Positions 1 through 64,000 of a stretch of 64,000 nucleotides of DNA are shown one piece after another. The notes under the pieces were generated by a model. The model ran no database searches, was not told the origin of the DNA, and saw only the letters and a program-made list of their open reading frames with translations. This DNA comes from Lachnospiraceae bacterium MA2020 (lineage in GTDB: Bacteria > Bacillota > Clostridia > Lachnospirales > Lachnospiraceae): the NCBI GenBank assembly GCA_000746015.1, contig JQKK01000003.1:1-64000 (forward strand), written 5' to 3'. Numbering within the stretch: the first letter of the stretch is position 1; each line of letters opens with the position of its first letter. The position numbers and the translations under genes were made by a program.

Positions 1-2
1 CA

Positions 3-158
3 GGTGCAGAAGAAGTAACTGTAAAAGAAGTAAGAAAAAGTATGCATAAGCAGCCGGCATGGGGAAAATACTATGACAGCATGCAAGTAGAGTTAAGTGC
101 AGAATTGAAGAAATGGATGAGCATAGGAATGCATAATTATATCTGGAAACTGTTCTAA
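3..158 (+). CDS. C-terminal end of an unrecognised protein (cut by window start)
   Basis: An open frame enters from the left edge and stops with TAA at 156-158, leaving 51 residues that end in HNYIWKLF. The visible part is helical-looking, with Lys/Glu and several aromatic residues, but has no motif I recognise. A small hairpin follows directly (166-183). Because the N-terminus is outside the window, neither family nor full length can be judged. That it is coding at all rests on frame continuity and typical codon use. Confidence 0.45.
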   Translation, partial: GAEEVTVKEVRKSMHKQPAWGKYYDSMQVELSAELKKWMSIGMHNYIWKLF

Positions 159-165
159 AGGAAAC

Positions 166-211
166 CAGAGGCTGACGCCTCTGCCCTTGAATAAAGTGCG
201 TCGGAACGCAC
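166..211. other. two short hairpins after the partial gene
   Basis: CAGAGGC-TGAC-GCCTCTG occupies 166-183 (7-bp perfect stem, tetraloop) and GTGCG-N6-CGCAC occupies 196-211. Neither is followed by a T-run, so a Rho-independent terminator is not well supported. They could be REP-like palindromes or RNA ends of the upstream transcript. Confidence 0.4.
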
Positions 212-219
212 AAATATCC

Positions 220-249
220 TTGAACTGTTATCTTATTAAGCAGTATAAT
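220..249 (+). promoter_or_regulatory. candidate sigma-A promoter
   Basis: TTGAAC at 220-225 and TATAAT at 244-249 are separated by 18 bp. The nearest downstream gene is the GNAT acetyltransferase at 502, which would give a leader of about 245 nt. The rest of 250-501 holds only a 30-bp repeat with a second extended -10 (341-370) and no convincing gene. Confidence 0.4.
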
Positions 250-340
250 GAGTAAGGTTTGAGCATCTAAACTGATCATAGGGTATAGTCTACCTTTCAA
301 ATCCTACAGTAAATTTACTCCGCCTTTTATGAAGAATGTT

Positions 341-370
341 GATTACAAGCTATTTTATAAATGCTATAAT
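341..370 (+). repeat. 30-bp repeat, copy 1, ending in extended -10 TGCTATAAT
   Basis: 27 of 30 positions match 2719-2748. Both copies end in TGCTATAAT and both lie 130-170 nt upstream of an accessory gene (502 and 2915). Copy 2 is also the 3' end of an Rpn-type gene remnant, so this copy may be a coding scar that happens to offer a promoter. Confidence 0.5.
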
Positions 371-501
371 CAAAGAAAATAAATGGGGTAATGTAGTGCC
401 TTTCTATAAGAATATTCAGAGCGAGGGGATTGTGTTATGGAAGGCAGCTTAAAAGAGCATAAGTAAGGAGAATAACTAGGAAAAATCATAGGAGAAATCA
501 T

Positions 502-1047
502 ATGAGATACAGTCAGAAGATAATTCTGAAAAACGGAAAAGAAGTATGGCTAAAAAATGGTGAGGCATCGGACGGAAGTGCTGTGTACGAGAATTTTAAT
601 GCTACTCACGCAGAAACGGATTATTTACTTTCATATCCTGATGAAAACAGCTATGATCCGGAGCAGGAAGCACAGTTTTTGGAAGAGAAAACTAAAAGCA
701 CTAATGAAATAGAGATCATTGCGTTAGTGGATGGCAAAGTCGTAGGAACTGCGGGAATAGAGGCAATAGGGACAAAGCACAAAGTAAAACATAGGGCAGA
801 ATTTGGAATAAGTATATTACGTGAATACTGGGGGATGGGGATTGGAAAGGCTCTTTTGACAGCTTGCATTCAATGTGCAAAAGATGCTGGATACCTTCAA
901 TTGGAATTAAATGTAGTAGCTGAAAACGAAAGGGCTGTCGCATTATATAGGAGTATGGGATTTGAGGAATTTGGGCGAAATCCAATTGGATTTAATTCGC
1001 GTACTAATGGATTTCAGGAATTGATTTATATGCTTCTGAGATTGTAA
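502..1047 (+). CDS. GNAT family N-acetyltransferase
   Basis: This 181-residue protein has the single-domain GNAT fold. An N-terminal strand region is followed by beta4 and the acetyl-CoA pyrophosphate loop, seen as REYWGMGIGKALL (the Q/RxxGxG/A signature), and then the beta5-alpha4 region ENERAVALYRSMGFEEFG typical of the C-terminus. It should transfer an acetyl group from acetyl-CoA to an amine in the cytosol. The substrate cannot be read from sequence. The start is supported by AGGAGAA seven bases upstream. It stands alone in a mosaic of unrelated accessory genes. Confidence 0.85.
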   Translation: MRYSQKIILKNGKEVWLKNGEASDGSAVYENFNATHAETDYLLSYPDENSYDPEQEAQFLEEKTKSTNEIEIIALVDGKVVGTAGIEAIGTKHKVKHRAEFGISILREYWGMGIGKALLTACIQCAKDAGYLQLELNVVAENERAVALYRSMGFEEFGRNPIGFNSRTNGFQELIYMLLRL

Positions 1048-1122
1048 ACAAATCTAGGATTGTAGATTACGCTACGATATCAAGTGCTTAGTTGAGAATT
1101 CAGATTTTGCAGGGAGTTAGTT

Positions 1123-1449
1123 ATGGGTGGAACTGTCATAGGCTTTTTTATTTGGACAATTGTTGGTGTTTCTATCATTGGTGTTGGAATAGGAGCTTTC
1201 TTTACGAAGAAGGTGGTTGGTTTTTGGGCAAATATGAAGCCAATCGAAGTAAAGGACATAAAAGGTTATAACAATGCAACAGGTAAGCTTTTAATTTCTT
1301 ATGGATTGATCTTTGTTGTGTTGGGGCTACCGTTATTATCAGGTCAGAATTCACCACTTATTTTATTGTCAGTACTGGGAGTAATGCTAGAAACAATAAT
1401 ATTAATGGCAGTTTATAGTTTATGTATTGAAAAGAAGTATAAGGAATAA
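1123..1449 (+). CDS. DUF3784 family membrane protein
   Basis: This 108-residue protein has three hydrophobic segments (about 6-27, 49-70 and 75-98). The pattern of a first helix, a polar KDIKGYNNATGK stretch and two further helices matches the DUF3784 family of small Firmicute membrane proteins, whose role is unknown. AGGGAG lies upstream of the ATG. The last 22 codons, plus about 20 bp of downstream sequence, are repeated at 3746-3830, so this locus took part in a rearrangement. Immediately downstream is a 19-codon GNAT stub. Confidence 0.7.
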   Translation: MGGTVIGFFIWTIVGVSIIGVGIGAFFTKKVVGFWANMKPIEVKDIKGYNNATGKLLISYGLIFVVLGLPLLSGQNSPLILLSVLGVMLETIILMAVYSLCIEKKYKE

Positions 1450-1465
1450 TATGGATGGGCTGATT

Positions 1466-1525
1466 ATGATAATAAGAAAAGCTGTAATTGATGATTTAGC
1501 TAGCCTATATGGACCAGTAATTTAG
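1466..1525 (+). pseudogene. N-terminal stub of a second GNAT acetyltransferase
   Basis: The 19 codons from ATG 1466 read MIIRKAVIDDLASLYGPVI and then TAG. The first 15 residues are a textbook GNAT N-terminus (strand, then DDL...L helix), but nothing follows. The downstream bases enter an inverted repeat (CCAGTAATT at 1514-1522 with AATTACTGG at 1533-1541). I read it as a truncated gene remnant. Confidence 0.45.
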
Positions 1526-1552
1526 AGCCCATAATTACTGGTGTTGAATGTC

Positions 1553-1598
1553 AACAAAGGGAGCACGTGTTGAATCTATAACAAGTGCTCCCTTTGTT
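1553..1598. terminator. bidirectional terminator
   Basis: A perfect 14-bp stem (1553-1566 with 1585-1598, arm AACAAAGGGAGCAC) sits between the convergent DUF3784 gene and the minus-strand gene ending at 1625. Both sides of the stem carry A/T runs in the arms. A second hairpin, 1514-1541, lies just upstream. Confidence 0.8.
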
Positions 1599-1624
1599 AT
1601 ACTTATTCTATGATGAAATGAAAA

Positions 1625-2497
1625 TCAAAGCTCATCAATAATTTCTTTTGCAGACTTCACAATATCCTTAGAAAATCCCTCTGTTATAAGCGTTTTCTGA
1701 GTTTCTCCACTCTTCAAACGCCTAATTGCAGTAGCTAATTCTGTAGCACCTTCAGCTTTGCCTTTTGCAATACCTGTGGATAATGCTGCATCTAATTCGG
1801 GTTTCATTAAAGTATTAAGGGCTTCACACATTTCAGGCACCTCCTTTAACTGTTTGAAAAGATTAGGGTTTTCAGCTAATGCTAACTGTATAACAGAGTC
1901 AGCATTTTCCTTATCGTCTTTATCGGACAGTTTATTGGCTGATAATACTAAACGTTCTCCAACTTCTCTACTCATCTTACTGGTAAGTGACTTGAGCCAC
2001 TCGTGTTCCTCCGCTCCGAGTCTGGAAGAAACGATAATTTGTGTCGGAAAAAGAGCCTTTATACCGGTGACGTAGTAAATACCGGGAAATTGTTCAGTTA
2101 CGACACAATTGTTATCCTTAAACCACTTTATCAGTTTGACAGGTGTTCCTTCATGAACGAGGGAAACTGTAAGATCATCAGCTTTTATACCGTCTGATGT
2201 AGGACTATTTGCCTTGTAAAGACAGGCATAAGCTAATGTTTTGAAATAAGCATCAATGTTCATAGTATCTTCGGGGGATTTATATTCAAAAATGTTATGT
2301 CCTCTGAAGATTTTGCCTATCTCGTTTTTGATGTTTGCAAACTGTAGTTTCTTAATTACAAGTAAATCAAGTTGTATTGGCTTAGTATTGAGGACTCGCT
2401 CTGAATCAAATGCCAAATCTTTTTTATTAGCTCTTAGCTCAAGCTTTACAGCGGCACAAAATGGCGGATGCCATTGGGTTTTCTCAAAATCACTCAT
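1625..2497 (-). CDS. PD-(D/E)XK-like (Rpn-related) hypothetical protein
   Basis: A 290-residue protein. The N-terminal third contains IQLDLLVIKK followed by HNIFEYKSPED. That is the D...ExK arrangement of PD-(D/E)XK nuclease-fold proteins, and the sequence resembles the large set of Lachnospiraceae proteins related to Rpn/transposase-associated nucleases. The C-terminus (about 225-290) is helical, with a short repeat-like AKGKAEGATELA segment often seen in that group. Nuclease activity is an inference from the motif. A further Rpn-type tail lies just upstream on the other strand (2605-2751), so this class has been recurrently active here. Confidence 0.6.
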   Translation of the reverse strand: MSDFEKTQWHPPFCAAVKLELRANKKDLAFDSERVLNTKPIQLDLLVIKKLQFANIKNEIGKIFRGHNIFEYKSPEDTMNIDAYFKTLAYACLYKANSPTSDGIKADDLTVSLVHEGTPVKLIKWFKDNNCVVTEQFPGIYYVTGIKALFPTQIIVSSRLGAEEHEWLKSLTSKMSREVGERLVLSANKLSDKDDKENADSVIQLALAENPNLFKQLKEVPEMCEALNTLMKPELDAALSTGIAKGKAEGATELATAIRRLKSGETQKTLITEGFSKDIVKSAKEIIDEL

Positions 2498-2604
2498 TTG
2501 TTTAATGTCTTTCTCTTATGTTGATTTCATTTTATCATTATTGGAGCAATGATACAACGGGAAAAATATAGAGAAAAAGCATCTGAAAAAGCATCGTGTT
2601 ACTT

Positions 2605-2751
2605 TACATACATATAATTTATGTGAATGGCAAATATCGAGGAGATGATGCGTTTGGAAAGCTTGCACATGATTTTAATTGCAAGAAATCCAATAATATG
2701 TATTATAAGCCGTTTGCTGATTACAAGACATTTTATAGATGCTATAATTAA
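2605..2751 (+). pseudogene. 3' remnant of an Rpn-family nuclease/transposase-like gene
   Basis: An open 48-codon stretch without a start contains IIYVNGKYRGDDAFGKLAHD, then NNMYYKPFADYK, and then TAA at 2749-2751. The IIYVNGKY...GD..GKL.HDF...MYY..LAD pattern is the conserved C-terminal core of Lachnospiraceae Rpn/PD-(D/E)XK transposase-like proteins. The catalytic half is missing. Its last 30 bp are the second copy of the repeat at 341-370. The rest of 2498-2914 holds no intact gene. A 36-codon open frame at 2792-2902 directly before the next gene is probably also a scar. Confidence 0.55.
2719..2748 (+). repeat. 30-bp repeat, copy 2, with extended -10 TGCTATAAT
   Basis: Matches 341-370 at 27 of 30 positions. 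TGCTATAAT (2740-2748) is a plausible extended -10 for the GIY-YIG gene at 2915. The repeat coincides with the end of the Rpn-type remnant. Confidence 0.5.
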
Positions 2752-2914
2752 TAAGAATACAGATAGCATGGAATATTAAAAACATATTGAGATGATTGAG
2801 CTTCAGCGCAGAATTAGATTAATACTGATGAACAATATAGGTATAACTTTGAAGAATTATGCTGTTTCAGCTGATAAGTTGCAAGCAGCATTTAGATATT
2901 AGGAAGGTAGCATT

Positions 2915-3745
2915 ATGTATGGTAAATCTATTGAATTATTTCTTGTAAATGGTACAGCGGAAAGCTTAACAACAGCAGAACTGTCAAATTGGAATGGAAA
3001 AGCAATCAAGATTCCACGTACTGAGGTATCTACATGTGATAGAGATGATATTAAAGGTGTGGGAGTTTATTTCCTTTTCTGCAAAGAAGAGGATGGTGGA
3101 GATTCTGTTTATATTGGCGAGGCTGAGAATGTTCTTGAAAGATTGAAGCAGCATTTGAGAGATTTTCAATCTGATAAAGAAGATTACTATTGGAATACTG
3201 CGGTCACATTTATTGGGAGCGCTCTTAACAAAGCACATATTCGTTATCTTGAAGATAGATTGGTTAAGATTGCTCGTGAATGTGGGCGTTATAAGGTCCT
3301 TACAAAGAACACTTATGGAAAAACAGTATTGAAAGAATCTCAGATTGCGTCCATGGAAGAGTTTACCGATAACATAAAGATTCTCATTGAAACGCTTGGT
3401 TATAACGTGCTTACAGCTACTCCACAGGCAGCAGATGATACTAAATATCTCTTTTGCAAGGGTTCTGGTGCAGAAGCCAAAGGGTTTATAAGTGCTGGTG
3501 GAATTACCGTTCTTAGAGGTTCCAAAGTTTCGGATGGAATAGCACCATCTTTTGAAACAAGAAGTAAGTCGTATTTTAGATTACGACTGCAATTGGAGAG
3601 AGACGGAACAATAGTTGATAGATTGTTTCAGCGTGATTATGAATTCAACGCTCCTTCAGCAGCTTCCGCGGTAGTAATGGGGCATGCATCCAATGGTAAA
3701 GTTGATTGGAAGGATGAAAATGGAGTTAGATTAAAGGATTTATAA
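2915..3745 (+). CDS. GIY-YIG nuclease domain protein with DUF4357
   Basis: 276 residues. The GIY-YIG core begins at about residue 48 (GVYFLFCKEED), continues with SVYIGEAENVLERLKQHL, where VYIG is the YIG half and the Arg in ERL is the usual catalytic Arg, and includes a family Glu in YLEDRLV. The C-terminus (about 205-276) matches DUF4357: hydrophobic strands with VDRLFQRDY and an ending of ENGVRLKDL. Such proteins are predicted DNA nucleases and are common next to restriction or defence genes. AGGAAGG precedes the ATG. Its TAA abuts a duplicated DUF3784 tail that starts at the next base. The PLD-helicase gene follows 101 bp later on the same strand. Confidence 0.8.
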   Translation: MYGKSIELFLVNGTAESLTTAELSNWNGKAIKIPRTEVSTCDRDDIKGVGVYFLFCKEEDGGDSVYIGEAENVLERLKQHLRDFQSDKEDYYWNTAVTFIGSALNKAHIRYLEDRLVKIARECGRYKVLTKNTYGKTVLKESQIASMEEFTDNIKILIETLGYNVLTATPQAADDTKYLFCKGSGAEAKGFISAGGITVLRGSKVSDGIAPSFETRSKSYFRLRLQLERDGTIVDRLFQRDYEFNAPSAASAVVMGHASNGKVDWKDENGVRLKDL

Positions 3746-3830
3746 ATGCTAGAAACAATAGTACTAATGGCAGTTTATAGTTTATGTATAGAAAAGAAGT
3801 ATAGGGAATAATAGGGATGGCCTGATTACG
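3746..3830 (+). repeat. duplicate of the DUF3784 3' end
   Basis: Bases 3746-3811 encode a 21-residue copy of the DUF3784 C-terminus (starting MLETIVLMAVYSLCIEKKY), and the match continues to about 3830. The source is 1384-1468, about nine bases in ten identical. The two copies are direct repeats 2362 bp apart that bracket the PD-(D/E)XK-like gene and the GIY-YIG gene. Confidence 0.8.
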
Positions 3831-3846
3831 AAAGGGCAATAATATA

Positions 3847-6822
3847 ATGTCAAACATCGAAGAATTAAAACGCGGCCTCGAGACAGCATACATTAACGGG
3901 TCTGTTGCATCTGAAATCAAGTATAGACCGCAGTTTGTTTCTAATAATTACAAAGAAGGAAAGAAGGTTCTCTCATCTATTGAAGATGAGCTTTTGAGAT
4001 GTGATAAGTTTCAGATAAGTGTAGCTTTTATAACAATGGGAGGTATTACTCCTTTGTTGCAAACTCTTCAGGAGCTTGAGAGAAAAGGTGTACCTGGCGA
4101 AATTCTTACAACAAATTATTTGAACTTTAGTGATCCAAAGGCAATAAAGAAGCTTAATGAATTAAAAAATATTAAGCTTAAAATGTATGATGTAGAGGCA
4201 GCAGAAGAGGGCTTTCATACTAAAGGATATATTTTCAAGAAAGATGAGATTTATAGAATTATCATTGGCAGTTCTAATATTACGAGTGCCGCACTTACAC
4301 ACAATAAAGAATGGAATACTAAGATAGTTTCTACTACAGAGGGTGAAGAGGCTATTGAGATTCTTAATGAGTATAACGACTTATGGAATTCAAAATATGC
4401 TTTAAGTTTCGATGATTTTTATGAGAATTACAAGACTAAATATGAAATCATAAAAAAGCAGCGTGCAGCGGCTAAACAGGATAATACTATTGAACTTGAA
4501 AAGTATAATTTAAAGCCTAACAGCATGCAGGTTGGATTTATTACAAACCTTAAAAAGATTGTAGACTCAGGAGAGGATAGGGCCTTACTTATTTCTGCAA
4601 CAGGAACAGGTAAGACTTATGCTTCTGCTTTTGCCATGCGTGAACTTGGATTTAAGAGAGTACTCTTTTTGGTTCATAGAGGTCAGTTAGCAAGGCAGAC
4701 TAAGAAATCATATTCACGCGTCTTTGATGGTAAGATTAGTATGGGACTGGCCGGAGCTGGCAATGATGAATATGATAAGGATTACATATTTGCCACTGTT
4801 CAGACATTAAGCCGAGATGAGCACCTGTGTAAATTTGCAGTAGATCATTTTGATTGTATTGTGTTGGACGAAGCTCATCATGTTCCGGCTGATACATATC
4901 AGAAGATAATGAATCATTTCAAACCTAAGCTCTGGCTTGGAATGACCGCTACGCCTGACAAGAGAGATGACAATATCGAAGGAAGAAATGTCTATGAGAT
5001 ATTTAATCATCAGATAGCATATGAGATCAGATTACAGCAGGCTATGGAAGAGGACTTATTATGCCCATTCCATTATTTTGGAATTAATGATATTTCTATC
5101 GATTCAGATGAATTTATTGATAGGGCTGATTTTTCAATGCTTACATCGGACGAAAGAGTAAAGCACATAGTTGAGCAGGCAAACTATTTTGGACATAGCG
5201 GAGAACGTGTTAAGGGGCTCATTTTCTGCAGCAGTATAAAAGAATCTGAAGTTCTGTCAGATAAATTTAATCAGACTATAAATCCTGAAACAGGAAAAAA
5301 GTACAGAACAATAGCTTTGAATGGAAGTGCGAATGAGGAACAAAGAGCTGATGCTTTTGAAAGACTGGCTATGGATGAGACTGAAGATGGTTTAGAACTA
5401 TTAGATTATATTTTTTCAGTTGAAATACTTAATGAGGGTGTTGATATTATAGAAGTTAACCAAGTCATTATGCTTCGTCCTACACAATCGCCTATAGTTT
5501 TTATACAGCAGTTAGGCAGAGGTCTTAGAAAGGCTGATGGGAAAGAGTACGTTGTAATTCTTGATTTTATTGGCAATTACAATAATAATTTCATGATTCC
5601 AATTGCACTTTCGGGAGATAGGACATACAACAAGGATAATATAAGACGCTACATTCTTGAAGGTGTGCGTGTTATACCAGGTGCATCAACAGTCCATTTT
5701 GATGAGATTAGTAGAAAGAAGATTTTTTCTTCTATTGATAATGCCAATTTTAGCGATATTAAGCTTATCAGAGAAAATTACACCAATCTTAAGAATAAAC
5801 TGGGAAGGATACCTCGTCTTACTGATTTTGATGAACACGGTGAGATGGATGTACTTCGCATATTTGATAATAAAAGTCTGGGATCTTACTATAAATTCTT
5901 GGTGAAATATGAGAAGGACTATAAGATTCGTCTGTCTGAAGATGAAGAGAAGATGGTTGAATTTATATCTGTGAAGCTGGCGAATGGTAAACGTATCCAG
6001 GAACTGCAGCTTTTAAAGAGAATTCTTGCGTATTCAAAAGGTCTTTCAAAAATGGGTTTGTTTTCAGCACTATCGAAGGATCTGGAAAATGAATACTCAA
6101 AAACTATGGATACTAATCAGCGTAAGAACATTGTAAATGTAATGACCAATAAATTCCCTGCCGGTTCTAATAAGAAAACTTATTCATCATGTATATTTAT
6201 TGAGAAGAATGACCAGGACTACATACCAACCAATACATTGCTACAGATGCTGAGTAATGATGATTTTTACAATGTTATTGAGGAGTTGGTAGAATTTGGT
6301 ATTTCCCGTTTTAAGCAGAATTATAGCGATTCTTATGAAAAGACGGATTTAGTACTGTATCAGAAGTATACTTATGAAGATGTTTGCAGGCTTTTGAACT
6401 GGGAGTCAAATGAAGTGCCTTTAAATATTGGTGGATATAAATTTGATAAGAAAACCAAAACTTTTCCGGTATTTATAAACTATGAAAAGGCTGATGATAT
6501 CAGTGATACTACAAAGTACGAAGATCATTTCACAAGCAATCGATCTCTGATAGCCATATCAAAATCGGGCAGAAGTTTAACATCGGAGGATGTTCAGAAT
6601 TTCCTAAAATCAGAAGAAAGAGGAATTCAGGTAGAGCTCTTTGTCAGAAAGAATAAAGATGATAAGGTTTCAAAGGAATTCTATTATCTTGGACATATGA
6701 AGGCAACTGGGCAGGCAAGGGAATTTGTGATGGCCAATACTGATAAAACTGCTGTAGAAATTGAATGGCGTCTGGATAAGCCAGTCAGGGAAGATATATA
6801 TGAGTATCTGCTCAATGAATAG
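3847..6822 (+). CDS. PLD-like nuclease / DEAD-box helicase / DUF3427 protein
   Basis: 991 residues in three parts. The N-terminus (about 30-200) is a phospholipase-D-like nuclease domain with HTKGYIF at about 123 and a downstream GSSNIT, the HxK...GSxN signature. Next comes an SF2 helicase: Walker A SATGTGKT at about 249, DEAHH at about 340, TATP at about 366, and motif VI QQLGRGLRK at about 553. The C-terminus (about 690-985) matches DUF3427. These proteins are predicted ATP-driven DNA-processing nucleases, found in accessory and defence loci. The gene is co-directional with the GIY-YIG gene, and Nudix follows 13 bp after the stop. All key motifs look intact. Confidence 0.85.
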   Translation: MSNIEELKRGLETAYINGSVASEIKYRPQFVSNNYKEGKKVLSSIEDELLRCDKFQISVAFITMGGITPLLQTLQELERKGVPGEILTTNYLNFSDPKAIKKLNELKNIKLKMYDVEAAEEGFHTKGYIFKKDEIYRIIIGSSNITSAALTHNKEWNTKIVSTTEGEEAIEILNEYNDLWNSKYALSFDDFYENYKTKYEIIKKQRAAAKQDNTIELEKYNLKPNSMQVGFITNLKKIVDSGEDRALLISATGTGKTYASAFAMRELGFKRVLFLVHRGQLARQTKKSYSRVFDGKISMGLAGAGNDEYDKDYIFATVQTLSRDEHLCKFAVDHFDCIVLDEAHHVPADTYQKIMNHFKPKLWLGMTATPDKRDDNIEGRNVYEIFNHQIAYEIRLQQAMEEDLLCPFHYFGINDISIDSDEFIDRADFSMLTSDERVKHIVEQANYFGHSGERVKGLIFCSSIKESEVLSDKFNQTINPETGKKYRTIALNGSANEEQRADAFERLAMDETEDGLELLDYIFSVEILNEGVDIIEVNQVIMLRPTQSPIVFIQQLGRGLRKADGKEYVVILDFIGNYNNNFMIPIALSGDRTYNKDNIRRYILEGVRVIPGASTVHFDEISRKKIFSSIDNANFSDIKLIRENYTNLKNKLGRIPRLTDFDEHGEMDVLRIFDNKSLGSYYKFLVKYEKDYKIRLSEDEEKMVEFISVKLANGKRIQELQLLKRILAYSKGLSKMGLFSALSKDLENEYSKTMDTNQRKNIVNVMTNKFPAGSNKKTYSSCIFIEKNDQDYIPTNTLLQMLSNDDFYNVIEELVEFGISRFKQNYSDSYEKTDLVLYQKYTYEDVCRLLNWESNEVPLNIGGYKFDKKTKTFPVFINYEKADDISDTTKYEDHFTSNRSLIAISKSGRSLTSEDVQNFLKSEERGIQVELFVRKNKDDKVSKEFYYLGHMKATGQAREFVMANTDKTAVEIEWRLDKPVREDIYEYLLNE

Positions 6823-6835
6823 GAGATATTTTTTT

Positions 6836-7237
6836 ATGAAAACAGTTAAGGTAGTCGCAGCGGTGATTTGCGACACTATTGAAGAGAAGAATAAGATTTT
6901 TGCAACTGCCAGAGGATATGGTGATTTAAAAGGTGGCTGGGAATTTCCAGGAGGAAAGGTTGAAGCCGGTGAGACTTCGGAGCAGGCTCTTATAAGAGAG
7001 ATTCAGGAAGAACTTGATACTATTATCGAGGTTGGTCCTTTCATTGATACTATTGAGTATGATTATCCGACATTTCATCTTTCTATGGATTGCTTCTACT
7101 GTGAAGTTAAGGAAGGTAATTTAGAGCTGAAAGAGGCTGAGGCAGCCAAGTGGCTCACCAGGGATGATATTGATGACGTAAACTGGCTTCCGGCAGATGT
7201 TACACTTATTGAGAAGATTAAAGGTGATATGAGATAA
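6836..7237 (+). CDS. Nudix hydrolase, (d)NTP pyrophosphohydrolase type
   Basis: 133 residues with a full Nudix box, GGKVEAGE...REIQEEL (GX5EX7REUXEE), so metal-dependent cleavage of a nucleoside diphosphate linkage is expected. The WEFPGGKVE context is typical of MutT-like enzymes that hydrolyse damaged or non-canonical NTPs. The start is the ATG at 6836, preceded by AGGAGATATT. An upstream in-frame codon at 6761 would overlap the helicase and has no ribosome site. The 13-bp gap to the helicase implies co-translation. A second, deleted helicase-Nudix copy survives at 8377-8501, which argues that the two genes travel as a unit. Confidence 0.85.
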   Translation: MKTVKVVAAVICDTIEEKNKIFATARGYGDLKGGWEFPGGKVEAGETSEQALIREIQEELDTIIEVGPFIDTIEYDYPTFHLSMDCFYCEVKEGNLELKEAEAAKWLTRDDIDDVNWLPADVTLIEKIKGDMR

Positions 7238-7276
7238 GCAAAGCATGTGAATCGGCATTTGTGAGGATGATGAAAA

Positions 7277-7927
7277 ATGAACTATAAGGTAATTGAAAGA
7301 GAAACTTATTATAGAAAGGGTGTGTTTCGTCACTTCTCGGAAGATTGTAAATGCTCGACATCAATGACGGCAAGAATAGATGTCACGGAGCTCGCCGCAT
7401 ACTCCAAGAAAACGGGGACAAAGTTTTATATCAACTTTCTTTATATTCTTTCAAAAGTTTTGAATTCACGTGAAGATTACAGAATGGGGTATCTTTGGCA
7501 GACAGATGAACTGATCTGTTATGATGTTATAAATCCTACACAGTATGTTTTTCACGAAGATACTGAAACGTGTACACCTGTATATACTGAATATAATGAG
7601 GATTATAAGAAGTTTTATGCGGCAGCTTTAATAGATATAGAAGAGGCAAAGAAGACTCGTGAATATGGCTTGGATATGGAAAATCATCCGAACTGGTTTG
7701 ATGCATCCTTTATATCATGGTTGTCATATGATTCACTTAATATTGAATTACCGGACGGACATCTTTTCTTTGCTCCGATTATTAATTGGGGAAAATATAG
7801 AGAAGAGAGCGGCAGACTTGTCATGCCGGTCACTGTTCGATTGAATCATGCTATCGCGGATGGTTATCTGGTTGCGAATGTATTCCGCTTATTGGAACAG
7901 GAGATTAAGTTGTTTGTTGAGTTATGA
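7277..7927 (+). CDS. chloramphenicol acetyltransferase-type (CatA family) acyltransferase
   Basis: 216 residues, the usual length of a type A CAT trimer subunit. The catalytic region reads LNHAIADGYLVANVF, matching the family HxxxDG with the active-site His at about 192. The N-terminal YRKGVFRHF and the central NYLP-like strand region also fit. Acetyl-CoA-dependent O-acetylation is expected. Whether chloramphenicol is the substrate cannot be told, because many chromosomal Clostridia homologues do not confer resistance. It follows the Nudix gene by 39 bp and precedes the deformylase-like gene by 30 bp, so one transcript is plausible. Confidence 0.8.
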   Translation: MNYKVIERETYYRKGVFRHFSEDCKCSTSMTARIDVTELAAYSKKTGTKFYINFLYILSKVLNSREDYRMGYLWQTDELICYDVINPTQYVFHEDTETCTPVYTEYNEDYKKFYAAALIDIEEAKKTREYGLDMENHPNWFDASFISWLSYDSLNIELPDGHLFFAPIINWGKYREESGRLVMPVTVRLNHAIADGYLVANVFRLLEQEIKLFVEL

Positions 7928-7957
7928 TCATTAAATAAAGTTTTTAAGGGAGAACCA

Positions 7958-8368
7958 ATGGTAAAACAAATAATACGGGATCCATTATTTTTACAGCAGA
8001 AGTCAGAACCGGCAACGGAAGCTGACAAGCAGGTAGTACAGGATCTGATAGATACATTAAATGCAAATCGTGAGCGTTGTGTAGGCATGGCTGCAAACAT
8101 GATCGGAGTAAAGAAGCAGATTATAGTAGTTGCTGTCGGTCCGTTCTCTATTCCGATGATTAATCCGGTGATTACCGGGAAGTCTGGGAAGTATGAGACA
8201 GAGGAAAGCTGTCTTTCATTAGATGGAGCCAGACCATGTACTCGTTATAAGGAAATTGAAGTGGATTATCTGGATCAGAATTTTCAAAAGCAGCACGGCA
8301 AATATAAGGATTTCACAGCACAGATAATACAACATGAGATTCAGCATTTTAGTGGGGATTTGATATAA
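7958..8368 (+). CDS. divergent peptide deformylase-like protein
   Basis: 136 residues of the peptide deformylase fold. Motif 2 is ESCLSL (Cys metal ligand) and motif 3 is QHEIQH (two His ligands and the catalytic Glu), so the metal site is complete. Deviations are visible: motif 1 is GMAANMIG, with Met where the usual Gln (GxGLAAxQ) stabilises the transition state, and the usual Asp of HExDH is Gln. It may be an antibiotic-tolerant or substrate-shifted paralogue rather than the housekeeping enzyme. AAGGGAG lies upstream of the ATG. Confidence 0.75.
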   Translation: MVKQIIRDPLFLQQKSEPATEADKQVVQDLIDTLNANRERCVGMAANMIGVKKQIIVVAVGPFSIPMINPVITGKSGKYETEESCLSLDGARPCTRYKEIEVDYLDQNFQKQHGKYKDFTAQIIQHEIQHFSGDLI

Positions 8369-8376
8369 AGGTGGTC

Positions 8377-8501
8377 GGTTCATAGAGGTCAGTTAGCAAG
8401 GCAGACCAAGAAATCATATTCACGTGTATTTGACGGTAAGATCAGCATGGGACTGGTCGGAGCAGGCACTTATTGAGAAGATTAAGGCTGATATGCGGTA
8501 A
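8377..8501 (+). pseudogene. deletion chimera of the helicase and Nudix genes
   Basis: Bases 8377-8468 match helicase-gene positions 4671-4762, and bases 8467-8501 match the Nudix gene end at 7203-7237. The junction falls in a shared CA. The helicase part translates in frame as HRGQLARQTKKSYSRVFDGK and stops shortly after the junction. It is the scar of a second helicase-Nudix pair that lost about 2.4 kb in between. Confidence 0.85.
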
Positions 8502-8529
8502 GCAATAAGTGCTTACTTATTGGGAAATG

Positions 8530-8558
8530 TTGCCAACGAATCTGTCCGTTGGTAGAAT
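8530..8558 (+). promoter_or_regulatory. promoter of the ADA-SLOG gene with internal palindrome
   Basis: TTGCCA (8530-8535) and TAGAAT (8553-8558) are exactly 17 bp apart, each one mismatch from consensus. The palindrome CCAACG-N8-CGTTGG (8533-8552) covers the end of the -35 and the spacer up to the -10, an arrangement expected for a repressor site. A separate hairpin, CAATAAGT-N4-ACTTATTG (8503-8522), lies upstream and follows the chimera stop. Confidence 0.55.
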
Positions 8559-8604
8559 GTGTGTAAAACTTACTATAGGGTGTAATTGGAAACGGAGGTA
8601 ATAA

Positions 8605-11061
8605 ATGACCTATTTCACCTGTTTTTTTCTTGATAAAGAAAAGGATATTATTGTTAATCTGTACAAGGATTTGGACAGGATGTTTTTTAAGCTTACCACT
8701 CCAAATCACAGCACAGGAAACCTTATTAGGAATGTAGCAAAGATTTGTAAGCTGCCACTTTCTAAGGACGAGGATGGCATGCTCATTATCACAGGTGAAG
8801 TGCCCTGCTTTATTGATGGAAATAATAGAGAAAGTTACATTTTTAAGCTTATTGATACAGAAATTGCCAGCATTTACACTGACGGTACAGTAGAGGTAAA
8901 GGCTACAATTCCGGCTATTGCAAAGACCCTTATGAGCCAGACAAAGGGTGTGGTTCTTCCAATTGATAAGACTATTTTTAAAACGTATATACGTAGAGAG
9001 GCAAAGTTTAGGGCTGATTTGCACACACACATGAATGGAAATCTTTCAGGAGATGTGTTAATTGCTCTTGGTATTTCCCATCAGATCAGATATCCACTTT
9101 ATTACGTTAAGAAATTGGGACTTAAGCTTACTGAAGCTCAGTGGGAAAAGATAAATCCACAGCGTGAAAAGGTTGCCAGACAGTTTGTTTCTTCGGGACT
9201 TGAGGGCAAGTATCTTGATAGAAGAATTAATGACAATACCTTTATAAATTTCGCTGATCTGATTCTTAATAATTTGGATAATGCAGAGGATAATATTGTA
9301 AAAATCCGTGGTTCTCTTGCAGTTATTAAGGATGGTCAGGCCGTATTTACGAATCTTGAAAAGGTTTATCTTTACCGCTATGTTTTCTGCAAGGGTACAG
9401 AGAGTGAAGAGAAGATAAATCTTTCAAATAAAGTTGAGATGATTCCAGATGAAGACGTGAAAAATGCACTTCTTCAGATGATCAGGGATAAGGAGAACCC
9501 TGTCTACTGCAATAACACTATTTTTCAGGACAAACTTCTTTGGATTGCAAGAAGCTATAAAAAACAGGGTATCTATTACGCTGAGATTAGCGATACCACA
9601 TTGGTTAAAAAATACGAGTCTCTGGAAATGCTGCGCCAGGTTCATGCTGTGATGCCCAGCATCTATCAGGAGACAGGTGTAATGATTCGATTCCTGGCAG
9701 CTATGCGACGCATTCCACTTACTATTATCAAGGATGCGGTTACTCCGGAAAACTATTTGGAGCAGAATCTTGAAGTGCTTAAGGCTACTGCTTTGGATCC
9801 ATACGTGGCAGGTTGTGATTTCGTAGGTGAGGAGATTAACGATATTATCACCTTAAAGCCTGCCTTCAAAGAGCTTTGCAAAATTGCGGCTGCAGATCCT
9901 GGTTTTGTGATTCGTGTTCACGCAGGAGAAAACGACAGCCAGAAGGATAATATTGCCCATTCAATAGAGTGTGTTAGGGATTCACTGGCTAAAGGACAGC
10001 CTATGCCAAAGATGAGGTTGGGACATGGCCTCTATACCTATAGCTTTAGCAGTCAAAAGGGAAAGGAGACATTGAAGCAGCTTAAGGAAAATAATGTTGT
10101 ACTTGAATTCCAAATCACAAGTAACGTACGACTAAACAATTTGAATTCCTTGGATAAGCATCCTTTGAAGCAGTATCTTAAGCAGGGAATTGCCTGTGTT
10201 CAGGGAACGGATGGTGCGGCTCTTTATGGAACAGATGCCATTGAAGAAGAGCTTTCTTTGGAAAAAATGCTTGGACTTTCTGAGGCCGAGCTTAAACTGA
10301 TGAAGGATGTTGAAAGCAAGATAATTGAGGAAAGTCAAAAGGCATATTCGGATAAGAAGGCGGCATTTGCCAAGTTGATCGGTAGCAGAGATATGGAAGA
10401 GGTTCTTCTTGAAAAGATGCAGGCCGTGAAGATTTCGGGCGGCAGGGAAGCTAAGGGAAGAGCACTTCTGGATGCCAATACTGAGCTGAAGGAGCAGATT
10501 TCGGAGATTACCTGGGACAGACTTCCAGTAGTTCTTCTGGGAGGAAGCTTTAATACAGAAAGCAGAGCTACAAAGCTGAGCGGTAATGCTACACAGCAAA
10601 TCGATGAACTGATGGAATATCTTAATCCTGATGAGGTATGTTTTGTTATCGGTCACAAGATTGCTGGCTATGAAAAATATATTCTGGACAACAACTCAAA
10701 GGGATTCAGAGTTTATTCTTTTGTGCCTTCTGTTATTTCAAAGGCTGAAGCTAAACGAATAAAGGATGCCGGCGTAAAGGTTCGTGTGTCCACTGAGTCT
10801 CAGGGCATGGGAATATACAAGAGTTTTAACTATGAGATTTTTGAGCGCCGCCCTTCAGTGGTGGTGGCCTTTGATGGAAACAGCGCTGCTGTTAACCTGA
10901 TTCAGGAAGCTAAAAATGGCAAGGGCAAGTCAGCTATATTTATCTGGTCTGGCTCTAAGAATCTGATGCAGAAGGCAAAGTCACTTCAGGGATATGTACA
11001 TTCATTTGATAGTGAGACCCCTTTGGTTCAGTCCATGCAAATCTTTGATACGGATATCTGA
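8605..11061 (+). CDS. adenosine deaminase-family enzyme fused to a SLOG-like domain
   Basis: 818 residues. Residues 1-130 match nothing I know. Residues about 135-600 are an adenosine deaminase-type amidohydrolase: zinc motif HTH at about 140, VHAGE at about 437 (His and catalytic Glu), RLGHG, LEFQITSN, and GTDGAALYGT at about 534. In the last motif the zinc Asp is kept, but the second Asp of the usual TDD is Gly. Residues about 638-818 look like a YspA/YpsA-type SLOG nucleotide-binding domain: VVLLGGSFN start, a central IGHKIAGY, then SVVVAFDGNSAAVNLI and a Lys-rich end. Deamination of a purine nucleoside or nucleotide is inferred. AACGGAGG precedes the ATG. It has its own promoter and sits directly behind the helicase/Nudix scar. 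Confidence 0.75.
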   Translation: MTYFTCFFLDKEKDIIVNLYKDLDRMFFKLTTPNHSTGNLIRNVAKICKLPLSKDEDGMLIITGEVPCFIDGNNRESYIFKLIDTEIASIYTDGTVEVKATIPAIAKTLMSQTKGVVLPIDKTIFKTYIRREAKFRADLHTHMNGNLSGDVLIALGISHQIRYPLYYVKKLGLKLTEAQWEKINPQREKVARQFVSSGLEGKYLDRRINDNTFINFADLILNNLDNAEDNIVKIRGSLAVIKDGQAVFTNLEKVYLYRYVFCKGTESEEKINLSNKVEMIPDEDVKNALLQMIRDKENPVYCNNTIFQDKLLWIARSYKKQGIYYAEISDTTLVKKYESLEMLRQVHAVMPSIYQETGVMIRFLAAMRRIPLTIIKDAVTPENYLEQNLEVLKATALDPYVAGCDFVGEEINDIITLKPAFKELCKIAAADPGFVIRVHAGENDSQKDNIAHSIECVRDSLAKGQPMPKMRLGHGLYTYSFSSQKGKETLKQLKENNVVLEFQITSNVRLNNLNSLDKHPLKQYLKQGIACVQGTDGAALYGTDAIEEELSLEKMLGLSEAELKLMKDVESKIIEESQKAYSDKKAAFAKLIGSRDMEEVLLEKMQAVKISGGREAKGRALLDANTELKEQISEITWDRLPVVLLGGSFNTESRATKLSGNATQQIDELMEYLNPDEVCFVIGHKIAGYEKYILDNNSKGFRVYSFVPSVISKAEAKRIKDAGVKVRVSTESQGMGIYKSFNYEIFERRPSVVVAFDGNSAAVNLIQEAKNGKGKSAIFIWSGSKNLMQKAKSLQGYVHSFDSETPLVQSMQIFDTDI

Positions 11062-11084
11062 TTTTTAAGGAGCAATAATACTTT

Positions 11085-11531
11085 ATGAAAAGAGTAGTAA
11101 TAGTTGCAATGTCGTTTATGCTTGCGATTGGAATGACGTCTTGTGGCAGTAAAAAAGAAGATGAGAAAATAATTGGTGGAGCAGATGAATCTACTACAAT
11201 TGAAATTCCATCTACAGTAGATAAAATAAATTCAGATAAACAGGAAATAATATCTGATGATCAGGCTCTTGAAGCAATCAAGAAATATTGTCTTCAAACG
11301 AATCCTGAATTAGAGGATATGGTAAATTCTGATGATTATACTATCAATTGGAATGTTGAATCCAGTGATGAAAACCAGATAGTTGTTGCATACAGATCAT
11401 ATACGGGGGCAATTGTACGCTATTATATAGATTCTGTTTCTGGTGAAACCTATGTAACTGAGTTTGTTTCAGGTATAACAGATGGTGAAGAGCGTACAGA
11501 TGAGTCTCTGAATGTAAAGGATTATATGTAA
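11085..11531 (+). CDS. small lipoprotein of unknown function
   Basis: 148 residues. The N-terminus has a Lys-Arg start, a hydrophobic core and the lipobox GMTSC with Cys20, so it should be lipidated and anchored outside the membrane. The mature part is acidic, begins with a Ser/Lys/Glu linker and has a strand-rich C-terminal half (SSDENQIVVAYRSYTGAIVRYYIDSVSGETY) that suggests a small beta domain such as PepSY-like folds. That assignment is weak. It follows the ADA-SLOG stop by 23 bp and could share its transcript. I do not recognise a family. Confidence 0.65.
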   Translation: MKRVVIVAMSFMLAIGMTSCGSKKEDEKIIGGADESTTIEIPSTVDKINSDKQEIISDDQALEAIKKYCLQTNPELEDMVNSDDYTINWNVESSDENQIVVAYRSYTGAIVRYYIDSVSGETYVTEFVSGITDGEERTDESLNVKDYM

Positions 11532-11631
11532 AATAGATGACAAGTCCGTTTGTTTTTAGAATATAGCTTATTATAAATGAGATTTATAATTGGCAATAGA
11601 AATCTTTTATTTTATATTGAGCTCGTTGCTT

Positions 11632-11640
11632 TGTTATAAT
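11632..11640 (+). promoter_or_regulatory. extended -10 upstream of the YbaK gene
   Basis: TGTTATAAT (TG-N-TATAAT) lies 24 bp before the YbaK start, in an AT-rich gap (11532-11663). No good -35 is visible, as is usual for extended -10 promoters. Confidence 0.5.
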
Positions 11641-11663
11641 TAAGTTAACATGGAGGTATAGCA

Positions 11664-12209
11664 ATGATTAACGAGAAGGTGAAAGCATTTCTTGATGAGA
11701 AGTCACTTGGCGACAGGCTTACAGAGCATACGGAGACTATTGATACGGTGGAGCATGCGGCACAGCAGATTGGCTGCAGTGAGCCGGAGATTGCAAAAAC
11801 ATTGTCCTTTGTAGTGGATGAGAAACCGGTTGTGGTTGTTATGGCTGGAGATGGCAAGGTGAACAGTTCGAAGTTCAAATCTTACTTTCACACCAAGCCG
11901 CACATGATTCCACGTGATCAGGTGCAGGAGATCACAGGTTTTCAGCCCGGTGGAGTCTGTCCTTTTGCTGTGCCTGAGGATATTCCAATCTGGCTTGATG
12001 TTTCTATGAAGCGATTCGAATATGTTCATCCTGCAGGTGGCAATGAATTTACATCAGTAAAGATCACTCCAGATGAGCTTGAGAATGTTTCCGGAGCCGA
12101 AGGCTGGGTGGATATTTGTAAAGGTTGGGAAGATAATGGAGAGAAAGTCAATTCTGATCAAGGATACAACACGAGAAGAACGGGAGCAGATAATAAAGAA
12201 CTCTATTGA
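11664..12209 (+). CDS. YbaK/ProX family aminoacyl-tRNA deacylase with aberrant C-terminus
   Basis: 181 residues. The first 155 or so match the YbaK/EbsC editing domain, which hydrolyses mis-charged tRNAs (Cys-tRNA-Pro, Ala-tRNA-Pro): EIAKTLSFVVDEKPVVVVMAGDGK, the conserved Lys in the VNSSKF region, and GFQPGGVCPF. Homologues end near WVDICK, whereas this one continues for about 30 residues. That tail is read out of frame through a fragment of another gene (12136-12243), so the natural stop has probably been lost in a rearrangement. TGGAGG precedes the ATG. Confidence 0.8.
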   Translation: MINEKVKAFLDEKSLGDRLTEHTETIDTVEHAAQQIGCSEPEIAKTLSFVVDEKPVVVVMAGDGKVNSSKFKSYFHTKPHMIPRDQVQEITGFQPGGVCPFAVPEDIPIWLDVSMKRFEYVHPAGGNEFTSVKITPDELENVSGAEGWVDICKGWEDNGEKVNSDQGYNTRRTGADNKELY

Positions 12210-12243
12210 TTGTGGCGGTGGTTGTGAAAAACAATGGCTGTAG
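12136..12243 (+). pseudogene. N-terminal fragment of a KDTTREERE-type small protein
   Basis: ATG 12136 opens a 35-codon frame containing ILIKDTTREEREQIIKNSID, then CGGGCEKQWL and TAG. The KDTTREERE...DxCGGxC beginning is that of a small Clostridia protein family of unknown function that normally continues for another 30-50 residues. It overlaps the tail of the YbaK gene in a different frame. It is probably a 5' remnant. Confidence 0.5.
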
Positions 12244-12269
12244 CAAATTGTAGAGGGTGAGGGTGAAAA

Positions 12270-13049
12270 ATGATAATAGCACTTATTGTAGAAATTCTGA
12301 TATTGGTTCTTTTACTAAAGTATACGTTGAAGCAGAAGCTGGGAGAGCCGTTTTCTAAAAAGTCAATGGAACGATTTCTGATCTATGGGCCGGTTACCGG
12401 TGTAATACTAATTGTTTTAATGATAGTCTCACCTGTAGATCCGCATATGTTTTTTAGCATGCATCCTATAGCAGCGGGATTAATAACAGCGTTACTACTG
12501 GCAGCAGTACCTGAAGAAATCGTTAAATACGTATTGTTCCGTCTTGCAGTACGAAATAATAAAGAGATTAGGACGGTACATGATGTTATCATTGTATCTG
12601 TCGTTATTGCCTTTGGTTTTGCACTTCTTGAAGATATTCAATATACGTTTTTTGATGGTGGAACAGCAATATTAAGAGCGCTCTTTCCGATTCATCTTTT
12701 ATTCCAGATTGCTATGGGCTACTTTTACGGAAGAGGAAAAGCAGAGAATAAAACCGCATTCAGCATACTTGCTCTTGCAGGACCGATTCTCATGCACACT
12801 GTATATGATTTTCCTTTGATAACACTAAAGGTATGTCTTGGAAACATAGATACTACCAACGCTTCTGCGGAAGAGATTGTAGCTATGCCATACTATAATC
12901 TGGCATTGTCAATTTTTGTCTTGGCAATTGCTGTTAGTGGCATTATTACTGTTGGAATGATTAAGGCTTTTGTTGATTTACGAAGAAAGCGTGAAAGTGC
13001 AGTGATGCAGGAAATGATAAATCCGGCATCGGAGATTTATAATTTATGA
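12270..13049 (+). CDS. prsW: PrsW-type intramembrane metalloprotease
   Basis: 259 residues with eight or so hydrophobic segments. The PrsW/CPBP-like active-site motifs are present in order: AVPEEIVKYVLFR (EExxK/R), ALLEDIQY, HLLFQIAMGYFYGRGK (His) and HTVYDF (His...D). PrsW proteins cleave membrane anchors; in B. subtilis the target is the anti-sigma factor RsiW. No sigma/anti-sigma pair is next to this gene, so the target is unknown. GAGGGTGAGGG lies upstream of the ATG. The stop overlaps the next start (ATGA), so the two are translationally coupled. Confidence 0.8.
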   Translation: MIIALIVEILILVLLLKYTLKQKLGEPFSKKSMERFLIYGPVTGVILIVLMIVSPVDPHMFFSMHPIAAGLITALLLAAVPEEIVKYVLFRLAVRNNKEIRTVHDVIIVSVVIAFGFALLEDIQYTFFDGGTAILRALFPIHLLFQIAMGYFYGRGKAENKTAFSILALAGPILMHTVYDFPLITLKVCLGNIDTTNASAEEIVAMPYYNLALSIFVLAIAVSGIITVGMIKAFVDLRRKRESAVMQEMINPASEIYNL

Positions 13050-13672
13050 GAACACGAGAAGAAGCATTGGCTTACGGTTTGACATTTGCATTTTCGTATC
13101 AGGATGCACCATTCAATGATCCAAACTGGCAATTGATAAGGGTAAAACCTAGTAAGAAAGCCTTTTTATGGATATATGAAAAGGATGGACAAATCTGCCT
13201 TAATTTAAAATGTGACCCTGAATGGAGAGACTTTTGGCGAAAAACCTATAAAGCAGTACAACCGGGATATCATCAGAATAAAGAACATTGGAATACTGTA
13301 ATTTTGGATGGGTCTATTCCGGATGAAGATATTAAAAGGATGATAGCTGAAAGTTATGATCTTGTAACAGATACTCCGACAAAACGTATATACGAAGCTG
13401 TAAAAAGAATTCCAAGGGGAAAAGTTGCAACTTATGCTCAAGTTGCAGAGATGGCTGGAAATCCCAAAATGTGTAGAGCAGTAGGAAATGCATTACACAA
13501 GAATCCGGATTTTGAGAATGTACCTTGTTATAGAGTAGTTAATGCTAAGGGAGAACTGGCAGGAGAGTACGCTTTTGGAGGGAAATGGGCCCAAAAGGAA
13601 CTACTTGAGGCGGACGGAATAGAAGTCATAGATGGCAAAGTAGATTTGTCAAAATATCAATTAGATAAATAG
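13046..13672 (+). CDS. MmcQ/YjbR domain fused to an MGMT-like domain
   Basis: 208 residues. Residues 1-110 are a MmcQ/YjbR-like (DUF419) DNA-binding-fold domain (ALAYGLTFAFSYQDAPF...NLKCDPEWRD). Residues about 118-208 are the methylguanine methyltransferase C-terminal domain: IPRGKVATYAQVAEMAG (helix-turn-helix), CRAVGNALHKNP (Arg finger) and VPCYRVV. The reactive Cys of PCHR is present, but the His that activates it is Tyr. Proteins of the alkyltransferase-like class have Trp for Cys, so this is a different variant. It may bind or repair alkylated DNA. Start overlaps prsW by 4 bp. Confidence 0.75.
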   Translation: MRTREEALAYGLTFAFSYQDAPFNDPNWQLIRVKPSKKAFLWIYEKDGQICLNLKCDPEWRDFWRKTYKAVQPGYHQNKEHWNTVILDGSIPDEDIKRMIAESYDLVTDTPTKRIYEAVKRIPRGKVATYAQVAEMAGNPKMCRAVGNALHKNPDFENVPCYRVVNAKGELAGEYAFGGKWAQKELLEADGIEVIDGKVDLSKYQLDK

Positions 13673-13692
13673 GTGAAACAGAACTAAAACTT

Positions 13693-13752
13693 ATGAAACA
13701 ACGTGAGTTAGTGGATTTTGCAGTTAGGTGGATTGAAAAGTACAGAAAGTAG
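13693..13752 (+). pseudogene. 19-codon remnant starting MKQRELVDFAVRW
   Basis: ATG 13693 to TAG 13752 encodes 19 residues that resemble the first residues of a small Clostridia family beginning MK.RELV.FAVRW.EKY; the remainder is missing. No ribosome site is seen. Likely a scar, and low confidence because it is so short. Confidence 0.3.
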
Positions 13753-13766
13753 AAAGGACATTGATT

Positions 13767-13979
13767 ATGGTATTTGAAAAAGACAATTCTTATAATGACA
13801 TAAGGTATAAATCACTTATGAAGTGGCTTGATGAGATTGAAAAGGATGAAAATATTGCCATTAGTGGTGGAGTGACACTTGCGAGGGAGTATATCCAGCA
13901 TTTATTGGATGAAAATCAGAGCTTACGTAATGAGAACGAATTAAAAAAGAAATATATGAAAAAACTGATGGAAAAGTAA
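13767..13979 (+). CDS. small acidic/coiled-coil hypothetical protein
   Basis: 70 residues from ATG 13767. An in-frame TTG six bases upstream lies too close to the AGAAAGGA ribosome site. The C-terminal half (about 38-70) reads as a coiled coil (LLDENQSLRNENELKKKYMKKL). The N-terminus is charged with no domain I recognise. It lies between the MmcQ-MGMT gene and TraX on the same strand. Confidence 0.5.
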   Translation: MVFEKDNSYNDIRYKSLMKWLDEIEKDENIAISGGVTLAREYIQHLLDENQSLRNENELKKKYMKKLMEK

Positions 13980-14013
13980 AGGCAAAAAAATAGGGGAGTG
14001 TGGAAAAATTAGT

Positions 14014-14754
14014 ATGAAAAAGTCATTTAATTCGAATATTTTAAAATTGATCGCCATAATTGCTATGACGATCGATCATGCATCAGATCTGCCGTTTCCT
14101 GGATTTCCTATTGAGCCTTTGCCTATGGCATTGCATTTTATAGGGAGACTGACGGCACCTATCATGTGGTTCTTTGTATGTGAAGGATATCACTATACAA
14201 AAGATGCTAAAAAATATATGTTGAGGCTTGGTATATTTGCTATTATCTCACATTTTGCGTATTGTTTTGCGTTCGGTATAAGTCTCAACCCGTTTGTAGG
14301 TGGGATATTTAACAGGACCAGCGTAATGTATCCGCTTTTTGTTGCTGTGGCAGTTTTATATATTGATGACCATTTATCATTTTCAAAAGGATGGAAGAAA
14401 ACTCTCTTACAGACAGTTTTGATCCTAAGTGCCTTTCCTGCAGACTGGAGCTGCATTGCAGTTTTGTCCATTTTGGGAATGTACAAAAAAAGAGGAAACC
14501 TGGAAGCGCAGATGATAGCGATGATAAAATGGGTTTTTCTTTATGCATTAGTTTCGTATCTGTTTGTTAATAAGGGGTATGCAATAGTACAGATTGGAGT
14601 GCTCATGGTATATCCGGTTTTGAAACTGTATAATGGTCAAAAAGGAAATGCAAAGTGGATGAAATGGTTTTTCTACATTTATTATCCTGTTCATCTTATC
14701 ATCATTGGAATCATCAGATGTCTTATCTATGGAAATGTATCGATTGCGGTGTAA
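14014..14754 (+). CDS. TraX family membrane protein
   Basis: 246 residues, polytopic with about seven to eight hydrophobic segments. The start FNSNILKLIAIIAMTIDHA, with LHFIGRLTAPIMWFFVCEGYHYT and YYPVHLIIIGIIR at the end, is the TraX signature. TraX acetylates F-pilin in plasmid F. Chromosomal Firmicute homologues are probably acyltransferases of surface molecules, with no link to conjugation implied. No other transfer gene is nearby. Confidence 0.85.
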   Translation: MKKSFNSNILKLIAIIAMTIDHASDLPFPGFPIEPLPMALHFIGRLTAPIMWFFVCEGYHYTKDAKKYMLRLGIFAIISHFAYCFAFGISLNPFVGGIFNRTSVMYPLFVAVAVLYIDDHLSFSKGWKKTLLQTVLILSAFPADWSCIAVLSILGMYKKRGNLEAQMIAMIKWVFLYALVSYLFVNKGYAIVQIGVLMVYPVLKLYNGQKGNAKWMKWFFYIYYPVHLIIIGIIRCLIYGNVSIAV

Positions 14755-14765
14755 ATATTGCTTTT

Positions 14766-14807
14766 ACACTTTAAAGTGTTGACAAATGAGATTGTTTAGT
14801 ATACTAT
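14766..14807 (+). promoter_or_regulatory. promoter with palindrome overlapping the -35
   Basis: TTGACA (14779-14784) and TACTAT (14802-14807) are 17 bp apart. The perfect 14-bp palindrome ACACTTTAAAGTGT (14766-14779) runs into the first base of the -35. It lacks a T-run, so an operator is more likely than a terminator for TraX. The gene controlled is the TrpB-like synthase at 14856. Confidence 0.6.
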
Positions 14808-14855
14808 ACAGAAAATGTCTTTGTTGTGTAATTTTTTGTAGAAGGGGATGGCACA

Positions 14856-16229
14856 ATGTCAGAAAAAACAATTCCATATAAGATTTATTTAAGTGAAGAT
14901 GAAATTCCAAAGCAGTGGTATAACGTGCGTGCAGATATGAAAAACAAGCCTGCACCGCTTCTTAATCCTGCTAAATTAAAGCCGATGGACTATGAAGATC
15001 TCAGACCGGTCTTCTGTGATGAGCTAATAAAACAGGAGCTTGATGATACAACTGCTTATATTGATATTCCTCAGGAGATCAGGGACTTTTATAAGATGTA
15101 CAGACCTGCACCTCTTGTAAGGGCATACTGTCTTGAGAAAGCTCTTGATACGCCGGCAAAGATCTACTATAAGTTTGAAGGAAACAATACAAGCGGAAGC
15201 CATAAACTCAATTCAGCGATAGTTCAGGCTTATTATGCAAAGAAGCAGGGACTTAAGGGTGTCACTACAGAAACCGGAGCAGGTCAGTGGGGTACTGCGC
15301 TTTCCATGGCATCTGCATATCTTGGTATAGATTGTAAGGTTTTCATGGTAAAAGTTTCTTATGAGCAGAAGCCTTTCAGACGTGAGGTTATGCGTACTTA
15401 TGGTGCAAGTGTTACACCTTCACCGTCTATGGAAACAGAGATCGGAAGAAAGATAAATGCTGATCATCCGGGTACTACAGGAAGCCTTGGATGTGCTATT
15501 TCAGAAGCTGTTGAGATGGCTACACATACCGAAGGCTACAGATATGTGCTTGGCAGCGTTCTCAATCAGGTGCTTTTGCATCAGACTGTAATTGGCCTTG
15601 AGACGAAGGCGGCCTTAGATAAATATGGAATTGAGCCTGATATGATCATCGGATGTGCAGGCGGCGGTTCTAATTTGGGCGGACTGATCTCTCCATTTAT
15701 GGGAGAGAAACTTCGAGGCGAGAAAGATTACAGGATTATTGCGGTTGAGCCGGCAAGCTGTCCAAGCTTTACAAGGGGAAAATTTGCATATGACTTCTGT
15801 GATACAGGTATGATATGTCCGCTTGCAAAGATGTATACTCTTGGAAGTAATTTCATTCCTTCGGCTAATCATGCAGGCGGCCTAAGATATCATGGAATGA
15901 GCCCGATCCTTTCACAGCTCTACCATGACGGATATATGGAGGCAGTTTCAGTTGAGCAGACAGCGGTGTTTGAAGCTGCCCAGCAGTTTGCAAGGGTTGA
16001 GGGAATACTCCCTGCACCTGAAAGCAGCCATGCTATCAGAGTTGCGATAGATGAAGCTCTTAAATGCAAAGAAAGCGGAGAAGAGAAGACGATCGTATTT
16101 GGTCTTACAGGCACAGGTTACTTCGATATGGTAGCATATCAGAAGTTTAATGATGGCGAAATGAAAGATTACATCCCTACGGATGAAGAATTGCAAAAGA
16201 GCTTTGATACACTTCCTAAAGTGGATTGA
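14856..16229 (+). CDS. trpB: TrpB2-like PLP-dependent tryptophan synthase beta chain
   Basis: 457 residues, the length of the TrpB2 subgroup (about 50 longer than classical TrpB). The PLP lysine lies in GNNTSGSHKLNSA and the phosphate loop is CAGGGSNLGG. A Glu in TETGAGQWG corresponds to the catalytic Glu. TrpB2 enzymes make tryptophan from indole and serine without needing TrpA. Here no other trp gene is adjacent, which fits indole scavenging. GAAGGGGATGG precedes the ATG. A palindromic site overlaps its promoter, and a strong terminator follows. Confidence 0.85.
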   Translation: MSEKTIPYKIYLSEDEIPKQWYNVRADMKNKPAPLLNPAKLKPMDYEDLRPVFCDELIKQELDDTTAYIDIPQEIRDFYKMYRPAPLVRAYCLEKALDTPAKIYYKFEGNNTSGSHKLNSAIVQAYYAKKQGLKGVTTETGAGQWGTALSMASAYLGIDCKVFMVKVSYEQKPFRREVMRTYGASVTPSPSMETEIGRKINADHPGTTGSLGCAISEAVEMATHTEGYRYVLGSVLNQVLLHQTVIGLETKAALDKYGIEPDMIIGCAGGGSNLGGLISPFMGEKLRGEKDYRIIAVEPASCPSFTRGKFAYDFCDTGMICPLAKMYTLGSNFIPSANHAGGLRYHGMSPILSQLYHDGYMEAVSVEQTAVFEAAQQFARVEGILPAPESSHAIRVAIDEALKCKESGEEKTIVFGLTGTGYFDMVAYQKFNDGEMKDYIPTDEELQKSFDTLPKVD

Positions 16230-16235
16230 ATTGAT

Positions 16236-16279
16236 GCAGAACAAAGGGTTATTAGGTGACTCTTTGTTCTGCGTTTTTT
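16236..16279 (+). terminator. terminator of the trpB2-like gene
   Basis: Perfect 11-bp stem GCAGAACAAAG (16236-16246) with CTTTGTTCTGC (16262-16272), followed by GTTTTTTATTTC. Confidence 0.9.
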
Positions 16280-16426
16280 ATTTCTTTTTATCAGTATCGC
16301 TGCAAAATAGCTTTCTGCATCAAAATACATACAGAATCAGAGTAAAGCAATGAATTATTCATGCCGATAACTTAAATGGAGTATTATTTTGTATTTTATC
16401 AATAGTGTAGAAGGGGTGGCTGAATT

Positions 16427-17938
16427 ATGCTGATAAAAAACGTTCTTTCCCGTTCGGATATGCTGGCATGTGCATTATGTATGGATGCACCATGCAGTAG
16501 TGTATGTCCTTCTGTTGATCCGGCAAAAGCATTGCTTGGAATATGGTTTGATGATCAGGATGTGGCAGCAATGAAACTTCCCTCTGAAAATATCTGTGCA
16601 AAATGTGATGCACCGTGTGAAAAAGCATGTGTGAATGAAGGAAGGGTTCCCATAAAACATCTGATGAATACACTATATGAAAAAGCCCGGCCTCGAGCAG
16701 AAATTCCTATACCGGATGATGAAGACAGACTTAAATGTGATCTGTGCGGGGTATCTTTGGAGAATCCTTTTTTATTATCTTCCTCGGTAGTTGCATCTAC
16801 CTATGACATGTGTGCAAGGGCATTTGAAGCGGGATGGGCTGGAGCCTGCTTCAAAACGATATGCTCCTTGGATATACATGAAGCATCTCCAAGATTTTCT
16901 GCGATTAAGGGAGATAATGGAAGCATTATAGGTTTTAAAAATATAGAGCAGCTTTCTGACCATAGCGTTGCTGAAAACATGGAAATATTCAGGAGATTGA
17001 AAAAGAATTATCCGACAAAGTTCATCCTTGCATCCATTATGGGCAAAGATGAAGCGGAGTGGGAATCATTGGCACGACTCTGTGAGGAAAATGGCGCGGA
17101 TGCTGTGGAACTTAATTTTTCATGTCCTAACATGCAGGAGGATGGCCTTGGTTCAGATATTGGACAGGTGCCTGAACTGGTGGAAAGATTTACGAGGGCA
17201 GCAAAGAGGAGTACCACAATTCCTGTTCTTGCAAAGCTGACGCCTAATGTTGCAACTATGAGTCCTGCTGCAGAAGCTGCACTACGGGGTGGAGCAGACG
17301 GTATAGCTGCGATAAATACAATTAAGAGTATTGTAGGTGTCAGTCCATATACATATGTTTCAGCTCCGGCAGTTAAGGGAAGATCAGCGGTTGGAGGATA
17401 TAGTGGAAATGCTGTAAAGCCCATTGCCCTAAGATTTATAGCTGAGATGGGACAAAATCCAAATCTTAAGGGCCTGCATATAAGTGGAATGGGCGGAATC
17501 GAGACCTGGAGAGATGCGCTTGAGTTCATTTTAATGGGATCTGGCTCAATCCAGATAACCACAGCTGTAATGCAGTATGGCTATAGAATAATAGATAACC
17601 TGAAGGATGGACTTAACTATTATCTGGCGCAGATAGGACTGCGGTCTGTTAAAGACATCATAGGTGCCGGTCTTGACAGCGTAAGCGATACAACCGATGT
17701 ACTGGAAAGGGACACAGTTCTTTTCCCTGCATTTGATCTTGATAAATGTAACGGATGCGGAAGATGTGTTATATCCTGTAATGATGGAGGACATCAGGCA
17801 ATCAGATTTGATGACAGGAGACCAAAGCTGGATGGAAGTAAATGTGTAGGTTGCCATCTGTGCAAGATCGTATGTCCGACCGGAGCCATCGCAGCAGGAA
17901 AAAAACGTATAAAAAATGTATTCATTCATAAACTATAA
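16427..17938 (+). CDS. preA: PreA-like dihydropyrimidine/dihydroorotate dehydrogenase with extra N-terminal Fe-S module
   Basis: 503 residues. Residues 10-80 carry two Cys clusters (CALCMDAPCSSVC and CAKCDAPCEKAC) like the N-terminal Fe-S domain of PreT or dihydropyrimidine dehydrogenase. Residues about 105-420 are the FMN-binding DHODH-type barrel (LNFSCPNM, AKLTPNV, GIAAINT, GSGSIQITTAVM). The C-terminus has two [4Fe-4S] motifs, CNGCGRCVISC and CVGCHLCKIVC. Normal PreA is about 410 residues and needs PreT for NADH oxidation. Here the Fe-S part of PreT seems attached, but the FAD/NAD domain is absent. It probably reduces uracil or thymine or acts on a related substrate. No partner gene is adjacent. 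Confidence 0.75.
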   Translation: MLIKNVLSRSDMLACALCMDAPCSSVCPSVDPAKALLGIWFDDQDVAAMKLPSENICAKCDAPCEKACVNEGRVPIKHLMNTLYEKARPRAEIPIPDDEDRLKCDLCGVSLENPFLLSSSVVASTYDMCARAFEAGWAGACFKTICSLDIHEASPRFSAIKGDNGSIIGFKNIEQLSDHSVAENMEIFRRLKKNYPTKFILASIMGKDEAEWESLARLCEENGADAVELNFSCPNMQEDGLGSDIGQVPELVERFTRAAKRSTTIPVLAKLTPNVATMSPAAEAALRGGADGIAAINTIKSIVGVSPYTYVSAPAVKGRSAVGGYSGNAVKPIALRFIAEMGQNPNLKGLHISGMGGIETWRDALEFILMGSGSIQITTAVMQYGYRIIDNLKDGLNYYLAQIGLRSVKDIIGAGLDSVSDTTDVLERDTVLFPAFDLDKCNGCGRCVISCNDGGHQAIRFDDRRPKLDGSKCVGCHLCKIVCPTGAIAAGKKRIKNVFIHKL

Positions 17939-18009
17939 ATATTTTAGAGTATAATACCGATATATAGTTAGTGGTTTATTATTGTAGTCTATGATTGGAG
18001 GTTTGAAGA

Positions 18010-18693
18010 ATGAAGTGTGAGATCAAAGGTGGTAATTTTCCGGTTGCAATCTGTGACCTGAATCAAGGCGAAGCTGTATTGTGTGAATCCGGCGGAATGG
18101 CATGGATGAATGGCGGGCTTAAGATGGAAACAAACACTGGCGGTGGCTTAGGTAAAATGCTTGGTCGTGCATTTTCCGGTGAATCACTTTTTATGAACCG
18201 CTATGTTGCAGAAAGTCCGGGAATGATCGCGATAGGCGCACATGCACCTGGTGAGATACGTAAAGTTGAGATAACTCCCGACAAGCCGATCGTAGTTCAG
18301 AAGGGTTCATTTTTGGCAATGGATGAAAGCGTTGACCTTTCTGTTTTCTTCCAAAAGAAGATAGGATCAGGTCTGTTTGGTGGTGAAGGCTTTATTATGA
18401 ATAAGCTTTCAGGTTCCGGAACAGCATTGCTTGAGATTGACGGCGGTGTAGTTGAATATGACCTTGCTCCGGGAGAAAAGATGACTATTGATACCGGTTA
18501 TCTTGTAATGATGGATGCTTCCTGCAGTATAGATGTTGTCATGGTAAAGGGTATTGGAAATATGCTGTTTGGTGGAGAAGGATTCTTCAATACCGTAGTT
18601 ACGGGACCTGGACATATCATGCTTCAGACGCAGCCTATTACTCAGTTTGTCTCAAGAATAGCAGCTGCATTGGCCGCGGTCAAAAGTAAATAA
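18010..18693 (+). CDS. TIGR00266 / AIM24 family protein
   Basis: 227 residues. Conserved features of the family are present: GLGKMLGRAFSGESLFMNRY, GMIAIGAHAPGEI, and two repeats of LFGGEGF that mark the internal duplication of the beta-prism fold. Bacterial members are cytosolic and of unknown function; the mitochondrial AIM24 relative supports inner-membrane organisation. TTGGAGG lies eight bases before the ATG. A terminator follows at 18700. Confidence 0.85.
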   Translation: MKCEIKGGNFPVAICDLNQGEAVLCESGGMAWMNGGLKMETNTGGGLGKMLGRAFSGESLFMNRYVAESPGMIAIGAHAPGEIRKVEITPDKPIVVQKGSFLAMDESVDLSVFFQKKIGSGLFGGEGFIMNKLSGSGTALLEIDGGVVEYDLAPGEKMTIDTGYLVMMDASCSIDVVMVKGIGNMLFGGEGFFNTVVTGPGHIMLQTQPITQFVSRIAAALAAVKSK

Positions 18694-18699
18694 AGGTTA

Positions 18700-18739
18700 A
18701 ATAAAGGGTAGAGCATTTCGTTCTACCCTTTATTTTTTG
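18700..18739 (+). terminator. terminator after the AIM24 gene
   Basis: 13-bp stem (18700-18712 with 18722-18734; arm core AAAGGGTAGA) ending in TTTTTT. The remainder of the gap to 18980 is AT-rich, with no gene or clear promoter seen. Confidence 0.9.
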
Positions 18740-18980
18740 GCTTGTCTTTAATTAGACATCAGCCTTTAAAAGTTGTACTAAATCTACAAAAAAATCCTTT
18801 AAACTATAGATTTGATAGTCGAAATACCCAAAGAACTTAACTTTATGGGGATGAAAACTTCTAAGAAATCTGTAAAATGTATATAAAATAAAACAAAAAA
18901 CAAGAAAGAATAAGACAACTTGCACATCTGAGTATCATAGTCTTTCATGTTTTAGTTTCTTAGACATAAGGAGAAGGGAA

Positions 18981-21900
18981 ATGGGTAAAAAATCTAGGGT
19001 AATGAGGACACGCAGTACAGCAGTAAGTCTTGCACTGATGCTTACGGTAGGAGGCATGCCTATCAATGCTTTAGCAGCGGAGGTACGTACTGAAAGTGCT
19101 GTAGAGAGTTTTCTTGAGACAAGCGAAGCAGCTAAAAAGTCATCAAGGAAAAAGGTAAGCGTTGAATATGCAATAAATGGAGATGTTGCTACCGGCACAA
19201 CAGAGGGCTGGAGCGTTACAAATACTGAGAGAGGCGAGATAGATGTAGCATCTGTAAATGCACTCAAAAAATCGGGGGACGAGGGCACAGATGATGACGG
19301 AAATTATTGCCTCTGGGTTAAGAACAGAGAAACCACAGGTGCCGGTGCACAGCAGGATCTCAGCGGTAAACTTGAGATAGGCAAGACCTATAAGTTCAAA
19401 GGAAGGCTTATGTATAAGGATGGTCCTGATCAGAAAGCATTCCGCCTTGAGATACAGAACGGTCCGTCATATCGTTACAGAGATAACATCGTACAGTTCA
19501 CCGCAAAGAAGGGTGAATGGACAGAGTTTGAGGGAGAATATACCATACCTGAAAGCGTTTCATGCGAGGGTAAGGAGTGGGCATTTACCGATGACACAAA
19601 CTATGTTTTCATTGAGACACCTTGGAGTGGAAGTCCTACAAAGGAAAATGACCTGATGGACTACTATCTCGATGATTTCTCAATGACAGTTGAGACAAAG
19701 GATGAAGAGCTCGTAGGAAACGGAGATGTGGAGGCAGGACTTGAAGGCTGGAGTACATACGAGCATGTAGATGGCACGACGGAAGATCTTGATATCGTAA
19801 CAACAGATGATGCACACAGCGGAAAGAAGGCAGTCAGGGTAATCAACAGAGCACATACGAATGATGGTGTATGTCAGGTATTTGAAGATGAGTTCAGAGA
19901 GGGCTACACCTACAACTTCAGTGCCTGGGTAAAGCAGGATCAGGTTGATTCACAGACTATCAGCATGACTGTAAGAAAGGGCAAGGAGGAAAGCTTTACT
20001 ACTATTGCTTCTGCTGAAGCAAAGAAGGGTGAGTGGGTACACCTTCAGGGATCCTACACCTTTGCAGAAAGTGACGATACATCTATCGACAAGGTATTCT
20101 TTGAAACACCTTGGAAGAGCGCACAGAATACTACAGAAGCCGATCTTATAGATATCACGGTTGATGATCTTTCTATTATTGAAAAGGCAATGGAAGCAGA
20201 TGAGGGAAGCCGCGATTACAGAGACAGCGATATCAAGGCAAATCTTGAAGTATCCGATGAGGAAGTGCTTGGCGTAGTAAACAAAGAGTTTGAGGCAAAG
20301 CTTAAGCTTGATAAGCTTGAGAAGAATTCATATAAGAACCTCAAGGTTTCTGTTGCACTTCCGGATATAATGGGTGTTGAGGATGTAGTGTTCAATAAGG
20401 ATGCTATCTCCGGTGAAGCAAGCTACAAGACAGAAGATGGCAGGCTCGTGATAGAAGTAAACGGCGATGACATCGGTTTTGATGCAGCGGACGGCCTTTT
20501 TGCAACCGTTAAGCTTAAGCTCAACGGTTATGTGAGAAAGGATACAAAGGCTGATATAGTTACAGAGTATGCACATATCGATGGCGGTAAGGAGACCTTC
20601 TACGCTGTTAAAGATGCCAAGAAGACAGTAATGCTTAAGTTCCTTAATACAGGAGCTATCGCAAAGCAGCTTGGATGTTCTAATCCGCTTATGACTCAGG
20701 AGCTCGGTGCTGATCCATATGCACTTGTCTATAATGACAGAGTATATGTATATATGACAGCTGATGACTATGAGTATGATGCAAACGGCAATCTGAAGAG
20801 CAACAGTTTTAACTACATTAAGACACTCAGAGTAATATCTTCTTCTGATATGGTCAACTGGACAGATCATGGTGAGATAAAGGTTGCAGGAGAGGATGGA
20901 GCGGCTAAATGGGCTTCACACTCATGGGCACCTGCTATTGCTCACAAGAATATCAACGGCAAGGATAAGTTCTTTGTTTACTTTGCAAATGATGCCAGCG
21001 GTATAGGCGTACTGGAAGGTGATACACCTATCGGTCCATGGAAGGATCCTATCGGAAAGGCTCTTATCACAAGACAGACTCCTGGCTGTGCAGGTGTTAC
21101 ATGGTGCTTCGATCCTGCAGTGCTTGTGGATGATGACGGTTCAGCTTACATCTACTTTGGCGGTGGTGTACCAAATGACGGAAGAGGCGGTGAGCAGAAC
21201 AACCCTCATACAGCCAGAGTTGCAAAGCTTGGCGATGACATGATAAGTATTGATGGAGAGGCAGTAGAAATCGATGCACCTGCAATGTTTGAAGATTCAG
21301 GTATCTTCAAGTATGATGGCAAGTACTATTACAGCTATTGCTCAAACTTCATCAATCCTCATAAGGATGGATATCCGGGATATGGCAATATCGCTTACAT
21401 GACAAGCGACAGTCCTATGGGTCCATTCAAATATGCAGGAGAGATATTTGACAACCCTCAGAAGTGGTTCAACGTAGGTGGCAACAACCACCACGCAACC
21501 TTCGTATTCAGGGGAAAGAGCTACTTTATCTATCATGCACAGACAGTAGCCAAGGAACTTGGTAAGGCAAACGGATATCGTTCTACACACATCGATCCTA
21601 TCGAGCTTGATGAGGATGGAAATATCCTTCCTGTAAAGGGAACATATGAAGGTATCAGCCAGCTCGAGAGCATGAACCCATACAAGACTATCGAGGCTGA
21701 GACGATCGCATGGAACAAAGGTATAAAGGTTTCAAACATCGATGATGTAAATAGAGAGATTACATCACTGGATGATGGCGACTGGACAAGTGTTGCCGGA
21801 GTTGATTTCGGTGAGGAGGGAGCAGATAAGTTTACAGCAAAGGTTAAGTCTGATAAGGGCGGCAAGATAGAGGTACGTCTTGACAGTCCTGAGGGAAGTC

Positions 21901-23027
21901 TTATCGGTACTTTGGAGGTTCCTGCTGGAACAGATGAGTACAAGGAGCTTTCAACAGGGGTTACACCTGTTAGCGGGGAGAGAAATGTATTCTTCGTATT
22001 CAGAGGCGAAGGCGAAGATCTTATGACGGTTGACTCATATGTATTTACCGAAAATGGTGCATCTGTGAATCCGGATGTTCCGGAAGAAGATCCTGAGGTA
22101 AAACCTGATGAACCGCAGCCACAGCCAGTTGATCCGGGTAAAGATAAGCCAGAGGAGTCAAATGACAAGCCTGCGCCAGCACCAAAGCCAGACAAGCCGG
22201 AGGAGAAGTCGGAAGAGAAACCAGAAGAAAAGCCGGAAGATTCAAAGGACAAGCCAGCAGATAAGCCGGAGGAGAAGAAGGAGGAGAAATCAGAAGAGAA
22301 ACCGGAAGAAAAGCCTGAAGAAAAACCGGAAGAGAAATCAGAGGAAAAGCCTGAAGAGAAACCAGAAGAGAAACCGGAGGATTCAGAGGACAAGCCAGCA
22401 CCAAAGCCGGATAAGCCTGAGGAAAAACCAGAGGATAAGCCAGAGGATAAGCCTGCAGCTGATTCTGAGAAGAAGGAAACTGTAAATCCGGAGGTACCTT
22501 CAGGTACACCTTCTGCAAAGGCATCTGCCGGAAATGGCAGAGGCTCAACAGCAGATCAGATTGCTGCTCCTAAGGATACGACAACACTTCTTTCAGCTGA
22601 GTCAGGTGTCGTAACAGTCAATGCGAGTGCAAAGAAGCTCGTACTTAAGGGTGATAAGGGCTCATTCAAGGTTGTTAGCGGCAAGGGTGTAAAGGTTAGT
22701 AAGACAGGTAAGCTTACTGTAAAGAAGCAGAACACAACCTGCGTTATTTCCTACACTGTAAGCGGCAAGGAGGTTAAAAAGACCCTCAATATCGAGAAGC
22801 CTTCGATGGAAAGAAAGGTAATTGTAACAGGTAAAGAGGCTACTCTCGTGCTTAATGGCACAGATATATCAACAGCTGTTTGGACAACCAACAAACCTAA
22901 GACAGCTAAGGTTACTGTATCACCTGACGGACGTCATGTAACAGTAACAGCCAGCAAGACAGGAAACGTAAAGGTAAGTGCTGAGATCAATGGCAGGAGG
23001 TATAGCACAACAGTAGTATTCAAATAA
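18981..23027 (+). CDS. secreted multi-domain GH43 glycosidase (xylan/arabinan side-chain type)
   Basis: 1348 residues. There is a signal peptide to about residue 33 (ALAAEV). Two CBM4/9-like beta-sandwich modules follow at about 45-235 and 240-400, then a cohesin-like beta domain at about 415-545 (tentative). The GH43 five-blade catalytic domain spans about 555-895, with Asp in GADPYAL (about 577), Asp in FDPAVLVDDDG (about 710) and Glu in FEDSGIF (about 769). A CBM6 module starts at IEAETIAWNKG (about 902). A Lys-Pro-Glu repeat linker runs from about 1030 to 1170, and the C-terminus has Ig-like domains. It should release arabinose or xylose from hemicellulose outside the cell. No LPXTG or SLH anchor is present. 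AAGGAGAAGGG precedes the ATG. Confidence 0.85.
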   Translation: MGKKSRVMRTRSTAVSLALMLTVGGMPINALAAEVRTESAVESFLETSEAAKKSSRKKVSVEYAINGDVATGTTEGWSVTNTERGEIDVASVNALKKSGDEGTDDDGNYCLWVKNRETTGAGAQQDLSGKLEIGKTYKFKGRLMYKDGPDQKAFRLEIQNGPSYRYRDNIVQFTAKKGEWTEFEGEYTIPESVSCEGKEWAFTDDTNYVFIETPWSGSPTKENDLMDYYLDDFSMTVETKDEELVGNGDVEAGLEGWSTYEHVDGTTEDLDIVTTDDAHSGKKAVRVINRAHTNDGVCQVFEDEFREGYTYNFSAWVKQDQVDSQTISMTVRKGKEESFTTIASAEAKKGEWVHLQGSYTFAESDDTSIDKVFFETPWKSAQNTTEADLIDITVDDLSIIEKAMEADEGSRDYRDSDIKANLEVSDEEVLGVVNKEFEAKLKLDKLEKNSYKNLKVSVALPDIMGVEDVVFNKDAISGEASYKTEDGRLVIEVNGDDIGFDAADGLFATVKLKLNGYVRKDTKADIVTEYAHIDGGKETFYAVKDAKKTVMLKFLNTGAIAKQLGCSNPLMTQELGADPYALVYNDRVYVYMTADDYEYDANGNLKSNSFNYIKTLRVISSSDMVNWTDHGEIKVAGEDGAAKWASHSWAPAIAHKNINGKDKFFVYFANDASGIGVLEGDTPIGPWKDPIGKALITRQTPGCAGVTWCFDPAVLVDDDGSAYIYFGGGVPNDGRGGEQNNPHTARVAKLGDDMISIDGEAVEIDAPAMFEDSGIFKYDGKYYYSYCSNFINPHKDGYPGYGNIAYMTSDSPMGPFKYAGEIFDNPQKWFNVGGNNHHATFVFRGKSYFIYHAQTVAKELGKANGYRSTHIDPIELDEDGNILPVKGTYEGISQLESMNPYKTIEAETIAWNKGIKVSNIDDVNREITSLDDGDWTSVAGVDFGEEGADKFTAKVKSDKGGKIEVRLDSPEGSLIGTLEVPAGTDEYKELSTGVTPVSGERNVFFVFRGEGEDLMTVDSYVFTENGASVNPDVPEEDPEVKPDEPQPQPVDPGKDKPEESNDKPAPAPKPDKPEEKSEEKPEEKPEDSKDKPADKPEEKKEEKSEEKPEEKPEEKPEEKSEEKPEEKPEEKPEDSEDKPAPKPDKPEEKPEDKPEDKPAADSEKKETVNPEVPSGTPSAKASAGNGRGSTADQIAAPKDTTTLLSAESGVVTVNASAKKLVLKGDKGSFKVVSGKGVKVSKTGKLTVKKQNTTCVISYTVSGKEVKKTLNIEKPSMERKVIVTGKEATLVLNGTDISTAVWTTNKPKTAKVTVSPDGRHVTVTASKTGNVKVSAEINGRRYSTTVVFK
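22080..22470 (+). repeat. degenerate PEEK/PEDK-coding linker repeat
   Basis: Tandem 12-15 bp units encoding KPEE, KSEE and KPED alternate for about 390 bp inside the GH43 gene. They form a flexible charged linker between CBM6 and the C-terminal domains. The unit count may vary between strains by slippage. Confidence 0.85.
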
Positions 23028-23096
23028 GAGATATATACAAAATGTCAAAACCCTCACATAATATGACATATTGTTAAAATCTTCCATCATTAAAGA

Positions 23097-23137
23097 GATA
23101 CCCGCCTTATCAAAAAAAGATAGGGTGGGTATCTTTT
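23097..23137 (+). terminator. terminator of the GH43 gene
   Basis: 15-bp stem with two G-U pairs (GATACCCGCCTTATC against GATAGGGTGGGTATC) around an A7 loop, followed by TTTTATCTTTT. Confidence 0.85.
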
Positions 23138-23142
23138 ATCTT

Positions 23143-23171
23143 TTGCTTATATGGCGGATATACGCTATACT
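23143..23171 (+). promoter_or_regulatory. promoter of the sensor kinase operon
   Basis: TTGCTT (23143-23148) and TATACT (23166-23171) are spaced by 17 bp, 45 bp before the kinase start. Confidence 0.55.
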
Positions 23172-23215
23172 CAATAACGAGACAAATCTGTGATAGGACA
23201 TGGGATGACAGGGCA

Positions 23216-24958
23216 ATGAAATGGATCGATAATCTTAAACTGCGGGAAAAAAGTATAATTATTGTTGTGGTCAGTATTTTCATACCCATGATACTGACAA
23301 ATATATTTTTCTTTCACAGTATCGAGCTTGGAAGCCGTATTCAGCAGCGTGCGGAGATGAATAACAGCATAAGACAGATAGAATATGATATTAAAAATTC
23401 TGTACAGGGAATAATCTCGATCGCGGATTATCTGAACCGAATGGAGGGGCTTGATAAATTCCTTAAAGAAAAGTACAGCAGTAATGCTGATTATTATAAA
23501 GCATATAATGAGCTAATGGAAAATGAGACTATACAGTATTACTATACGGCACAGTCTACCGAAGGCATAACCATATTTACTGACAATCCGACGATCGTAA
23601 ACGGCACATATTTTATAAATAAAAGTGCTGCGATCCGCTCAGAGTGGTATCAGGCATTGATATCGTCGGGAAGAGATTATATAGTCTGTAACTTTTATGA
23701 GGATGGCAATACAGGAGGATATATTCGCAAGGGCAGGCATTTTGCTGTGATCCAGAAAATGAATTATTACGGCGGAGATAACCTTATAATGCTTGATCTG
23801 GACTATGGACAGCTTCAGAAAAGTATAAAGAGGATATGCGGGACCCGGGATGGCTATTTTTGTGACAGAGAAGGAAACGTGATAGTGTCCTCAGAAGGAA
23901 AAGAGGACGTGCAAAAGCCTTTTAGGTCATGGAAAATGATAGAAAAAAGCGGAGAGGTATTAGAGAAGGATTGCGAAATATACGGAGACGAGTTTAAGCT
24001 TTATATCATCGATAAGAGCAACACATGGAGTGAGATGCTTGGAAAGAAGAAATATATACTTTTTGCAATATATATATTTGACCTGATACTTCCTGTGATC
24101 GTAATGTATATCATATATAATTCAATTAATAAAAGACTTGCGGCAGTCGGAGAAAATATCGAGAAGATAAAAACGGACTGCTATGAGGAGATCGGGCTTG
24201 AGCCGTCACGTGATGAGCTTGGAATGATAATTCAGAGCTATAATCTGATGGTGGCGAGGATACGTGAGCTGATCGAAACGGTCTACAAAAACAAAGAGCG
24301 TGAGCAGGAGCTGCTGCTTGCAAAGAAGCAGGCTGAGCTGCACGCGCTGCAAAGTCAGATAAATCCACATTTTATGTTTAATGCACTTGAAAGTATAAGG
24401 ATGCATAGTCTCATAAAAGATGAAAACGAGACTGCAAAAATACTTGAGAATTTTTCTATACTTCTGAGAGAAACTATACAGTGGAACAGTGACAGCGTGA
24501 CAGTTTCTCAGGAGTGCAGAAATGTACAGAGATATCTCGAGATACAGAAGTACAGATTTGGCGAAAGACTTGAGTTTTCGGTAAGTGTGCAGGAGGAATG
24601 TAATGATGTGCAGATACCTAAGTTTTCAATAGTGACTTTTGTAGAAAATGCCTGCATACATGGGATCGAGAGAAGCCTGATGGGAGGAAATATCTCTGTA
24701 GTAGTATCAAAGGATGAAGGTCTTTTGTATATAGAAATAATGAACAGCGGCAGGGGAATGAGTGAAGATAAGCTTGCAGATCTGAAGGACAGGATAGCTA
24801 ATGCGGATATCAGATATATTGAGTCTGCGAGCAGGAGTATAGGAATAGTAAACACGGTCATCAGACTGAAACAGGCATATGGGGAAAGCCTTATAATAGA
24901 CATCAACAGCTCAGAGACCGGAGGAACGGAAGTGTGTATTGTAATGCCGGTAAATTAA
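23216..24958 (+). CDS. YesM/LytS-type sensor histidine kinase
   Basis: 580 residues. One membrane helix lies at about 17-40, an extracellular sensing domain spans about 45-280, a second helix (LFAIYIFDLILPVIVMYII) sits at about 285-305, and a HAMP linker follows. The His_kinase domain has LQSQINPHFMFNALESIRMH (phospho-His about 384). The HATPase domain has FVENACIHGIE (N box) and SGRGM (G box). This class usually senses extracellular sugars or binding proteins together with an AraC-type regulator. That regulator follows 13 bp downstream, and a solute-binding protein follows it, so the three form one sensing unit. The ribosome site is weak. Confidence 0.9.
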   Translation: MKWIDNLKLREKSIIIVVVSIFIPMILTNIFFFHSIELGSRIQQRAEMNNSIRQIEYDIKNSVQGIISIADYLNRMEGLDKFLKEKYSSNADYYKAYNELMENETIQYYYTAQSTEGITIFTDNPTIVNGTYFINKSAAIRSEWYQALISSGRDYIVCNFYEDGNTGGYIRKGRHFAVIQKMNYYGGDNLIMLDLDYGQLQKSIKRICGTRDGYFCDREGNVIVSSEGKEDVQKPFRSWKMIEKSGEVLEKDCEIYGDEFKLYIIDKSNTWSEMLGKKKYILFAIYIFDLILPVIVMYIIYNSINKRLAAVGENIEKIKTDCYEEIGLEPSRDELGMIIQSYNLMVARIRELIETVYKNKEREQELLLAKKQAELHALQSQINPHFMFNALESIRMHSLIKDENETAKILENFSILLRETIQWNSDSVTVSQECRNVQRYLEIQKYRFGERLEFSVSVQEECNDVQIPKFSIVTFVENACIHGIERSLMGGNISVVVSKDEGLLYIEIMNSGRGMSEDKLADLKDRIANADIRYIESASRSIGIVNTVIRLKQAYGESLIIDINSSETGGTEVCIVMPVN

Positions 24959-24971
24959 GTTGGAGGGTACC

Positions 24972-25841
24972 ATGCGGGTAATGATTGTTGACGATGAGCC
25001 TTTTATCAGAGAAGGGTTAAAACGACTCATCGATTGGAGAAAGTACGATTTTTCAGTAGAGGCGGAGGCAGGTAATGCTCTTGAGGCGCTGAGCATATTG
25101 AAGAAAAATAAATTTAATATGCTTCTTGTCGATATAAGAATGCCGGGAATGTCAGGACTTGAGCTTATTGAGACGATTAAAAATGAGAAATTGTCGAAGG
25201 CTCATATAGTTATTTTGACAGGTTTTGCAGATTTTGAGTATGCAAGGACAGCCATGAGGCTGGGAATATCAGATTATCTGCTTAAACCGATACAGACAGA
25301 GGAACTGATAAATGTAATAGAAAAGGTGCGATACAAAAATACAGAGAGGATAGATAAACTGTATAGCGAGCAGAAGGAAATCCTTATGGAGCTTCTTGAT
25401 GAGAAGAAGGATCCGGAGGAAATCTCAGAGGTGCTTGCAAAGCAGAAGGATATCGAGCCCTTGATAGATGCTGTGAAAAAAAGCGATGAGCTCAGACGTG
25501 TCGAAAGAAGGGACATAGGTGATGAGGTCGATGCTTATGTTACCAAGCATTATCGGGAGAATATAAGCCTTAAGCAGCTTGGAGAGCTCTTTCATGTAAA
25601 TAATGTCTATCTTGGACAGCTCTTCAAGAAACGTCATGACATGCTTTTTAAGGATTATGTGACGTATATGAGGATAATTGATGCTGAGGACATGTTGCTT
25701 CACAGCAACAAAAGAGTTTATGAGATAGCAAAGGAACTCGGATTTTCAAATGCGGATGTTTTTATAAGCAGATTTGTGCAGCATAAAGGTGTTACACCAA
25801 ATCAGTTCAGGATAAAGAGTAGGATGAAAAATGAAAAGTAG
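24972..25841 (+). CDS. YesN-type response regulator with AraC HTH
   Basis: 289 residues from ATG 24972, with TGGAGGG just upstream; the TTG at 24960 lies within that ribosome site. The receiver domain has the DD pair at 7-8, phospho-Asp54 in LLVDIRMPG, and a Lys in LLKPI. A middle helical linker follows, then an AraC-type double helix-turn-helix (about 185-285: ISLKQLGELFHVNNVYLGQLFKK and ...VYEIAKELGFSNADVFISRF). It should regulate sugar uptake or glycosidase genes; the adjacent GH43 gene is an obvious candidate target but this is inference. It overlaps the next gene by 11 bp. Confidence 0.9.
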   Translation: MRVMIVDDEPFIREGLKRLIDWRKYDFSVEAEAGNALEALSILKKNKFNMLLVDIRMPGMSGLELIETIKNEKLSKAHIVILTGFADFEYARTAMRLGISDYLLKPIQTEELINVIEKVRYKNTERIDKLYSEQKEILMELLDEKKDPEEISEVLAKQKDIEPLIDAVKKSDELRRVERRDIGDEVDAYVTKHYRENISLKQLGELFHVNNVYLGQLFKKRHDMLFKDYVTYMRIIDAEDMLLHSNKRVYEIAKELGFSNADVFISRFVQHKGVTPNQFRIKSRMKNEK

Positions 25842-27480
25842 GGCTTTTTTTATATTGGCAGCGGTAATGCTGATAGTTGCCGGAAGTATTGCCGCAACTG
25901 GGAGGAAGCTTTCCGCAGCGACCAAAGTGAGGTCATACACGGCATTTATAGCAGTGACAGGTCCTGCAGAAAACAAGGACACGAGAATAAAGAAGAAAAT
26001 AGCTGAGATAACAGGTGCAGATGTGGATGTAGAAAGACTGTCGGCCCAGACTGCGGAGGAAAAGATCAGGAGTCTTATAGCGAGCGGTAAATACCCTGAT
26101 TTCCTTGATGGCAGTGGAGCAACAGATCTGCTCATAGATGCCGGAGCACTTGTTCCGCTTGAAGATTATATTGATGATTATCCTCATTTAAAGGCATATC
26201 TAAGCGATGAACAATGGGAGTCGCTAAGAAAAGAGGATGGACATATATATTTTATACCGCAGTTTGGCGTGATAAACGGCTACTCGACATCTACGATGCC
26301 ATCCGGAGAGGCATTCTGGATCCAAAAGCGGGTACTTGAATGGGCAGGGTATCCAAAGATAAAGACACTGGACGAATATTTTGATCTGATAGAGAGATAC
26401 TGTGAGGCTGTGCCTGAGACAGATGGAGAGAAGACCATCGGCTTTGAGATATTGTGCGATGACTGGAGATATTTTTGTCTTGAGAATCCGCCGATGTTTC
26501 TTGCAGGCTATCCAAATAATGGATGTGCGACGGTCAATCCGTATACGGGCAAGACCGGCGTGTATGATACACTTCCGGAGGCAAAACAGTACTTTGGCAA
26601 GCTGAATGAAATGTATAATAAAGGACTTGTAGATCCGGAGACATTTACACTTTCATATGATCAGTATATACAGCGGCTTGCGAGTGGACGAGTGCTGGGA
26701 ATGGTAGATCAGTATTGGGAAATAATAGACGCGGTCAGCGAGCTTCATGGCAAGGGGATGGATGATCACTGCTATGTGCCGTTGCCTATCACTGCAAACG
26801 AGAGCATCAGCGGTAATTACAGATGCCGAGAGATCAATCTCAATACAGCATCGGGTCTTGGAATAACTGTAAGTTGTAAGGATGTCAGAGGAGCACTGTC
26901 ATTTCTTGACGGCCTGCTTACGCCTGAGGTTATGACGCTCAGAAGCTGGGGAGAGAAGGGCATCGACTTTGAAGTAGACAAGGATGGGGTGTTTTACCGC
27001 AGTCCGGAGCAGAAGGCAAACTGGGCAAATGGCGAATATATGGAAGAAAACAGGTGTCCTTATTCACAGTTTCCGGGATATGAGGGACTTTTGGCTGATA
27101 ATATTAACTGTGTCGCACCAAATGAGCAGCCCGGGATTTTTTATGAATCTTTGTCTGAGGCCGATAAAAGGCTGATGGATGCATATGGTCACAGGACATG
27201 GGAAGAATTTTTGGGTGAAGAGACAGAGGGCAAGCCTTGGTATCCGCTCTATGCTGTTACAGCAGACTGGAAAAGTGATACTGATTATGGCAAGGCAAGA
27301 GAAGCGATGGAAAAAGTCAAGCGCAAGTGGCTTCCTCTTGTCATAATGGCGGATGAAAGTGAATTTGAGGATATGTGGAGTGATTACATGGCAGAATATG
27401 ATACCATGGTTGACGTTGATGCATACCTCAAACGGCTTGACCTGGATGTGCAGAGAAGGCTGGAAAGGAGCAAAAAGTGA
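25831..27480 (+). CDS. extracellular solute-binding protein (LplA-like), no lipobox
   Basis: 549 residues. The N-terminus is a signal or anchor segment (FFILAAVMLIVAGSIAA) without a lipobox Cys, so the protein may stay membrane-anchored by the helix or be released. The body matches family 1 / LplA-type carbohydrate-binding proteins (DGSGATDLLIDAGALVPLEDYIDDYP, GHIYFIPQFG, Trp-rich C-terminus). No permease or ATPase gene is nearby. With kinase and regulator upstream in the same operon, it may present ligand to the sensor rather than feed a transporter. Its stop overlaps the pgeF start. Confidence 0.8.
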   Translation: MKSRAFFILAAVMLIVAGSIAATGRKLSAATKVRSYTAFIAVTGPAENKDTRIKKKIAEITGADVDVERLSAQTAEEKIRSLIASGKYPDFLDGSGATDLLIDAGALVPLEDYIDDYPHLKAYLSDEQWESLRKEDGHIYFIPQFGVINGYSTSTMPSGEAFWIQKRVLEWAGYPKIKTLDEYFDLIERYCEAVPETDGEKTIGFEILCDDWRYFCLENPPMFLAGYPNNGCATVNPYTGKTGVYDTLPEAKQYFGKLNEMYNKGLVDPETFTLSYDQYIQRLASGRVLGMVDQYWEIIDAVSELHGKGMDDHCYVPLPITANESISGNYRCREINLNTASGLGITVSCKDVRGALSFLDGLLTPEVMTLRSWGEKGIDFEVDKDGVFYRSPEQKANWANGEYMEENRCPYSQFPGYEGLLADNINCVAPNEQPGIFYESLSEADKRLMDAYGHRTWEEFLGEETEGKPWYPLYAVTADWKSDTDYGKAREAMEKVKRKWLPLVIMADESEFEDMWSDYMAEYDTMVDVDAYLKRLDLDVQRRLERSKK

Positions 27481-28349
27481 ATATTAAATATATAGAAAAC
27501 AGAAAAAGGATAACAAAAGTTGAGGAAGCGGCAAATGGGGTATCATACCTGTCTTTTGAGCCGCTAAATAAATTTGACTTTATTACCAATGGTTTTTCTT
27601 CACGTATCGGCGGGGTCAGCAGCGGAATATATACGAGCATGAATTTGAGTTTTACCTGTGGAGATGAAGAGGAAAATGTAAGGGAAAACTTCACGAGAAT
27701 GGGCAAGGCACTGGGAATTGATGCAGCTAATATGGTCTTGGCGCATCAGACACATACGGCAAATGTGATGAAAGTGGACAGAACTCATGCCGGAATGGGA
27801 ATTATTAAAGATAGAAACTTTCATGATATAGATGGGATCGTCACAAATGTAGAAGGACTGTGTCTGGTTACGTCTCATGCAGATTGTATCCCTTTATATT
27901 TCGTGGATCCTGAGAAAAAGGCTATCGGGCTGGCTCACTCCGGATGGAAGGGAACAGCTGGAAATATTGCGAAAAATGTTGTTGAAATGATGTCTCAGGA
28001 ATATGGTACTGACCCGACTGATGTTGTTGGAGTTATAGGCCCCGGTATCTGCGGAAAATGTTATGAGATAAGTGAGGATGTAGCAGAGATCTTTAAGGAT
28101 AATTATGACAGTGAAAAATGCCTTGGTGTAGTAGTTCCAAGGGCTGATATTGAGGGAAAATACCTTTTAGATCTTCATAAGGCTAACTACTACAACATGC
28201 TGAGTGCAGGGCTCCGCGAGGATAACATATTTATAAGTGATGTCTGCACTATGGAAAATGCCGATAATCTCTTTTCACACAGAGCTACCCAAGGAAAAAG
28301 GGGTGGGATGAGTGCATTTTTATGTATTAATAATCGTATATTAATATAG
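27477..28349 (+). CDS. pgeF: peptidoglycan editing factor / multicopper polyphenol oxidase-like (PgeF, YfiH)
   Basis: 290 residues from GTG 27477, whose GTGA overlaps the previous stop; AAAGGAG lies nine bases upstream. Family motifs include FSSRIGGVS, LAHQTHTANV, HADCIPLYF, AHSGWKGT and GPGICGKCYE, giving the zinc ligands His, Cys and His. Family members cleave or edit UDP-MurNAc precursors carrying L-Ser in E. coli and also act as purine nucleoside phosphorylase/adenosine deaminase. Its place as last gene of a two-component operon is unusual. Confidence 0.85.
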   Translation: MNIKYIENRKRITKVEEAANGVSYLSFEPLNKFDFITNGFSSRIGGVSSGIYTSMNLSFTCGDEEENVRENFTRMGKALGIDAANMVLAHQTHTANVMKVDRTHAGMGIIKDRNFHDIDGIVTNVEGLCLVTSHADCIPLYFVDPEKKAIGLAHSGWKGTAGNIAKNVVEMMSQEYGTDPTDVVGVIGPGICGKCYEISEDVAEIFKDNYDSEKCLGVVVPRADIEGKYLLDLHKANYYNMLSAGLREDNIFISDVCTMENADNLFSHRATQGKRGGMSAFLCINNRILI

Positions 28350-28434
28350 GTTATTGTCTTTGTTCTTTAGAATGAACTTGCCCGTTTTCTGTTGATATTT
28401 TCCGTTCAAAGAAGTATTCTAATAATAGGTTTAA

Positions 28435-28464
28435 TTGCGGAAAAATTAGCAAGTTGTATATACT
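28435..28464 (+). promoter_or_regulatory. promoter of the CheY-like gene
   Basis: TTGCGG (28435-28440) and TATACT (28459-28464), 18 bp apart, 31 bp before the start codon. Confidence 0.45.
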
Positions 28465-28495
28465 ATTTCTTTGAACTATCAAAGGAGGGGGCTTA

Positions 28496-28870
28496 ATGCG
28501 TAAAAGAATTTTGTTGGCAGATGATACAAAGTTTATGAGAGACATGCTCAGATCGTCACTTGATAGCGAATATTTTGAGATTGTGGGTGAAGCTAAAGAC
28601 GGTGAGCAGGCTATAGCTATGTACAAGGATCTTAAGCCAGACCTTGTTATTCTTGATATAAACATGCCAAGGTTGAACGGTATAGATGCTCTGACATCTA
28701 TTATGGAGTTTGATAAGAAAGCAAAGGTTGTAATGTGTTCAGATCAGAAGTTTGAGAATATGATCGTGCTTGCTCTCAAGAGAGGTGCTTCAGAATTCAT
28801 CGTTAAACCTTTCAAGAAGGAAGATGTTGTGAAGACCATGAGAGCTGTATTCAAAGACTTGCCATTGTAA
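28496..28870 (+). CDS. single-domain CheY-like response regulator
   Basis: 124 residues, a receiver domain only: Asp9-Asp10, phospho-Asp54 in LVILDINMPRLNG, Ser in MCSDQ (the Thr/Ser switch position) and Lys in IVKPFKK. The KFMRDMLRSSL helix 1 resembles CheY or TsrA-type chemotaxis receivers. There are no che or flagellar genes in the window, so it may serve a distant array or a phosphorelay. AAGGAGGGGG precedes the ATG. It has its own promoter and terminator. Confidence 0.85.
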   Translation: MRKRILLADDTKFMRDMLRSSLDSEYFEIVGEAKDGEQAIAMYKDLKPDLVILDINMPRLNGIDALTSIMEFDKKAKVVMCSDQKFENMIVLALKRGASEFIVKPFKKEDVVKTMRAVFKDLPL

Positions 28871-28876
28871 TATGTA

Positions 28877-28918
28877 TAAAAAAACGGCTGGCAGCATTGC
28901 TGTCGTCCGTTTTTTTTA
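28877..28918. terminator. bidirectional terminator between cheY-like and P-type ATPase genes
   Basis: A7CGG...CAGC-ATT-GCTG...CCGT8 hairpin between convergent genes, with A-run and T-run on opposite sides. Confidence 0.85.
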
Positions 28919-28924
28919 TACATA

Positions 28925-31003
28925 TTATTTTAGTAGATTTGTCATACTCTTCAAGCTTATGCCTACAGTAGAAGCGTTATGCAGCACTGCAGATGTTGCC
29001 GGAGATATGACACCGGCGACTCCAAGAAGGATGAGACCGAAATTGAATCCCATTACAAAGTGATAGTTGCCATCTATTCTCTTCATAAGTGAATCGCTTA
29101 TGAATTTCAATGTGACAAGCTCAAAAAGATTGTCCGCTGAAATTGTGATGTCAGCAACTTCTCTTGCAATCTGGGCGCCGTCAGCAATGGCTATGCCTGC
29201 ATCTGCTTTTGAGAGGGCAGGAGAGTCATTGATACCGTCGCCAACCATTATCACCTTGCGTCCGGCGGTATGTTCACGTTCGATAAATGCAGCCTTATCT
29301 TCCGGAAGTACTTCGGAATAGTATTCGTCAACGTTTAGCTCTTTGGCTATGGCAGCGGCAGTACGGTCGCTGTCGCCTGTTATCATGGCGATCTTGTCAA
29401 TTCCTACAAGCTTAAGGGAATTGATGACTGCAGAAGCTTCGTCGCGAAGTGGATCATTTATACAAATGATAGCAGCAAGCTTTCCGCCAAGTGCAAGGTA
29501 AAGATGAGAATATCTTACATCGATATTTTCATATTTGTTTTCCTCACCGGCAGGTATAGTGCATCCTTCATCTTCAAAGACAAAGTGATAGCTTCCGATT
29601 ACAGCATTTTCTCCATTTATAGTACTGGCGATACCGTGTGCAACAATATATTTTACATCAGTGTGCATCTCGTCATGGAGCAGATGCTTTTCTTTTGCCT
29701 TATTTACAACAGCATTTGCCATTGAGTGAGGGAAATGTTCTTCGAGGCAAGCCGCTATGCGCAGCATCTCGTCCGGATCATTTCCACCAAAAGCGACAAC
29801 TTCTGCCACTTCAGGATTAGCCTTGGTAAGAGTACCTGTTTTATCAAATACAATGGTCTTTGCCTGTGAAACAGCCTCAAGGTACTTGCCGCCCTTTACT
29901 GTGATCTTGTAAGAGCTGGCTTCACGCATGGCGGATAAAACCGAAATAGGCATTGCGAGTTTAAGCGCACATGAAAAATCAACCATGAGAACAGAAATCG
30001 CCCTGTTTACATCTCTTGTGAGTAAGTAAGTGAGAAATGTACCGGCAAAACTGTATGGAACAAGCCTGTCTGCGATAGATGAAGCTCTTGTTTCAAGTGC
30101 TGATTTAAGCTTTTCAGACTCTTCGATCATGTGGACGATCTTTTCGTATCTTGTACCACCGGAGACCGCATTTACCTTGATCTCAAGGGTGCCTTCCTCG
30201 ATGACAGTACCTGCAAATACCGTAACACCGTTTTCTTTCTTAACAGGCATAGACTCACCGGTCATAGTTGCCTGGTTTACCATAGCTTCACCGGATACTA
30301 CGATACCATCAAGAGGGATGATATTTCCGGAGTTTACAACTATGATATCACCTTCGTTGACATCGGCTACAGATACCTTGACTTCAGCATCACCGACTTT
30401 TTTCCATACTTTCTTTACGTTTATCGACATGCTTCGGGCAAGATCATCTACTGATTTTTTATGTGTCCATTCCTCAAGGAGAGAACCTAGCTGCAGCAGG
30501 AACATGATAGAACCTGCGGTATCTATGTCATCACGGAAGAATGAAACTGCAATAGCTGTTGCATCCAGCACTTCGATCTTCAGCTTACCTTTTAAGAGGC
30601 ACTTAAGACCTTTTAATACATATTTTGATACTTTGCAAGCTGTATATATGATGCGTATTGGGAGCGGCAGAAGATACTTTTCTACGGCTCTGCGCGCAAG
30701 CATAAAGACAAGCTTGTCTTCATATTCGCAATTAAGCTCACGTCCTGTATGCTCGGGAACGAGTTCTTCATTTGCTTTATCATCAAAGTGGAAAGCGAGA
30801 AGGCAGTCAATGATAGGCTGACGCTCAAGCTTATAAGTGATCGTTACACTTGATGTACGTTCGTGGACAACAGCATTTTTAATGTTAGGATGCTGGATCA
30901 GATAATACTGAAGTATATCAGCCTCATGTGCTGTCATCTTACCGTATACATGTGCGCGGACTCTCATCCGTCCTTCAAGCTCATGTAAAATAGTAAAGTT
31001 CAC
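28925..31003 (-). CDS. P1B-type heavy-metal transporting ATPase
   Basis: 692 residues. An HMA-like N-terminal domain (about 1-70) lacks CxxC. Next come an actuator domain with TGES, the phosphorylation motif DKTGTLT (about 388), and a hinge GDGINDSPAL. The transmembrane metal motif reads FSCALKLAMP; where classical P1B pumps have CPC or SPC followed by ALxLATP, here Cys is preceded by Ser with no Pro. Metal specificity (Mn, Zn, Cd or Fe) cannot be assigned. The protein is in the membrane. It follows the DUF6110 gene by 4 bp, and that pairing is common in Lachnospiraceae. Confidence 0.85.
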   Translation of the reverse strand: MNFTILHELEGRMRVRAHVYGKMTAHEADILQYYLIQHPNIKNAVVHERTSSVTITYKLERQPIIDCLLAFHFDDKANEELVPEHTGRELNCEYEDKLVFMLARRAVEKYLLPLPIRIIYTACKVSKYVLKGLKCLLKGKLKIEVLDATAIAVSFFRDDIDTAGSIMFLLQLGSLLEEWTHKKSVDDLARSMSINVKKVWKKVGDAEVKVSVADVNEGDIIVVNSGNIIPLDGIVVSGEAMVNQATMTGESMPVKKENGVTVFAGTVIEEGTLEIKVNAVSGGTRYEKIVHMIEESEKLKSALETRASSIADRLVPYSFAGTFLTYLLTRDVNRAISVLMVDFSCALKLAMPISVLSAMREASSYKITVKGGKYLEAVSQAKTIVFDKTGTLTKANPEVAEVVAFGGNDPDEMLRIAACLEEHFPHSMANAVVNKAKEKHLLHDEMHTDVKYIVAHGIASTINGENAVIGSYHFVFEDEGCTIPAGEENKYENIDVRYSHLYLALGGKLAAIICINDPLRDEASAVINSLKLVGIDKIAMITGDSDRTAAAIAKELNVDEYYSEVLPEDKAAFIEREHTAGRKVIMVGDGINDSPALSKADAGIAIADGAQIAREVADITISADNLFELVTLKFISDSLMKRIDGNYHFVMGFNFGLILLGVAGVISPATSAVLHNASTVGISLKSMTNLLK

Positions 31004-31007
31004 AAAA

Positions 31008-31325
31008 TCACTCCTTTACGGTCTCTTCTTCCTTGCTCTTTACAAGGGCTTCTGCCTCTGCGAACTCCTTAGCGCGTCTTTCAGCATCACGCTTCTGGTT
31101 GATATCCTTTGCATCTTCATATATGTCTGTGCAGTTTTCAACAAGGATATCCTTCTTTTCAAGTACTGTATCTTTGCATCTCAAAACAGCAGCTGTGCAC
31201 TCGGTATAAACCTTCTTAGCGTCCTTGCTTCCTAAGATCTTAAAACCTGCTGTACCAAAAAGAACACCACCTGCAAAAAGTCCAACCTTCTTCCAAGCTA
31301 CTTTTGATAAACATTCTAATATCAT
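31008..31325 (-). CDS. DUF6110 family protein
   Basis: 105 residues from the ATG at 31325-31323. A TTG six bases upstream is only three bases from AAGGAG, whereas the ATG has correct spacing. A short membrane segment (VGLFAGGVLFGTAGFKIL) is followed by a helical charged tail rich in Lys/Glu. It precedes the P-type ATPase in the same transcript and is probably an accessory or stabilising subunit. That role is inferred from gene pairing only. Confidence 0.75.
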   Translation of the reverse strand: MILECLSKVAWKKVGLFAGGVLFGTAGFKILGSKDAKKVYTECTAAVLRCKDTVLEKKDILVENCTDIYEDAKDINQKRDAERRAKEFAEAEALVKSKEEETVKE

Positions 31326-31536
31326 AAACAATTACTCCTTTCAAGCGTGGTTTAAGACCACGATAATAACTATTATGTATATTATAAGTCAGTTAGATGG
31401 TCATTTTAAAGCGTTTATTGATCTTTGATTCTCAAGTAGAGTGAAAATTATGTGAATTTTGAGAATGAAAATCACAGAAATAAATTTTGTGGATGTATTT
31501 TAGTGCGGAAGCAGGTAACCAGGATGGATCAATCTG

Positions 31537-31545
31537 TGCTATAAT
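31537..31545 (+). promoter_or_regulatory. extended -10 for sdaAB
   Basis: TGCTATAAT 59 bp before the sdaAB ATG; no clear -35. The gap 31326-31603 also has to hold the minus-strand promoter of the DUF6110-ATPase pair. Confidence 0.55.
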
Positions 31546-31603
31546 GGTAGCTTTGTCAGACCTTTTCACATTCAAAGTAAGATAATGATAGTAAGGAGAA
31601 AAA

Positions 31604-32272
31604 ATGGCTTCAATTAGTGTTTTTGATGTTTTGGGACCAAATATGATAGGACCGTCAAGCTCACATACAGCAGGAGCAAGCTCGATAGCGTACCTTGCAC
31701 AGAAAATGGCAGGCGGAAATATTAAAAAGGTAGAGTTTATCCTCTATGGCTCTTTTGCAGAGACATATCATGGACATGGTACGGATAAGGCTCTGCTTGG
31801 TGGTATTTTAGGATTTACAACAGATGACAAGCGCATAAGAGACTCATTTAAGATAGCAAATGACAGAGGCGTTGAATTTGAGTTTGTGATCAACGAAACA
31901 GAGACTGATGTACACCCAAATACAGTGGATATCCATATCGAGTCTGCAGACGGTAAGGTACTTGATGTAAGAGGCGAGTCGATAGGCGGTGGAAAGTGCC
32001 GTATAGTAAGGATCGACAATGTTCCTGTAGACTTTACAGGTGAGTATAGCGCAGCGATAATAGTGCAGAAAGATATGCCTGGAGTTATCAAGCATATCGC
32101 AGGGGCACTCAGTGACAGAAACATAAATATCGCATTTATGAGGCTATTTAGGGAAGGTAAGCACGAAAGAGCATATACGATCGTGGAAACAGACAGTTCA
32201 CTTCCGGAAGAACTCAAGGATGCTATACTTCAAAATAAATATGTAGAAGATGTAATGATAGTACAGGTTTGA
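31604..32272 (+). CDS. sdaAB: L-serine dehydratase, iron-sulfur dependent, beta subunit
   Basis: 222 residues. The N-terminal SDH_beta domain starts SVFDVLGPNMIGPSSSHTAGA, and a C-terminal ACT domain (about 150-222, VQKDMPGVIKHIAGALSD) is present as in the B. subtilis-type SdaAB. With SdaAA it converts L-serine to pyruvate and ammonia using a [4Fe-4S] cluster in the cytosol. AAGGAGAAAAA precedes the ATG. sdaAA follows after 26 bp. Confidence 0.95.
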   Translation: MASISVFDVLGPNMIGPSSSHTAGASSIAYLAQKMAGGNIKKVEFILYGSFAETYHGHGTDKALLGGILGFTTDDKRIRDSFKIANDRGVEFEFVINETETDVHPNTVDIHIESADGKVLDVRGESIGGGKCRIVRIDNVPVDFTGEYSAAIIVQKDMPGVIKHIAGALSDRNINIAFMRLFREGKHERAYTIVETDSSLPEELKDAILQNKYVEDVMIVQV

Positions 32273-32298
32273 TCATATAATTAAGAGAGGCTGAAAAA

Positions 32299-33168
32299 AT
32301 GGACTTTAAGAAAGCAGAAGATCTGCTCAAACTCTGTGAGAGCAAGGGCATGACAATATCTGAGGTCATGAAGAGACGCGAATGTGACCAGTTTGAAACA
32401 ACAGAAGATGAAATTGTATATAAAATGCAGCATGCATGGAAGATAATGAAGGAATCAGCTGTAGGACCGACGAAGAATGCTGTCAGATCAATGGGCGGTC
32501 TTATAGGTGGAGAGGCAAAAAAACTCAATGAGCACAGAGCAAAGGGTAAGAGCATAGTAGGAAATGTGATGGCAAAGGCCATTACCTACGCAATGGCTGT
32601 TTTGGAAGTCAATGCTTCTATGGGACTTATCGTAGCTGCCCCGACCGCTGGATCTTCAGGCGTGGTCCCTGGCGTACTGCTTGCACTTCAGGAGGAGTAC
32701 AAGATATCTGATGACAGGATAATAGACGGACTTTTTAATGCCAGTGCGATAGGATATCTTGCCATGCACAATGCTACTGTTGCCGGCGCGGTTGGCGGAT
32801 GTCAGGCAGAGATAGGTGTGGCAGCTGCGATGGCAGCGAGTGCAGCTACAGAGCTTATGGGGGGAGATGCAAGGCAGTGCATGTATGCGGCATCTACAGT
32901 GCTCATGAATATGCTTGGACTCATCTGTGATCCGGTACTTGGGCTTGTAGAATATCCTTGTCAGAACAGAAATGCTTCAGGTGCAGCAAATGCTCTGATA
33001 GCAGCAGAAATGTCACTATCCGGGATAACACAGATGATACCGCTGGATGAAATGATGGATTGTATGTATAATGTTGGTAGACGTATGCCTGTTGAGTTCC
33101 GTGAGACGGCAAAAGGTGGCTGCGCTGCCACACCAACAGCATGTGCGTTGTGTAAAAAATGTTCATGA
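32299..33168 (+). CDS. sdaAA: L-serine dehydratase, iron-sulfur dependent, alpha subunit
   Basis: 289 residues covering the whole SDH_alpha domain. Conserved stretches include MGGLIGGEAKKL, APTAGSSGVVPG, VGGCQAEIGVAAAMA, GLICDPVLGLVEYPCQNRN and the C-terminal GGCAATPTACALCKKC. The Cys residues in these last three are the cluster ligands of the family. It is the catalytic subunit and pairs with the upstream beta chain. AGAGAGGCTG precedes the ATG. Confidence 0.95.
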   Translation: MDFKKAEDLLKLCESKGMTISEVMKRRECDQFETTEDEIVYKMQHAWKIMKESAVGPTKNAVRSMGGLIGGEAKKLNEHRAKGKSIVGNVMAKAITYAMAVLEVNASMGLIVAAPTAGSSGVVPGVLLALQEEYKISDDRIIDGLFNASAIGYLAMHNATVAGAVGGCQAEIGVAAAMAASAATELMGGDARQCMYAASTVLMNMLGLICDPVLGLVEYPCQNRNASGAANALIAAEMSLSGITQMIPLDEMMDCMYNVGRRMPVEFRETAKGGCAATPTACALCKKCS

Positions 33169-33201
33169 CGACTATTTAATCTCAATTGGTGACAGCTGTT
33201 T

Positions 33202-33939
33202 ATGAAGAAAAGACTACATACAATTGATTCTCTAAGAGGAATGACTATTCTCAGTATGGTGATGTATCATGCATACTGGGATCTGGTATTCCTCTTTGAT
33301 ACGAAAATAAGATATGCTGAGTTTGCAGACATCTGGCAGCAGTCTATATGCTGGTCGTTTATATTTATAGCGGGATTCACTGCTGCATTCAAACGACCGT
33401 CTTTATGCCGCATAGCAGAGATCTTTGCAGGTGGTGCTGCTGTGACAATAGTCAGCCGCCTTTTGTCTGATCCGACAGCTGTGATCAACTTTGGCGTGCT
33501 GACATTTATATCGTCAGCATTATTTACCTGCTATCTTTTATACCCTTTGATCAATGAAAGATCTATAAGATTTTATGCTGTTTTTACAGCGGTTTCTGCC
33601 CTTTTATTTGCAGTTTCAAGGCATGTAAGTCAAGGATATGTCGGTATAGACGGCCTTTTTGTAAAAGAGCTGCCTTTACTTTTATATAAAGGCTGGTTTA
33701 TGACTTTCTTGGGATTTATGGAGCATGGATTTTATTCTGCAGATTATTTTCCATTTATTCCATGGGTGTTTATGTTCTTTATCGGGTACGGTTTTAGTAA
33801 ACTGATGAAACCATACTCAGATTTATCCATTTTTTATAAAAAAATCCCATTTTTTTCATATATTGGAAGGCATTCACTATTAATATATCTTGTGCATCAG
33901 CCGATAATATATATAGGATTGCGCATGTTTATAAAATAA
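33202..33939 (+). CDS. heparan-alpha-glucosaminide N-acetyltransferase-domain (DUF1624-like) membrane protein
   Basis: 245 residues with seven or so hydrophobic helices. The start RLHTIDSLRGMTILSMVMYHAYWDL holds the conserved DxxRG and the His of the YeiB/HGSNAT group, and the end IGRHSLLIYLVHQPIIY is the matching C-terminal motif. It is predicted to be a transmembrane acyltransferase. Substrate unknown. Starts 33 bp after sdaAA and may be read through from it. Confidence 0.8.
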   Translation: MKKRLHTIDSLRGMTILSMVMYHAYWDLVFLFDTKIRYAEFADIWQQSICWSFIFIAGFTAAFKRPSLCRIAEIFAGGAAVTIVSRLLSDPTAVINFGVLTFISSALFTCYLLYPLINERSIRFYAVFTAVSALLFAVSRHVSQGYVGIDGLFVKELPLLLYKGWFMTFLGFMEHGFYSADYFPFIPWVFMFFIGYGFSKLMKPYSDLSIFYKKIPFFSYIGRHSLLIYLVHQPIIYIGLRMFIK

Positions 33940-33945
33940 ACCGTA

Positions 33946-33970
33946 ATTATAGATAAATTAAATCTATAAT
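33946..33970 (+). other. short inverted repeat before glnS
   Basis: ATTATAGAT-N7-ATCTATAAT, 9-bp arms, no T-run. It may be an operator or weak terminator. No T-box leader features (Stem I, T-box sequence) were seen upstream of glnS. Confidence 0.35.
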
Positions 33971-34039
33971 GGCTTGAAAAGTTTGGCTTTTATAATTAAA
34001 ATGTTTTTATACATATATATTTAGGAGACGTTTTATTTT

Positions 34040-35704
34040 ATGGAAAAGTCAAAGAATTTTATTGAGCAGGCGATAGATAAAGATCTCGCCGAGGGAGTCT
34101 ATAGTACAGTTCACACAAGATTTCCTCCAGAGCCTAATGGATACCTGCATATTGGTCATGCTAAGTCTATTATTTTGAATTCCGGTCTTGCCAAAGAGTA
34201 TGGCGGCAAGTTCAATCTTAGATTTGATGATACTAATCCAACTAAGGAGAAGTCTGAGTTTGTTGACTCTATCAAGCGTGATGTTGAGTGGCTTGGTGCT
34301 GAGTGGGAGGACAGACTTTTCTTTGCATCAAACTATTTTGATCAGATGTATGAATATGCAGTAAGGCTCGTAAAAAAGGGCAAGGCATATGTATCAGACC
34401 TTAATGCTGATGAGATCAGAGAATATAGAGGAACACTTACAGAGCCTGGCAAGGTTGATCCTTACAGGGATAGAAGTGTTGAAGAGAATCTTCAGCTTTT
34501 CGAGGATATGAAGGCTGGAAAATATGCAGATGGTGAAAAGGTTCTCAGAGCCAAGATAGATATGGCTTCACCTAATATCAACATGAGAGATCCTATCATC
34601 TATAGGATTGCCCACCTTTCACATCAGAATACAGGTGATAAGTGGTGCATTTATCCTATGTATGATTTTGCACATCCTATCGAGGATGCTATCGAGGGTA
34701 TCACACATTCAATCTGTACTCTTGAGTTTGAAGATCACAGACCTCTTTATAACTGGGTAGTAGAAGAGTGCGAGTGTGAAAATAAGCCTCGTCAGATCGA
34801 GTTTGCAAAGCTTTATCTTAACCATGTGGTTACAGGTAAGAGATACATTAAAAAGCTTGTTGAAAATGGAGTAGTTGATGGATGGGATGATCCTCGTCTT
34901 GTATCTATAGCAGGTCTTAGAAGACGTGGATATACTCCTGAGTCTATAAGGATGTTCGTAGAGCTCTGCGGTGTTTCTAAGGCTAATTCCATTACAGAGA
35001 TGGATATGCTCGACTACTGCATCAGAGAGGATCTTAAGCCAAAGGCAAAGCGTCTTATGGCAGTTCTTCATCCTCTCAAGCTTATAATTGACAATTATCC
35101 TGAAGGACAGACAGAGATGCTTGATGCTGTCAATAATCCTGAGAACGAGAGCCTTGGCAGTCGTCAGATACCTTTTGGCAGGGAGCTGTATATTGAGAGA
35201 GAGGACTTCATGGAAGAGCCTCCAAAGAAGTATTTCAGACTTTTCCCGGGTAATGAGGTTCGTCTCATGAATGCATACTTTGTTAAGTGTGTAGGTTTCG
35301 ATAAGGATGAGGATGGCAATATTACTGCAGTACACTGCACTTACGATCCTGAGACAAAGCAGGGTACAGGTTTTGAAGGACGTAAGGTTAAGGGTACTAT
35401 CCACTGGGTAAAGGCTGATACTGCTGTAAAGGTTACAGCAAGACTTTATGAGAGTCTTGTAGATCCTGAAAAGGAAGATATTTATGATGCTGATGGTAAT
35501 GTGAATGTTAATCCTGCTTCACTTACTACTATAGAAGATTGCTATGTAGAGCCAGAGCTTGCAAAGGCTGAGGCTTATGATAGCTTCCAGTTTGTACGAA
35601 ACGGATTCTTCTGCGCTGATGCAAAGGATTCACGTCCGGGGGCACCGGTATTCAACCGTATCGTCTCTCTCAAGAGTTCGTTCCGTCTTCCAGTAACTCA
35701 GTAA
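34040..35704 (+). CDS. glnS: glutaminyl-tRNA synthetase
   Basis: 554 residues, class I synthetase of the GlnRS/eukaryotic-GluRS type: [16 protein letters not shown] (HIGH), LRFDDTNP, and the C-terminal anticodon-binding beta barrels ([21 protein letters not shown]). It charges tRNA-Gln with glutamine in the cytosol. The KMSKS-loop position reads [12 protein letters not shown], where E. coli has VMSKRKL, so the Met-Ser is Thr-Gly. The basic KR is kept. Homologous sequence around it (GWDDPRL) is normal. TTAGGAGACG precedes the ATG. Confidence 0.95.
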
Positions 35705-35730
35705 CGGCAAGTATACGGAGGAGAATACTT

Positions 35731-36567
35731 ATGGGACTTTTTGGAAAGGGTAAAAAAGAAGAAGCAGCACCAGCAGCGGCTCCGGCAGCAGCTCCTGAAG
35801 CAGCTCCGGCACCAGCTGCAGCAGAACAGGAAGAAATAAGGAAGTTTGAGGCAAGTAATCTGATGAATCGCTCTTTTGAGTGTCCGGTATGCGGTGAGAA
35901 GTTTACCGCAAAGGCAGCAAAGAGCACTATCAGAAGACTTGGCTCTGATGATGATCTGCGTCCTAAGCATGAGCAGCTTGACACTATGAAGTATGGCGTT
36001 GCATATTGTCCAAAGTGCGGTTACGCTTCAATGGAAAGATATTTCAAAGATATCACTGACTCTGATAAAGATGCGATTCGCAATATGCAGAATCCGGAGT
36101 ATCAGGAGCCGGAAGGACCATATACGTATGATCAGGCTCTTGTACGTTATCAGCAGGCTATCAAGTGTATTGAAGCAAGAAAGAATGCACTTGTATCAGA
36201 AAAGGCATTTACGTATCTCAGGACAGGGTGGCTCATGCGTGGCAAGATGGAGTGCGTAAGTCCTGCTATTGAAGGATATGACGCAAAGATGGCTAAGCTT
36301 AAGAAGATAGAGAATGCTTCTCTTCTTAAGGCTTATGAGGGCTTTTATGAGGCTAAGCAGAAGGAAAATTATCCTATCGCAGGTATGGATGAGATGACGC
36401 TTGACTTTATGATAGCTGTTCTTGCAGCCAGATTTGAGAAGTATGATGTTGCATCTAAACTTATATCGAATATTATCACTGACAGAGATGTCAATCCTCG
36501 TCTTAAGGATAAAGCAAGAGAGCTTAAAGATGTGATCATTGCAAAGACTAAGAAAGAGGAAGAATAA
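35731..36567 (+). CDS. DUF2225 domain protein with Ala-Pro N-terminal segment
   Basis: 278 residues. Residues 12-33 are an Ala/Pro/Glu low-complexity stretch. The DUF2225 domain starts at about 48 with FECPVCGEKFTAK and continues with YCPKCGYASMERYF, two CxxC pairs that suggest a zinc ribbon. The rest is helical, TPR-like (about 110-270). Function unknown; common and single-copy in Clostridia. TACGGAGGAG precedes the ATG, and it lies 26 bp after glnS. Confidence 0.8.
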   Translation: MGLFGKGKKEEAAPAAAPAAAPEAAPAPAAAEQEEIRKFEASNLMNRSFECPVCGEKFTAKAAKSTIRRLGSDDDLRPKHEQLDTMKYGVAYCPKCGYASMERYFKDITDSDKDAIRNMQNPEYQEPEGPYTYDQALVRYQQAIKCIEARKNALVSEKAFTYLRTGWLMRGKMECVSPAIEGYDAKMAKLKKIENASLLKAYEGFYEAKQKENYPIAGMDEMTLDFMIAVLAARFEKYDVASKLISNIITDRDVNPRLKDKARELKDVIIAKTKKEEE

Positions 36568-36574
36568 TAAAAAA

Positions 36575-36605
36575 AAGAAGGGTTCCGCAATGCGGAACTC
36601 TTCTT
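36575..36605. terminator. bidirectional terminator
   Basis: 15-bp near-perfect stem (AAGAAGGGTTCCGCA against TGCGGAACTCTTCTT) followed by TATTTC and preceded by A-run, between convergent genes. The last codons of the minus-strand gene at 36605 touch its edge. Confidence 0.9.
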
Positions 36606-36892
36606 TATTTCTCTGTTGTAAAAGGAATGGTGTTATCAACAGGATCTGTACCTGTTGAAGCATTCTCTGTACTGTCAAAGCTAAGTGGAACATACTCACG
36701 CTTAGGAGTAATGATGTCTTCAGCTTTTTTCTCTTCGTTCTTAAGGAACTCCTCAAGATCATCACCTATATCATTATCAGAATCTTCAAACATATCGTCA
36801 TCTTCACGACTCTTGATAAAATAATATACTCCGGCAGCAACAGCAGTTACTACAAGTGCAAAAGTAATGAGCTTTCCTAATTTTTTGATCAT
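36605..36892 (-). CDS. small membrane-anchored acidic protein
   Basis: 95 residues. One N-terminal helix (LITFALVVTAVAAGVYYFI, about 8-26) is followed by an acidic, disordered-looking tail (DDDMFEDSDNDIGDDLEEF) facing presumably the cytosol or outside. No family recognised. AAGGAGGG lies upstream of the ATG on the minus strand. Confidence 0.7.
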   Translation of the reverse strand: MIKKLGKLITFALVVTAVAAGVYYFIKSREDDDMFEDSDNDIGDDLEEFLKNEEKKAEDIITPKREYVPLSFDSTENASTGTDPVDNTIPFTTEK

Positions 36893-36943
36893 TGTTCCCT
36901 CCTTATAAAAGAATTCCCCCTGTATGTTATATTCGAAAGCAAT

Positions 36944-36969
36944 AAAGGGACGAAAAAATCCGTCCCTTT
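36944..36969 (-). terminator. terminator of the nucleoside ABC operon
   Basis: AAAGGGACG-N8-CGTCCCTTT, a perfect 9-bp stem between the end of the minus-strand permease gene (37019) and the next minus-strand gene. Confidence 0.7.
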
Positions 36970-37018
36970 AATTATATATTTTTTTGAAAGTGTTGTAAAC
37001 ACCCAACTATGACAATGC

Positions 37019-37957
37019 TTATCTTGAGCCCTTGTCGTAAGGAATACCTTCTGCTTTTGGAGCCCTGCTGTTCTTTGAAGTGAAGGCAAGGACTATAAGA
37101 GAGATAAGATAAGGTATCATGTTGTAAATAGTACCCGGAATATTAAGTGCAACAAGGAATCCGAAACCAGAGTATACATTTGACAACGCTCTGAAGAATC
37201 CGAAAAGCAATGCTGCAAGTCCGATATTTTTAGGCTTCCACTGACCAAATATCATAACTGCGAGTGAGAGGAAACCAAAACCGGCTACACCGGATTCAAA
37301 CTTCCACTCTGAAACACCTGCTGTGATGTATACGATACCTCCGATACCGCCAAGGAATCCTGAGATAAGCACGCCTGCCCAGCGAAGGTGATAAACGTTG
37401 ATTCCGACACTGTCTGCTGCCTGAGGATTCTCACCGCATGCCATAAGACGAAGACCAAACTTTGTCTTGTAGAGCACTGTGTGAGCAGTGATAAGAGCTA
37501 TAAGGGCAACAAGCATAAACCAGTTAAACTCAAATTTTCCAAAACGGATGATGAATGCCTTTTTTGCTGCGAGATACTCAACTGTACTTGAAACATTATC
37601 AGGATTTTCTGCCATGTTAATAGCCTTTACAACAACTGTAGCAACAGCTGTAGCAAGGATGTTAAGAGCTGTACCGATAAGTGTCTGATCTGCCTTGAAG
37701 TTGATGCTGGCAACTCCAAGAAGAACGGTGTAGGCGATTCCTGAGATAGCTGCGACAAGCAATACTACAAAGAATATTGCTATATATGGAGCATTTGCCA
37801 TATATTTCATGGTAAGTGCACCGCCGAGAGCTCCCATAACCATGACACCTTCAAGTCCAAGGTTAATTACACCTGAATGCTCTGAAAAACATCCGCCAAG
37901 GGCAACCAATGAAAGAACTGCAGCGAATAAAAGTGTATATTGAATAAGTAAGATCAT
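37019..37957 (-). CDS. nupQ: nucleoside ABC transporter permease (YufQ/NupQ-like)
   Basis: 312 residues, eight to ten membrane helices of the BPD_transp_2 type. Typical stretches are GVINLGLEGVMVMGALGGA and the cytoplasmic loop GENPQAADSVGINVYHLRWAGVLISG (EAA-like). It is the second permease of a BmpA-type importer for purine and pyrimidine nucleosides. Its start overlaps the preceding permease by 4 bp (ATGA), with AAGGAGG upstream. Confidence 0.85.
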   Translation of the reverse strand: MILLIQYTLLFAAVLSLVALGGCFSEHSGVINLGLEGVMVMGALGGALTMKYMANAPYIAIFFVVLLVAAISGIAYTVLLGVASINFKADQTLIGTALNILATAVATVVVKAINMAENPDNVSSTVEYLAAKKAFIIRFGKFEFNWFMLVALIALITAHTVLYKTKFGLRLMACGENPQAADSVGINVYHLRWAGVLISGFLGGIGGIVYITAGVSEWKFESGVAGFGFLSLAVMIFGQWKPKNIGLAALLFGFFRALSNVYSGFGFLVALNIPGTIYNMIPYLISLIVLAFTSKNSRAPKAEGIPYDKGSR

Positions 37958-39099
37958 TTCTTTTCGCCTCCTTCATTTGATTTTGTGTCTACAGCATTGG
38001 CATTTGTATCTTTCTTATTGTCTACTCTTGAATTGAGGAAGAGCTTGAAGAAAAGAACAAATCCGCACATGTAGATGATGATAGCAGAGATAAGATCTGA
38101 TATCTGTGAAGGATATACATTCTTATCGAGATAAGAACCACCACTTGTAATGTGCTGTATAAAGTATGAAGCAAATATTGTTCCAAGAGGGTTAAGACCG
38201 CCAAGGAATGTTGCTGCAATGCCGTTGAAGCCCATTGAAGGAACTGCAGACTGTGTACATGACCACTGCTCATATCCTGTAAGGAAGAAGAATGAAGCGC
38301 CGATAGCAGCGAGTGCACCACCAATAGCAAGTGTGATGATGATGTTCTTTTTCTCCTTCATGCCGGCATACTTTGCAGCGTCCTTATTGTAACCTGTAGC
38401 TATGAGCTCGTATCCAAAAACTGTCTTATTCTGAATGATATAGATAACTATAGCAAAAATTATAGCGAGTGGTATTGCTATAGTCACATACTTGTTTTTT
38501 GCAAACATATCAGAGAGGCCGAAAGATGGAAGCAAAGCTGATGGATTCTCTGACTTTAATGCATAAGTATATGGAGTTGAAGATTCTTTTACTGTTGAAA
38601 GAAGCATATTCACTCCATATAAGCTGATCCAGTTGAGCATGATACCGGAAATAACTTCGTTAACGTTGTTGTATGCCTTGAGGATACCAACCAAAGCGCC
38701 ATAAGCTGCACCGCATACAGCAGCAGCTATTATGCAGACAAACCATGGGAGATGGAGTGCAAGAGCGCAGTAAAGGCTTGCACCGGCACCGATAACATAT
38801 TGTCCTGCTGCACCTATGTTGAAAAGTCCTACTTTATAACAGAACTGAACTGAAAGTGCGCACATGAGGAGCGGAGCTGTCTTTATAAGCGTATTTCCGA
38901 GATATTTTACCATTTTGGAAGGGCTGCTGTAATTCAGGAAGTTCTTAATGATAGTAAGTATTGCTTCGTTAGCGCCCTTTGGCTGTATAAATAAAAGTAC
39001 GATATAACCGATGACCAGTCCAAATAATATACAAAGCAGTGATGCTAAGATAGACTGAAAACCGCTATTTTTTAAAATGCTTTTTTTATTATTGTTCAT
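37954..39099 (-). CDS. nupP: nucleoside ABC transporter permease (YufP/NupP-like)
   Basis: 381 residues with nine or so helices and the BPD_transp_2 core: FNIGAAGQYVIGAGAS, SGIMLNWISLYGVN, GYNKDAAKYAGMKEKKNIIITLAIGGALAA and GFNGIAATFLGGLNP. It pairs with the downstream permease to form the nucleoside channel. The start codon overlaps the stop of the ATPase gene (TGATG), indicating coupling. Confidence 0.85.
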   Translation of the reverse strand: MNNNKKSILKNSGFQSILASLLCILFGLVIGYIVLLFIQPKGANEAILTIIKNFLNYSSPSKMVKYLGNTLIKTAPLLMCALSVQFCYKVGLFNIGAAGQYVIGAGASLYCALALHLPWFVCIIAAAVCGAAYGALVGILKAYNNVNEVISGIMLNWISLYGVNMLLSTVKESSTPYTYALKSENPSALLPSFGLSDMFAKNKYVTIAIPLAIIFAIVIYIIQNKTVFGYELIATGYNKDAAKYAGMKEKKNIIITLAIGGALAAIGASFFFLTGYEQWSCTQSAVPSMGFNGIAATFLGGLNPLGTIFASYFIQHITSGGSYLDKNVYPSQISDLISAIIIYMCGFVLFFKLFLNSRVDNKKDTNANAVDTKSNEGGEKK

Positions 39100-40643
39100 C
39101 AGCGGGCCTCCTTTGCATTATTAACATTTCGTTTGGCACCCGCCATATAGAGTCCAAGCTCTTCAGTAGATACAGTCTTTGGATCGAGCTCTCCGACGAT
39201 CTCACCTTCGTACATAACGAGGATTCTGTCAGAGACATTCATTACCTCTTCAAGCTCGAGTGAAACGAGAAGTACAGCGCTTCCTTTATCACGCTGTGCT
39301 ATGAGCTCACGGTGGATGTACTCGATAGCTCCTACATCAAGACCACGTGTAGGCTGAACTGCAATAAGGAGTTTAGGATCTTTTTCAAGCTCACGGGCGA
39401 TGATGGCTTTCTGCTGGTTACCACCGGACATACTTCTTGTAATAGTGACAGGGCCCTGTCCTGATCTTACGTCAAACTGCTCTATAAGCTTTTCTGAATA
39501 CTTACGGATGTTGTCACGACGGAGGAAACCACCCTTTACAAATTCATTCTGCCAGTAGCGCTGAAGGATCATGTTGTACTCAAGAGGATAATCAAGAACA
39601 AGCCCATGCTTGTGTCTGTCCTCAGGAATATGGCTCATATTTTTGGAACGCTCACGGATGGAAGCGTGTGAGATATCTTCACCGCAGCAGGTGATCTTAC
39701 CGTCAACGATAGGCTCAAGTCCACTGAGACCATATACGAGCTCAGTCTGACCATTTCCATCAATACCTGCTATACAAACGATCTCACCTGCTCTGACATC
39801 AAAGCTTACGTTCCTTACAGCGTTGTTCTTATGTATCTTTGAAGCAACTGTCATATTTTCAACGTGGAGTACAACGTCTCCTGGTGTTGCATCTGCCTTA
39901 CTTGTGACAAGCTGTACGTCACGACCGACCATCATACGTGAAAGCTCGGCAGGAGTAGTATCTTTGATATCTACTGTACCGATATACTTACCACGGCGCA
40001 GAACGCTACATCTGTCAGCAACTTCCATGATCTCGTTGAGCTTATGAGAAATAAAGAGAATTGATTTACCCTCTTTTGCAAGGCTCTTCATGATCTGCAT
40101 GAGTTCTTCAATTTCCTGTGGAGTAAGAACTGCAGTTGGCTCATCAAAGATGAGGATCTCATTATCTCTGTAAAGCATCTTGAGAATCTCAGTACGCTGC
40201 TGCATACCTACGGAGATATCTTCGATCTTTGCATCGGGATTAACGCTGAGACCATACTTTTCAGAAAGAGCCATAACCTTTTCACGGGCAGCCTTTTTCT
40301 GTAAAAAGCCATTCTTTGTAGTCTCGACACCAAGGATGATGTTATCGAGAACAGTGAAACACTGTACAAGTTTGAAGTGCTGATGTACCATTCCGATACC
40401 AAGGTCATTTGCATCGTTTGGGTTGTTGATAGTAACTTCTTTACCATCTTTTTTAATGACGCCTTCCTCAGCCTTATAAAGACCAAAGAGCACACTCATC
40501 AATGTGGATTTACCTGCACCATTCTCACCTAAAAGCGCATGTATCTCGCCCTTTTTAAGCTGTAGTGTGATATTGTCATTTGCTATGATACCGGGGAAAC
40601 GCTTAGTGATGTGGAGCATCTCAATTGCATAAGGTTTATCCAA
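39099..40643 (-). CDS. nupO: nucleoside ABC transporter ATPase (YufO/NupO-like)
   Basis: 514 residues, two fused ABC domains as in RbsA/NupO. Domain 1 has Walker [10 protein letters not shown], a signature [11 protein letters not shown] and Walker [15 protein letters not shown]. Domain 2 has a degenerate Walker A (GIDGNGQTE), signature [10 protein letters not shown] and Walker B-like [14 protein letters not shown]. The asymmetry is normal for the family. It powers nucleoside import. Confidence 0.9.
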
Positions 40644-40744
40644 TTTTTTGCTTCCTTTCTATATCAAGTGTGATCATAGTGAAAGACAGATTAAATCTGA
40701 CTTTTACTAAAAATAGATAATTATGTGTTGAAGTTATAAATATA

Positions 40745-40775
40745 ATCGTGGCAAGTCTACCACGATACTATTATA
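40745..40775 (-). promoter_or_regulatory. promoter -10 and palindromic site before nupO
   Basis: On the minus strand TATAAT (40775-40770) is followed by the palindrome ATCGTGG-N8-CCACGAT (40766-40745), which would cover the transcription start. No clear -35. The spot fits an operator for a nucleoside-responsive repressor. Confidence 0.45.
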
Positions 40776-40835
40776 CCTTAAAAGCACATAAATTAGGGTG
40801 AAATATTAAATAAAATACAAAAAAACATAAAAATA

Positions 40836-40865
40836 GTGGCTTTGACATTTGAGTGTCAAAGCCAC
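40836..40865 (-). terminator. terminator between bmpA and nupO
   Basis: Perfect 12-bp stem GTGGCTTTGACA with TGTCAAAGCCAC, 6-nt loop, followed on the minus strand by TATTTTTATG. It should let the binding-protein transcript accumulate above the membrane-component transcript. Confidence 0.85.
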
Positions 40866-40887
40866 AAAAAATCTAAATTAAATTAGA

Positions 40888-42111
40888 TTACTTAAGATTG
40901 CCCTGATAGTTAAGAGTTAAGGTCTCAGCCTTTGGCTCCTCAGCTTCAGAATCATAGTTTACTGTAACTTCGCCGTCATAAATCTTCTTTATAAGTGTCT
41001 TAAGATCATCCTGTGTGAAACTATCTGTCCATACTGTTGAATCTGCAAGACCTACATAGTTAAGTGAGAGGTCGTCTGTAGAAACAAGTCCAAGTGTCTG
41101 AGTTGTTCCACCATAGCTAGCCCAATCATCTGCTGCAATAGCGTTGAGGATTGTGTTAACTGTTGGCTTAAGTCCCTTAAGTGCAGAAGTGATAGTCATG
41201 CCTTCGCCATACTTGCCGTCGATTGTAGAAGCCTGATCAACGTCAACACCGATGATCTTGCCGTCTGTCTTTGCAGCAGCTTCAGCAGCAGATGTCCAAA
41301 CACCACCACCGCATGCGAAGATAACTTCTGTACCATTCTGGCACCATGTGTCCATAGAAGCAGTGATATCTGCATCACCAAAGAACTGATTTGCATAAGC
41401 ATAGTTAAGCTCAACATCAGCGCCAAGCTCCTTTGCTGCATCATCAGCACCCTGTACAAAACCATAACCGAAAGATGTAACACCAGGAACAGCCATACCG
41501 CCGAGGAAGCCGAGCTTTTTGTAGCCCATCTTTACAGCAGCCTGACCAGCAAGGTATCCAGAAATCTCGCCCTTGTATGCAGAAATGAAAACGTTATCTC
41601 TCTTGTAACCTTCTTCGTTTGATGCACCGTCAAGGTCGCTCTGTGAGATATCGAGACCAACGAACTTAACATCTTCATTTTCGTCAGCGAGCTCAACAAT
41701 AGCCTCACCAAAAAGATATCCAGGAAGAACAAGTGTTGTGTATCCGTCCTCGATAGCTCTTTCCATCATAGCTACTCTGTCAGAAGTAGAATCGCCTTCT
41801 GGCTTGTAGTATGTGAAGCTTGCGCCATTTGCCTCAGCCCATTCTTTGCATGACTCATAAGTGTTCTGGTTGAAAGACTGGTCTGTGATATCACCAGAGT
41901 CTGTTACCATAGCGATCTTGAGATCACTTGTAGCTGCTGCAGTATCATTTTCAGCCTTAGGTGCCTCAGCCTCGTTTGCAGCCTCACTTGCTGCCTCGCT
42001 TGCAGCTGGTGCAGATGAAGGAGCACTCTCATTTGTAGAAGAGCTGCTGCCACATGCAACCAAAGACGCACTCATGCATACACAAAGTGCCAATGCAATT
42101 AACTTTTTCAT
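40888..42111 (-). CDS. bmpA: BMP-family nucleoside-binding lipoprotein
   Basis: 407 residues from the ATG at 42111; AAGGAGG lies six bases upstream. An in-frame ATG 41 codons earlier has no ribosome site and would bury the signal peptide. The lipobox is LVAC with Cys20, followed by a Ser/Ala/Glu linker. The mature domain is the PnrA/BMP fold (DQSFNQNTYESCKEWAE, VFISAYKGEISGYLAGQAA, GKIIGVDVD). It captures nucleosides for the downstream ATPase and permeases. Confidence 0.9.
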   Translation of the reverse strand: MKKLIALALCVCMSASLVACGSSSSTNESAPSSAPAASEAASEAANEAEAPKAENDTAAATSDLKIAMVTDSGDITDQSFNQNTYESCKEWAEANGASFTYYKPEGDSTSDRVAMMERAIEDGYTTLVLPGYLFGEAIVELADENEDVKFVGLDISQSDLDGASNEEGYKRDNVFISAYKGEISGYLAGQAAVKMGYKKLGFLGGMAVPGVTSFGYGFVQGADDAAKELGADVELNYAYANQFFGDADITASMDTWCQNGTEVIFACGGGVWTSAAEAAAKTDGKIIGVDVDQASTIDGKYGEGMTITSALKGLKPTVNTILNAIAADDWASYGGTTQTLGLVSTDDLSLNYVGLADSTVWTDSFTQDDLKTLIKKIYDGEVTVNYDSEAEEPKAETLTLNYQGNLK

Positions 42112-42205
42112 TAGAACCTCCTTGCTTAAAACCAACAAAAATAATACAAAAACTTTTTCTGACATACGACGTTCCAAAATGTATTCGTATGAAATTAGCA
42201 TTATA

Positions 42206-42234
42206 ATTATACACATGAAATGCAAGATTAACAA
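42206..42234 (-). promoter_or_regulatory. bmpA promoter
   Basis: Minus strand TTGTTA (42234-42229), 17 bp, TATAAT (42211-42206), 95 bp before the start codon. Confidence 0.65.
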
Positions 42235-42264
42235 GTATCAAAATATGGACATTCGTGCTAAATA

Positions 42265-42293
42265 TAGTCAAAATATGCGGGTGGTGATATAAT
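42265..42293 (+). promoter_or_regulatory. udp-cdd-deoB promoter
   Basis: TAGTCA (42265-42270), 17 bp, TATAAT (42288-42293), with an extended TG. It lies back to back with the bmpA promoter, about 30 bp apart, so one regulator bound between them could control both import and catabolism. Confidence 0.6.
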
Positions 42294-42331
42294 TAGTTCC
42301 TAATTAATTATGAAACGGAGGTTTTTGTACT

Positions 42332-43102
42332 ATGATAAATTATTCTGAGGATCAGGACCGTCAGTATCATATACAGGTTGCTCCGGGTGAAGTTGGCGAG
42401 TATGTCATACTTCCCGGAGACCCTAAACGCTGTGAAAAAATTGCAAAATATTTTGATGATGCACATCTTGTTGCTGACAGCAGGGAGTTTGTGACTTACA
42501 CAGGAACACTCAATGGTGTGAAAGTATCTGTTACTTCTACAGGTATCGGCGGACCATCTGCTTCTATCGCACTTGAAGAGCTCGTAAGATGCGGTGCTAA
42601 GAAGTTTATAAGAGTCGGAACATGCGGAGGAATGCAGAAGGAAGTTAAGAGCGGAGATATAGTTGTAGCAACCGGTGCTATCCGTATGGAAGGCACTTCT
42701 AAAGAGTATGCTCCTATCGAGTTCCCGGCTGTTGCAGATCTTGAGATAGTAAATGCTATTGTAAAGAGTGCAAAGAAACTTGGGGCGGAGTATCATACAG
42801 GCGTTGTACAGTGTAAGGATGCATTCTATGGACAGCATCATCCGGAGATTATGCCGGTTTCTTATGAGCTTGAAAATAAGTGGGAAGCATGGCTTCGCAT
42901 GGGCTGCCTTGCATCTGAGATGGAAAGCGCGGCTCTGTTTATCGCTGCAAGCTTCATGAGAGTGCAGGTTGGATCCTTGTTTTTGGTTATGGCAAATCAG
43001 GAAAGAGCAAAGGCCGGACTTGAAAATCCTGTAGTACATGACACAGACCTTGCTATCAGGATCGCAGTAGAAGCTATAAGGGAGTTGATCGCAAATGAGT
43101 AA
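42332..43102 (+). CDS. udp: uridine phosphorylase
   Basis: 256 residues of the nucleoside phosphorylase I family: [40 protein letters not shown] (phosphate), [11 protein letters not shown] and [12 protein letters not shown] (ribose-binding EMES). The KDAFYGQ...P region is that of uridine phosphorylase rather than DeoD. It splits uridine to uracil and ribose-1-phosphate. Overlaps cdd by 8 bp, with AAACGGAGG upstream. Confidence 0.85.
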
Positions 43103-43502
43103 GGAACAGTTGATCGAAGCTGCAAAGGAGATGCTTAATTTTTCGTATACTCCTTACAGTAATTTTAAGGTGGGTGCAGCACTTTTATGTAAGGATGGAA
43201 GTGTCTATACCGGATGTAATATAGAAAATGCTTCGTTTGGACCTTCAATATGCGCTGAGAGAACGGCATTTTTTAAGGCAATATCCGAAGGAAAGAAAGA
43301 TTTTGAAGCTATTGCCATAGTTGGCGGTAGGAATGGTGTAATAGAGGATTTTTGTCCTCCATGCGGAGTTTGCAGGCAGGTTATGAGTGAGTTTTGTGAT
43401 CCGGATACCTTTGATATATACCTTGCAAATGCGGAAAATAAGATAGTTTCATATAAGCTGACAGAGCTGATGCCGCTTATATTTGGAAAGGACAGGATTT
43501 GA
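43095..43502 (+). CDS. cdd: cytidine deaminase
   Basis: 135 residues, the size of the tetrameric homologue. Zinc motifs are [10 protein letters not shown] (Cys ligand and catalytic Glu) and [10 protein letters not shown] (two Cys ligands). [26 protein letters not shown] is the substrate-binding part. It converts cytidine to uridine for the adjacent phosphorylase. Confidence 0.95.
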
Positions 43503-44695
43503 TGAGCAGATTTAAGAGAGTTTTTGTAATAGTTATAGATTCCATGGGCATAGGAAATGCGCCGGATGCCAAAGATTTTGATGATGAGGGAGCTGACACA
43601 CTTGGTCACATTTCTGATCAGGTAGGCACTTTCCTCATACCTAATCTCACAAGGCTTGGACTTGCTAATCTTAAGCCGATGAAAGGCGTAAAAGAGGCTG
43701 ATAAGCCAATGGGATATTACTGTAAGATGGTCGAAAAAAGTGCCGGAAAAGATACCATGACAGGTCACTGGGAGATGATGGGACTTCATACTACCAAGCC
43801 TTTCAAGACATTTACCGAAACCGGTTTCCCACCAGAGCTTATAGAGGAGCTTGAGAAGCGCTGTGGAAAGAAGATAATAGGAAACGTTTCTGCAAGCGGA
43901 ACTGAGATCATAGACAGACTTGGAGAACAGGAGATAAATGAAGGAAAAATGATCGTCTATACTTCTGCCGATTCTGTACTTCAGATCTGCGGAAATGAGG
44001 AAACTTTTGATCTTCAGAATCTTTACAGATGCTGTGAGATAGCAAGAGAGATCACACTTAAGGATGAGTGGAAAGTTGGACGTGTTATCGCCCGTCCATA
44101 TGTTGGTAAGAAAAAGGGTGAGTTTGTCCGTACATCTAACAGACACGATTATGCTCTGAAGCCTTTTGGCAAGACAACTTTGAATGTTTTGCAGGAAAAT
44201 GGCTATGATGTTATCTCTGTGGGCAAGATTTCTGATATCTTTGATCACTATGGAGTTACGGAAGAAAACCATTCCAACAGCTCAGTGCACGGCATGGAGC
44301 AGACTATAGAAGTGGCAAAACGTGATGACTGGAAGGGACTTTGCTTTACAAATCTTGTAGATTTTGATGCACTCTGGGGACACAGAAGAAATGTTGAAGG
44401 ATATGCACAGGAGATAGTAAGGTTTGATGTGAAGCTTGGTGAGCTTCTTCCACTTCTCAATGATGATGATCTTTTGATGATCACAGCAGACCATGGCAAT
44501 GATCCTACTTATAAGGGAACAGATCATACAAGAGAGATGGTTCCTCTGCTTATGTATTCTCCATCATTGACTGGTGCCGGCGAGATCGAAACAACAGATT
44601 CATTTGGTGCGATAGGATACACTATTGCAGACAATTTCGGACTTGAGATGCCGGAAGGCACTATAGGCCATTCACTTTTGAAGGATATAAAATAA
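43502..44695 (+). CDS. deoB: phosphopentomutase
   Basis: 397 residues from ATG 43502 (overlapping the cdd stop as TGATG); the codon before it, TTG, is less likely. Alkaline phosphatase-superfamily metal motifs are visible: [25 protein letters not shown] (catalytic Thr) and [19 protein letters not shown]. It converts (deoxy)ribose-1-phosphate to the 5-phosphate, completing the udp-cdd-deoB salvage line. Confidence 0.95.
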
Positions 44696-44701
44696 TATAA
44701 G

Positions 44702-44739
44702 AAGAGCGCCTCACACTCATGAAGTGTGGTGGCGCTCTT
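44702..44739. terminator. bidirectional terminator of deoB and the GGDEF gene
   Basis: AAGAGCGCC...CACACT-loop-AGTGTG..GGCGCTCTT with T-run to the right and A-rich left side. The TGA of the minus-strand GGDEF gene (44717-44719) lies in the top of the hairpin. Confidence 0.9.
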
Positions 44740-46273
44740 TTGCTTCATACATAAGTCTGTCACATTCGTCTATGAAATCTTCGATATCACGTGGCGTTGC
44801 TATTACCCTTTGAGAGATTCCAAAACTCATTGACAGTCCGACATTCAGGCTCTTGTAGGATTCTTCAAAGCTTTTACGCATCATATCGGCTCTGATATGG
44901 ATATTTTCCATATCTTTTGCACCTACAAAAACAGCAGCAAATTCATCTCCGCCAAGTCTTGCGCACATAGCGTCCGGGAAATTTTTCCTTAAATCTACAG
45001 CTAAGTGCAAAAGAAGCGAATCTCCGGCAGAATGTCCGAAATTATCGTTTACACGTTTAAAGTGGTCTAAGTCAATAAATATAATAGTAACAATATTTCC
45101 AAGATTATTACTCAGATATGTGAGGAAAGCCCTGCGGTTATTAAGAAGGGTAAGTGAATCAGTGTTGGCAATCTCAAGTATCTGGTTTTTGTAATCTTCT
45201 TCTGTCGTTGTGTTTCTGAAAAGCATATAGTGACCAAGTATTTTACCGTGTTTGTTTTTGATCTCAGATCTGACGAAGTCATAGTACTGATCAATGCTCG
45301 GGAATTTGTGTACAAGCTGAACCAGGTTGTCAACAGGATAGTCCTCATCCTTATATTCAATACCAAAAGTATCCTTAAACCACTTCGCAAAGTCAAAGTC
45401 TTCGGCTTCTTCTTCTGATATAAGAAACTCTTTTCTGAAAAGAGCATTGAGCTGTATTGAGTCATTTTTTATGTCAGTGATCGCTATAGGCATAGGGAAA
45501 TTGTCAAAAATATAGCCTATCTGCAGCTGCATATTTTCAAAATCTGCAATATCGTGCGCAATACCGACAGTTCCCCATATCTGACCATCAATTCCATAGA
45601 GTGGGGTCTTATAGGTCATGAGATGCATAACTCCGTTTGGTGAGATAACCTGCTCTTCAAAAACACATGTCTCCATACGTGCCATGACCTCAGACTCTGA
45701 TTCAAGGCATATAAACTCGCCTTGTGCATATTCATCCGGGGAGATGTCCCATATATAGTAGTGTCCGCGTCCGCGGATGTCATCCTTGCTCTTGTTAACT
45801 ACCTGGGCGAAGCGTTTGTTTACGAGCATATGTGCGCCATCTTTAGTTTTAAACCATATGAGCTCAGGAATTGAGTCGATCATGGTAGTGAGGAAGTGCT
45901 CATAAATCCATTCGTCATATTTTAATGCAATATCTTTTATCAGTTTTGAAAAACGATAAAAAAGAAGCTGGTCTGAGTCAGTATTTGACCATATATCATA
46001 GCATTGGATATTATTTGAGGAGCACTCTTCAAAGAAAGCATTGCAATCGCCGATATAGATGACGTTTGCATTGGAGAAATCAGTTGTGAACTGCATGGCT
46101 TTAGAAGCATCATCGGTAATGACGATACTTGTGATCAAATTAACGATAGTCTTTTTTCCATCCGCTATATCAAAAAAAGATATATCTATATTGCCGTCAT
46201 TGTATGCATCAAACACAGAATATAAATGTTTATCCTGTAGCGCAAAAAAGACGGAAAGGCTAATGAAATCCAT
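44717..46273 (-). CDS. PAS-GGDEF diguanylate cyclase
   Basis: 518 residues from the ATG at 46273. An ATG four codons earlier overlaps the GGAGG ribosome site. Residues about 1-120 are an unassigned input region, about 135-260 a PAS domain (LIWFKTKDGAHMLVNKRFAQVV), and about 265-365 a second PAS-like region. The GGDEF domain is at the C-terminus with an intact catalytic ARLGGDEFAAVF, and DLDHFKRVNDNFGHSAGD as metal and guanine loop. It should make c-di-GMP in response to a cytosolic cue, as no membrane helix is present. Confidence 0.85.
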   Translation of the reverse strand: MDFISLSVFFALQDKHLYSVFDAYNDGNIDISFFDIADGKKTIVNLITSIVITDDASKAMQFTTDFSNANVIYIGDCNAFFEECSSNNIQCYDIWSNTDSDQLLFYRFSKLIKDIALKYDEWIYEHFLTTMIDSIPELIWFKTKDGAHMLVNKRFAQVVNKSKDDIRGRGHYYIWDISPDEYAQGEFICLESESEVMARMETCVFEEQVISPNGVMHLMTYKTPLYGIDGQIWGTVGIAHDIADFENMQLQIGYIFDNFPMPIAITDIKNDSIQLNALFRKEFLISEEEAEDFDFAKWFKDTFGIEYKDEDYPVDNLVQLVHKFPSIDQYYDFVRSEIKNKHGKILGHYMLFRNTTTEEDYKNQILEIANTDSLTLLNNRRAFLTYLSNNLGNIVTIIFIDLDHFKRVNDNFGHSAGDSLLLHLAVDLRKNFPDAMCARLGGDEFAAVFVGAKDMENIHIRADMMRKSFEESYKSLNVGLSMSFGISQRVIATPRDIEDFIDECDRLMYEAKERHHTS

Positions 46274-46403
46274 ACAATCCTCCATGTTCTCATATTAATA
46301 GTATAATGCGATAGTGAAGGAATTGCACTCAATTTTTGCCCAAATTACGGTTTTTATTAGATACAATGTATGATAATATAGTAGAGTATGGTGTTATAAG
46401 CCT

Positions 46404-46431
46404 TTGACATATCCGGTCTGATGATCGGATA
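46404..46431 (+). promoter_or_regulatory. TTGACA next to an inverted repeat
   Basis: TTGACA (46404-46409) is followed at once by TATCCG-N10-CGGATA (46410-46431). No good -10 at 17 bp; GATAAA at 18 bp is weak. Candidate control site for the FAD-dehydrogenase gene at 46462. Confidence 0.3.
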
Positions 46432-46461
46432 AAAAATAGGTTTTATAAAGGAGGAAGCTGT

Positions 46462-47865
46462 ATGTCTGAGAAATATGATGTGATCATTATTGGAGCAGGC
46501 CCTTCAGGAATATTCTGTGCATATGAATTGATTAATAAAAAGCCTGATCTTAAGATACTTATGATAGAAAAGGGACGTTCTATAGAGGCTCGAAACTGCC
46601 CTAAGAGAAAGACAAAGGTGTGCATGCACTGTAAACCTTGTTCCATTACCACAGGTTTTGCCGGGGCAGGTGCGTTCTCTGATGGAAAGCTGTCGTTGTC
46701 TCCGGATGTCGGAGGTACTCTTCCGGATATTTTGGGATATGATAAGACAAGAGAGCTTCTCGTGCGCTCGGACAAGATCTACCTTAAATTTGGTGCTGAT
46801 AAAAATGTCTATGGAGTTGACCGTGAAAAGGAAATTCGCGAGATAAGACGCAAGGCAATAAATGCTAATCTTAAGCTTGTGGAATGTCCTATCAGACATC
46901 TCGGAACTGAAGAAGGCTATAAGATCTATGCAAGCATACAGCATCATCTTGAGGAAGCAGGTGTTGAGCTTAAGTTCAATACCATGGTTCAGGATATAAT
47001 TATAGAGGATAATTGTGTAAAGGGCGTAGTTACTGACAAGGGTGAAAAGATCTTATCGGGTCATGTGGTTTCAGGTGTCGGCAGAGAAGGCGCAGAGTGG
47101 TTTTCGGGAATTTGCGAAAAACATGGCATAGAGACTAAGCCTGGTACAGTTGATATTGGTGTAAGGGTTGAAGTGAGAGATGAGATAATGCATTTTCTCA
47201 ATGAAAATCTCTATGAGGCAAAGCTTATTTATCATACACCGACCTTTGATGATAAAGTACGTACTTTCTGTACAAACCCGTCCGGTGAAGTGGCTACTGA
47301 GTACTATGAAAATGGACTTGCAGTAGTAAACGGACATGCATACAAGAGTCAGGAGTTCAAAACGAATAACACGAATTTTGCGATCCTTGTATCAAAGAAT
47401 TTTACAAAACCATTTAAGACACCTATTGATTATGGTAAGAAGATCGCAGAGCTTTCAAATATGCTTTGCGGAGGCAGAATCTTAGTTCAGACGTTTGGAG
47501 ATTTCAGAAGAGGCAGACGTACTACTGATGAAAGAATGTGCCGCAACAATCTTATACCGACTCTTAAGGATGCAGTTCCGGGCGATCTTTCACTTGTATT
47601 TCCACACCGTATCATGGTGGATATCGAGGAGATGATATATGCTCTTGATAAGGTTACACCGGGTATTGCCAGCGATGAGACATTGCTCTATGGAGTGGAG
47701 GTCAAGTTTTACTCAAATAAGGTTATAGTTGACAAGCAGTTTAAGACCAGCATAAGCGGTCTTAGCGCCATGGGAGATGGCGCAGGTATTACAAGAGGAT
47801 TACAGCAGGCATCAGCAAATGGACTTTGTGTTGCAGATGCATTACTAGAGGAATTTAATGGATAA
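46462..47865 (+). CDS. FAD-dependent dehydrogenase (COG2509 type)
   Basis: 467 residues. The N-terminal Rossmann motif is DVIIIGAGPSGIFCAYEL, followed by CPKRKTKVCMHCKPC, a Cys-rich loop typical of this uncharacterised group, and GAGAFSDGKLSL. The C-terminus has GDGAGITRGLQQASANG, the second FAD contact. A flavin-dependent oxidoreductase is expected, with substrate unknown. AAAGGAGG precedes the ATG. It overlaps the parvulin gene by 8 bp. Confidence 0.85.
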   Translation: MSEKYDVIIIGAGPSGIFCAYELINKKPDLKILMIEKGRSIEARNCPKRKTKVCMHCKPCSITTGFAGAGAFSDGKLSLSPDVGGTLPDILGYDKTRELLVRSDKIYLKFGADKNVYGVDREKEIREIRRKAINANLKLVECPIRHLGTEEGYKIYASIQHHLEEAGVELKFNTMVQDIIIEDNCVKGVVTDKGEKILSGHVVSGVGREGAEWFSGICEKHGIETKPGTVDIGVRVEVRDEIMHFLNENLYEAKLIYHTPTFDDKVRTFCTNPSGEVATEYYENGLAVVNGHAYKSQEFKTNNTNFAILVSKNFTKPFKTPIDYGKKIAELSNMLCGGRILVQTFGDFRRGRRTTDERMCRNNLIPTLKDAVPGDLSLVFPHRIMVDIEEMIYALDKVTPGIASDETLLYGVEVKFYSNKVIVDKQFKTSISGLSAMGDGAGITRGLQQASANGLCVADALLEEFNG

Positions 47866-48937
47866 GAAAAGGATTATTACTATTGTTGTAGCAGTGATTA
47901 TAGTTGCTACATTGGGAACAGGTGTGTTTTTTGCGGTCAGATATCTTACAAGAGAGGGTGCTCCGGAGATAGTTCTTACCGAAGATTTTGAAAAGGATGA
48001 GATATTCAGGATAAATACCCTTGGGTGTAAGCTTTCCGAAGCCAGAGTCTATATGAGAGCCTCCGAGGATAAATACAGCAACGCGTTTGGCTCAGAGATA
48101 TGGTCAAAGGATCTTGGCGGCGTAACACTTGAAGATGAGCTCAAGAGCACTACACTTGCAAGACTTGCTCAGATCAAGGCAATGACTCTTTTGGCAGAAG
48201 ACAGAGCAGTTTTACTGTCAGATGAAGAAAAGGAACTTGCAAAGAAAGCAGCTGATAAGTACATTTCCGGTCTTTCTGCTGAAACTAAGTCAGCGCTTCA
48301 AATCGATGAAGCTGTCATCGAGAAGATGTATAGTGAATATGCACTTGCTAATAAGGTCTATATCGATGTAACAAAGGATATCAATCCTGAGATAAGTGAT
48401 GATGAGGCACGTACTATAAGCGTAAAGCATATTCTGATCAAGACTAATACTACTGATGCAGATGGCAATACACGGGAGTTTACCGACGCTGAGAAGCAGA
48501 GTGCTTACAAAAGGGCAGAAGAAGTACTTCAGAAGATCGCAGGCGGCGCTGATTTTGACTCTATGATCGAAAAGTATAGTGAAGATTCAGAGAATCAATA
48601 TACTTTTGGTAAAGGTACTATGCCGGAGAACTTTGAAAAGGCGGCTTTTAATCTTGATTCTGACGAGGTGAGCGGTATAGTCGAGACTGAGTATGGCTAT
48701 CATATCATCAAGTGCGTAAGTACTTTTGACAGGGAAGAAACCGACAACAACAAGACAAGGATCGTGATTCAGAGGAAAAAAGAGGCATTTAATAAGGTAT
48801 ATGATGAGTTTGTTAAGACTCTCCATACAAATTTGAATGATGAATTGTGGGAAAATGCCGAGTTTGCAGCTTCCGATAACACAGATGCAAGCACATTTTT
48901 TGATATCTACAATGAAGTTTTTGCAAAGTCTGAATGA
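47858..48937 (+). CDS. membrane-anchored parvulin-type peptidyl-prolyl isomerase
   Basis: 359 residues. An N-terminal membrane helix (about 6-28) lacks a lipobox, so it is not a PrsA lipoprotein in the strict sense. A SurA-N-like helical region is followed by a parvulin domain (about 185-295: ISVKHILIKTNT, GADFDSMIEKYSEDS, VETEYGYHIIKC). It likely helps fold secreted proteins outside the membrane. Coupled to the FAD gene by an 8-bp overlap. Confidence 0.85.
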   Translation: MDKKRIITIVVAVIIVATLGTGVFFAVRYLTREGAPEIVLTEDFEKDEIFRINTLGCKLSEARVYMRASEDKYSNAFGSEIWSKDLGGVTLEDELKSTTLARLAQIKAMTLLAEDRAVLLSDEEKELAKKAADKYISGLSAETKSALQIDEAVIEKMYSEYALANKVYIDVTKDINPEISDDEARTISVKHILIKTNTTDADGNTREFTDAEKQSAYKRAEEVLQKIAGGADFDSMIEKYSEDSENQYTFGKGTMPENFEKAAFNLDSDEVSGIVETEYGYHIIKCVSTFDREETDNNKTRIVIQRKKEAFNKVYDEFVKTLHTNLNDELWENAEFAASDNTDASTFFDIYNEVFAKSE

Positions 48938-49032
48938 TTAAGTTGGTTGAAATATCTATAAAATTTTGTTAAACTAGAAAAGTTGTAAAAAAACAGTCAA
49001 TGATTCTCTTTATGAAAGGTGGTGGTTTTCAG

Positions 49033-49152
49033 ATGGCAGATGTTCCTGAACGAAAGCGTGGCAGACACGCGAAAATAAGTAAAACTGAAAATCATATAGG
49101 ACATAAGGAGAGTTTTAGCAATGAATGTAGAAGAAGTACAGACATTGATTGA
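49033..49152 (+). CDS. possible short leader ORF before mgtE
   Basis: ATG 49033 is preceded by AAAGGTGGTGG at good spacing and opens 39 codons beginning MADVPERKRGRHAKISKTEN, with a basic start. It runs across the mgtE ribosome site and stops 29 bp inside mgtE. This could couple or attenuate mgtE translation, or be spurious. No M-box structure was recognised in the 183-bp gap. Confidence 0.25.
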   Translation: MADVPERKRGRHAKISKTENHIGHKESFSNECRRSTDID

Positions 49153-50461
49153 AGAGAAGAAGTTTCACGAGTTTCGTGAGAGTCTTTCAGAGCTTAATGA
49201 GGCAGACATTGCATCAATTCTTGAAGAGCTTACACCAGAGATGCAGGTAAAGGCATTCAGATTTTTGCCAAAGGATATTGCAGCAGATGTTTTTGCATAT
49301 CTTCCGACTGATGTGGAGCAGGAGATCATTACTTCGCTGACTGATGTCGAGGCAACCAACATCATTAATAACATGATGTCGGATGATGCGGCAGATCTTT
49401 TAGAGGAGATGCCGGCTTCCGTAGTAAAGAAGCTTTTGTCAAATGCAAGCCCTGAAACAAGGCGAGACATCAATCATCTTCTCAAGTTTCCTGAGGATTC
49501 TGCCGGCTCTATCATGACAGTGGAGTTTGTGGACCTTAAGGAAAATCTTACCGTAGCAGATGCGATAGAGAGAATACGTCGTACAGGTATAGACAAGGAA
49601 ACGATCAATACCTGTTATGTACTTGATAATCGCCGCAGGCTCATAGGTATCGTGGCACTCAGAGCATTGATACTGTCGCGTCAGGATGCACTGATCGGAG
49701 ATATCATGGAAGAAAACGTCATATCCGTTGACACCATGATGGACCAGGAAGATGTTGCCCGTCAGATATCAAAGTATGACTTTAGTTCTATTCCGGTAGT
49801 TGACTCTGAGCGTCGCCTTGTTGGTATCGTTACTGTCGATGATATCGTGGATATCATTCAGGAAGAGGCAACAGAGGATATCCAGAAGATGGCTGCTATC
49901 GTTCCTTCCGATATACCATATACCAAGATGTCAGTTATCGACCTTTGGAAAAAGAGAGTTGGATGGCTGCTTCTGCTCATGGTTTCTGCAACATTTACAG
50001 GAAGGATAATTACAAGCTATGAAAGTGCTCTTGGAGCATATATCATACTTGCAGCTTACATTCCGCAGCTTATGGATACAGGCGGTAACACAGGTTCACA
50101 GTCATCAACCATGATCATACGTGCTCTTTCACTGAAGGATATAGAGTTTAGAGATATCTTCAGAGTATTGAAGAAAGAATTTGTAGTTGCGATGTGCTGT
50201 GGTCTGACATTGGCAGCGGCTAACTTTGTAAAGTTGTTAGTCGTAGATAAGCTTGATCCGCTTGTAGCTTTGGTAATATGCCTTACAATGATAGTTGCAG
50301 TCATTACGGCTAATCTTGTTGGATGTGCACTTCCTATGGCAGCAAAGAGGATGAATTTTGACCCGGCAGTCATGGCGTCACCTATGCTTACAACAATTAT
50401 CGATGCCGTTACACTCACAATATACTTTGTGTTTGCAACTCATATTTTACATATAAGTTAA
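49121..50461 (+). CDS. mgtE: MgtE-type magnesium transporter
   Basis: 446 residues. The N-domain superhelix covers about 1-130 (LNEADIASILEEL, DDAADLLEEMP), followed by tandem CBS domains (about 135-255, ending with VVDSERRLVGIVTVDDIVDIIQEE). Five transmembrane helices lie at about 285-446, with YIPQLMDTGGNTGSQSSTMIIRAL, the conserved pore helix. Intracellular Mg binding between N and CBS domains gates the channel. AAGGAGAG precedes the ATG. Confidence 0.95.
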   Translation: MNVEEVQTLIEEKKFHEFRESLSELNEADIASILEELTPEMQVKAFRFLPKDIAADVFAYLPTDVEQEIITSLTDVEATNIINNMMSDDAADLLEEMPASVVKKLLSNASPETRRDINHLLKFPEDSAGSIMTVEFVDLKENLTVADAIERIRRTGIDKETINTCYVLDNRRRLIGIVALRALILSRQDALIGDIMEENVISVDTMMDQEDVARQISKYDFSSIPVVDSERRLVGIVTVDDIVDIIQEEATEDIQKMAAIVPSDIPYTKMSVIDLWKKRVGWLLLLMVSATFTGRIITSYESALGAYIILAAYIPQLMDTGGNTGSQSSTMIIRALSLKDIEFRDIFRVLKKEFVVAMCCGLTLAAANFVKLLVVDKLDPLVALVICLTMIVAVITANLVGCALPMAAKRMNFDPAVMASPMLTTIIDAVTLTIYFVFATHILHIS

Positions 50462-50475
50462 TTACGGGATTTAGT

Positions 50476-51357
50476 ATGGAAAAGAGACCAAGAGATATGC
50501 GCATGGATAACATCAAAGCACTACTTATCATATTAGTAGTGCTTGGGCATGCGCTTGAGTTATTTTTGAAAAGTGGCAGCGTTAAAACGATATATAAGCT
50601 TATATATTCGTTTCACATGCCGCTTTTCATTTTTATTTCCGGATACTTTGCAAAATTTAATATTAAGAAGATACTGATCGGACTGGCTGTGCCGTATGTT
50701 GTTTTTCAGAGTATCTATATTTTTTATGTGGATTATATACTGGATATCAAAAAGAATGTTTCTTTTAGCTATTCACAGCCGTATTGGATCATGTGGTACA
50801 TGATGGCTATGATAGTCTGGAGTTTATCTGTTCCTATCATTTCACTTGGAAACAGATGGGTTCATGCGTTGATGGTAGCTGCAGCGTTTACGCTTAGTAT
50901 AGCTGTGGGATATGTGCACGCTATAGGTATGAAATATACACTATCAAGGATTTTTGTGTATTTTCCGTTTTTTATGCTTGGCCATTATTTTGCCGATATC
51001 ATGAAGAATAAAGAAAAACGTGATGAACTGTTGTCCATTTACAATAAATATAAAGCGCCTATCTGCCTTGGCAGTGCGGCAGCATTTGGTGCAGCAGTGG
51101 GGCTGATGGTTGAATATACTAAGAAGTATTCTTATGTATGGCTTTATGAGTGCGCTCCATATAAAGTATCACATGAGACACCTATTATCAGAGCGGCGCA
51201 TGCTGTTGTAGCTCTTATATGTATTGTTTATATCTACATCCTGACGCCGAATATAAAACTAAACCTCTTTTCAAAGCTTGGGGCAAAAACGAAGGGTGTT
51301 TATTTAGGACATGGATTTATAATACTAGCTCTCAAAAATATGATGGGGCTTATATAA
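50476..51357 (+). CDS. acyltransferase 3 family membrane protein
   Basis: 293 residues with eight to ten helices. MRMDNIKALLIILVVLGHALELF matches the start of the Acyl_transf_3 domain with the conserved His, and GVYLGHGFIILALKN is the final helix. Such proteins O-acetylate surface polysaccharides or similar substrates. Substrate unknown. It starts 14 bp after mgtE. Confidence 0.8.
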   Translation: MEKRPRDMRMDNIKALLIILVVLGHALELFLKSGSVKTIYKLIYSFHMPLFIFISGYFAKFNIKKILIGLAVPYVVFQSIYIFYVDYILDIKKNVSFSYSQPYWIMWYMMAMIVWSLSVPIISLGNRWVHALMVAAAFTLSIAVGYVHAIGMKYTLSRIFVYFPFFMLGHYFADIMKNKEKRDELLSIYNKYKAPICLGSAAAFGAAVGLMVEYTKKYSYVWLYECAPYKVSHETPIIRAAHAVVALICIVYIYILTPNIKLNLFSKLGAKTKGVYLGHGFIILALKNMMGLI

Positions 51358-51370
51358 GGCGGTGAATGCA

Positions 51371-51613
51371 ATGAGAGAAATGGAATTTAAGATGGAAATT
51401 AAATATGATCATATAGTCCCGGGAGCAAAGGTCAAGGTTGAAGAGTCCGAGCTTCAGGATGGACTTGTGGTCTATTATACTATAATACCTGCAATAGCAA
51501 TGTCCGGTAACTTCAGACGGCAGGAGGCATTAAAGAACTTCGAGGGCGAAGTTACAAAGGTCCGCGATGGTGACGGCGGCGCATATTATGTGACGGTGGC
51601 TTTTGATGAATGA
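51371..51613 (+). CDS. small hypothetical protein
   Basis: 80 residues from ATG 51371, eight bases after AAGGCGG; the GTG at 51362 lies inside that ribosome site. The composition is mixed, strand-rich (VPGAKVKVEESELQDGLVVY and AYYVTVAFDE), suggesting a small beta-barrel. No family recognised. The structured repeat element copy A begins four bases after its stop. Confidence 0.55.
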   Translation: MREMEFKMEIKYDHIVPGAKVKVEESELQDGLVVYYTIIPAIAMSGNFRRQEALKNFEGEVTKVRDGDGGAYYVTVAFDE

Positions 51614-51616
51614 AGA

Positions 51617-51925
51617 CGGAAATCTATGGTAGGTATCTTCGCCCGTTTGGCTCAGATACCGTATAGATTTCCGGTGCTTTCGCACGTGGTATGCGATAGT
51701 TTTCAATAACATGACGGCGCAAATGGGGATACACATCCAACGCAACACGGGAAACCGACTTTCCAACGAACTTCCTTTTAACTACGACATAGCACCACAG
51801 ACGATTCACTCAAGATTAAGAGTTCTTCGCCTGTGGTGCAAGTCTACGTAAAAAGTTGATTTCGTTGGGCGGTTTCCAAATGATGTTGCTCTTTGGACAT
51901 GTATCCCCGTTTGCGCCTGATTTTT
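51617..51925 (+). ncRNA. structured element, copy A (three-hairpin RNA-like repeat)
   Basis: Hairpin 1 is 51617-51673 (CGGAAATCTAT with ATAGATTTCCG; inner GGTATC with GATACC). Next is a mini-hairpin GTGC-TTTC-GCAC. Then comes one elongated stem of about 200 nt, 51716-51917, made of a 23-bp base (51716-51738 with 51895-51917), CCAACGAA with TTCGTTGG, GCACCACAG (51792-51800) with CTGTGGTGC (51831-51839), and an ACTC/GAGT tip. TGATTTTTG follows. A diverged copy with the same layout lies inverted at 53489-53788. Confidence 0.75.
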
Positions 51926-51967
51926 GCCTTATAGCGTAAAAATATGCTATTTGATATAAGCTGTTTG

Positions 51968-51996
51968 TTGAAATGGGCAAATTGAAATGATATAAT
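51968..51996 (+). promoter_or_regulatory. strong sigma-A promoter in the long intergenic region
   Basis: TTGAAA (51968-51973), exactly 17 bp, TATAAT (51991-51996). No gene starts for another 318 bp, so the product is either a small RNA ending near 52144 or a long leader for the zinc-ribbon gene. Confidence 0.65.
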
Positions 51997-52002
51997 TAAT
52001 TG

Positions 52003-52144
52003 CATGAAAGGTGTCCGGAATATACGATTCTATAAGGACTGAAATTTTTGGGGAGAAAGGGTATTGTGATTGTCGTTTTTGGCAGAATTAAATATACTGA
52101 TGCTTAAAAGGTATCTCTGTTCATTATAGACAGGGGTGCTTTTT
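52003..52144 (+). ncRNA. candidate small RNA between promoter and terminator
   Basis: A start about 7 bp after the TATAAT at 51991 and a terminator-like hairpin (AAAAGGTATCTCTGT at 52106-52120 with ACAGGGGTGCTTTT ending at 52144, then more T) define about 140 nt without an ORF. No known RNA class was recognised. The rest of the gap to 52313 is AT-rich with nothing clear. Confidence 0.35.
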
Positions 52145-52313
52145 GCATTTAAAAATGTATCTAGTGCAGTAGGCAAGGATATATATTAGAGTTTTTAATA
52201 AATATATAGCATAAATTATACAGGTGGAGGTGTATAGGATTTATGGATGGTTAAATTATTTTATGTAATAAATCATGGTAGAAAATATTAGGGTATTGGA
52301 AAGGGGGATAGAA

Positions 52314-52709
52314 ATGAAAAAATGTCCAAGATGCGGGGAATTGCTGGGGGATAATGTGGACAGGTGTTTTGAATGTTCTTTTGACTTCAATAATCCACAT
52401 GATGCTTCTGAATTAAGAAGATCAAAGACAGAAGAGTTGAAAAGAAAATGTGCAGATATTATTGCTTTAAACGATTGCTATGAATATGATGTGGTTACTT
52501 TATGTGATAACAATACAGGGATGCTTGATATAAGTGAATTAAAATCTACATTATCTGCTCATGCTAATAATGGATGGCGTCTTGTAAGCTTAACAACAAA
52601 TGAAATTGGCAGGAATTCTTCTAGAATAGGGTCTTATGGTACTAATGCAACAATAGATCAGACCATTCTTATTTTTGAAAGATGTATCAGGAGATATAAT
52701 ATGTCATGA
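52314..52709 (+). CDS. zinc-ribbon plus DUF4177-like protein
   Basis: 131 residues from ATG 52314, with AAAGGGGG seven bases upstream; an earlier in-frame ATG at 52275 has no such site. Residues 1-22 form a zinc ribbon (CPRCG...CFECSF). Residues about 50-125 resemble DUF4177: YEYDVVTL, LSAHANNGWRLVSLTT, IDQTILIFER. Function unknown; such proteins are small and often accessory. Codon use is more AT-rich than in neighbouring core genes. Confidence 0.65.
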   Translation: MKKCPRCGELLGDNVDRCFECSFDFNNPHDASELRRSKTEELKRKCADIIALNDCYEYDVVTLCDNNTGMLDISELKSTLSAHANNGWRLVSLTTNEIGRNSSRIGSYGTNATIDQTILIFERCIRRYNMS

Positions 52710-52847
52710 TTGTCTTTATAATTTTTGTATGTTTGCAATTGTGAACATAATTATAATTAGATCTCACGTTACTTTCAACTACTGTTACTATAGACATAAT
52801 ATGTGATATGAGAATTTTTAAATAGTAGAGGAGGAAAATAAATATAA

Positions 52848-53429
52848 ATGAAGAAAAGGATATTTGGGGTAATTACATTAAGCATTGCATTATTAATTGG
52901 ATTATTTGTTATATCAGGCTGTTCAAATGATATAAAAAAGGAGTTTTCAGTAAATAAAAATAAAGAAGTTTCATAAAATGAAAAAACAGAAGGAAAAAAT
53001 TTAGCGGTAACATTTACAGAATTTGAAACACCAAAAGATGATTTGGGAGAGGGGTCCTACAGATTAAATTCTGATTCTCCTTATGAATATACAAAAGAGG
53101 GATATGTGCATCGCTTAGCTCATTTCTCTGTTGAAAACATTGGGAAAAAAGAAGTTAGTATCAATATTAAAGCTACTCTGCAATATGGAGATGGATATAC
53201 ATTTACTCCTGAGAAACAATGGTTTCATGTAGATGATATTTATAGAGCTGATGGAACAAAAATAGAAGGTGGTTCTTGGGTAAACAATGCAGAGGAGATT
53301 TCTCCGTTTGATAAGCCGAAAGAATGTATAAAAGACTTTATGATTCCTAAAGAAGTGGCAGAAGGACAGGAAGAAATGTCAATCGTTTTCGAATATGATA
53401 ACAAAAAGTTTATATCTATTATTAAATAG
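52848..53429 (+). pseudogene. lipoprotein gene interrupted by an in-frame TAA
   Basis: ATG 52848 (after GAGGAGG) starts a signal peptide with lipobox ISGC (Cys25). Codon 43 is TAA (52974-52976). The same frame stays open for 150 more codons to TAA at 53429, with a strand-rich domain like DUF4352 lipoproteins (VTFTEFETPKDD, LAHFSVENIGKKEVSIN, MSIVFEYDNKKFISI). The signal peptide and domain belong to one gene split by one nonsense codon. A fresh pseudogene, stop-codon readthrough or a sequencing error would each explain it. Confidence 0.75.
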
Positions 53430-53488
53430 ATATGAAAATGTTTTAATTTAACATGGTTTATCTTATGATCATAGAATATAGTATCAGT

Positions 53489-53788
53489 AAAAACCAGAAC
53501 TGCCAGCAATGTTTTTCTGGAACATCCGCATGTCGAGCGCTCAGTTGAGATCCACTTCGTATGGAGACTGGTGCCGCAAGCGAAGAGCTCTTGATCATGA
53601 GCGAATCGCTTGCGGTGCGTAGTCGTAGTAGAAGTTAGCTCAACGATAAAAGCGCGAGCTGGGATGTGAAAGAAAGCGTTGCTGGCAGTTCGTGGATGTA
53701 ATGATACGCTTGGCATAATACGTGCGTAAGCACCGGAAATCTATATGGTATCCGAGCTGAAGGCGAGGATACCTACAATAGATTTCCG
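53489..53788 (-). ncRNA. structured element, copy B (three-hairpin RNA-like repeat)
   Basis: Read on the minus strand. Hairpin 1 is 53788-53734 with the same CGGAAATCTAT/ATAGATTTCCG stem and GGTATC/GATACC, then GTGC-TTAC-GCAC. A long stem, 53691-53497, follows with a perfect 13-bp base (GAACTGCCAGCAA), GTTGAG with CTCAAC, ACTTC with GAAGT, CCGCAAGCGA with TCGCTTGCGG, a GCTC/GAGC tip, and TTTTT at the end (53493-53489). Stem sequences differ from copy A, but pairing is kept. It starts just beyond the rpsT terminator. Confidence 0.75.
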
Positions 53789-53800
53789 TCATAAAATACA

Positions 53801-53836
53801 AAAAAGACTGATGTTAGAGGGGACATCAGTCTTTTT
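53801..53836. terminator. rpsT terminator
   Basis: Perfect 14-bp stem AAAAAGACTGATGT with ACATCAGTCTTTTT. Symmetric A and T runs make it work on both strands. Confidence 0.9.
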
Positions 53837-53873
53837 AAGTGTTTATTTAAGTATCTATCGTGCTCAAAAAAGA

Positions 53874-54137
53874 TTAAGCCATCTTGTTTACAGCCTTTGT
53901 AAGACGAGAAACCTTTCTTGAAGTTGTGCACCTATGATAAACGCCCTTTGTACCAGCCTTCTCGATTGTTGAGATAGCCTCGTTAAGAGCTGTAGCAGCA
54001 ACAGCCTTGTCTCCAGCCTCGATTGCAGCGTAAACCTTCTTTGTTGCAGTCTTAACACCAGACTTGATAGCCTTGTTGCGCTCTGCTCTCTTAGCGCTTG
54101 TGATTATTCTCTTCTTTGCAGATTTGATGTTTGCCAA
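53874..54137 (-). CDS. rpsT: 30S ribosomal protein S20
   Basis: 87 residues from a TTG start at 54137-54135, giving ANIKSAKKRIITSAKRAERNK after the initiator, the standard S20 N-terminus. GGAGG lies eight bases upstream on the minus strand. A longer reading to 54221 would add 28 unrelated residues and cover the ribosome site, so it is rejected. S20 binds 16S rRNA in 30S assembly. S20 is often started with a weak codon in other bacteria, where it autoregulates translation. Confidence 0.95.
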   Translation of the reverse strand: MANIKSAKKRIITSAKRAERNKAIKSGVKTATKKVYAAIEAGDKAVAATALNEAISTIEKAGTKGVYHRCTTSRKVSRLTKAVNKMA

Positions 54138-54349
54138 TTTTGTTTCCTCCATTCCTTTGAATATAGTCGAACCGTGCATACTTTTTCTATAGCCTGACAC
54201 TTTGACCAATAGTTTATGCATGCATACTTTGTCATTCTAAACCTCAAAAACCAATATGTCAATAACTGCTTTGAATTTTTTTAAAAATATGATAGTATTT
54301 TGTTGTATGTTTGGATTTCAGTATAGTATTAGAAAGGCTTTTTGAATTT

Positions 54350-56161
54350 ATGAATATTTCACAGGATCACATCAGGAATTTCTGCATAATTGCCCATATC
54401 GATCACGGTAAGTCAACACTTGCAGACAGGATAATAGAGAAAACAGGACTTTTGACTGAAAGGGAGATGCAGGATCAGATCCTTGATAATATGGATCTTG
54501 AAAGAGAACGAGGCATTACTATCAAGTCACAGGCTGTCAGGACTATATATAAGGCAAAGAATGGTGAGGAATATGTACTTAATCTTATAGATACTCCTGG
54601 CCACGTGGATTTTAACTATGAGGTCAGCCGAAGCCTTGCTGCATGTGATGGTGCAGTGCTCGTGGTAGATGCAGCACAGGGTATCGAGGCTCAGACGCTT
54701 GCAAATGTATATCTTGCTTTAGATCACGATCTGGATGTTTTTCCTGTATTAAATAAGATAGATCTTCCTTCCGCAGAGCCGGAGAGAGTAGCACATGAGA
54801 TAGAGGATATTATAGGCATCGAGGCAGAAGATGCACCAAAGATCTCTGCAAAGCAGGGACTTGGTATCGATGAAGTACTTGAGTCTATAGTTGAAAAGAT
54901 ACCTGCACCAACCGGTGACAGTGCAGCTCCGCTTAAGGCACTTATATTCGATTCTATCTATGATCCTTATAAAGGAGTAATCATCTTTGTAAGGATAATG
55001 GATGGTACTGTAAAGAAAGGCACATCACTTAAGTTCATGGCAACGGGCAGGACTGATGAGGCTGTTGAAGTCGGATATTTTGGAGCGGGCAGATACATTC
55101 CTTGCGATGAGCTCAGTGCCGGAATGGTTGGCTATATTACTGCAAGTATCAAGGATCTCAAGGAGACTAGGGTAGGTGATACAGTAACGGATGCAGCAAA
55201 CCCTTGTGCTGAGGCACTTCCGGGATATCGTAAGGTAAACCCGATGGTATACTGCGGTATTTATCCTGCTGATACTTCTAAGTATCCGGATCTTAGAGAT
55301 GCCCTTGAGAAACTTCAGCTCAATGACGCTTCTCTTACTTATGAGCCGGAGACATCTGCTGCGCTTGGATTTGGCTTCAGATGCGGATTTTTGGGACTTT
55401 TGCATTTGGATATAATTACAGAGAGACTGGAAAGAGAGTACAATCTTGATCTTGTTACAACTGCTCCGGGCGTTGTTTACAAGGTTTATAAAACAAATGG
55501 TGAGGTGATAGACCTTACGAACCCTGCAAATCTGCCGGATCCATCTGAGATTGAGCATATGGAGGAGCCGATGGTGTCTGCAGAGATCATGGTTTCTACA
55601 GAGTATCTTGGCGCCATCATAGGTCTTTGCCAGGAGCGCCGTGGTATCCAGACAGGCATGGATTATATTGAGACAACACGTGTCATGCTTAAGTACGACC
55701 TTCCATTAAATGAGATCATATATGATTTCTTTGATGCACTGAAGAGCCGTTCACGTGGATACGCTTCATTCGACTATGAAATGAAAGGCTATCAGCCATC
55801 TAAGCTCGTTAAGCTTGATATCCTTATTAATAAGGACTATGTTGATGCGCTCTCATTCATAGTATTTAGTGACAGCGCTTATGATAGAGGACGTAAGATG
55901 TGCGAAAAGCTTAAGGGCGAGATACCACGTCATATGTTTGAGATACCTATACAGGCTGCTGTAAATGGAAAGGTCATCGCGCGTGAGACTGTAAGGGCAT
56001 ACCGTAAGGACGTGCTTGCAAAGTGTTATGGCGGAGATATTTCCAGAAAGAAAAAGCTTTTGGAGAAACAGAAGGAAGGAAAGAAGAAAATGCGCCAGAT
56101 TGGTTCTGTAGAAGTACCAAAGGCTGCATTCTTAAGTGTGCTTAAACTCGATGAAGAATAA
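54350..56161 (+). CDS. lepA: elongation factor 4 (LepA)
   Basis: 603 residues from ATG 54350, so the protein begins [20 protein letters not shown], the usual LepA start. GTPase motifs are AHIDHGKST (G1), RGITIKSQ (G2), DTPGH (G3) and NKIDLPSA (G4). The LepA-specific C-terminal domain ([25 protein letters not shown] region) is complete. It back-translocates or remodels stalled ribosomes. The ribosome site AGAAAGG is rather far (12 bases). Overlaps hemW by 11 bp. Confidence 0.95.
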
Positions 56162-57287
56162 TGGATTAAAGCCGCTGGCTGTATATGTTCATATTCCATT
56201 CTGTGAGCAGAAGTGCAGATACTGCGATTTTTTATCGGCAAAAGCATCAGATGAGGTAAAGCTGCAGTATCTTTTGTCGCTCATGCACGAGATAAATCAG
56301 ACAGATGGATCAAAATATATCGTAAAGTCCATATTTATCGGTGGCGGTACACCGTCGTGTGTGCCGGCATACTTCATAACCAAGATCATGGAGACATTGG
56401 AAAAGCGCTTCATGATCGCGGTTGATGCCGAAATATCAATGGAAATGAATCCGGGCACAGTATGTAAGACAAGCCTTATCGAGTATAAAAAGGCGGGTAT
56501 CAACAGAGTGAGCCTTGGACTTCAGTCTACATTTGATGATGAGCTTGGTAAGCTCGGCAGGATACATGATTACAAAATTTTCTTAAATACATATGGAATC
56601 GTACGTTCGGTAGGTTTTAAGAATGTAAACATTGATCTGATGTCATCGCTCCCAGGACAGACGGTTGATAGGATGCAGACAAGTCTTGAGAGAGTTACAG
56701 CTCTTGAGCCTGAGCATATTTCGGTATATTCACTAATTGTGGAAGATGGAACACCTTTTGCCAGGATGGCTGAGGAGGGGAGACTGAACCTTCCTGATGA
56801 AGATACGGAGATTGAGATAGATAAGCTTACAAGGAGTTTCCTTGCAGAAAAAGGTTATCGGAGATATGAGATTTCCAATTATGCTCTTGAAGATTATGAA
56901 TGTCGTCATAATCTTGTATATTGGAATCGTGGAGACTATCTGGGATTTGGTCTTGGAGCTGCCTCTCTTATAGGGAGTACGAGATTTTCTAATACTCGTG
57001 ACCTTAAGAAGTATATAGGTGCGCGCGGAATGTCAGAGATGAATATACAGCGCCTTACAGATAAAGACGCCATGGAAGAGTTCATGTTTCTTGGGCTCAG
57101 AAAAGTGGATGGAATCAGTGAAAACGATTTCGAGAAGTGCTTTGGCAAGAACATAATGGATGTATATGGCGATATACTTAATAAACAGGTCAAAGAAGGA
57201 ATGATGCACCATGAGGGTGACAGATGGGCATTGACCGAAAAGGGACTGGACGTATCAAATGTTCTGATGGCGGAATATTTATTCTGA
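56151..57287 (+). CDS. hemW: radical SAM heme chaperone HemW-like protein
   Basis: 378 residues from ATG 56151 inside the end of lepA. The radical SAM cluster motif is [10 protein letters not shown] (CxxxCxYC), with IFIGGGTPS (SAM-binding GGGTP) and [11 protein letters not shown]. The C-terminal HemN-like domain is present ([16 protein letters not shown]). It lacks the extra Cys-containing N-terminus of true HemN, so it is more likely the heme chaperone than the oxidase. lepA-hemW adjacency is typical of Firmicutes. Confidence 0.9.
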
Positions 57288-57330
57288 CACTGTAAAAATA
57301 GTACATTTTTTAGCACAAAACGCTAAATTG

Positions 57331-57359
57331 TTGTTATAAAGACAAGAAAATTGTAAAAT
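57331..57359 (+). promoter_or_regulatory. promoter of the GGDEF-EAL gene
   Basis: TTGTTA (57331-57336), 17 bp, TAAAAT (57354-57359), 35 bp before the start codon. Confidence 0.55.
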
Positions 57360-57393
57360 AAAGAGTAATATCAGTTTATTATGAGGTTTTCGT

Positions 57394-59103
57394 ATGATAG
57401 ATGTTCTTTATGACAACAAAGTTGAAAGTAGAATGGCTCGTGAAAATGAGCGATATGAAGAAGTGAATCAGCTCACAGGTACATATTTGTTTGAGTATGA
57501 TGTGGAAAATCACTCTTACTATGTATGTGCTAATTATGAGAATATGTTTGAGTTGACTGATGATATGAAGGTTGGTCCATGGAGCATGCTTGAATCACTC
57601 AAGACAGATGATGAGAGCCGTGAGGAGCTTTATGCCTTTATTCAGAAAGTCAAAATGAAGACGGATAAGCGCCAGATAACACTTAAGCTTAAAACGGTAA
57701 ATGGTGAGTGGAAATGGTTTTCGATAGTAGTCCAGTCTCTTTTAGGACTAAATAATTCACTTGCCAGAGTGCTGGTTGTTATCCAGGATATTGATGAAGA
57801 AATGAGAGTCAAAAAGGAGCTTGCATACAGGACTTCTTATGACTCGATAACTCAGCTTTATAATGCTGAGAGTTTTTATAAAAGAACAGCAGAAAGGCTT
57901 GAAGTTGATGAAGAGGCCCGCTATGCTGTTATTTCTGTTGGAATCGATCATTTTACGGTAATTGCTGATAGATTTGGCATAGAAGCCAGTAATAAATGTC
58001 TTAAATTTTTGTCAGCCTGCATTATCAATCATCTGAAATGGGAAGATGTTGCGTGCAGATATGATGCTGATGTCTTTGTGGTACTCAAAAAATATGATAA
58101 TGATGATGAGCTTGTGGATTTTGCGAAGCAGCTTTCTAATGAGTTTGCGATAGAAGAGGCAAAAAGATGCGGCTCGACACTTGCTTTTGGAATATATAAA
58201 GTTGTAAATAACGATCTGCCGGTGCAGCTTATGTGCGACAGAAGTCTTCTTGCCAGACGGGAGGCAAGGGGAAATAAGATACTAAATTATGCTTTCTATA
58301 ATGACAAGATAAGGCTAATGAGACGCTATCATTCAGAAATGGAAAGCGAAATGGAAGGTGCATTGGTGAACAAGGAATTTCTGATGTACCTACAGCCAAA
58401 GATAGATTTAAAGACCGGAAAGATACATGGAGCAGAGGCTCTTGTCAGATGGCAGCATAAGCCTGATGAGATAAGGATGCCGGGAGATTTCCTTCCACTT
58501 TTTGAGAGCAACGGTTTTATCAAAAAGCTTGATGAATATATGTGGGATGCGGCCGCTCAGTTTATATCAGAGATCAAGGAAGAAGGGATGCTTGTCCCGA
58601 TTTCTGTAAATATATCAAGATACCATGTTGATAATAGTGATCTGGTCAAAACTCTTTCTGAGATCACAAAGAGGCACGGTATAGAGAATAAGTATCTTGA
58701 GCTTGAGATAACTGAGACCCTATTTACACAGGATGTTACGAAGCTGTATAAGGTGATGCAGAGTTTGCAGGAAAATGGTTTTGTCCTTGAAATGGATGAC
58801 TTTGGATCAGGATATTCTTCACTGAATATGCTGCGTGAAGCACCGGTGGGAGTTGTCAAGATTGACAGATACTTTATTGATGAGATCCTTCTGACGAAGA
58901 AGGGGCAGATAGTGATCGAAAATACTGTGAATATGCTTAAGCAGCTGGGTATGCTTGTAGTAGCTGAAGGTGTTGAAAAACGTGAGCAGGTAGACTTTTT
59001 AAAGAGTGTTAAGTGCGATGTTGTGCAAGGGTACTATTTCTCAAAGCCTGTTCCTGCGGAAAATTTCAGAAAAATGCTGAGAGAGGAAAAGCAGAATGCT
59101 TGA
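57394..59103 (+). CDS. PAS / degenerate GGDEF / EAL phosphodiesterase
   Basis: 569 residues. A PAS-like region (about 20-140) is followed by a GGDEF-fold domain (about 145-300) whose catalytic site reads CRYDADVFVVL instead of GGDEF, so no synthase activity is expected. The EAL domain (about 310-565) has GAEALVRWQ, SVNISRYHVDN, LEITETLF, MDDFGSGYSS and KIDRYFI, so c-di-GMP hydrolysis should be intact. No membrane helix. It overlaps the PilT-like gene by 8 bp, so the two are co-expressed. Confidence 0.85.
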   Translation: MIDVLYDNKVESRMARENERYEEVNQLTGTYLFEYDVENHSYYVCANYENMFELTDDMKVGPWSMLESLKTDDESREELYAFIQKVKMKTDKRQITLKLKTVNGEWKWFSIVVQSLLGLNNSLARVLVVIQDIDEEMRVKKELAYRTSYDSITQLYNAESFYKRTAERLEVDEEARYAVISVGIDHFTVIADRFGIEASNKCLKFLSACIINHLKWEDVACRYDADVFVVLKKYDNDDELVDFAKQLSNEFAIEEAKRCGSTLAFGIYKVVNNDLPVQLMCDRSLLARREARGNKILNYAFYNDKIRLMRRYHSEMESEMEGALVNKEFLMYLQPKIDLKTGKIHGAEALVRWQHKPDEIRMPGDFLPLFESNGFIKKLDEYMWDAAAQFISEIKEEGMLVPISVNISRYHVDNSDLVKTLSEITKRHGIENKYLELEITETLFTQDVTKLYKVMQSLQENGFVLEMDDFGSGYSSLNMLREAPVGVVKIDRYFIDEILLTKKGQIVIENTVNMLKQLGMLVVAEGVEKREQVDFLKSVKCDVVQGYYFSKPVPAENFRKMLREEKQNA

Positions 59104-60163
59104 TATCTTTGAGTTGTTGAAGCAGGCATCGGGGCAGGATGCTTCTGATGTACATATAAGCGTAGGTGTTTCACCAAGGTTTCGCATACATGGTGAGCTG
59201 GTGTCAACAAATTTTCAGAAAATGACACCTTCTGATACATTAGAGATCCTTCTTAATCTTATGAATCATGAGCAGCGTGAGGTTTTTGAGGAAGAAGGCG
59301 AGATAGATCTTTCGGTCTCCATACCAAAGGCTGGCAGATATAGGGTAAATGCGTATAAACAGCGAGGAAGTATCACACTTGCACTGCGTCTTGTAGATAT
59401 GGAGATACCGGATGCGAGGACATTGCAGATACCGGATGAAGTCATGAGCCTTTGTAATGAAAAACGAGGGCTTATTATGGTTACCGGACCGAGTGGCTCG
59501 GGTAAATCTACTGTGCTTGCGTCGCTTATTGACAGGATAAACAGAACCCGCGCATGCAATATAATTACGCTTGAAGATCCTATAGAGTATCTTCATCAGC
59601 ATAAATTATCTATGGTAAACCAGCGAGAGGTCGGACTTGATGCCAAAAAATATGAGACTGCGCTTGCGTCAGCACTTAAGCAGGATCCTGATGTTTTGCA
59701 GATAAGCAGCCCCAATACTGAGGAACAGGCAACTATGATGCTTATGGCTGCAGAAACGGGTCGACTTGTTTTTTCTTCTATGTATTCCATGAGTGCTGTG
59801 GAAACTATAGAAAATCTTATAGACCTTTATCCGGAGTCAAGGAGGATCCCGGCAAGAAACAGGATTGCAAATTCATTGAAGGCGGTTGTTTCAAGGCAGC
59901 TGCTTACAGCAACTGACGGTTCCAGAATTCCTGCTTATGAGATAATGATAGTAGATAATAAGATAAGGGATATCATAAGGAGCGGCGATATTTATATGGT
60001 CAATGAGCGGATAATCGCAGGTAAGGCCCGTGGCATGATAACTATGGATGACAGTCTTTACAGATTGTGCAAAGAAGGAAAAATAAGCCGCTTAGATGCT
60101 ATCCAAGCGGCCAGAGATCAGGAAAATATGGATACAAGACTTCAGAATATAGAAGAGTCTTAG
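59096..60163 (+). CDS. PilT-like type IV pilus ATPase with altered Walker B and His boxes
   Basis: 355 residues, normal PilT length. The N-terminal PAS-like PilT domain has SDVHISVGVSPRFRIHG. The P-loop GPSGSGKST and the Asp box LEDPIEYLH are intact. Where PilT has DPDVILVGEMRD the sequence is DPDVLQISSPNT, and the His box HTNSA is YSMSA. The AAETG segment is kept. Without the Walker B Glu, hydrolysis is probably weak or absent. No pilin or pilus assembly genes are in the window. It may be a regulatory subunit tied to the c-di-GMP phosphodiesterase. Confidence 0.75.
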   Translation: MLDIFELLKQASGQDASDVHISVGVSPRFRIHGELVSTNFQKMTPSDTLEILLNLMNHEQREVFEEEGEIDLSVSIPKAGRYRVNAYKQRGSITLALRLVDMEIPDARTLQIPDEVMSLCNEKRGLIMVTGPSGSGKSTVLASLIDRINRTRACNIITLEDPIEYLHQHKLSMVNQREVGLDAKKYETALASALKQDPDVLQISSPNTEEQATMMLMAAETGRLVFSSMYSMSAVETIENLIDLYPESRRIPARNRIANSLKAVVSRQLLTATDGSRIPAYEIMIVDNKIRDIIRSGDIYMVNERIIAGKARGMITMDDSLYRLCKEGKISRLDAIQAARDQENMDTRLQNIEES

Positions 60164-61341
60164 CTCTCAAGCAGTGTTTTGATAAGCTTTGAGATCCTGT
60201 GAATGTAGGTATGCTCTTGAGCTGTGCGCTTGAGAGCATTTTCTGCGATTGTCCTGCGTTCTTTTTCGTGTGTGAGATAGAATTGGATCTTGTCGATAAA
60301 TTCCTCTTCGCTAGTGAATGTTTCCACTTCCTTGCCAATCTCGTAATACAGCGGAAGTTCGTTCTGATAGTTTGTCAGAAGGAAACCACCGCACCCGCAT
60401 ACGTCAAAAATGCGCAGTGAAAGACCTGAGGATATCGGGCGCATTGTAATATTTAAGTTTATCTTGCTTTCATTAAATATGATAGGCATTTCGCGAAGTG
60501 TATTTGCGCCGCCTTTGTTGTGAATCTTAGGAAGGCATGAAGTATCACTGAAAGTATAGAGATCTGTATTGAAGTTTTCTGATGCACATTTTAAGTAAAG
60601 ATATCTTTCTCTTTGAGCACACTCAGATCCCATGAAGTAATGGGCAAGCAGATATCGCTGTGCTCTGGGGTTATCTTTGCAGAGTGAAGCTGACAGCTCC
60701 GGCATGTTTTTAATGCAGTCATCAAGCACTTCATTTGTGATAGAGTCTGGCATGATATTTATACCATGAATTTTTATCTGTGCATTTACTAAAGCATCAA
60801 TAAATCCTTTGGTATGATCTGACAGACCTTTAACTTTAGAGTAAGGATTCATTTCTGAGTACAACGAGCCGACAAAGGAGACATCAGAATGAAACCTTTG
60901 CCTGTCAGCAGAGGATGCGTTTTTTAGTACATGGTCAAAATGGAAAACTTCTGTGGCAAGAGGCAGATAGAATATGTGACCGGGATTGTCATATTTGAAG
61001 TAATCATATTGGTCATGGTCAAATAAAAATATACGGTTGCATGTATTTGCGATCGAAGGTGAAAAAAGCTCTATGACAGGGCTGTCTACTGTCCAGCATA
61101 CATAGGGTACATTTATGATATTGCAGGTATCTGAGACAATAGGAAAGAAATTTATAGAAAAAACAAAAAGAAAGCTGTCTGCCATAAGTATATCTGACAG
61201 CGCTTGTACTCTTTCGGAATCAGTTTGGGGTTTTGCTTCCTCGTGTATCTTTATTTCCACTACATCGAGTTTCATAGCTTCAAAGCTGGTTTTGATGAAA
61301 GGCTCACAAATGCTTCCGTATCTATACATAAGTACTTTCAT
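60160..61341 (-). CDS. CgeB/DUF3880-like glycosyltransferase
   Basis: 393 residues from the ATG at 61341, preceded by CGAGGT at good spacing. A 35-codon longer frame to 61446 has no ribosome site. It looks like a two-domain GT-B enzyme: the N-terminus resembles DUF3880 (YVCWTVDSPVIELF, RIFLFDHDQYDYFK), and the C-terminus is the Glyco_trans_1_2 domain (INLNITMRPISSGLSLRIFDVCGCGGFLLTNYQNEL). CgeB relatives modify spore coats or flagellins. The substrate here is unknown. Convergent with the PilT-like gene (4-bp overlap). Confidence 0.8.
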   Translation of the reverse strand: MKVLMYRYGSICEPFIKTSFEAMKLDVVEIKIHEEAKPQTDSERVQALSDILMADSFLFVFSINFFPIVSDTCNIINVPYVCWTVDSPVIELFSPSIANTCNRIFLFDHDQYDYFKYDNPGHIFYLPLATEVFHFDHVLKNASSADRQRFHSDVSFVGSLYSEMNPYSKVKGLSDHTKGFIDALVNAQIKIHGINIMPDSITNEVLDDCIKNMPELSASLCKDNPRAQRYLLAHYFMGSECAQRERYLYLKCASENFNTDLYTFSDTSCLPKIHNKGGANTLREMPIIFNESKINLNITMRPISSGLSLRIFDVCGCGGFLLTNYQNELPLYYEIGKEVETFTSEEEFIDKIQFYLTHEKERRTIAENALKRTAQEHTYIHRISKLIKTLLES

Positions 61342-61516
61342 ATCCGCATACCTCGTGTTCGTTAGATTTAATATCTCAGAAAGCATATCGTCATAATGCA
61401 GCAAGAACTTTAGTGTCATTGTGTTTTCTGAATGTTTGATATTCATATTTAAATGTAGTAGAATGAGGTTTGGTTTAAATAAAATACACTAATTCCTTAA
61501 ATTAAGGGGGATCATT

Positions 61517-62875
61517 TTGAGCAAGTTTGAAGAATACAGAAGTCAGTATAAGACATTTGAATATAAAGCATACCATTACAGCATTGATGGTGACAGATTA
61601 AAGGTTGTTTTTGATTTTGAGACTCCGGGGCTGGCTGAGTTTCATCCTACGTGGGAGTTCATGATAGGAAGAAATGACCTGGATGATGAAAATGTGAAAG
61701 CAGCGCTTGATGCACTTATATTTAATCTTGGTATGACTGAGACTATAAGTTATTATAAGTGTGCCTGCCCTGAGAAAATGATAGTCAGATGCGGATATCT
61801 TTCAGATGAAAAGGCACTTTGGTGGAGAAAGCTTTTTTACAATGGCCTTGGCGAGTTTATGTACAGAAACGGCATCGAAGTTTCTGAAGAAGACTTGCTT
61901 GAGATCACAAGTGAAGGAGAACTGAAGCCTCAGATAAAAGACGATACTGTTTACGAAGGATTTCTGATCCCGGTTGGCGGCGGTAAGGACTCCGTAGTAT
62001 CACTTGAAGTTCTGAAAAATGAAAAGGTTTCTACTTATCATATAAACAATAATTCTTCAACTCTTGAAGTTATCGATGTGTTTAATGATAAAAAGACGGA
62101 TCTTTGTGCGCTGAGAACTCTTGATAAAAATATGCTTGAGCTTAACAGCAAGGGATACCTAAACGGACATACACCGTTTTCTGCAATCGTTGCTTTTTCA
62201 TCAGTGATAACAGCATTTCTTAATAGAAGAAAGTATATCGCACTTTCAAATGAAACAAGTGCAAATGAGTCTACTGTTAAGGATTCGTTTGTTAATCATC
62301 AGTATTCAAAGAGTTATGAGTTTGAAGAAGATTTCAACAATTATATAAAAACAATAGTGAGCAGCGATATTCATTACTTCAGCTTTTTAAGACCACTTAC
62401 AGAGCTGCAGATTGCTGCGCTGTTTTCGAGATATAAGGCATACCACAGTGTTTTCAGAAGCTGTAATGTCGGAAGTAAAAAAGGAATCTGGTGTGGAAAC
62501 TGTCCGAAATGCCTGTTTGTTTACATTATACTTGCGCCATTCCTTTCAGAGAGTGAGGAAGTAAGTATATTTGGCGAGAAACTTCTCGATAAGGAGTCAT
62601 TGGATAAGGATTTTCGTGAGCTTGTGGGAATAGATGAGAACAAGCCGTTTGAATGTGTAGGAACAAGGGGTGAAGTGGCTGCTTCACTTAGTCATTTTAT
62701 AAAGTCAGGCAAGAAGAGCCTTCTGACTGAAAGATACAGAAAGCAGCTTGAAGAAAGCCGTGAAACTGTAGGTGATTATATGAAGAAGTGGGAGTCAAAG
62801 CACTTTGTACCTGCAAAATATGAAGAAGAGTTAAGAAAGGCACTTGAAGAATGTGTAACCCAGTTGAATATCTGA
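61517..62875 (+). CDS. murL: UDP-MurNAc-L-Ala-L-Glu epimerase (MurL-like)
   Basis: 452 residues. The PP-loop motif is VGGGKDSVVSLEVL (about 157), followed by NETSANESTVKDSFVNHQYSKS, and a C-terminal CGNCPKC. These match the MurL family, which epimerises the terminal L-Glu of UDP-MurNAc-L-Ala-L-Glu to D-Glu with ATP. In Xanthomonas it works with MurD2, and the next gene here is a MurD-type ligase. AAGGGGG precedes the start. The two genes overlap by 25 bp. Confidence 0.85.
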   Translation: MSKFEEYRSQYKTFEYKAYHYSIDGDRLKVVFDFETPGLAEFHPTWEFMIGRNDLDDENVKAALDALIFNLGMTETISYYKCACPEKMIVRCGYLSDEKALWWRKLFYNGLGEFMYRNGIEVSEEDLLEITSEGELKPQIKDDTVYEGFLIPVGGGKDSVVSLEVLKNEKVSTYHINNNSSTLEVIDVFNDKKTDLCALRTLDKNMLELNSKGYLNGHTPFSAIVAFSSVITAFLNRRKYIALSNETSANESTVKDSFVNHQYSKSYEFEEDFNNYIKTIVSSDIHYFSFLRPLTELQIAALFSRYKAYHSVFRSCNVGSKKGIWCGNCPKCLFVYIILAPFLSESEEVSIFGEKLLDKESLDKDFRELVGIDENKPFECVGTRGEVAASLSHFIKSGKKSLLTERYRKQLEESRETVGDYMKKWESKHFVPAKYEEELRKALEECVTQLNI

Positions 62876-64000
62876 ATGGAAAGAAAATACTGATATGGGG
62901 ATTTGGCAGAGAGGGAAAGTCTACTAAGAATTTCCTCGATACCTTTTGTCCGGATGCAAAATATGATGTGTATGAAGGAAATCGTGAGGGAGTTAAGGAC
63001 GAAGAATATGACTATGTATTTGTAAGTCCGGGTGTACCTTTTGAGGAGACTGATCCTAAGTTTACTTCTCAGACACAGGTGTTTTTGGAAGCATTTGGCG
63101 ACAGGACCATTGGAATAACAGGCACTAAGGGAAAAAGTACGACAAGCTCACTTCTTTATGCTGCACTTAAGGCTGCATCAGGAAGGGAAGTCTGCCTTGT
63201 AGGCAACATACAGCTTCCGTGCCTTGATTACTATGGTGAAATGATGAATGATGAGCAGGAGCTTGCAGTATTTGAGCTTTCATGCCATCAGTGCCAGCGC
63301 CTTACGGTTGCGCCTCATATAGCGGTATTTTTGAATCTTTTTGAGGATCATCTTGACAGATATCATACGGTTGAAAAGTATTTTGAGGCAAAGAAGGGTA
63401 TCACACGCAATCAGAAAGCTGATGATGTATTTTATGTCGGCGCAGAGGTCCCTGACTTTGATGTAAAAGCAAGAAGGATCGTGATAGATGACACAGCGAT
63501 CGATGAGCACTTTGACCTTATGATACCGGGTGAGCACAATCAGTATAATGCTGAGTTTGTAAAAAGGATAGCCTGTGGCGAATATGGCTGTGATGAGGGT
63601 AAAGTACGTGAAGCTATGAAAAGCTTTTCGGGACTTCCTCACCGTCTTGAATATGTTGGCGAGTTTAATGGCATCAGGTTTTATGATGATTCCATATCGA
63701 CTATACCGGAGGCTACTATCAGTGCGGTCTCAAGTATTGCAAATGTAAGGACTGTGCTCGTGGGCGGCATGGACAGAGGGATAGATTATGATATACTTAT
63801 CGACTTTATCCCTCAGCATACAGATATCAATTTCATCTGTTCTTATGAGTCGGGCAGGAGAGTGTATGATGCTGTAGGAAATTCCGGCAACATTTTTTAC
63901 AAAGAAGATCTTGATGCTGCAGTTGCCCTTGCAAAGCAGATCACTCCGGAAGGCGGAAGCTGTGTACTTTCTCCGGCAGCGGCATCATATGGCTATTTTA
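62851..64000 (+). CDS. murD2: MurD-type ligase, probably UDP-MurNAc-L-Ala--L-Glu ligase (cut by window end)
   Basis: 383 residues are visible from ATG 62851. The start lies inside murL and begins MCNPVEYLNGKKILIWGFGR, an N-terminal Rossmann fold. The Mur ligase P-loop is GITGTKGKSTTSSLL (about 84). Further family motifs are FELSCHQCQRL, NLFEDHLDRYHT, GEHNQYNAEFV and LPHRLEYVG...FYDDSIST. Pairing with murL suggests it adds L-Glu rather than D-Glu to UDP-MurNAc-L-Ala. From sequence alone I cannot separate it from ordinary MurD. The C-terminus is missing. Confidence 0.7.
   Translation, partial: MCNPVEYLNGKKILIWGFGREGKSTKNFLDTFCPDAKYDVYEGNREGVKDEEYDYVFVSPGVPFEETDPKFTSQTQVFLEAFGDRTIGITGTKGKSTTSSLLYAALKAASGREVCLVGNIQLPCLDYYGEMMNDEQELAVFELSCHQCQRLTVAPHIAVFLNLFEDHLDRYHTVEKYFEAKKGITRNQKADDVFYVGAEVPDFDVKARRIVIDDTAIDEHFDLMIPGEHNQYNAEFVKRIACGEYGCDEGKVREAMKSFSGLPHRLEYVGEFNGIRFYDDSISTIPEATISAVSSIANVRTVLVGGMDRGIDYDILIDFIPQHTDINFICSYESGRRVYDAVGNSGNIFYKEDLDAAVALAKQITPEGGSCVLSPAAASYGYF

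Follow-up and report, generated by a model that had tools for sequence, protein, structure and literature searches.

The two inverted elements A and B in the window, i.e. the 64,000-nucleotide stretch of contig JQKK01000003.1 from Lachnospiraceae bacterium MA2020 that was analysed here, are members of a family of hairpin repeats of approximately 200 nt that is dispersed behind genes in several Lachnospiraceae. The long hairpin (LH) common to the family is probably a non-autonomous, dispersed palindromic repeat of the Lachnospiraceae, with a build and layout like those of REP/REPIN elements and a length several times theirs. This reading rests on the dispersion of the copies, their shared ends, REP-like foot tags, inverted doublets, siting, their occurrence at sites that lack LH in relatives, and on differing cores, including those that are combined with unrelated stems in genome G162. 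It reverses the ranking of the original prediction, in which an RNA under structural selection came first and a non-autonomous palindromic repeat second, although homologues and covariation, which speak for such an RNA, have been found.

Copy A (51617-51925, + strand) and copy B (53788-53489, - strand) are inverted relative to each other and have the same layout, as predicted; the stems GCACCACAG/CTGTGGTGC in A and CCGCAAGCGA/TCGCTTGCGG in B as well as the base stems GGCGCAAA and GAACTGCCAGCAA are present in the sequence. Both fold far more stably than their shuffled versions, with minimum free energies (MFE) of -139.3 (A) and -125.6 kcal/mol (B), z-scores of -10.7 and -11.0, and none of 100 dinucleotide shuffles as good for either copy. 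Instead of the single element of approximately 300 nt that had been proposed, each copy consists of two units, namely LH with approximately 206 nt and a module that combines the GTGC mini-hairpin with hairpin 1, and most LH copies occur without hairpin 1. The LH of copy A lies at 51712-51920 on the - strand, which we take as the structured one, and its ends read TGACGG...CCTGA on the + strand; it is backed by its fold and by matches to the covariance models R1 and R2 (170.9 bits for positions 11710-11925 of locus L029, corresponding to 51709-51924 of the window). The LH of copy B (53494-53695, + strand) folds likewise, begins with a 5' foot CAG, ends with a 3' foot CGTG, a variant of CGTC, and is matched by R2 at 53489-53698 with 160.6 bits.

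The mini-hairpin of copy A (51674-51685, - strand) reads GTGC-GAAA-GCAC on that strand and adjoins hairpin 1 (51615-51673, - strand), which was delimited by its fold and a match to model R3 at 51612-51703. In copy B, the corresponding parts are GTGC-GTAA-GCAC with a GNRA-type loop (53722-53733, + strand) and a hairpin 1 that ends in CCGTC (53734-53790, + strand; fold, R3 match at 53704-53793 with 96.0 bits). The two arms comprising hairpin 1 and the GTGC module (51615-51694 and 53713-53790) are 86% identical. Hairpin 1, predicted to be conserved in sequence, varies as well, the copy on contig C14 having GGACAATTC/GAATTGTCC in its stem. Among the 53 sources searched, only four LH loci have this module (A, B, C2:166.8k and C14:102.4k), all in the genome of MA2020 itself, labelled G000. 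Both copies had been placed directly behind a gene end. This is correct for A, in which the hairpin 1 stem begins 3 nt past the stop codon at 51611-51613 and the CGTC foot (51618-51615, - strand) lies 1 nt past the stop codon of an 83-aa gene; next to B, the rpsT terminator (53801-53836, - strand; inverted repeat I10 with 14-nt arms, 100% complementary) stands between rpsT and the element, outside the latter. The T-run that had been counted as part of the layout is not a general feature, given that of 36 copies from this genus, only 10 have TTTT after the LH foot on the strand originally read (+ for A, - for B), and three on the other.

The covariance search detected LH at 13 places in the MA2020 genome, to which BLAST added two fragments (C6:13.5k and C13:90.4k). 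As expected by the original prediction, homologues exist in other Lachnospiraceae genomes. Model R1, built from eight copies, found LH in nine of 61 genomes, all of the same genus and including MA2020, and model R2, built from 26 copies, in 27 of 397 Lachnospiraceae genomes (again including MA2020) and 24 of 334 genera when at most six candidates per genome were scored. Deeper scoring of nine genomes yielded seven to 38 matches each, opposite-strand shadows counted in. An exact pattern of the core had at least 119 matching stretches in named genomes. Of the 80 that were listed, most carry the label Lachnospiraceae (or Dorea, Hespellia, Oliverpabstia), and the remainder come from 'Eubacterium', Clostridiaceae, Clostridiales or Clostridia MAGs. 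The same pattern had no match in the viral contigs searched, and carriage of LH by phages was rejected on this ground.

The element had been called unrecognised, and Rfam 15 indeed gave no match at the gathering score in the window. Across 14 loci with the element, the matches at this score were limited to a tRNA and RAGATH-18, both away from LH, and HEARO and other known RNAs were dismissed accordingly; four matches of a lax Rfam scan (E 1.4-3.3) are weak and were taken as chance. Full-text literature searching returned no recognised description of the LH family in Lachnospiraceae. LH represents a strongly covarying repeat family without an Rfam 15 gathering match in a major bacterial family of the gut and rumen.

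Unit borders, siting and doublets of LH

The borders of the unit are shared between copies and genomes. Among 16 copies in genome G440, 15 have CAG at the 5' end and 13 have CCGTCA at the 3' end, the deviating ones being L194, L196 and L197, and the borders in G031 and G014 are similar. Over five groups of genomes, 53 of 62 copies have CGTC close to the 3' foot and seven of 62 have it close to the other foot, orthologous and near-duplicate copies having been kept in these and the following siting and doublet counts, which are therefore not made up of independent copies. For CAG, 59 of 62 copies have the triplet close to their 5' foot; a tag of three letters is expected by chance in about half of all 45-nt stretches of this kind. 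An exact CGTC foot is present in only four of ten copies of the MA2020 genome, which we count against the REP-like reading.

LH is sited with respect to gene ends, preferentially with its CGTC end shortly after a stop codon, and not to particular genes. With neighbours called by a simple ORF rule (at least 85 aa, LH itself masked), 64 of 95 copies have a gene encoded on the opposite strand that stops next to the CGTC foot, 37 of them within 40 nt (median 29.5 nt). On the side of the other foot, 62 of 96 copies have the end of a gene on the same strand as the CGTC-tagged reading of LH, 13 of them within 40 nt (median 188.5 nt). The neighbours are oriented in each of the four possible combinations (40, 24, 21 and 10 copies), and they are many different genes in no consistent context.

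Most of the 160 copies listed from ten genomes, with opposite-strand shadow matches removed, are single. Where two of them are neighbours, they usually form an inverted doublet with CGTC outward. This holds for 12 of the 13 pairs that lie within 2.5 kb and for all eight within 1 kb; the binomial p of 6e-7 is an underestimate, since G162 and G454 have at least one orthologous doublet, which was counted twice. Copies A and B of the window have the same outward orientation of CGTC. Further long hairpins with this tag accompany the family: H2 in G440, into which the homology continues upstream in about half of the LH copies, H3 in G031 and G014, and hairpin 1 in MA2020. For H3, five pairs within 1 kb were found among the matches examined, and all have the outward layout.

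Comparison of related genomes revealed sites with and without LH. LH is missing from relatives at the sites of G440 L185 (in G014 and G031), of L194 and L196 (in G031), and of G31_f (in G014). A clean junction of a single-LH insertion was seen at none of six sites, the LH-lacking relatives at these four differing nearby. The L194 site can be aligned with G031 on both flanks, between which G031 has a short terminator hairpin and no LH. At the G31_a site, G440 retains a remnant of the foot stem and CGTC only, and the G31_e site gave no match. Deletion derivatives that have kept the foot stem and lost the apex were observed at C6:13517 and on C11 of G440.

Covariation, the folded strand and possible exchange of cores

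The differences between homologues are largely compensatory, as had been predicted. In a MAFFT alignment of 26 copies that was not fitted to the structure (32 forward-strand matches minus six near-duplicate, chimeric or weak rows), 28 of 33 pairs show double changes and 95.7% of the cells are paired, compared with at most 43.0% for slid structures; none of 500 shuffles reached the observed values of pairing and covariation, which thus exceed both kinds of control. This speaks for the main rival of a palindromic repeat, namely that LH is a functional structured RNA, i.e. a 3'-UTR element, a terminator or a stand-alone RNA, that was copied around the genome and has its pairing kept by selection. 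The core sequence motifs, which are conserved across genera in the alignment and in the exact-pattern matches, also favour a function, since pure homogenisation of a palindrome would erase them. A role of the RNA as, for example, an element of 3' ends agrees with the siting, particularly with the 62 copies downstream of a same-strand gene, and with the terminator hairpin that G031 has in place of LH. On the other hand, LH has no constant gene association, lies in all four orientations of its neighbours, and its matches per genome range from one (at most six candidates scored) to 38 (shadows included). Moreover, paired changes can also arise by recombination of DNA if cores are exchanged between copies, and compensatory change alone is therefore no proof of selection on RNA. 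Weighing these points, we consider a functional RNA rather unlikely as the explanation of LH.

The strand that folds bears on the same question. The original prediction took the strand that it read as the structured one; the opposite strand is probably the correct one, although the evidence is mixed. Consensus pairs of 62 rows comprise 105 G.U versus 26 A.C on the opposite strand, in an alignment that was fitted to the model and leans towards the strand of the model (7 of 69 rows removed as shadows). When the alignment was fitted to the strand originally read, the counts of 59 G.U versus 30 A.C again favoured the opposite strand. This strand also has the more stable RNA fold in 79 of 86 copies, which are again non-independent, and it gives the GTGC mini-hairpin downstream of LH a GNRA tetraloop in three of four copies. 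All this would suit an RNA. However, free MFE folds of the two strands contain equal numbers of G.U pairs, 212 versus 213.

A population-wide comparison of cores and stems, from which 11 of 54 copies without an anchor were left out (including four G358 loci with the strand probably set wrongly), shows that the two parts do not always differ together. In G162, outer stems compared between copies reach only the identity of shuffled sequence (0.47 versus 0.46), although the outer 25 nt are on average 90% paired within each copy, and one pair of paralogues combines a core identity of 0.99 with a stem identity of 0.42. Unrelated stems are not general, given that two G454 copies 5 kb apart share 0.96 of the core and 0.85 of the stem and that G440 paralogues have a stem identity of 0.76. 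Of seven matches between G162 and G454, two (L205 versus L230 and L231) were judged to be neighbours and set aside, leaving five orthologues. In two of these (L207/L242 and L214/L233), the stem is conserved (1.00 and 0.96) and the apical core has changed (0.65 and 0.72), as is predicted by core exchange between copies, i.e. gene conversion. Two others differ in stem and core with nine of 13 and six of nine changed pairs still paired, and the fifth is identical. The element is more diverged than its better-matching flank in four of the five orthologues and less in one, a comparison that favours the flanks, as their identities come from local and those of the element from global alignments. Constraint on the core of very old copies could alternatively explain the G162 paralogues, but not easily the swapped cores.

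These data would also suit a two-part LH, in which a structure-conserved core moves by homing-like or templated exchange between locus-specific, self-complementary stems, a folded strand is read through CAG and CGTC, and the tag shared by the unrelated hairpins LH, H2, H3 and hairpin 1 implies a single hairpin-processing enzyme. We regard this elaborate version as rather improbable as a whole. For the dispersed palindromic repeat that we favour, we infer that single LH copies can move, that exchange caused the core differences and that an enzyme serves the family. A folded single strand, either single-stranded DNA at replication forks or RNA, would be recognised through tag and hairpin by a mobilising or processing enzyme. 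The copies would spread rarely, some of them as passengers of ISLre2-type insertion sequences, and would swap cores by recombination; such exchange, together with arm-to-arm correction or selection, could keep the stem paired while its sequence drifts. If core exchange is general, the family offers a natural test of covariation made by recombination against covariation made by RNA selection, and a caveat for RNA discovery.

The paired copies in the window and insertion sequences

In the window, the LHs of A and B face outward around an insert of small genes, and each is connected to a further hairpin with the CGTC tag. The insert (51921-53493) contains a DUF4177/zinc-ribbon ORF (52275-52709, + strand) and a lipoprotein-like reading frame that is broken by a stop. 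In genome G015, the 83-aa gene and rpsT adjoin with only a terminator between them, which indicates that the whole stretch from approximately 51614 to 53798 is extra in the window. This absence, the outer ends GACGG...CCGTC and the recurrence of inverted doublets would be expected if the stretch were a single composite mobile element that carries the two small genes between terminal inverted repeats formed by hairpin 1. However, the two LHs belong to different subtypes, A being 95% identical to C3:85.9k and B having its best other match in C2:166.8k (76%), and hence are probably not products of one duplication. Neither a transposase nor a recombinase was seen among the ORFs between A and B, no target duplication was convincing by eye, and other wide doublets enclose ordinary genes. 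A composite element is therefore an improbable account of the stretch.

Genome G033 harbours six near-identical 2.37-kb insertion sequence (IS) copies that carry LH and whose transposase matches UPF0236 (PF06782); we take them to be of the ISLre2 type. The same IS end occurs in a seventh G033 copy and at C3:123.1k of MA2020, and among the copies compared, IS ends around LH were found only in these. One could read LH as the 3' region of such an IS and the solo copies as remnants of it. This is very improbable and largely refuted by the unit borders, since the solo copies in G031, in G014 and in about half of the G440 set share only the unit of approximately 206 nt, and the remaining G440 copies continue into the second hairpin and not into IS ends. 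LH is a passenger of the IS in G033, and solo LH copies lack the IS ends. That A and B are chance palindromes of a low-complexity intergenic region is practically excluded by the fold z-scores, the homologues and the covariation, and nothing was found in its support.

Candidate enzymes and known repeats

No mobilising gene for LH was identified in our searches. Y1 transposases (Y1_Tnp) were rejected as partners, as they show no association at the genome level (17 of 27 LH-bearing versus 202 of 370 other genomes). G321, a genome with an estimated completeness of 100%, has LH and no Y1, and an R2 search of six loci around Y1 genes gave no LH match at E 0.05. In G086, an IS605-like element that contains a Y1 gene has an LH approximately 0.3 kb past its second ORF, but with four Y1 and 18 LH matches in 3.8 Mb such proximity can be due to chance. 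A link to a PD-(D/E)XK (Rpn-like) nuclease was likewise dropped, with six genome matches, four of them over the cut-off and one beside LH copies.

In HEARO elements, too, a tetranucleotide stands beside the hairpin foot; LH differs in that it has no Rfam HEARO match at the gathering score. IS200/IS605-type single-stranded DNA elements are described with the same arrangement of tetranucleotide and hairpin foot as LH (PMC8266576), from which LH is set apart by the lacking genome-level association with Y1.

REP elements measure 20-40 bp, and those of the CGTC type have the tag at one end and a CCA tail. LH is likewise a multi-copy extragenic palindrome with a tetranucleotide tag at one foot, inverted doublets, downstream siting and compensatory changes (PMC3733652, PMC3116915). 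Its tag is CGTC and not GTAG, with CGTC after the 3' foot and CAG before the 5' foot in contrast to CGTC REPs. With approximately 206 nt, LH is not a short palindrome, and no cognate RAYT/Y1 transposase was identified; apart from size and cognate transposase, it has the features of REP/REPIN elements. The description in PMC3733652 assigns no dedicated transposase to CGTC-type palindromes, and the tag common to LH and its companion hairpins could aid in finding the enzyme for them.

By its published description, MRSC-65-2, a mobile or repeat candidate reported in NAR in 2024, is the same kind of object as LH: a single long stem with strong covariation and often dozens of copies per genome, features that LH shares (PMC11109978). 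The source takes MRSC-65-2 as selfish and leaves undecided whether it acts as DNA or RNA (PMC11109978). The same description sets the two apart, MRSC-65-2 being found in diverse phyla with a conserved UYCCGG (PMC11109978). The LH core-pattern matches listed (80 of at least 119) are Lachnospiraceae-labelled or unresolved Clostridia records, and UYCCGG is not general in LH: of 62 copies, four have it on the strand taken as structured and 19, including 11 of G440, on the other.

Genes at and between the window copies

Between the two inverted copies A (51617-51925) and B (53788-53489), each of which contains a long hairpin (LH) repeat, lies a lipoprotein-like reading frame (52849-53429) that is broken by an in-frame stop near 52975 and matches DUF4352 only weakly, in the part downstream of the interruption. 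Ahead of copy A, an Acyltransferase_3 gene (50476-51357) is flanked by the 83-aa gene that ends at 51613 and, on its far side, by a gene which we take to be mgtE-like. This Acyltransferase_3 gene is absent from the relative G015, in which the mgtE-like and 83-aa genes directly adjoin.

Insertion sequences and enzyme genes close to LH copies

Six insertion sequence copies of about 2.37 kb each, more than 99.9% identical and encoding a UPF0236 transposase, were present in genome G033 (loci L094-L099), and LH sits within their long non-coding region. The two ORFs of an IS605-like pair in G086 (L398, 2227-4040) encode a Y1 transposase and a TnpB-like protein, and an LH lies some 0.3 kb past the second of them. 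A PD-(D/E)XK (PDDEXK_2) nuclease gene (L025, 3536-4372) is flanked by two LH copies on contig C3 of the MA2020 genome.

Other hairpins, palindromes and RNAs

A second long hairpin with the CGTC tag, H3 (about 215 nt), was observed at L104 (5761-5990) and at other places in G014; its numerous copies include inverted doublets. In roughly half of the 16 G440 copies compared, the upstream side of LH is immediately adjoined by H2, a long hairpin of approximately 230 nt (G440, L190, 2768-3007). The G031 insert H4 (L104, 4592-4737), a palindrome of 146 bp, is missing from the orthologous site of G014 and has several matches in G033. The latter genome also carries a RAGATH-18 RNA (Rfam; L096, 1605-1678) at a position away from LH. 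A stretch of approximately 90-100 nt in the flank of an LH in G031 (L101, about 4803-4910) has dozens of matches across G014, G031 and G440.
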